DNA of 28,217 nucleotides from a virus. Where the stretch lies: positions 1-28,217 of IMG/VR virus record IMGVR_UViG_3300009149_000210; one strand, given 5' to 3'. Positions within the stretch are counted from its first letter, which is position 1, and each line of letters starts with the position of its first letter. Under the pieces are notes generated by a model. That model was not told the DNA's origin. It saw nothing but the letters and a program-made list of their open reading frames with translations, and searched no databases. The position numbers were made by a program, and so were the translations under genes. This document shows positions 1 through 28,217 of this stretch, piece after piece.

Positions 1-7287: not shown

Positions 7288-8262
7288 ATGAGTGAAAAAG
7301 AAAATGTTGTCAATTTATTTGACATGGAAGCAGATGATTCTACAATGGATTTTCTGAACAAACGCAATGCAGCTGCCGATGGTATCTACAGAGCAAACCT
7401 AAAAGACGCTACTGATAAATCAAAAGGATATGTAGCAACAATTCGTTTCCTTCCTAATGTGTTGGAAGATGGTACACTTGGACAATCAGCGATTGAAAAA
7501 CATGTACATTACGCAAAATTACCTGATACACCTGATCTCCAGGGATATTATGATTCTTTAATCAATTTCGGTGAAAAATGTCCTCTTACTACTCTGTATT
7601 GGAAACTTAAAAATTCCAAGAATCAAGCAGAAGTTGAAAGAGCTGACTTAATTGGTCGTACTACTAAGTATTATTCTTATATCTTAGTGATTGAGGACGA
7701 ACAACATCCTGAGTTTGAAGGTAAAATTATGGTTTTCCCTTATGGTTTCAAAATTAAGGAAAAAATCAATAATGAAAGAACTGGTGAAAATGCTGATAAC
7801 AAAAAATGTAATGTTTTTGACCCTGCTAACGGTAAAGATTTCCGTCTTATCGTAAAAGAAGTTGGTGAATGGCCTAATTATGATTCTTCACAGTTTCGTA
7901 ATGTATCCCCACTTAAAATCTGGAACCAGGAAAAAGGTGTTTTTATTGAAACTCCTACTGAATGGGATGAAGATAGAGAAAAATTCTTAATCAAAAGTTC
8001 AAAGGTACAAAGTAAAGTAATGGCTTACTTACAAGAAAATGATGTAAATCTTGAAGATAATGCAGCTAAACCTTGGACAGAAGAAGATAAAGTAAAAGTA
8101 GAAAAGATTATCGCAATTCTTTCAGGTAAAGAATTTAGTATGGCTAAAGAATCTATTGATAATGCATCTACATCTACTTCTTCAACTGAATCACTTGATG
8201 ATACATCATTAGATGATAGTGACACAGATGATTTAGATGAATTCTTCGGTGACGATGATTAA
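7288..8262 (+). CDS. single-stranded DNA-binding protein, T4 gp32-like
   Basis: A 324-residue protein matching the gp32 family in order: a short basic N-terminal arm with NKRNAAADG (24-32), the core with TIRFLPN (51-57), the HVHY segment (72-75), GRTTKYYSYILVIED (123-137), FPYGFKIKEKI (150-160), WPNYDSS (195-201), and an acidic C-terminus (303-324, ending FFGDDD) that in T4 recruits replication partners. It coats ssDNA in replication, recombination and repair. The T4 zinc site (His and three Cys) is eroded: Cys98 in KCPL remains, but the following Cys positions are occupied by other residues, so this core probably folds without zinc. A strong terminator follows directly. Start is supported by MSEKENVVNLF and the leader. 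Confidence 0.9.
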   Translation: MSEKENVVNLFDMEADDSTMDFLNKRNAAADGIYRANLKDATDKSKGYVATIRFLPNVLEDGTLGQSAIEKHVHYAKLPDTPDLQGYYDSLINFGEKCPLTTLYWKLKNSKNQAEVERADLIGRTTKYYSYILVIEDEQHPEFEGKIMVFPYGFKIKEKINNERTGENADNKKCNVFDPANGKDFRLIVKEVGEWPNYDSSQFRNVSPLKIWNQEKGVFIETPTEWDEDREKFLIKSSKVQSKVMAYLQENDVNLEDNAAKPWTEEDKVKVEKIIAILSGKEFSMAKESIDNASTSTSSTESLDDTSLDDSDTDDLDEFFGDDD

Positions 8263-8284
8263 AAACTAAATATCACTAAATATC

Positions 8285-8314
8285 AAAGGAGATTAATTAA
8301 TTTTAATCTCCTTT
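8285..8314 (+). terminator. intrinsic terminator after the SSB gene
   Basis: AAAGGAGATTAA (8285-8296) pairs perfectly over 12 bp with TTAATCTCCTTT (8303-8314), loop of six, then more T residues. Confidence 0.9.
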
Positions 8315-8330
8315 TTTTATATATACAACT

Positions 8331-9134
8331 ATGATAACTAATTTTAATGAATATAATTTATTACAGGAAAATTTAATGCTTGAAGCAAGTAGTCTTACTA
8401 AGCTCGGTGTTCCTAGAGAAGTTATGCAACCTATCCAAAAAGATTTAGCTTTACCAAAAGATGCTGAATGGAAAAAGATGGATCATAAAAAAGATGTTAT
8501 TGATTATTTAAGAAAAGGTGATAAGAATTTATTCATACAAATAGCAATTGATTCTATTAAAGTGTTTGGATCATACCCTTCAATAAAAGGTGCAATGTAT
8601 TTCATTGATAATTATATTTATAGGGATACTGAATGGGCAGGTGAATTTGAAAAGTTGAAAAGGGAATACAAAACTATAACACAATTAGCAATTGATATAG
8701 ACCCCAGGACCAATATTTATAAATTAGAAAATGATTTTGAAATTAATAACCAGGGGAAAAGAAAAATGATTAAGAAAGAAACTTCGTTTATCGAATTTTC
8801 AGATAGATTTAAAACACAATTTCTACAAAATTTTGATAAAGTATTAAAAAGACTGTCAGGTGTAGATTTTACAAAAGCTAAAAGTAAGATAACAGATAAA
8901 GCTAAAAGAATAGCTGTAGAAAATAAATTACTAATAAAGGGTCTTGATAATCCCCTAAATGGACCAAATGGATTATCTATTTTAGATGAATTTTTATATA
9001 AATTCGAAGATGCATATTCAGAATACTTCGAAGAAAGGATTGACATACAAGAATTAACTAAATATTTTACATACGATAAAGTGATGACGATGTTTATGTA
9101 TTACATATACACAGGTAAAATACTAGTTAATTAA
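8331..9134 (+). CDS. hypothetical protein with capsid-targeting-like N-terminus
   Basis: A 267-residue soluble, helix-rich protein. Its first residues, MITNFNEYNLLQENLMLEA, fit the F-x-x-Y/F tag found at the start of six proteins at 23.7-28.2 kb and in T4 internal proteins (MKTYQEFIAEA). L-Q-E at 11-13 would be a T4 gp21-type cleavage site. Residues 25-260 show no known motif; there is a Lys-rich stretch near 135-150 (NNQGKRKMIKKE), compatible with DNA contact inside a head. The gene stands alone between the SSB terminator and the gp62-like candidate. I infer an internal head protein; the body of the protein is not recognised. Confidence 0.6.
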   Translation: MITNFNEYNLLQENLMLEASSLTKLGVPREVMQPIQKDLALPKDAEWKKMDHKKDVIDYLRKGDKNLFIQIAIDSIKVFGSYPSIKGAMYFIDNYIYRDTEWAGEFEKLKREYKTITQLAIDIDPRTNIYKLENDFEINNQGKRKMIKKETSFIEFSDRFKTQFLQNFDKVLKRLSGVDFTKAKSKITDKAKRIAVENKLLIKGLDNPLNGPNGLSILDEFLYKFEDAYSEYFEERIDIQELTKYFTYDKVMTMFMYYIYTGKILVN

Positions 9135-9185
9135 TTAAACAAAAAGGGATTATTAACATATATTATATAAAATTACATTTATTGT

Positions 9186-9590
9186 ATGCAATATGATTTA
9201 AGACATATCGGGGATTTTATATTTAAACAGAAGGATAAATATAAAGACTTATCTGATGAAGATAAAGAAAAGTTCTTTTTTATAATGAATAGGAAGTTAG
9301 CTAGGAAATATCCAAAACATGCTCAATTCTTCAATAATAAGGTTGTGGATAAATCAAGTGCATTAGATATCTGGTATTATTTCTTTATTAAACAAAGAAC
9401 TTTAGACATACCACAATGGTATTGGTTTAAGATGACAAATAAGAAAGAAAAAGGATTATTGAAAAAAGAAGAAAGGGAATTCTTAATGGAATTTTACGAT
9501 CTTCGAAATGATGATGTAGAGTTTTTAGTAAAACATTATCCAGAAGAAGTAATAGATGAAATGAAAAAATTTAAAAAGTTCGGAAAATGA
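9186..9590 (+). CDS. possible clamp-loader small subunit (gp62-like)
   Basis: A 134-residue protein. The pattern FFFIMNRKLARKYPKHAQFFN at 29-50, then an LDIWYYFFIKQRT helix, a W-Y-W (77-79 region), and a C-terminal FLMEFYDLRNDDVEFL segment follows the order I know from gp62-type subunits of T4-like phages (F-x-N-R-x-L, P, A-x-x-x-N, D-x-x-Y, W, Y-x-x-S). gp62 works with gp44 to load the sliding clamp on DNA. Its position after the SSB gene and a promoter-poor overlap with the next gene (ATGA) support a replication unit. Sequence in this family varies greatly, so this is a moderate-confidence guess. Confidence 0.5.
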   Translation: MQYDLRHIGDFIFKQKDKYKDLSDEDKEKFFFIMNRKLARKYPKHAQFFNNKVVDKSSALDIWYYFFIKQRTLDIPQWYWFKMTNKKEKGLLKKEEREFLMEFYDLRNDDVEFLVKHYPEEVIDEMKKFKKFGK

Positions 9591-9862
9591 ACAGGTTAAA
9601 AGATTTATATAACCATATAAGAACGAATGGGTGCTGTACATTCAAACCCGTTGTTGATATTGATATAAATTATTTATACCTTAAAGACAATAAGGGAACT
9701 AAGATTTATTACGATGAAGAAGAAGAATGCTTTAAAGTAAAATGTAGAATCAAATGTATCAAAGATGATAATTCTATAACATTCTTAGAAGAACCCGTTT
9801 ATATGGATTTATTCGCAAAAGAAAAATCCGATGTAGTATCAATCCTTAAAAGTAGATTCTAA
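9587..9862 (+). CDS. hypothetical small protein
   Basis: A 91-residue protein starting in an ATGA overlap with the gp62-like gene, so the two are probably translationally coupled. It contains GCCTFKPVVDIDINYLYL (15-32) and C-F-K-V-K-C-R-I-K-C (46-55 region), giving five Cys that could bind metal, although spacing is not that of a known finger. Mostly beta-strand-like. No family recognised. Confidence 0.6.
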   Translation: MNRLKDLYNHIRTNGCCTFKPVVDIDINYLYLKDNKGTKIYYDEEEECFKVKCRIKCIKDDNSITFLEEPVYMDLFAKEKSDVVSILKSRF

Positions 9863-10065
9863 TGTATGTAGATTCTTTACCTATGACAATTAATGATAAA
9901 GACCTTTCAAAAGGAAAAACCTTAATGGAATTAACCGAAGAAGATTTAATTCAGGTACGTGAAAAATATGGTGATGAAACATTTAAATTAATAATGGAAT
10001 CACGAAAGGAAAGAAATACAGAATTACGTAAAGTTAAAATCGAAAATATTTTGAATCGTCAATAA
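9862..10065 (+). CDS. hypothetical small protein
   Basis: A 67-residue protein whose ATG shares its A with the preceding stop (TAATG), so coupling is likely. It is charged and helical: LMELTEEDLIQVREKYGDET (27-46) then a Lys/Arg/Glu tail. The promoter for the next gene overlaps its last codons (TTTTG at 10049-10053). No motif is recognised. Confidence 0.6.
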   Translation: MYVDSLPMTINDKDLSKGKTLMELTEEDLIQVREKYGDETFKLIMESRKERNTELRKVKIENILNRQ

Positions 10066-10080
10066 TTTTTATTATATTTA
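10050..10080 (+). promoter_or_regulatory. Bacteroidota-type promoter (TTTG-N19-TATATTTA)
   Basis: TTTG at 10050-10053, 19 bases, TATATTTA at 10073-10080. The last base differs from the TAnnTTTG consensus. It lies 24 bases before the ATG at 10104. Confidence 0.55.
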
Positions 10081-10103
10081 CCAAATTAACCAATAATATT
10101 GTT

Positions 10104-10517
10104 ATGCAAGATTATAAAGCGGAACGATTAGCTAAACAAAAAGTAGATAAACTTCGTCAAGAATTTAAGGATGATAGTATTCGTTGTGGATATAAAACAA
10201 TGAATACAGGTGATGAATATTGGGAACTACATAGGAAGGAAGTTGAAAAGCACGATGATATTGATTTTATTGATATCGAAAAACCGATATACTTTAAAAT
10301 AACTGATAAGCAATACTTCTTTGATCCTAATAATGCAAAACAGTTAAAGAAACACCTGGAACATGGATTGAACGAGTTGTTAGAAGGTGCTGAAGCATTA
10401 ATTGATGCTATAAACGATCTCAACATAAAAACTGCTAATACAGATGGTGAAAGACTTTTTGTTGAAAGAAAGATAAAAATAAGAGAATTGATGGTTAAAT
10501 CAGGAAAGATAGATTAA
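10104..10517 (+). CDS. hypothetical protein
   Basis: A 137-residue soluble, charged protein. An N-terminal helix (KAERLAKQKVDKLRQEF, 4-20) leads to a mixed section with DIDFIDIEKPIYFKITDKQYF, then a long helical part, QLKKHLEHGLNELLEGAEAL (79-98). It may oligomerise through the helices, but no family is recognised. It has its own promoter and is followed after 36 bases by the receiver-domain gene, possibly on the same transcript. Confidence 0.6.
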   Translation: MQDYKAERLAKQKVDKLRQEFKDDSIRCGYKTMNTGDEYWELHRKEVEKHDDIDFIDIEKPIYFKITDKQYFFDPNNAKQLKKHLEHGLNELLEGAEALIDAINDLNIKTANTDGERLFVERKIKIRELMVKSGKID

Positions 10518-10523
10518 TATATA
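10514..10523 (+). promoter_or_regulatory. TTAATATATA motif before the receiver gene
   Basis: TTAATATATA overlaps the preceding stop and lies 31 bases before the ATG at 10554. It is a near copy of the TTTAATATATA element described at 524 and 15289. Confidence 0.25.
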
Positions 10524-10553
10524 TTGTAAGAAAAATAAAACAAATAATTAATT

Positions 10554-10907
10554 ATGAATATATTAGTCGTAGATGATAACCCAACAAACAGACTTCTTTT
10601 GAAGTATATGGTCGAATCAGAAGGTCATAGTGTTGTTGAAGCTGAAGATGGAAAATGTGCAGTTGAATTTGTTAAAGAAAACGAATTTGATTTAGTATTT
10701 ATGGATATGATGATGCCCGTTATGAATGGGTATGTAGCAACTAAGCATATTAAAGAAATATACCCCAATCTTCCTGTATATGTTGTTTCAGCATATAAGA
10801 TAGAAGATTTCCCTGCTGATTGGCATAGTGTAGATTACGAAGATGTATTATCAAAACCAGTATCAATAGGTACTATTGCAGATATACTACACAAACACAA
10901 TGTGTAA
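10554..10907 (+). CDS. stand-alone response-regulator receiver (CheY-like)
   Basis: A 117-residue single-domain receiver. All catalytic positions are present: acidic pair Asp7-Asp8 (VVDDN), phosphoacceptor Asp51 in VFMDMMMPVMNG, Ser79 at the Thr/Ser switch position in VVSAY, and Lys101 in LSKPV. There is no output domain, so it should act by protein contact, as CheY or Spo0F do, or as a phosphate sink for host histidine kinases. Full conservation argues for an active protein. The leader is A-rich (AAAAATAAAACAAATAATTAATT). The gene sits among replication genes. Domain identity is secure; its partner is unknown. Confidence 0.93.
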   Translation: MNILVVDDNPTNRLLLKYMVESEGHSVVEAEDGKCAVEFVKENEFDLVFMDMMMPVMNGYVATKHIKEIYPNLPVYVVSAYKIEDFPADWHSVDYEDVLSKPVSIGTIADILHKHNV

Positions 10908-10937
10908 TTTTTTTATTAACTTTTTAAATTCGGATTA

Positions 10938-11711
10938 ATGTTAAATTTATTTTTAAAATTGGAATCTGGTCAACAATTAAGGTTACTACCATTTAATGAA
11001 GATTCATTTTATGATAAATCTATTATGTGGTATTGTCAAAAACTACAAAAATATTTTGTATATAATGATACATCACTTATAGATTTTGAACACAGGGAAA
11101 AGGTATATCGTAATATAAAATACCACTTGCCTGTAGAATATAAGGATGAAATCTATTTCATTAAAATAGGTAGGAAGATAAAAGATATGATAGATAAAAT
11201 TATATCTGATAATGATTTTAAAGTTTCTGATTTTTTAAAATATGATATTTTATTAAATGTTAAAGTTACAAAAGTTCAAATCAGTACAGGGGTTATTGTG
11301 CCTAATTATGATGAATGTTCCATTAGTGTGAAAAGTGCAAATGATTATTGGGAATTTTTTAAAACACCACAATATGCAACCATTAAAGAAATGTATGATA
11401 AATACATAAATAATATGCAATTAGTAAAATCCCCAAAAATATTAAATTATTTAAATGATAATAATTTATTAGAACCAGCATATCAGTTTTTGATGAGATC
11501 ATCAAAGATAAATGATATAAGAAGTCGTAAAGTAAACACAACTAAAACGAAACTTTGGAACCAGGTAATTAATATGGTTGGTGAAACAGCAAACGAAAAT
11601 GACCATATAGAAGATATTGGATATTTAGATAAAAATGAAGATAATGAAAATGTTCATCAATTTATGGTGGATGGTTATTTATTTGAAATTAAAATAGTAG
11701 ATGATGTCTAA
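10938..11711 (+). CDS. diverged gp32-like (OB-fold) protein, second SSB candidate
   Basis: A 257-residue protein that shows, in order, the landmarks of the SSB at 7288. QQLRLLPFN (12-20) corresponds to ATIRFLPN. The next match is EIYFIKIGRKIKDMI (71-85) to IMVFPYGFKIKEKI, and then ILLNVKV to FRLIVKEV. VPNYDECS (121-128) corresponds to WPNYDSS. The interval from the KIK segment to PNYD is the same in both, 36-37 residues. The last 20 residues are acidic at first (EDNEN, 234-238) but end in a beta strand, unlike the gp32 tail. It could bind ssDNA or RNA, or regulate the main SSB. It follows the receiver gene by 30 bases. The match was made by eye, so it remains a hypothesis. Confidence 0.55.
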   Translation: MLNLFLKLESGQQLRLLPFNEDSFYDKSIMWYCQKLQKYFVYNDTSLIDFEHREKVYRNIKYHLPVEYKDEIYFIKIGRKIKDMIDKIISDNDFKVSDFLKYDILLNVKVTKVQISTGVIVPNYDECSISVKSANDYWEFFKTPQYATIKEMYDKYINNMQLVKSPKILNYLNDNNLLEPAYQFLMRSSKINDIRSRKVNTTKTKLWNQVINMVGETANENDHIEDIGYLDKNEDNENVHQFMVDGYLFEIKIVDDV

Positions 11712-11862
11712 TAAATTATGTGGACATTTTAATTATTTTCGTGTTTATAATTATAAGGAAGGTGATTATAAATGTTGTAATTGTGAAAAAATACTAAACG
11801 AATATGATAGAAATATAATAGATAGAAATAAAAAATTAATTAAAATATTAACTAAAATATAA
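11704..11862 (+). CDS. mini zinc-binding protein (C-x-H ... C-x2-C), 52 aa
   Basis: A 52-residue ORF starting inside the end of the preceding gene (8-base overlap). It carries C-G-H at 6-8 and C-C-N-C at 24-27, that is C-x-H-x15-C-x2-C, a zinc-ribbon or finger-like arrangement, followed by a basic helix (DRNKKLIKILTKI). The overlap, the intact frame filling the gap up to 11862 and the ligand pattern argue that it is real. A similar pattern appears at 13210-13380. Its target is not known. Confidence 0.6.
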   Translation: MSNKLCGHFNYFRVYNYKEGDYKCCNCEKILNEYDRNIIDRNKKLIKILTKI

Positions 11863-11866
11863 CAAA

Positions 11867-12997
11867 ATGGGAAGTTTTTATAGTACATGTTCAATAACTG
11901 ATCTATCAATAGTTGATGGTGATGAAATGTATATGCAATTATTGTTACCTACCTGGGTAACTAATCCACATAGTATTGATGGAGAAAAAATTGGGTGTGG
12001 TGAAAAAGGATTAAGAGTTTCTAATGAAGGACCACTTGGTGAATGGGTTCCATTTGGTTTCCCGATTGAAGGTCATTATGCTGATTATGGTGATATTGAT
12101 GGAGTTAAACCATCACGAAATATTCAAATGTTAGAAGAATTTTTCGGTATACCGATACAATCTATTATAGCTTGTGCAACTGATGATCGTTGGTATAAGC
12201 ATAGTTATAAACCTATGATAGAAGATAAAGAAAAAGAAGAATATAAAGGTCAATGGAAATCGTGGACTGTTGCTGATAATAAAATGAAGCATATTGGACT
12301 TCTTAAAAAGTTAACGGTGACTTATTTCAATAAAGCACATTATGATTATCTATCTACAAATAGATTAGGTCATGATTCATATTCGATTAAAGAAAGAACT
12401 ACTCGGATGAAAACGATGATTGAGCTTCTTCCTGAACTAGAAAAAGCTAGACCGAAATCAGGTAATGAAAAGAAAAATATAACCCTTGTTGATGTCACGG
12501 ATGAACTAAGAAAAAAATACGAAGTTATCAAAAGTATGAAAGGTGATGACGAAGATTTTGATGAAATGATTGTCGATATGGAAAACTATAGAACAGGAAG
12601 TTGGTGGAAGCGAGAATGGGATTATAAATTTTATATTCCAAGTATTGCTAAAAACGATATGTTCAAATTACTCCCTATTAGTCCATTAGACGAAGATGAA
12701 ATAGTAAAGCAATATATTTTTATTATTAATATAATGGAATTGTATAAGGTTCTTAGACCATCTTATTATGGATCACAACAAAATAACTTTGATGCGTATG
12801 CTGAATTTCATAAATTTTCTACTGAATTAGTAAGTAAAAAGAAAATGGAAATAAAAGCTGATACTATCGCACAGGAAATAGGTTGGATTTTAAATGATAG
12901 ATTAAAGGGTGTTTCTAATAAAGAACTTGCTGATGCAATCAAAAACGATATTAAAGAAGGTTTAGAAGAAGGATATGGAATCACTATAAAAATTTAA
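11867..12997 (+). CDS. conserved phage protein with MGSF-x-TC start
   Basis: A 376-residue soluble protein. The beginning, MGSFYSTCSITDLSIVDGDE, followed by GEWVPFGFPIEGHYADYGDI (57-76), matches a family I remember from many large phages: MGSF-N-x-T-C, then G-D, then W-x-P, then G-x-Y-x-D-Y-G. Its function is unknown there as well. The middle part is charged (residues 115-250), and WWKREWDYKFYIPS (about 245-258) precedes a helical end. No enzymatic motif is visible. The A-rich TATAACAAA leader fits the other genes. The mini zinc protein lies 4 bases upstream and the next gene 3 bases downstream, so an operon is likely. Confidence 0.7.
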   Translation: MGSFYSTCSITDLSIVDGDEMYMQLLLPTWVTNPHSIDGEKIGCGEKGLRVSNEGPLGEWVPFGFPIEGHYADYGDIDGVKPSRNIQMLEEFFGIPIQSIIACATDDRWYKHSYKPMIEDKEKEEYKGQWKSWTVADNKMKHIGLLKKLTVTYFNKAHYDYLSTNRLGHDSYSIKERTTRMKTMIELLPELEKARPKSGNEKKNITLVDVTDELRKKYEVIKSMKGDDEDFDEMIVDMENYRTGSWWKREWDYKFYIPSIAKNDMFKLLPISPLDEDEIVKQYIFIINIMELYKVLRPSYYGSQQNNFDAYAEFHKFSTELVSKKKMEIKADTIAQEIGWILNDRLKGVSNKELADAIKNDIKEGLEEGYGITIKI

Positions 12998-13000
12998 ATT

Positions 13001-13210
13001 ATGGAAGTAGACACAAAACATGGAATACTAAAAGACACACTTGAAAGTTTAGAACAAATGGGTGCAAAATACCATAAGTGTGATGGTGAAAGGATTTTCT
13101 TTATCGTCAGTAAAGATTCTAAACTTCAAAAGGACTCCAAAGAGCTCCAGGGTGTAAAGGATTTTATGCAATCACAGTTTGGATACAAGTTAATGGTTGG
13201 ATACAAATAA
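13001..13210 (+). CDS. hypothetical small protein
   Basis: A 69-residue protein, three bases after the previous stop. ILKDTLESLEQMGAKYHKCD (9-28) looks like a helix and turn, followed by a beta strand (RIFFIVSK) and another helix (KELQGVKDFMQSQFGY). This alpha-beta layout is compact and plausible, but no family is recognised. Its stop overlaps the start of the next small gene (TAATG). Confidence 0.55.
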   Translation: MEVDTKHGILKDTLESLEQMGAKYHKCDGERIFFIVSKDSKLQKDSKELQGVKDFMQSQFGYKLMVGYK

Positions 13211-13380
13211 TGTATGTCTGTGACCATAACAATGCTTATTTCTTTCACGATAATGCACCAGCATATTGTGATGAATGTGGTAGTTATGTAGATGGAAATA
13301 GAGTCTTTGTAAAAGGTAAGAAATATCTATTGAAAGAAAGAAAAATGAAAATGGATAAAATATTAAAAAATGAATCCTAA
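13210..13380 (+). CDS. mini zinc-binding protein (C-x-H ... C-x2-C), 56 aa
   Basis: A 56-residue ORF starting in a TAATG overlap with the preceding gene. C-D-H (4-6) and C-D-E-C (20-23) form C-x-H-x13-C-x2-C, much like the 52-residue protein at 11704. A basic C-terminus (VKGKKYLLKERKMKMDK) follows. Its end overlaps the next gene by 11 bases in another frame. Tight packing on both sides supports coding. Confidence 0.6.
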   Translation: MYVCDHNNAYFFHDNAPAYCDECGSYVDGNRVFVKGKKYLLKERKMKMDKILKNES

Positions 13381-13663
13381 AAATATAACATCAAAACAAT
13401 TAAGGATTTATTGTGAATATATCATGGAACATTATATGATGATTAATCCTTATTATGAAGATAGTGGGGTTTATCATCAATTAAAAGGATATTTAGATAC
13501 TGGTGAAGTAAAAGGGTTGATTTATAAAAATACCAAACGAGAAATTAAAGGAGAATGGTTAGGAATGATGGCAAGAAAAGTAAATATTTTCTATAATAAT
13601 CACGAAGAAACGATTAAACTTTATGTGAGAAAAAAGAAAATGGATAAACTATTAGGAAATTAA
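13370..13663 (+). CDS. hypothetical basic protein
   Basis: A 97-residue protein, overlapping the previous gene by 11 bases. It is basic and helical with several Tyr and Met residues (LRIYCEYIMEHYMMINPYYE, 12-31) and a Lys/Arg-rich end (YVRKKKMDKLLGN). It might contact nucleic acid. I recognise no family. Confidence 0.55.
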   Translation: MNPKNITSKQLRIYCEYIMEHYMMINPYYEDSGVYHQLKGYLDTGEVKGLIYKNTKREIKGEWLGMMARKVNIFYNNHEETIKLYVRKKKMDKLLGN

Positions 13664-13675
13664 ATAATATATAAT

Positions 13676-13683
13676 TATCTTTG
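13676..13683 (+). promoter_or_regulatory. TATCTTTG, -7 box giving a near-leaderless start
   Basis: TATCTTTG matches TAnnTTTG exactly and ends 4 bases before the ATG at 13688. There is no clear TTG 19-20 bases upstream (TTAGG is the closest). A transcript from this box would have almost no leader. Confidence 0.4.
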
Positions 13684-13687
13684 TAAG

Positions 13688-13858
13688 ATGAAAAAGCAAC
13701 TAAAATGTGACCATTGTGGTACAAGAAATCCTGAAACCTTTCCGGGTGGAAGATTAACAAAATGTTGTGCAGTCACAGAACGTGAACGAGGTTGTTATTC
13801 TGTTAAAGATGAAAACGGAAAACAATTTTACGCACTAGGTAAAACTTGGGAAATATAA
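13688..13858 (+). CDS. mini zinc-binding protein (C-x2-C ... CC), 56 aa
   Basis: A 56-residue ORF just after a TATCTTTG box. C-D-H-C at 7-10, a C-C pair at 26-27 and Cys36 could bind one zinc ion. Basic residues (GGRLTK, ERERG) lie between the pairs, and the end (FYALGKTWEI) is beta-like. The frame fills the gap between 13663 and RtcB exactly, ending 13 bases before the RtcB ATG. No family name can be given. Confidence 0.6.
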   Translation: MKKQLKCDHCGTRNPETFPGGRLTKCCAVTERERGCYSVKDENGKQFYALGKTWEI

Positions 13859-13871
13859 ATAAATAGAAATA

Positions 13872-15269
13872 ATGTTAGAATTAAAAGGAAAATATAATAA
13901 GGATTGTAAAATCTTTGTCGATGAAGTAGAACAAGAAGCTATTTCATTAATACAGTCTATCTTAGATAAGCAAGTATCAGATGGTGTACCCGTAAGGATT
14001 ATGCCCGATGTTCACGCTGGTAAAGGTATTACTATCGGATTTACTATGCCAATGACTGATATGTTGTCATCTAACTACGTGGGTGTGGATATAGGTTGCG
14101 GGATGCTATCTGCTAAGTTCGATGGACAAACTTCAATGGATTTAGAAAAAGTTGATATTGCTATCCGTGAAAATGTTCCTATGGGATTCAATACTCATAC
14201 TGAAAGAATATTTAACGATATTCCTTTTGACCAAGTTCAAAGAATAGCTGATGATTTCACTAAGAACTATAATGTGAAGTTTGGTACTTCTTATGTTGCA
14301 CCAACTTATAACGAAAAGTGGTTAGATAAGAAATTGAAAGATATCAAAATTGATCCTGTTAAATTCTGGATGTCAATTGGAACACTTGGTGGTGGAAATC
14401 ACTTTATCGAAATTGGTAAATCAGATGTATCTAATTCATATTGGGTAACTGTTCACTCTGGGTCAAGAAACTTCGGATTGAAGATTGCTGACTATTGGAA
14501 CAATGTTGCTAATGGTAAAGTGAAAGTTGCACCAAAGGAATATAACGAAGCATTGGATAAGGTATTACAAAATACTTTTCCTAAGTCTGATATCCCTAAG
14601 AAGATTAAAGAACTGAAAGAATCTTTCGGTCTTGGAATTGATAAGGAATTTTTACAAGGTGATAACCTTATGGGTTACTTATATGATATGATTTTTGCAC
14701 AACAATATGCTACCTGGAATAGAGAAACAATGATGTACTCTATTAAAAATGCTTTGAAGATTAAGAAGTTTGATGAAGTAATTAACACAGTTCATAACTT
14801 TGTTGACTTCAAAGACTTTGTTATTAGAAAGGGTGCTGTTGCATCATACAAGGGTGAAAAATTAATTATCCCTTTCAATATGAGAGATGGTATCTTAATA
14901 TGTGAAGGTAAGTCAAACGCTGATTGGAATAACTCAGCACCACACGGTGCAGGTCGTTTGATGTCCAGGTCTAAAGCTAAAGAATCGGTTGATTTAAAAG
15001 ACTTCCAAAAAACAATGAAGGATGTTTATTCTACTTCAGTTTGTAAGTCTACTTTAGATGAAGCTCCTTTCGCTTACAAGTCGTCAGAAATGATTGAAAA
15101 AGCGATTGAACCTACAGCTACTATCTTGGAAAAGATTAAGCCTATTCTGAATATCAAAGATAAGTCAGAAGGTATGTCTTGGAAAGAAAGAAAAGCTAAG
15201 AAGAAAAAGGATCAAGACCGTAAGAAAGAAAGAAGAGACAAATCTTATAAGAATATGAAAAGGATGTAA
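13872..15269 (+). CDS. rtcB: RNA-splicing ligase RtcB
   Basis: A 465-residue RtcB. It joins RNA ends with 2',3'-cyclic phosphate (or 3'-phosphate) and 5'-OH, using GTP and Mn(II). Metal and guanylylation residues are visible: VGVDIGCGM with Asp73 and Cys76, GGGNHFIE with His177, VHSGSRNFG with His195, TVHNF with His308, and the nucleophile His358 in APHGAGR, then LMSRSKA. MPDVHAGKG (44-52) is the conserved N-terminal signature. Residues 436-465 form an extra Lys/Arg-rich tail that could bind RNA. Length is normal. In a phage, RtcB can repair tRNAs cut by host anticodon nucleases. No archease gene is seen here. A perfect palindromic terminator overlaps its stop. Confidence 0.95.
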   Translation: MLELKGKYNKDCKIFVDEVEQEAISLIQSILDKQVSDGVPVRIMPDVHAGKGITIGFTMPMTDMLSSNYVGVDIGCGMLSAKFDGQTSMDLEKVDIAIRENVPMGFNTHTERIFNDIPFDQVQRIADDFTKNYNVKFGTSYVAPTYNEKWLDKKLKDIKIDPVKFWMSIGTLGGGNHFIEIGKSDVSNSYWVTVHSGSRNFGLKIADYWNNVANGKVKVAPKEYNEALDKVLQNTFPKSDIPKKIKELKESFGLGIDKEFLQGDNLMGYLYDMIFAQQYATWNRETMMYSIKNALKIKKFDEVINTVHNFVDFKDFVIRKGAVASYKGEKLIIPFNMRDGILICEGKSNADWNNSAPHGAGRLMSRSKAKESVDLKDFQKTMKDVYSTSVCKSTLDEAPFAYKSSEMIEKAIEPTATILEKIKPILNIKDKSEGMSWKERKAKKKKDQDRKKERRDKSYKNMKRM

Positions 15270-15283
15270 ATTTACATCCTTTT
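15258..15283 (+). terminator. intrinsic terminator overlapping the RtcB stop
   Basis: AAAAGGATGTAAA (15258-15270) and TTTACATCCTTTT (15271-15283) form a perfect 26-base palindrome followed by more T residues. The stop codon at 15267-15269 lies in the left arm, so translation to the end would melt the hairpin. Confidence 0.85.
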
Positions 15284-15288
15284 TTTAT

Positions 15289-15299
15289 TTTAATATATA
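15289..15299 (+). promoter_or_regulatory. TTTAATATATA motif before the 15305 start
   Basis: TTTAATATATA lies directly after the RtcB terminator and 5 bases before the ATG at 15305. As the gene must have its own promoter after that terminator, this copy gives the best positional support for the motif as a promoter element. Confidence 0.4.
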
Positions 15300-15304
15300 C
15301 TAAT

Positions 15305-16471
15305 ATGAAAAGAATATTATATATTTTATTGATTTCATTATTTACATTTATTAGTTGTAATAGACAAATGGCTCTTATGAATCCTGTTGAAATTTCTGTT
15401 CCTGATTCAGTAGTATGGATAGAACGAGATGATTATATTGTTGATCAATCGAAAGATATGTACGATTATAGGGATGAAATAAAAAGATATGAAGAAGAAA
15501 GACAAAGATACGAATCACAATTATTAGAATATCAAGAAAGAATAAAAGAAGAACAGGAACTTAGGAAAAGATTATTAATGAATTATTCCGAATCACCCCT
15601 AATGTTGATGAATGAAAATAAAGGAACATTAGTTTATAAAATAGATGAAGTATTAATCATCGGTGTTGTATCAAGAGTCGAAGCAAGAATAATTAAACAA
15701 GTGGGTGAAGAAACCACAGAACATCTAATTTCATTAACAACACACACATCAACAGGTGCTATATATGAAGAAATTATAAAAGTTGGTAAAATAATGGATA
15801 TGGATTTAAAATCAGTAGACCCTACTGCTTTCACAATAAATAAAATAAAAGATGAAGAACAATTAGTAGATGAAAATGATGTTACATATTGGTTATGGAG
15901 TGTTACTGCAAATAAAGTTGGTAGTTATAATTTAATAATGACTGCAAAAATAAAAGATAATGAACCTACAAGGGATATTATTATATTTGATAGAGAAATA
16001 AATGTAATGAATAAACCTAAGAAAAAATATTCAGTAATATTTAAATTTCCGGAAGAAATAAAAAAATATGATGAAAGTATAATTGAAATAGATGTATCAG
16101 AAACAAATTCAGATTCATATAGTTTTTTATGGGGTGGTGAAGGTAAAGTAATAATAATGTTTAAAGATAAAGTTACTGTAATATCATCAGAAGATAATAT
16201 AATAAATGATAAAAAACAAGAATTCAATTATAGGTGGGTTATTAAACCAGAAGGTAAGGAAAAAAGAATACCATTTAATATTATAATAGTGGGTGATTAT
16301 GAAAATGAAATTATACCTGATGGTTATTTTATTGTTAAGAAAAACACTAAAGAATCATTTAATAGATTTATAGATGGCGCAGTTAAAAGATGGTATTGGT
16401 TATTTACTGCATTATTAATTCCAATTTTCGGTTATATTAGAAAAAAATATTTCAAAAAGAAATCCGACTAA
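15305..16471 (+). CDS. lipoprotein with C-terminal membrane anchor, spanin-like topology
   Basis: A 388-residue protein. Residues 1-17 are a lipoprotein signal (ILYILLISLFTFIS) with Cys18 as the lipidated residue. Residues about 48-100 are a charged coiled coil (YEEERQRYESQLLEYQERIK). Residues 110-350 look like two beta-sandwich domains. A membrane helix lies at about 363-378 (WYWLFTALLIPIFGYI), followed by a basic RKKYFKKKSD end. An outer-membrane lipid anchor plus a C-terminal inner-membrane helix in one chain is the layout of unimolecular spanins such as phage T1 gp11, which fuse the two membranes at lysis, but this protein is about three times longer. It might otherwise be a periplasm-spanning scaffold. 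Topology is clear; function is inference. Confidence 0.75.
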   Translation: MKRILYILLISLFTFISCNRQMALMNPVEISVPDSVVWIERDDYIVDQSKDMYDYRDEIKRYEEERQRYESQLLEYQERIKEEQELRKRLLMNYSESPLMLMNENKGTLVYKIDEVLIIGVVSRVEARIIKQVGEETTEHLISLTTHTSTGAIYEEIIKVGKIMDMDLKSVDPTAFTINKIKDEEQLVDENDVTYWLWSVTANKVGSYNLIMTAKIKDNEPTRDIIIFDREINVMNKPKKKYSVIFKFPEEIKKYDESIIEIDVSETNSDSYSFLWGGEGKVIIMFKDKVTVISSEDNIINDKKQEFNYRWVIKPEGKEKRIPFNIIIVGDYENEIIPDGYFIVKKNTKESFNRFIDGAVKRWYWLFTALLIPIFGYIRKKYFKKKSD

Positions 16472-16486
16472 TCCTTATTTTTTTAC

Positions 16487-16494
16487 TATATTTG
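16487..16494 (+). promoter_or_regulatory. TATATTTG, -7 box giving a near-leaderless start
   Basis: TATATTTG is an exact -7 consensus and ends 4 bases before the ATG at 16499. No TTG is present at the usual distance. With the boxes at 6640 and 13676 it forms a group of -7 boxes placed directly on start codons. Confidence 0.45.
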
Positions 16495-16498
16495 TAAT

Positions 16499-17227
16499 AT
16501 GAAAGATTATAAACCTTTACGATTTGGTAAAAAGAAAAATTTCAAATTAGAAATTTATCCTACATGGGGGTTTTATATCAAATATCTAACTGAAGGATAT
16601 GATGATTATGGATACCCATTATTTATATTCCAATTTATTTTCGGTAGCTTTTATTTAACACTACCCTGGAAACACAACATTAAAGTTGAAGGTGGTCATG
16701 ATGCACCTTCTTATGGTATTACTTATCATATGTCTGCTTTTCAAATTTATTATGGTAAAAAGATAAAATTTATCCATATGCCATATTCTTATGATTGGGT
16801 TAGAACAAGTTTATTTTTAAAAGATGGAACTTGGGAACACGAAGTAAAGGGAAGTCGTAAAACTTTCTATGAAGAACCTTGGTTATCGAAACAATGGCAG
16901 ATAACTATCCCATACCAACACACAACCCCAAACAAGGAAGTTATAGACCTTTATATAACTTGTCATATAACGGAAAGGGAATGGCGACAAAAGTGGTTAA
17001 AATGGACTAAATGGGGTGCTAAAATCAAAAGAACAGTAGATGTTGAATTTAGTGATGAAGTTGGAGAAGGTAGAGGGTCATGGAAAGGTGGTGTATTGGG
17101 AACCGGGTTTGATATCACAAAGACTGGTAAAATAGAAGATGGACTTAAAATTATGGAAAAGAAATATGATATGTTTTCTATTGAATGGGAACGACATAAA
17201 AAGATTAAACAAATTATTAAAAAGTAA
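16499..17227 (+). CDS. conserved phage protein of unknown function
   Basis: A 242-residue soluble protein rich in Trp, Tyr, Phe and Lys. SFYLTLPWKHNIKV (51-64), YGITYHMSAFQIYYGKK (72-88) and the late segment GRGSWKGGVLGTGFDITK (about 190-207) recall a widespread phage family in which the sequence R-G-S-W-K-G-G-x-x-G is conserved. No function is known to me. It starts the long overlapping run of small genes up to 20530, behind a -7 box placed 4 bases before the ATG. Confidence 0.7.
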   Translation: MKDYKPLRFGKKKNFKLEIYPTWGFYIKYLTEGYDDYGYPLFIFQFIFGSFYLTLPWKHNIKVEGGHDAPSYGITYHMSAFQIYYGKKIKFIHMPYSYDWVRTSLFLKDGTWEHEVKGSRKTFYEEPWLSKQWQITIPYQHTTPNKEVIDLYITCHITEREWRQKWLKWTKWGAKIKRTVDVEFSDEVGEGRGSWKGGVLGTGFDITKTGKIEDGLKIMEKKYDMFSIEWERHKKIKQIIKK

Positions 17228-17260
17228 CTATACAAAGTAGAATCTATTTTTATTAAGACT

Positions 17261-17566
17261 ATGACAAAAGCAATGACAATAACAGGAATCAAATGTGATA
17301 CACTACATTGTAATTATCGTGATGATACTATTAAATTTGATGAATATCCAAGTTGGATTAATAAACCTTGTCCTGTGTGTGGGAGAAATCTTTTAACACA
17401 GTCAGAATATGAACAATGTATTAAATTGTTTAAAATAGAAGCTAAACTTAATAAATTTATGCACACATGGAGATGGATAAATCCCATTTTTTATTTTAAT
17501 AAGATAACAGGTAGGAAACCTAAAATTTATGAAACAAGTTTTAATTACCCAAAACGAAAAGTATGA
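17261..17566 (+). CDS. zinc-ribbon-like small phage protein
   Basis: A 101-residue protein. ITGIKCDTLHCNYRDDTIKF (7-26) provides Cys12 and Cys17, and KPCPVCGRNLLTQSEYE (35-51) provides Cys37 and Cys40, which together give a four-Cys zinc ribbon. I know this small family from many phages, where it is of unknown function. The C-terminal third (HTWRWINPIFYFNKITGRK) is aromatic and basic. Its stop overlaps the next start (ATGA). MTKAMTITG offers a second in-frame ATG at codon 5. Confidence 0.7.
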   Translation: MTKAMTITGIKCDTLHCNYRDDTIKFDEYPSWINKPCPVCGRNLLTQSEYEQCIKLFKIEAKLNKFMHTWRWINPIFYFNKITGRKPKIYETSFNYPKRKV

Positions 17567-17814
17567 ACACGTTAAAATTAGATGATTGTACAATATTAAT
17601 GGAAGGTAAACGATACCTTTGGAGTGGTCGTATAGACAAACTATATAATGTTGTTATATGGAAAGATAATTGGTGTAAAATAACAAAGATAAACCACAAC
17701 AAAAAACAGGTTTCAGTATATGAATCTTCTGATCGAAAAGAATATACTTATTCGTTTGAAAGGATTAATGATTTTAGTTTTAAACCCTGGTGGAAATTTT
17801 TTAGAATATGGTAG
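17563..17814 (+). CDS. hypothetical small beta-rich protein
   Basis: An 83-residue protein that overlaps the previous gene by 4 bases (ATGA) and the next by 7. It looks like a small beta barrel: CTILMEGKRYLWSGR, YNVVIWKDNWCKITKI, KKQVSVYESSDRKEYTYSFE. The end is aromatic (FKPWWKFFRIW) and could lie at a membrane surface. No family recognised. Confidence 0.6.
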   Translation: MNTLKLDDCTILMEGKRYLWSGRIDKLYNVVIWKDNWCKITKINHNKKQVSVYESSDRKEYTYSFERINDFSFKPWWKFFRIW

Positions 17815-18029
17815 AAGAAAAACCTTATATAAAACGAATTGAAGTAAAGACTATCATTCACACAGAATATAATCCCAAATATGGTGATGATAGAGTGTGT
17901 AAATGTGGTCATACATATTACAGACATTTTGATTCATATGAAGATATGGACCCGTGTGGATGTAAATATTGTCAATGTTATACTTTTGAAGAAGAAACAG
18001 ATGAAAAAGCCAAAAAAAGTATTATGTAA
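17808..18029 (+). CDS. Cys/His-rich zinc-binding small protein
   Basis: A 73-residue protein. CKCGHTYYRHFDSYEDMDPC followed by G-C-K-Y-C-Q-C (31-57) contains seven Cys and two His. The order C-x-C-G-H-x-Y-x-R-H, then G-C-x-x-C-x-C, then F, is one I know from many phage and bacterial small proteins and suggests two zinc sites. It overlaps the genes on both sides. Function unknown. The charged tail (EEETDEKAKKSIM) overlaps the next gene in another frame. Confidence 0.75.
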   Translation: MVEEKPYIKRIEVKTIIHTEYNPKYGDDRVCKCGHTYYRHFDSYEDMDPCGCKYCQCYTFEEETDEKAKKSIM

Positions 18030-18300
18030 GCGTTCACTTATAATAGGAAATAATAGAATGTTAATATCTGGTGTATGGTATGAAGTTGTTTATAATAAAA
18101 ATGATACAGATAAAACATTTAGTATAATAGATAGTGATGGATGTTTACATTTACATTATATGTATTCAGAAGAAGATAAAAAAGATTGGCCAGATTTTTG
18201 TGAAAATTACGGACCAAGAGATTATTCAAAATGGTTTTATACACTAGGTGAATTAAGAAAATATAAAATTGGTGCAATATGTACAAAATTAAAATTATAA
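18001..18300 (+). CDS. hypothetical small protein (start chosen at 18001)
   Basis: The frame is open from 17881, but its first 40 codons lie over the zinc protein at 17808 and read as a Val/Ile/Met-rich shadow without coding character. The ATG at 18001 (MKKPKKVLCKRS) gives 99 residues and a 29-base overlap, in line with overlaps in this run. The product is beta-rich, with NRMLISGVWYEVVYN and FSIIDSDGCLHLHYMYSEE, and a helix near the end. It resembles small SH3-like phage proteins in layout only. No family recognised. Confidence 0.6.
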   Translation: MKKPKKVLCKRSLIIGNNRMLISGVWYEVVYNKNDTDKTFSIIDSDGCLHLHYMYSEEDKKDWPDFCENYGPRDYSKWFYTLGELRKYKIGAICTKLKL

Positions 18301-18755
18301 AAAAAGATTCAACTAAAAAATCTGATGGGTTTCTTTCTGAATCCAAAAGTTATCGTGTTTCTATTAAATTCAATGAAAGGGATCAAGAAATTATAATAAC
18401 CAGGGAATTTTATAGAGTTGGTTTTCGGGATGGTGAACGGTGGGATGAAATATTTCTTGATTATAAATTAGCATGGAGATCGGAACAATTAGGTATATAT
18501 TGTGCATCTATTATGACAAAGTATGTAGATGATAAAAAATATTTAAGAAAAATTGAAAAGGATTTAATTGAATCATATTATAAAAATTGTTTTAATAGTA
18601 TTACTAACATTGAGAAAGAATTGAAAAAGCAAACAAAATCTTTACGAAACCAAAAAAGTAATTATGAAGATGTCATTGGTTGTTTAAATAAAACATTTAG
18701 AAAAGAAAAAATTAACAAAATTTTAAAAAGTGAACACACAGAATCTAATAAATAA
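18279..18755 (+). CDS. hypothetical protein with C-terminal coiled coil
   Basis: A 158-residue protein overlapping the previous gene by 22 bases and the next by 26. Residues 23-60 look like a beta hairpin region (YRVSIKFNERDQEIIITREF), and residues 88-155 form a long basic helix or coiled coil with regular Lys, Asn and Leu/Ile (NIEKELKKQTKSLRNQKSNY). No known motif. The overlaps on both sides suggest translational coupling within the 16499-19744 run. Confidence 0.6.
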   Translation: MYKIKIIKKDSTKKSDGFLSESKSYRVSIKFNERDQEIIITREFYRVGFRDGERWDEIFLDYKLAWRSEQLGIYCASIMTKYVDDKKYLRKIEKDLIESYYKNCFNSITNIEKELKKQTKSLRNQKSNYEDVIGCLNKTFRKEKINKILKSEHTESNK

Positions 18756-19149
18756 AATCAAAAGGTTTAAAGTAATATCATTCTTTTTTAGAATGTTTAG
18801 TCCTGGTTATAGCACATGTGGAAAATGTGGTTTACCCTGGAAACATTGTCAAGAAAAATCTGTTCCAACGGGTATGGGAAGTGCCATATTTGCAACTTGT
18901 CAATATTGTTGGGATCATTCTAGTTTATATGAACTTAAAACATATTATACGAATACATATCATGATCAATCTAAAGGGTTGATTGGAACTAAATATACAA
19001 TGGATCACACATTAAAACATCTATTGGATTCAGTTGAACACGAATATAATAAAGAAACTATTAAAAGAAGAAAGCAAAAGGTTTTTTCAATTAGAAGGAC
19101 TTTAAAAAAGAATCATAAGAAGAATGTCACATTATTTAGACAAAATTAA
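18730..19149 (+). CDS. conserved phage zinc-finger-like protein (GTG start)
   Basis: A 139-residue protein starting at GTG (18730); an in-frame ATG at 18793 would start with MFSPGYSTCGKC. The GTG start is preferred because related proteins I remember have a short basic/hydrophobic segment (IKRFKVISFFFRMF) before the finger, and because it keeps the coupling overlap. YSTCGKCGLPWKHCQ (28-42) and ATCQYCWDH (56-64) form a C-x2-C/C-x2-C zinc site. YSTCG-x-CG-x-PW is a hallmark of a widespread phage family of unknown function. The C-terminal part is basic (KRRKQKVFSIRRTLKKNHKK). Confidence 0.7.
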   Translation: MNTQNLINKIKRFKVISFFFRMFSPGYSTCGKCGLPWKHCQEKSVPTGMGSAIFATCQYCWDHSSLYELKTYYTNTYHDQSKGLIGTKYTMDHTLKHLLDSVEHEYNKETIKRRKQKVFSIRRTLKKNHKKNVTLFRQN

Positions 19150-19744
19150 ACGTTTTCCTATTTGGGAAAAAGCATTTACTTATTTAATACAAAATAACAC
19201 AGCATCACACCCTTATCACAATACAAGACATTGTATTAATGTTTTTAATACAGCTATCAATATAATTGATACATATGAAGATATAGATATTAATGATGTA
19301 GTCAATTTAGGATTAGCTTGTTTATTTCACGATTTTAATCATAGTGGTGGTAAATTAAAAGATAGGGAAAACATAGAAATTGCAATTGATGAATTTAATA
19401 GATTTGTAGAATTAAATGTACAATATTTTAATGTATATGCAATAACTGATATTGTTGGTATGATACTTTGTACAGAATTTCCAAAGACTAAAGAACCATC
19501 AATTTTTATTCAACAAATAATAATGGATGCTGATTTATTCCAATGTTATGATCACGATTGGTTCATATTCGCTATCAAAGGTTTAGCGGATGAAAGGGGA
19601 GTACCCGAATCACAAGCATTAAAGGATCAGACAAATTTTATAAATAGTGTAACATATTATACGGAATTTGCACAAAAAATACACGAAGAAAAGAAGGAAG
19701 GATATCTAGAACAGCTAGAATACCTTAAAACAGTTTTTAAATAA
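19124..19744 (+). CDS. HD-superfamily phosphohydrolase, cyclic-nucleotide PDE-like
   Basis: A 206-residue HD-fold protein. Metal ligands are visible in order: His32 and His36 in PYHNTRHCINV, His69-Asp70 in CLFHDFNHSGG with His73, and Asp137 in IIMDADLF. The order Y-H-N-x-x-H, then F-H-D-x-x-H-x-G, then D is the signature of class I cyclic nucleotide phosphodiesterases more than of the HDc nucleotidase group. A small phage enzyme of this type could break down cyclic (oligo)nucleotide alarm signals of host defence such as CBASS, but no substrate can be deduced. It overlaps the previous gene by 26 bases. Fold and metal site are confident; substrate is unknown. Confidence 0.85.
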   Translation: MSHYLDKIKRFPIWEKAFTYLIQNNTASHPYHNTRHCINVFNTAINIIDTYEDIDINDVVNLGLACLFHDFNHSGGKLKDRENIEIAIDEFNRFVELNVQYFNVYAITDIVGMILCTEFPKTKEPSIFIQQIIMDADLFQCYDHDWFIFAIKGLADERGVPESQALKDQTNFINSVTYYTEFAQKIHEEKKEGYLEQLEYLKTVFK

Positions 19745-19753
19745 TAGATTTTT

Positions 19754-20530
19754 ATGGATAATGTTGTTTCGAAGCGAAGCTCTAAGAGCTTAGTGATAAT
19801 AGGTGATAATTTTATTGCACAGTCATTATATGCTGACTATAAAAGATATGGTAAATTTAAACTAAATATTTCAAAGGATATTAGTCACGTGAAATATAAA
19901 GTTGATTATATCATTGATTGTTCTTTTAATGAAAGAACACAAAATTTATCATTATCTTTTTGTCGGATAAACAACCTTGAAAAAATATTATTAATAAATC
20001 ATTGGGAAAGAAAAAATCTTCCAGATATTAAAACCGTTATTCTACAGTCTGTTGTTTATGATGTTTACGGTGTGGATCATAATAGCTTTAATAGACCAGG
20101 TGCAGGGAATAACTACGAATCTGATATAAGTTACTGTACATTAATATCTGAATCAATAAGAAGAATGCACGAAGCAAAAATAGGTGGTATCCCTGTGGTT
20201 TATATTCCATACGGTGAAAGTAAAGTGAAATGTAGTCATATTGACAACATATATGCACCTATTAATTATATGTTAACTACAATGAATAAAAATACTGTCA
20301 ATGCTATTTATGATGAAGAAAAATATGTTAGCGCAGTATTGAATTCTGTTCAAAAGATTATAGAATATCAAGGAAGGGTTGTAATTAACAATAACAATTC
20401 AATTTATACACAACGGGTGGATAGTTTAAATTTCAAAACGAAGAAAAACAGTTTTGATTATATGATAAGAAGAATTTATGGTTATTTAAAAAATAATAAT
20501 CCCCGGTTCGATATTTTCACAAGTTTCTAA
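19754..20530 (+). CDS. Rossmann-fold, SDR/epimerase-like protein
   Basis: A 258-residue protein. KSLVIIGDNFIAQSLYADY (11-29) corresponds to the nucleotide-binding loop of extended SDR enzymes (G-x-x-G-F-I-G-x-x-L), but the later glycine is missing. VDYIIDCSF (50-58) fits the next strand. SVVYDVYGVDHNSF (99-112) corresponds to the S-S-x-x-V-Y-G segment, followed by YESDISYCTLISESIRRMHE, GGIPVVYIPYG and SHIDNIYAPINYML, as in NAD-dependent sugar-nucleotide epimerases. The catalytic Y-x3-K is not clear. It could be a diverged enzyme or an NAD-binding non-enzyme. It is the last gene of the run begun at 16499. Confidence 0.55.
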   Translation: MDNVVSKRSSKSLVIIGDNFIAQSLYADYKRYGKFKLNISKDISHVKYKVDYIIDCSFNERTQNLSLSFCRINNLEKILLINHWERKNLPDIKTVILQSVVYDVYGVDHNSFNRPGAGNNYESDISYCTLISESIRRMHEAKIGGIPVVYIPYGESKVKCSHIDNIYAPINYMLTTMNKNTVNAIYDEEKYVSAVLNSVQKIIEYQGRVVINNNNSIYTQRVDSLNFKTKKNSFDYMIRRIYGYLKNNNPRFDIFTSF

Positions 20531-20557
20531 ATGATTCATTAAAAATAAGTGGGTTTG

Positions 20558-20589
20558 TTTGTTTATATTAATATTTCTTAGTATATTTG
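20558..20589 (+). promoter_or_regulatory. Bacteroidota-type promoter (TTTG-N20-TATATTTG)
   Basis: TTTG at 20558-20561, 20 bases, TATATTTG at 20582-20589, 22 bases before the ATG at 20612. It drives the three membrane-protein genes that end at the terminator 21755-21776. Confidence 0.75.
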
Positions 20590-20611
20590 TAACTGAACTA
20601 AAAACAAAACT

Positions 20612-20800
20612 ATGTTAGAACTTATTTTAATCTGTTTAGTTATTGCTATTTCATTTACATTGGGAATGACACTTCTTATTACACTTGGTAATAGAAATTG
20701 GAAGAAGTTTTTTTACAATCTGAAAATGACTTCTATAGTTGTAGGAATAGCATGTGGGATTATTTTTCTAGTTGCTACAGGTATGTTTGTAATCATTTAA
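20612..20800 (+). CDS. small two-helix membrane protein
   Basis: A 62-residue protein made of two membrane helices (about 3-25 and 41-61) joined by a basic loop, NRNWKKFFYNLK. The positive-inside rule puts the loop in the cytoplasm and both ends in the periplasm. Its size and the presence of two more membrane proteins behind it would fit a holin or a superinfection-exclusion protein, but nothing identifies it. The leader AACTAAAAACAAAACT is A-rich as in other genes here. Confidence 0.7.
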   Translation: MLELILICLVIAISFTLGMTLLITLGNRNWKKFFYNLKMTSIVVGIACGIIFLVATGMFVII

Positions 20801-20810
20801 AAATAAAAAT

Positions 20811-21203
20811 ATGAAAGATTATTCATTCGGTTTTAAAATTCTTATGCAATGTTTAGTGTTCTTTATGTTTCTTGTATTAATATTTGCTATACGTATGGAA
20901 GGGGAACTCATTAATGAACTTTCTGATATTAGTTTAGAACAAGCTAAGAATACATCAGTAATAGTTAAAAAGCTTCAAGAAGTAGAAGGAAACTACGAAT
21001 CATTAAAAAACTTTGTTTTTGAAAATTCAGGAATTCCCAATGAAAAAAGAAAAGCTGTTTTCGAATTAAAAATTCAGCAAGATAGTGTTCTTATGGATTT
21101 ACTACAGGGTGATATCCGGACCAATAAAGAAATTCTCAAACTTCTTGATACGGATTGGGTATATAACGGTGATACGGAATTTAAAACATTGAAAATAAAA
21201 TAA
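20811..21203 (+). CDS. membrane-anchored coiled-coil protein
   Basis: A 130-residue protein with a membrane helix at about 9-26 (ILMQCLVFFMFLVLIFAI) followed by a helical, acidic section (EGELINELSDISLEQAKNTS; VIVKKLQEVEGNYESLKNF). This is the layout of an inner-membrane spanin or other periplasmic tether. It is ten bases after the previous stop and one base before the next gene, so the three genes surely form one operon. No family recognised. Confidence 0.7.
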   Translation: MKDYSFGFKILMQCLVFFMFLVLIFAIRMEGELINELSDISLEQAKNTSVIVKKLQEVEGNYESLKNFVFENSGIPNEKRKAVFELKIQQDSVLMDLLQGDIRTNKEILKLLDTDWVYNGDTEFKTLKIK

Positions 21204-21204
21204 T

Positions 21205-21729
21205 ATGAATGAATTAGATATTTACAATATAATCAAAGGAAAATTTGATAAATATAATAAAAAATTAGCTACGATTGGTTGGTTTACACTTGGATGGTTT
21301 TTATATGCTCTTATTTCAGCGATTGTTCTTCCTGAATTACCGTTACTGTTATGGGCAAAGTTTGTTATTGTATTTTCACCACTTTTAGCTTTAGGGATGT
21401 TCTTTCTTAAATTTGCTAAAGGGAAAGTTAAGTTAGCTAAAAGATATCCTCTATTCTATAATAATTGGAAAGATAAAAGTATCTTTATATACCAACTTAG
21501 AAATAGGGTAGATAGTAGAGCTCAAAATGATCCTTTACATATAAAGATTACTAACCCTGGACGAAATTATATAGATGATTTGATTACAGAATATAAAGCA
21601 GATGATAAGAAATTAGCAGATGCTTTTTATAATGGAATAAACAGTACCAGGTTAGTTGATGAAATTTCTTATTTTGAAAAATTCAAAAGTTTCAAAATTC
21701 AAATGAATGAATATAGGAATAGTATCTAA
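21205..21729 (+). CDS. membrane protein with two helices and a soluble tail
   Basis: A 174-residue protein with two membrane helices at about 22-43 (IGWFTLGWFLYALISAIVL) and 48-69 (LLLWAKFVIVFSPLLALGMF), followed by a basic stretch (AKGKVKLAKRYP) and a soluble C-terminal part of about 95 residues, presumably cytoplasmic. No motif recognised. It is the last gene of the 20612 operon and is followed by a clear terminator. Confidence 0.7.
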   Translation: MNELDIYNIIKGKFDKYNKKLATIGWFTLGWFLYALISAIVLPELPLLLWAKFVIVFSPLLALGMFFLKFAKGKVKLAKRYPLFYNNWKDKSIFIYQLRNRVDSRAQNDPLHIKITNPGRNYIDDLITEYKADDKKLADAFYNGINSTRLVDEISYFEKFKSFKIQMNEYRNSI

Positions 21730-21754
21730 GTTTATATTTTAATTGAATGGAAAG

Positions 21755-21776
21755 CCCTACATCGACTGATGTGGGG
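21755..21776 (+). terminator. intrinsic terminator between convergent blocks
   Basis: CCCTACATC (21755-21763) pairs with GATGTGGGG (21768-21776), one T-G pair, loop GACT, then six T residues on the plus strand. On the minus strand the T run is poor, so it mainly stops the 20612-21729 operon. Confidence 0.85.
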
Positions 21777-21787
21777 TTTTTTATTGG

Positions 21788-22228
21788 TTATTCTTCTACC
21801 CTGTGACGTATTTCGTTAATTTGGTTTAGTTCGTTGTCCATCAATAGACCGTTTATGATGTGTTTCCTTGTTGCTAAGAGGTTTTCTGCTACTGTATAGA
21901 GTGCAACATACCTGAAGAAGTTTTCTTTGTTATATTTGATTGAATCGTTAAATTTAGTAACATAATAATCAGGTAAAGTATCTTTAACATTATATACCAA
22001 TACATAATGTAACATTTCAAGGTTTGCTGTGTCATAATAACAAACCGATAGATTTTCTACAGAATCAATTGCTGATGGTAATTCAGCATACTTGGATATT
22101 AATTCTTCGGTATCATTAATAGGGGTTGGTTTCGCTTCCTTTAATGTTAATGATTTTACCATAAATCCTAATAAAAAAACTGATATTAGAATTAGACTAA
22201 AGACGACTTTATTTTTTTTATTTTTCAT
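21788..22228 (-). CDS. membrane-anchored periplasmic protein
   Basis: A 146-residue protein with a basic start (MKNKKNK) and one hydrophobic helix at about 8-26 (VVFSLILISVFLLGFMVKSL), followed by a helical soluble domain. No lipobox is visible, so it is either a membrane anchor or an uncleaved signal. The soluble part contains YAELPSAIDSVENLSVCYYD and DTLPDYYVTKFNDSIKY but no known motif. It is the last gene of the minus operon, seven bases after thymidine kinase. Confidence 0.65.
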   Translation of the reverse strand: MKNKKNKVVFSLILISVFLLGFMVKSLTLKEAKPTPINDTEELISKYAELPSAIDSVENLSVCYYDTANLEMLHYVLVYNVKDTLPDYYVTKFNDSIKYNKENFFRYVALYTVAENLLATRKHIINGLLMDNELNQINEIRHRVEE

Positions 22229-22235
22229 AATACTA

Positions 22236-22823
22236 TTATTTTTTCAAAGCATTAAAACATTTTCTACATAATGGTCGATACTTATCATTACCACCGATTT
22301 CTACTTGTTTTCCTTCTGTTATAATTTTTCCAGTTTCATCGAATCTTGCATTTACAGTAGCTTTCTTCTTTCCACATTCAGAACATATTGTTTTTAATTC
22401 TTCTATTTCATCTGCAATAGCCATCAAATATTTTGTTGACCCAAATGGTTCTAGTTTAAAATCAGAACGAAGTCCATAACAAATAACAGGGATATCCAAT
22501 TGGTCTACTATTTTAACTAACTGGTATATGTGTTCTTTATTAAAAAATTGGACTTCATCTACTAAAACACAATTTATCTCTTCATTTAATATACTACTTT
22601 TATATTCTATTATTTCATATATATTATCGTTTCTGTTTATTCCTGTTGCATCTTTTCCTATCCCGGTTCTAGACTTCACTATATCACTTCCGTATCTATC
22701 GTCTATTTTTGATGTTAATATTAAAACCTTCATTCCATTCTCTTCGTAATTGTATGCCACTTTTAAAAGGTCTAGTGACTTTCCGGAACCCATTGTTCCA
22801 TACCTAAAAAATAATTTCGCCAT
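22236..22823 (-). CDS. tdk: thymidine kinase (type II)
   Basis: A 195-residue enzyme that phosphorylates thymidine to dTMP with ATP, thus feeding phage DNA synthesis. P-loop GTMGSGKS (9-16), Walker B with catalytic Glu90 in LVDEVQFF (87-94), the structural zinc site with Cys147, Cys150 (CSEC) and Cys186, Cys189 (CRKC), and the lasso region KQVEIGGNDKYRPLC, are all present, and the length is typical of type II enzymes. All key residues are intact, so it should be active. Neighbours are 7 bases downstream and 8 bases upstream in the same minus operon. Confidence 0.95.
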   Translation of the reverse strand: MAKLFFRYGTMGSGKSLDLLKVAYNYEENGMKVLILTSKIDDRYGSDIVKSRTGIGKDATGINRNDNIYEIIEYKSSILNEEINCVLVDEVQFFNKEHIYQLVKIVDQLDIPVICYGLRSDFKLEPFGSTKYLMAIADEIEELKTICSECGKKKATVNARFDETGKIITEGKQVEIGGNDKYRPLCRKCFNALKK

Positions 22824-22831
22824 TCACTATT

Positions 22832-23683
22832 CTAATTTTTTAATTGTTTGGTATATTCCAAATCTTTAAGAGGGAATAAATATTTCAGCTCCAATAAACC
22901 ATTATATTTATTTTCATATTCCCTTATTGCTACATTTTTATTTTTGAATAAATATAGTTCGTTATCCCTTGTATGGAAACTCATATAATCTACATCGTAT
23001 TCTTTGATACCTGCTACTTGACTGACATAGTAATATCCTTTACCTTTATTTACTGATCGACAAGTTTTATGTTGTAAGGTTTCAACTACACCACGATTTG
23101 TAAATTTAATATCTATTCCATCTACAATATCTTCTCTGTCACCGTCACCACCTAATTCTATATTTTTTATATATGGTTTACATGCTTGGATAAATTGTAA
23201 TATTGTTTTTTCTGATATTTTTCCTTTCTCACCTAATTTTGTTAAGTGTTCAATAAGTGCATCGAAAAATTCTTTATCACCTTCAACATCTACAATATCA
23301 CTAATTAGTTCAGGAAGAATTTCAAGAAATCTTTTAAACTCTTCGTCCATATTTTCAGGGTTACTAAAGTCTAATTGTGAATTTGAAATCAATTGACCTT
23401 TTTGTGCAGCTTCAATAATTCGTCTATTTGTATAATTAATAATCATTGCAATACCCTGCATATTCCCCATTAAGAAATTTAATTTAGAATACGGTGTTGG
23501 ATCACCTGGTACATTAATATAATGTCCTTCAGGGTCTTTTAAATGTGAATACTTGTGATCAATTGCACGATGTAATATGCTGTTGTATTTGGGTTTTAAA
23601 AAACCACTAATACTATAGAAATGTCCAAGGTCGTATTGTATTACTTCTTGGTTTTCGAGTTCTATGTCAATTGTTGAATCCAT
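22832..23683 (-). CDS. hypothetical protein, possible nuclease-like fold
   Basis: A 283-residue soluble protein. Residues 1-170 are helical and acidic, with no motif. Residues 178-260 look alpha-beta, with VDGIDIKFTNRGVVETLQHK and then KGKGYYYVSQV and YDVDYMSFHTRDNELYLFK. The D-I-x-F ... E-T-L-Q-H-K part recalls a PD-(D/E)XK core with Q-x-K in place of E-x-K, but a strand order check by eye is not enough. It lies between thymidine kinase (8 bases) and the frameshifted gene upstream. Family not recognised. Confidence 0.6.
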   Translation of the reverse strand: MDSTIDIELENQEVIQYDLGHFYSISGFLKPKYNSILHRAIDHKYSHLKDPEGHYINVPGDPTPYSKLNFLMGNMQGIAMIINYTNRRIIEAAQKGQLISNSQLDFSNPENMDEEFKRFLEILPELISDIVDVEGDKEFFDALIEHLTKLGEKGKISEKTILQFIQACKPYIKNIELGGDGDREDIVDGIDIKFTNRGVVETLQHKTCRSVNKGKGYYYVSQVAGIKEYDVDYMSFHTRDNELYLFKNKNVAIREYENKYNGLLELKYLFPLKDLEYTKQLKN

Positions 23684-23686
23684 ATA

Positions 23687-23800
23687 TTATTTCTTAGTTA
23701 TTAATAATGTATCACCGAATAATTTCTTTTTATATTTATAATCATCTGGTAATAATTTTTCTATATATCTAATATATATATGTTCTTTCTTCTTTTGTCC
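23687..23800 (-). pseudogene. probable C-terminal part of the 24162 gene in the -1 frame
   Basis: On the minus strand, 37 codons in the -1 frame relative to the gene ending at 23761 read GQKKKEHIYIRYIEKLLPDD followed by YKYKKKLFGDTLLITKK and a stop at 23687-23689. That stop lies 3 bases from the ATG at 23683, matching the tight spacing elsewhere in the operon. The family to which the gene seems to belong ends in a similar R/IY-x-RYI-x-x-x-LP segment. A TAA in this frame just upstream limits the frame change to the A-rich stretch at about 23761-23805. Confidence 0.55.
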
Positions 23801-24162
23801 TTTTTAAAATTAGATACAGGATTAATTTTTAATAACTTTGGGTCATATTCTTTTACAAATTCTTTAATAATATTAACAACGGTTGACATCACCCTATAAA
23901 ATCTTCCTTTGTTTACAACAATTCTATCACCTTCATTATCATCATCCCCTGTTGTTACAAATTCTACTTGATAATGACCCATCCATTTTTCTTTGTGTTG
24001 AAATTCTCCTATATGGAAAAACCTAACTATATATTTATCACCATCATCTGTTGTGAATGTATAATAAGTTGCTAATTCATAATCTATTTCTTTCTTATAA
24101 GAATATGGTTCAACCATTAATTGTCCTACTTCTTCATTTATAAATTCTGAATAGTTTTTCAT
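23761..24162 (-). CDS. CTS-tagged phage protein, frameshifted near its end
   Basis: The uninterrupted frame gives 133 residues. The N-terminus MKNYSEFINEE is nearly the T4 internal-protein capsid-targeting sequence MKTYQEFIAEA, with I-N-E (8-10) as a predicted prohead-protease site. Next come beta strands (YTFTTDDGDKYIVRFFHIGE, HYQVEFVTTGD) and then FYRVMSTVVNIIKEFVKEYDP, which matches the order of a phage family I remember, F-R-V-x-x-T-V-x-x-I-I-K-x-F. In that family a further helix and strand follow, but here the frame ends in KRRKNIYILDI. The missing part lies in the -1 frame (23687-23800). It overlaps the stop of the 24159 gene by 4 bases. This may be a natural frameshift, programmed slippage or an assembly error. 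Confidence 0.75.
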   Translation of the reverse strand: MKNYSEFINEEVGQLMVEPYSYKKEIDYELATYYTFTTDDGDKYIVRFFHIGEFQHKEKWMGHYQVEFVTTGDDDNEGDRIVVNKGRFYRVMSTVVNIIKEFVKEYDPKLLKINPVSNFKKDKRRKNIYILDI

Positions 24163-24590
24163 CGTGGATCGAAATTTGGATTTTCAACAATTGTATCTGT
24201 TTCTTTGTTATAATATCCCATCACAAATCTTGGTGGTAATGTATACATTAATTGATCTCCATCTTCACCACCCATGAATGGTTCTTTTATTGTTAATAAA
24301 TCATAATCTTTTGGTATATTATCATCAATTTGTATAATTATTATATAATTACCATATGCTGTTCTTAGATATATATTATAAGCTAATGAAGTCATATCTT
24401 TATTTATATCATCAGTTGTTTTACGAAATATATCATATTGATATCCTTCTTCCATAATTTTTTTACACGTTTCTTCTTCTTTTGTAGTGTGTAAATAAGT
24501 ATGCACATAACCATCGGTACTAGATATAAAATCTAATAATTCTTTATATTCGTGTTTTAAAAATGTTTCAAATAATTTAATGTGTTTCAT
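24159..24590 (-). CDS. CTS-tagged protein, possible ADP-ribosyltransferase-like fold
   Basis: A 143-residue protein starting MKHIKLFETFLKHE, a variant of the tag shared by this cluster. Residues 28-60 hold YVHTYLHTTKEEETCKKIMEEG, which resembles the first ART motif (H-x-T, helix, I-x-x-x-G). It continues with an R-x-x-YGNYIIIIQIDD strand (76-91) and LPPRFVMGYYNKETDTIVEN (118-137). T4 packages the ADP-ribosyltransferase Alt in its head, so an injected ART would be in keeping, but the Glu of the catalytic triad cannot be assigned and I rate the match weak. It lies 2 bases after the CCA-adding enzyme gene. Confidence 0.55.
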   Translation of the reverse strand: MKHIKLFETFLKHEYKELLDFISSTDGYVHTYLHTTKEEETCKKIMEEGYQYDIFRKTTDDINKDMTSLAYNIYLRTAYGNYIIIIQIDDNIPKDYDLLTIKEPFMGGEDGDQLMYTLPPRFVMGYYNKETDTIVENPNFDPR

Positions 24591-24592
24591 TA

Positions 24593-25891
24593 CTAACTTT
24601 CCTTTTTAAATATATCAAATGATTCGACTATATAAGATTCATTTAACATTTTCTTAAATTTTTCACCTTCTCTTCTTCTGATTTCATTTCCAACACCAGG
24701 ACCCTTAAAACCATCAGACATAACATCTTTACCAGAGGTCGATGGTTCATAGTCTAAGAAGGTCATATATGACTTATCTGTTAGACCCATAACCTTTATC
24801 CACTCTTCTAAGATATCCCTTCTAACGCTCTTATTTCGCACTTCCTTGTACAATTCGTACACATCTTCAGGTGCAATTGATCCCATTCTATACATTTTAA
24901 CCAAAATGGATATAATTTCTACAAAATCAGTAGGGATTCTAGCATCAATAAGAAGTTGTTTAAATTTACTATTGATTTCATTATCTCTTAATACCTGTGC
25001 AATAGCAACAGTTAAATATGTTGTAGGTTTGATTTCTTTTTCTTTTGTAATAACAGGAAAGATTTGTTCCATTATATCATACTTGATTAAATCATCGACA
25101 AACCTTTTTATGATTTTAGGATCATTATTCTTTCTTGCTTTTTCTTTTACCTTTTTAAATTCTAAGAAAATCCTTTCCCTGGATACATCATCAACATCTG
25201 ATATACCAAATAATCTACTATCTTTCAGAATTGCTTCTTCAGTTTCTTTGTCTAATTTACTATCAGTAACAGCAGCAAACCTAAGAGCTCTAAGAATTCT
25301 TAATCTATCTTCATCGAATCTTTTCTGTGGAACACCAACAGCTCTTACAATTTTATTCTTAATATCACTCACACCACCAACAACATCAACAATTTCACCA
25401 GTTTTAATATCATAAAACAAAGCGTTCATTGTTAAATCCCTTCTCCTTACATCATCCTTGATTGTAATGTGTTGACCGATATCAACTTTTTTATCGTCAC
25501 CTTTATTATCTCTACCTTTAGATATATCTTTTCTATAGGAAGCAATTTCATATCCTTCTGGTTCATCTTTAGTATATACCCTAACAACACCAAACTGAAC
25601 ACCTTGAAGATCAGTTCTATAATCTTTTAATGCTTCCATTACATTTTCTGGTGTAGTATCAGTTACTAAATCAAAATCATGTGGAGCTTTACCCATTATA
25701 TAATCCCTTACAGCACCACCAACCACAAACAATTTGTAACCGTACTTATCAAACACTTTTTGAAAATCCAGCACATCTTGTGGTAAATCCATTTTAGCTT
25801 CCATTCTTTCATTTACTTTATCCATAGTTTCTTTATTTGTATAATCCTGTAAAGATACATTAAAATTTTGATATTTTTGCATTTTTTTCAT
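24593..25891 (-). CDS. cca: CCA tRNA nucleotidyltransferase, with tag-like N-terminal extension
   Basis: A 432-residue class II nucleotidyltransferase that adds or repairs the 3' CCA of tRNA. Motif A: GGAVRD (58-63) and metal ligands DFDLVTD (Asp72, Asp74); RRRDLTMNAL (149-158); EDRLRILRALRFA (194-206) as motif D; a helical C-terminal body follows. The first 40 residues are extra: KYQNFNVSLQDYTNKE aligns with the FNESLRD tag of neighbouring proteins, but the putative cleavage Glu is Val12. The end (LNESYIVESFDIF) has two more E-S pairs. Poly(A) polymerase activity cannot be excluded by eye. The gene starts one base after the previous stop. No tRNA gene is seen in this window, so it may act on host tRNAs. 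Confidence 0.92.
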   Translation of the reverse strand: MKKMQKYQNFNVSLQDYTNKETMDKVNERMEAKMDLPQDVLDFQKVFDKYGYKLFVVGGAVRDYIMGKAPHDFDLVTDTTPENVMEALKDYRTDLQGVQFGVVRVYTKDEPEGYEIASYRKDISKGRDNKGDDKKVDIGQHITIKDDVRRRDLTMNALFYDIKTGEIVDVVGGVSDIKNKIVRAVGVPQKRFDEDRLRILRALRFAAVTDSKLDKETEEAILKDSRLFGISDVDDVSRERIFLEFKKVKEKARKNNDPKIIKRFVDDLIKYDIMEQIFPVITKEKEIKPTTYLTVAIAQVLRDNEINSKFKQLLIDARIPTDFVEIISILVKMYRMGSIAPEDVYELYKEVRNKSVRRDILEEWIKVMGLTDKSYMTFLDYEPSTSGKDVMSDGFKGPGVGNEIRRREGEKFKKMLNESYIVESFDIFKKES

Positions 25892-25892
25892 A

Positions 25893-27014
25893 CTATTTAT
25901 CTTTTAAAATATTAATATCGAATAATATAGATTTGTTTTTATTGTAATTATCTTCGATACCAAATATTATTTTATCATTTTTATATATTTTATAATCTAT
26001 ATTATTATCATAGTAATTATCAGTATTAAATTCTTCATAGTCATTAATATCTTTTACTAATGATTGGAAAAACGGATAGATAGTACCTTCGAAGTTATTA
26101 ATAAAATCATCATCTAAAATTTTTAAATTATCTATATCTATATTAGATATTTCAGATAATCTTTTAATTTCTTTTCTTTTACTCATTGACATAAAATCAT
26201 CTTTTGGAAAATGGGAAAAGTCATATAGTTCATCTGAATTTAAAATAAGACTACGAATATCATCATCAGATTTAGCTACCATTTGGTCTCTAAGTGATTC
26301 TGTCATCCAATCATCAGTTTTTGCTAAATCACTATCCATATAATCTAATAATCGCCAACCACGTAATACACCTTGAAAGGTTTTTAATTGTTCTGGTTCT
26401 AATTTATCTTCTATTTTCTTTTTTGTTTCTTTGTTTGCAGCTACCCATAAATCAGCAATATCTAAATACGGCATTTTCATCGAATTTTCTATCTTAGATA
26501 AAATTTTACCATTAATTTCTTTATCATCTTTAGGTGTCATTTGATCTCTTAATGATTCATCTAATCCTATTTCGTGTTTAATTAATGATTCAGCTATTTT
26601 TTTAAATTTTTTCTTATCATAATATAATATCATATCCTTTAAAAACATATCAATTGGATAATAAGATTTATCATTTTTTCTTATTGTTTTATAAATCGTA
26701 TCTACTATTTCTCTACCATTTGTTAATCCTAATATGTTATCTTTTATAATTTCTTCATTAAATGAATTATCATCAAATAATCCTAAACTCATATCTATAA
26801 TATATTCTACACCAAATTCAACAACAAAATAATATAGATTATCAATATATGAAGTTCTATAATCATTTTCAAAAAATCTTTTGTAAATTTTATCACATAT
26901 TTCACCGTTATTACCAACTAATAATTTATCTATTATTGGTTGTATATCTTTAGATATCATGTGATCCCTAAGTGATTCATTAAATTCTTCAAATGTTTTA
27001 AGTATTGATTTCAT
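25893..27014 (-). CDS. three-module CTS-tagged protein with repeated E-S-L-R-D motifs
   Basis: A 373-residue protein. FEEFNESLRDHMISKD (8-23), GLDESLRDQMTPKDD (150-164) and MTESLRDQMVAKSDD (237-251) are three copies of one motif, at Glu13, Glu153 and Glu239. They delimit modules of 140, 86 and 134 residues. Module 1 is homologous to the whole 27066 protein: YDKKKFKKIAESLIKHEIGL here, YDPEEFKKIAKNMLKKELKL there. Modules 2 and 3 are helical and acidic without known motifs. L-D-E fits the L/I-x-E rule of T4 gp21-type prohead proteases; F-N-E and M-T-E are near fits. I infer a packaged precursor cut into three proteins. It is the first gene of the minus operon. Confidence 0.75.
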   Translation of the reverse strand: MKSILKTFEEFNESLRDHMISKDIQPIIDKLLVGNNGEICDKIYKRFFENDYRTSYIDNLYYFVVEFGVEYIIDMSLGLFDDNSFNEEIIKDNILGLTNGREIVDTIYKTIRKNDKSYYPIDMFLKDMILYYDKKKFKKIAESLIKHEIGLDESLRDQMTPKDDKEINGKILSKIENSMKMPYLDIADLWVAANKETKKKIEDKLEPEQLKTFQGVLRGWRLLDYMDSDLAKTDDWMTESLRDQMVAKSDDDIRSLILNSDELYDFSHFPKDDFMSMSKRKEIKRLSEISNIDIDNLKILDDDFINNFEGTIYPFFQSLVKDINDYEEFNTDNYYDNNIDYKIYKNDKIIFGIEDNYNKNKSILFDINILKDK

Positions 27015-27036
27015 TACTAAAGATTATAATTATTTT

Positions 27037-27050
27037 ATTTATATATAAAT
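27037..27050. promoter_or_regulatory. 14-bp palindrome in the divergent intergenic region
   Basis: ATTTATATATAAAT is a perfect palindrome in the 51-base gap between the divergent genes at 27014 (minus) and 27066 (plus). It lies 15 bases before the plus ATG and 22 before the minus ATG, so one element could serve as -10-like box or dimer-binding site for both. Confidence 0.45.
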
Positions 27051-27065
27051 AATGAAAAATTAACT

Positions 27066-27533
27066 ATGAAGATGATTAAGAATTTTAAACAATATAATGA
27101 ATCCATAAGGGATAAAATGGAAGGTGTACCAACCGAAGAAGTTAAGAAAAAAATAGATGAAATTTTATCTGGTGATAATGAAGATATTACTTCTAAAATA
27201 TATGATTTTTTCGTGAAAATATATAATGATTATTCATATGCTGATGTATATGAAGATATAACATTTAGCTTTGATCCGGATTTTACAAGAAAAACAATTC
27301 TTAAATTAATCAAAGAAAAAATGGATGATGGTTATTATAAAAAAGCATCAGAAGTTCAAAAAGATGATACGGAAGAATTCTTAACCGAAATTTATGATAT
27401 ATTATATTATCAAGATGATTATATGTATATGGAATTAATAGAAGATTTAATAAACGAATACGATCCTGAAGAATTCAAAAAGATTGCAAAAAATATGTTA
27501 AAAAAGGAATTAAAACTAAACGACTGGTTATAA
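27066..27533 (+). CDS. CTS-tagged helical protein, single-module relative of 25893
   Basis: A 155-residue, acidic, mostly helical protein. It starts FKQYNESIRDKMEG (7-20), with Glu12-Ser13 as the tag motif, and resembles module 1 of the 373-residue protein transcribed in the opposite direction, including I-x-x-K-I-Y near 40 and the matching end YDPEEFKKIAKNMLKK. It stops exactly where that module would join the next (KLNDWL). Its stop overlaps the next ATG (TAATG), so the two are coupled. Function unknown; predicted internal head protein. Confidence 0.7.
   Translation: MKMIKNFKQYNESIRDKMEGVPTEEVKKKIDEILSGDNEDITSKIYDFFVKIYNDYSYADVYEDITFSFDPDFTRKTILKLIKEKMDDGYYKKASEVQKDDTEEFLTEIYDILYYQDDYMYMELIEDLINEYDPEEFKKIAKNMLKKELKLNDWL

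Positions 27534-28217: not shown

Follow-up and report, generated by a model that had tools for sequence, protein, structure and literature searches.

A repeated Glu-Ser-Leu-Arg-Asp motif separates modules within protein chains of a huge phage and may mark prohead protease sites

Genes carrying the motif in a piece of a huge-phage genome

The stretch of DNA analysed here (the window, 28,217 bases) constitutes a whole virus record, for which a bacterial origin was ruled out. It is a piece of the genome of an uncultured huge T4-type phage and contains genes coding for a T4-type single-strand DNA-binding protein, an RtcB ligase, a thymidine kinase and a CCA-adding enzyme. The related contig G004 is syntenic with the window, and one of its proteins is 49% identical to a protein of the 735-kb phage LR756501, while the tail-tube protein of sister contigs shares 42% identity with that of huge phages of up to 735 kb. 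A phage protein encoded at 670-1542 (+) bears a type IX secretion sorting domain (TIGR04183), a sequence feature that points to a host among the Bacteroidota. The adjacent region 1601-3391 (-) codes for a protein of 597 aa that is rich in W-x-x-G and F/N-N-G repeats and gave a weak pentapeptide match; G004 has a similar ORF in the same place.

The gene under study codes for a chain of 373 aa with the following features:

25893..27014, - strand: ORF of the three-module chain, 373 aa
26976..27014, - strand: N-terminal leader, residues 1-13 (MKSILKTFEEFNE), resembling a T4 capsid-targeting sequence (compared with PMC9026906), with a predicted cut after Glu13
26958..26978, - strand: N-terminal motif copy, Glu13-Ser14
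26556..26975, - strand: module 1, residues 14-153, which has a relative in the stand-alone ORF at 27066
26538..26558, - strand: internal motif copy, Glu153-Ser154, predicted cut
26298..26555, - strand: module 2, residues 154-239, related to a stand-alone 96-aa gene (L021, 5984-6271)
26280..26300, - strand: internal motif copy, Glu239-Ser240, predicted cut
25896..26297, - strand: module 3, residues 240-373, weakly related to a stand-alone gene (L005, 318-749)

The original prediction of a packaged polyprotein was based on the recurrence of E-S-L-R-D-x-M in this ORF. The motif is indeed found at Glu13, Glu153 and Glu239, preceded by F-N, L-D and M-T as had been described. The predicted three internal sites are, however, three copies in the chain, of which two are internal and the Glu13 copy is N-terminal. 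A DNA pattern for the motif matched five times in the window, compared to 0.01 matches expected from shuffled sequences. The neighbouring ORFs on the opposite strand also carry it:

27066..27533, + strand: single-module protein of 155 aa encoded on its own, in which SIRDKM comes after the leader MKMIKNFKQYNE
27533..28216, + strand: chain that opens with a leader and an ankyrin module, has its second module from Glu149 on and continues beyond the end of the window
27977..27997, + strand: motif copy inside the 27533 ORF, at its Glu149

The 27533 ORF opens with ESLTDRM, the sixth motif copy in the window.

Fused modules have separately encoded relatives

Module 1 had been proposed to be homologous to the single-module protein encoded at 27066. 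After removal of the motif, the two share 30% identity over 123 aa (E = 2e-4; shuffle z = 8.5, with none of 1000 shuffles equally good), and the 27066 ORF ends (LNDWL, stop) at about the position at which the 373-aa chain reaches its second motif, as had also been claimed. Module 2 is 57-64% identical to the stand-alone 96-aa protein of G004 (L021, 5984-6271), the 64% having been measured over 59 aa with the motif cut off. The G004 protein stops at DEWMQ where the window reads on as DDWMTE|SLRD, and both mature modules would count 86 aa after the predicted cuts. In G004, a CCA-enzyme-like start (MKNIRKYQNFNVSL) directly follows the DEWMQ end. Module 3 matched a stand-alone gene of contig G002 (L005, 318-749) with E = 5.5e-5 when the motif was included and z = 3.7 without it. 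By sequence comparison, all three modules of the chain thus have separately encoded relatives, two clear and the third weak. The second module of the 27533 ORF also has one, sharing 88% identity over 58 aa with a stand-alone gene of G004 (L021, 7642-8115; motif removed). At L021 5058-5873 (-), between the gene of the stand-alone module 2 and that of the CCA-adding enzyme, G004 encodes a probable homing endonuclease.

The original prediction had proposed a search among homologues for single modules occurring as separate genes that always open with the motif, and this arrangement was seen in relatives, where each separately encoded module carries its own MK...NE leader. Comparisons between related contigs, all with the motif removed, gave the same picture: module 2 of the G003 chain is 64% identical over 85 aa to module 1 of the G007 protein, module 2 of the G011 chain is 56% identical over 91 aa to a G017 gene (4244), and module 3 of the G003 chain is 33% identical over 101 aa to a G014 gene (23406). 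Relative to the G003 chain, that of G007 lacks the first module and has an extra module between modules 2 and 3, the joints falling at E-S-[LI]-R. In these alignments, gain and loss of modules fall exactly at the motif, and they support the view that the motif marks true module starts. The modular origin of the chain is well supported.

A conserved motif family with an invariant Glu-Ser

We collected 17 related contigs (G001-G017) from IMG/VR by pattern scans and tail-tube scans and read every contig in full; the motif occurs in 16 of them. When the whole 373-aa protein served as the query, no relatives were found among viral contigs or phage records, and motif patterns were required. Together, the window and G001-G017 contain about 60 copies with the consensus [h/T]-N-E-[S/G]-[LIV]-R-D-x-M-x-P-K-S-x-E-E-I, where h stands for a hydrophobic residue. 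The majority start a protein directly behind a leader of the form MKxxxxFxNE, and 19 lie within a chain. A profile of the motif core that omits the Glu and Ser columns recovered these 19 internal copies in the window and relatives, every one of them preceded by Glu-Ser, further matches being noise. Although some contigs had first been found with patterns containing Glu-Ser, the copies were then gathered without that requirement, and one scan did not use it at all. When 84,980 genomes of bacteria and archaea were scanned for the motif, five matches came back, all of which look like chance, and a literature search for the motif letters retrieved nothing relevant.

Ser is encoded by TCN or AGY and Arg by AGA or AGG at the motif, and this variation indicates that the constraint acts on the protein. 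A DNA recombination signal as the sole cause of the motif was rejected on the same ground, as codons vary while the protein is retained. A related explanation, that the internal copies are functionless relics of module recombination at short repeated motif DNA, would account for module gains and losses sitting exactly at the motif. We consider it very improbable, because the internal copies score as high as the N-terminal ones against the profile although the bodies of many modules are no longer recognizably similar, and because codons change, Ser being specified by both TCN and AGT, while the protein is kept.

Modules 1 to 3 of the window have no reliable family in Pfam or PHROGs, and only ankyrin, HD and CCA-adding domains were recognized among the modules. 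The CCA-adding enzyme domain is fused behind RDxM modules in two proteins (L022, 8105-9697; L024, 4579-6324), the second of which displays a full leader-like IKSFEQFNE in mid-chain, just ahead of the motif at residue 222. A further chain (L088, 4588-5973) begins with a leader and an HD-domain module, after which an internal motif copy introduces an ankyrin module.

Leaders resembling T4 capsid-targeting sequences

The leaders of RDxM proteins span 8-13 residues and end in E, nearly always as NE. Of 553 proteins, 87 have the hNE pattern within residues 5-16, compared to about 2.5% in control stretches; in the protease-bearing relatives described below, whose loci hold mainly structural genes, it was not above control. 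In T4, the first 10 residues of IPIII are enough to target it, and the protease gp21 cuts after L/I-x-E (PMC9026906). Like T4 IPI-III and Alt, which are cut by gp21 (PMC9026906), the proteins described here combine a leader of about 10 residues ending in Glu with a predicted cut after h-x-Glu, and they would likewise form a head cargo that changes fast and is for the most part non-essential. The residue after the Glu is kept as Ser or Gly in RDxM proteins, whereas leaders without RDxM often show Glu, Asn or Phe there, so that cutting of every leader is not required. Leader-like N-termini without RDxM occur in the window at 23764-24162 (MKNYSEFINE), 24162-24590 (MKHIKLFETF) and 8331-9131 (MITNFNEYN).

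The presence of such leaders on enzyme genes as well, as in the CCA-adding fusion at L022 8105-9697 and the HD-domain chain of L088, could mean that they are not capsid-targeting sequences, that the proteins act in the cell and that the motif signals to some other phage protease or to a partner. Since the form and length of the leader fit the T4 targeting sequence and several such genes sit within a cluster of tail and baseplate genes (L018, L016), we judge this very improbable.

The original prediction held that the residues before each Glu obey the hydrophobic-x rule of T4-type prohead proteases. This is true in the window; among the 19 internal sites of the window and relatives, however, P3 is hydrophobic in 10 and Thr in 9, while N-terminal copies have F, Y, I or V. 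Thr at P3 departs from the T4 rule. The phiKZ site is S/A-x-E, so P3 can differ between phages.

The same h-N-E-S site in the prohead protease of related huge phages

Within the wider group of huge phages, the gene order is T4-like, with a portal gene, a protease fused to a scaffold and a gp23 capsid protein. The Pfam match of the protease, to S77 or S80, scores at or close to the cut-off. In all 80 loci, the protease domain ends with [LIV]-N-E-S-[LFVY], and the scaffold part contains 18 occurrences of [LIVMF]NES compared to 2.3 in shuffled sequences, an eightfold enrichment. The site at the protease junction and in the scaffold is the one seen in the leaders. The position of the junction is comparable to that at which the related SPN3US protease cuts itself C-terminally, AQE-203 (PMC5694885).

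The head cluster of LR756501 and its relatives (portal, protease-scaffold fusion, gp23) belongs to the same wider group as the window, as judged by the tail tube and other structural genes. The junction of its protease is h-N-E-S, yet the RDxMxPKS module family was absent from those genomes as searched: a scan of 19 protease-bearing contigs for the RDxM motif found none, and complete relatives gave only divergent single matches. Conversely, the RDxM contigs, all of them fragments, yielded no protease when searched for it directly; control genomes were also negative by that search, and relatives were positive on repeat. Beside the fused protease, LR756501 has another S77 protease-like ORF, which is short (178 aa) and lacks a scaffold (11386-11787 (-), L051). 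The scaffold part of three fusions (L067, 18546-20000; L063, 13913-16333; L070, 5345-7636) contains long 14-residue repeats, e.g. SEYIAENLDKNIAY, in which EYIAE resembles the end of a T4-type targeting leader, as if leaders mimicked the scaffold repeat.

Cleavage or docking at the internal motif copies

The invariant Glu-Ser, together with h-N-E-S at the protease junction and in the scaffold, favours cutting at Glu|Ser by a prohead protease. Conservation nevertheless reaches about 15 residues beyond the Glu-Ser bond. The conservation of RDxMxPKSxEEI exceeds the needs of cleavage alone and suggests a second function such as docking, which keeps alive the reading of the chain as an uncut multidomain protein. 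This is the main rival to cleavage, and we regard it as plausible though not probable. Each module would carry SLRDxMxPKSxEEI as a portable docking element (a short helix, a turn and the start of a helix) that binds a scaffold, capsid or host partner and was retained upon gene fusion, at most the N-terminal leader being removed. Besides the long conserved extension, S-x-x-D and S-x-x-E resemble helix N-caps, an N-terminal Ser or Gly suits an N-cap as well as P1', and module shuffling alone could explain fusion and fission. Left unexplained are the Glu retained before Ser in 19/19 internal copies, though other leader residues were lost, and the h-N-E-S common to the protease junction and the scaffold.

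Burial of the motif inside a continuous fold had been named as an outcome that would refute the polyprotein. AlphaFold models of the window protein and of the G003 chain reached mean pLDDT values of 54.5 and 57.8, a low confidence obtained with few sequences. In the G003 model, much of modules 2 and 3 is predicted at pLDDT 70-86, but values are mostly below 50 across the motif region that separates them (187-228); in the window protein, confidence falls at about residues 151-180. The models, weak as they are, place the motif in low-confidence linkers between better predicted modules and mildly argue against its burial in a continuous fold. Fold searches with the weak model gave nothing informative.

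Discussion

We propose that the 373-aa chain is a precursor in which several head-targeted, virion-internal proteins are fused. This is the best single explanation of the data, and we give it about even odds. The leader MKx(h)xxFxxFNE would work like a T4 capsid-targeting sequence and bring the chain into the prohead core, where a T4-type prohead protease of the phage would cut after Glu in (h or T)-x-Glu|Ser-[LIV]-Arg-Asp. The cut at Glu13 would take off the leader, and those at Glu153 and Glu239 would free three mature proteins, each opening with an SLRDxM element. Entry of the chain into the head, cleavage at Glu153 and Glu239 and delivery of the products to the host are what we infer.

T4 gp22 and gp67 and head proteins of phiKZ and SPN3US are likewise chains that a prohead protease cuts several times after x-x-Glu (PMC5694885, PMC10052503). 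In those chains, the additional cuts break down core proteins or propeptides; the cuts predicted here would part modules that are whole proteins elsewhere. Unlike T4 cargo, with its single mature protein per chain, the chains described here fuse several modules, repeat the site and carry the conserved RDxMxPKS extension. The products of a polyprotein should be independent units, and separate genes whose ends match are known for the modules, weakly so for module 3. It is conceivable, at a little under an even chance, that tailed phages possess true polyproteins, in which head-targeted chains are cut by the prohead protease, the products are packaged and perhaps injected, and the cut site doubles as the joint at which phages acquire, lose and swap modules.

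If the internal sites are cut, several virion proteins would be loaded on one targeting leader and separated inside the head, an arrangement of which we found no case among cargo proteins in the literature searched. The tag also provides a search handle: the modules that bear it number approximately 60, many of them have no known relatives, and they are candidates for virion-delivered proteins of huge phages.
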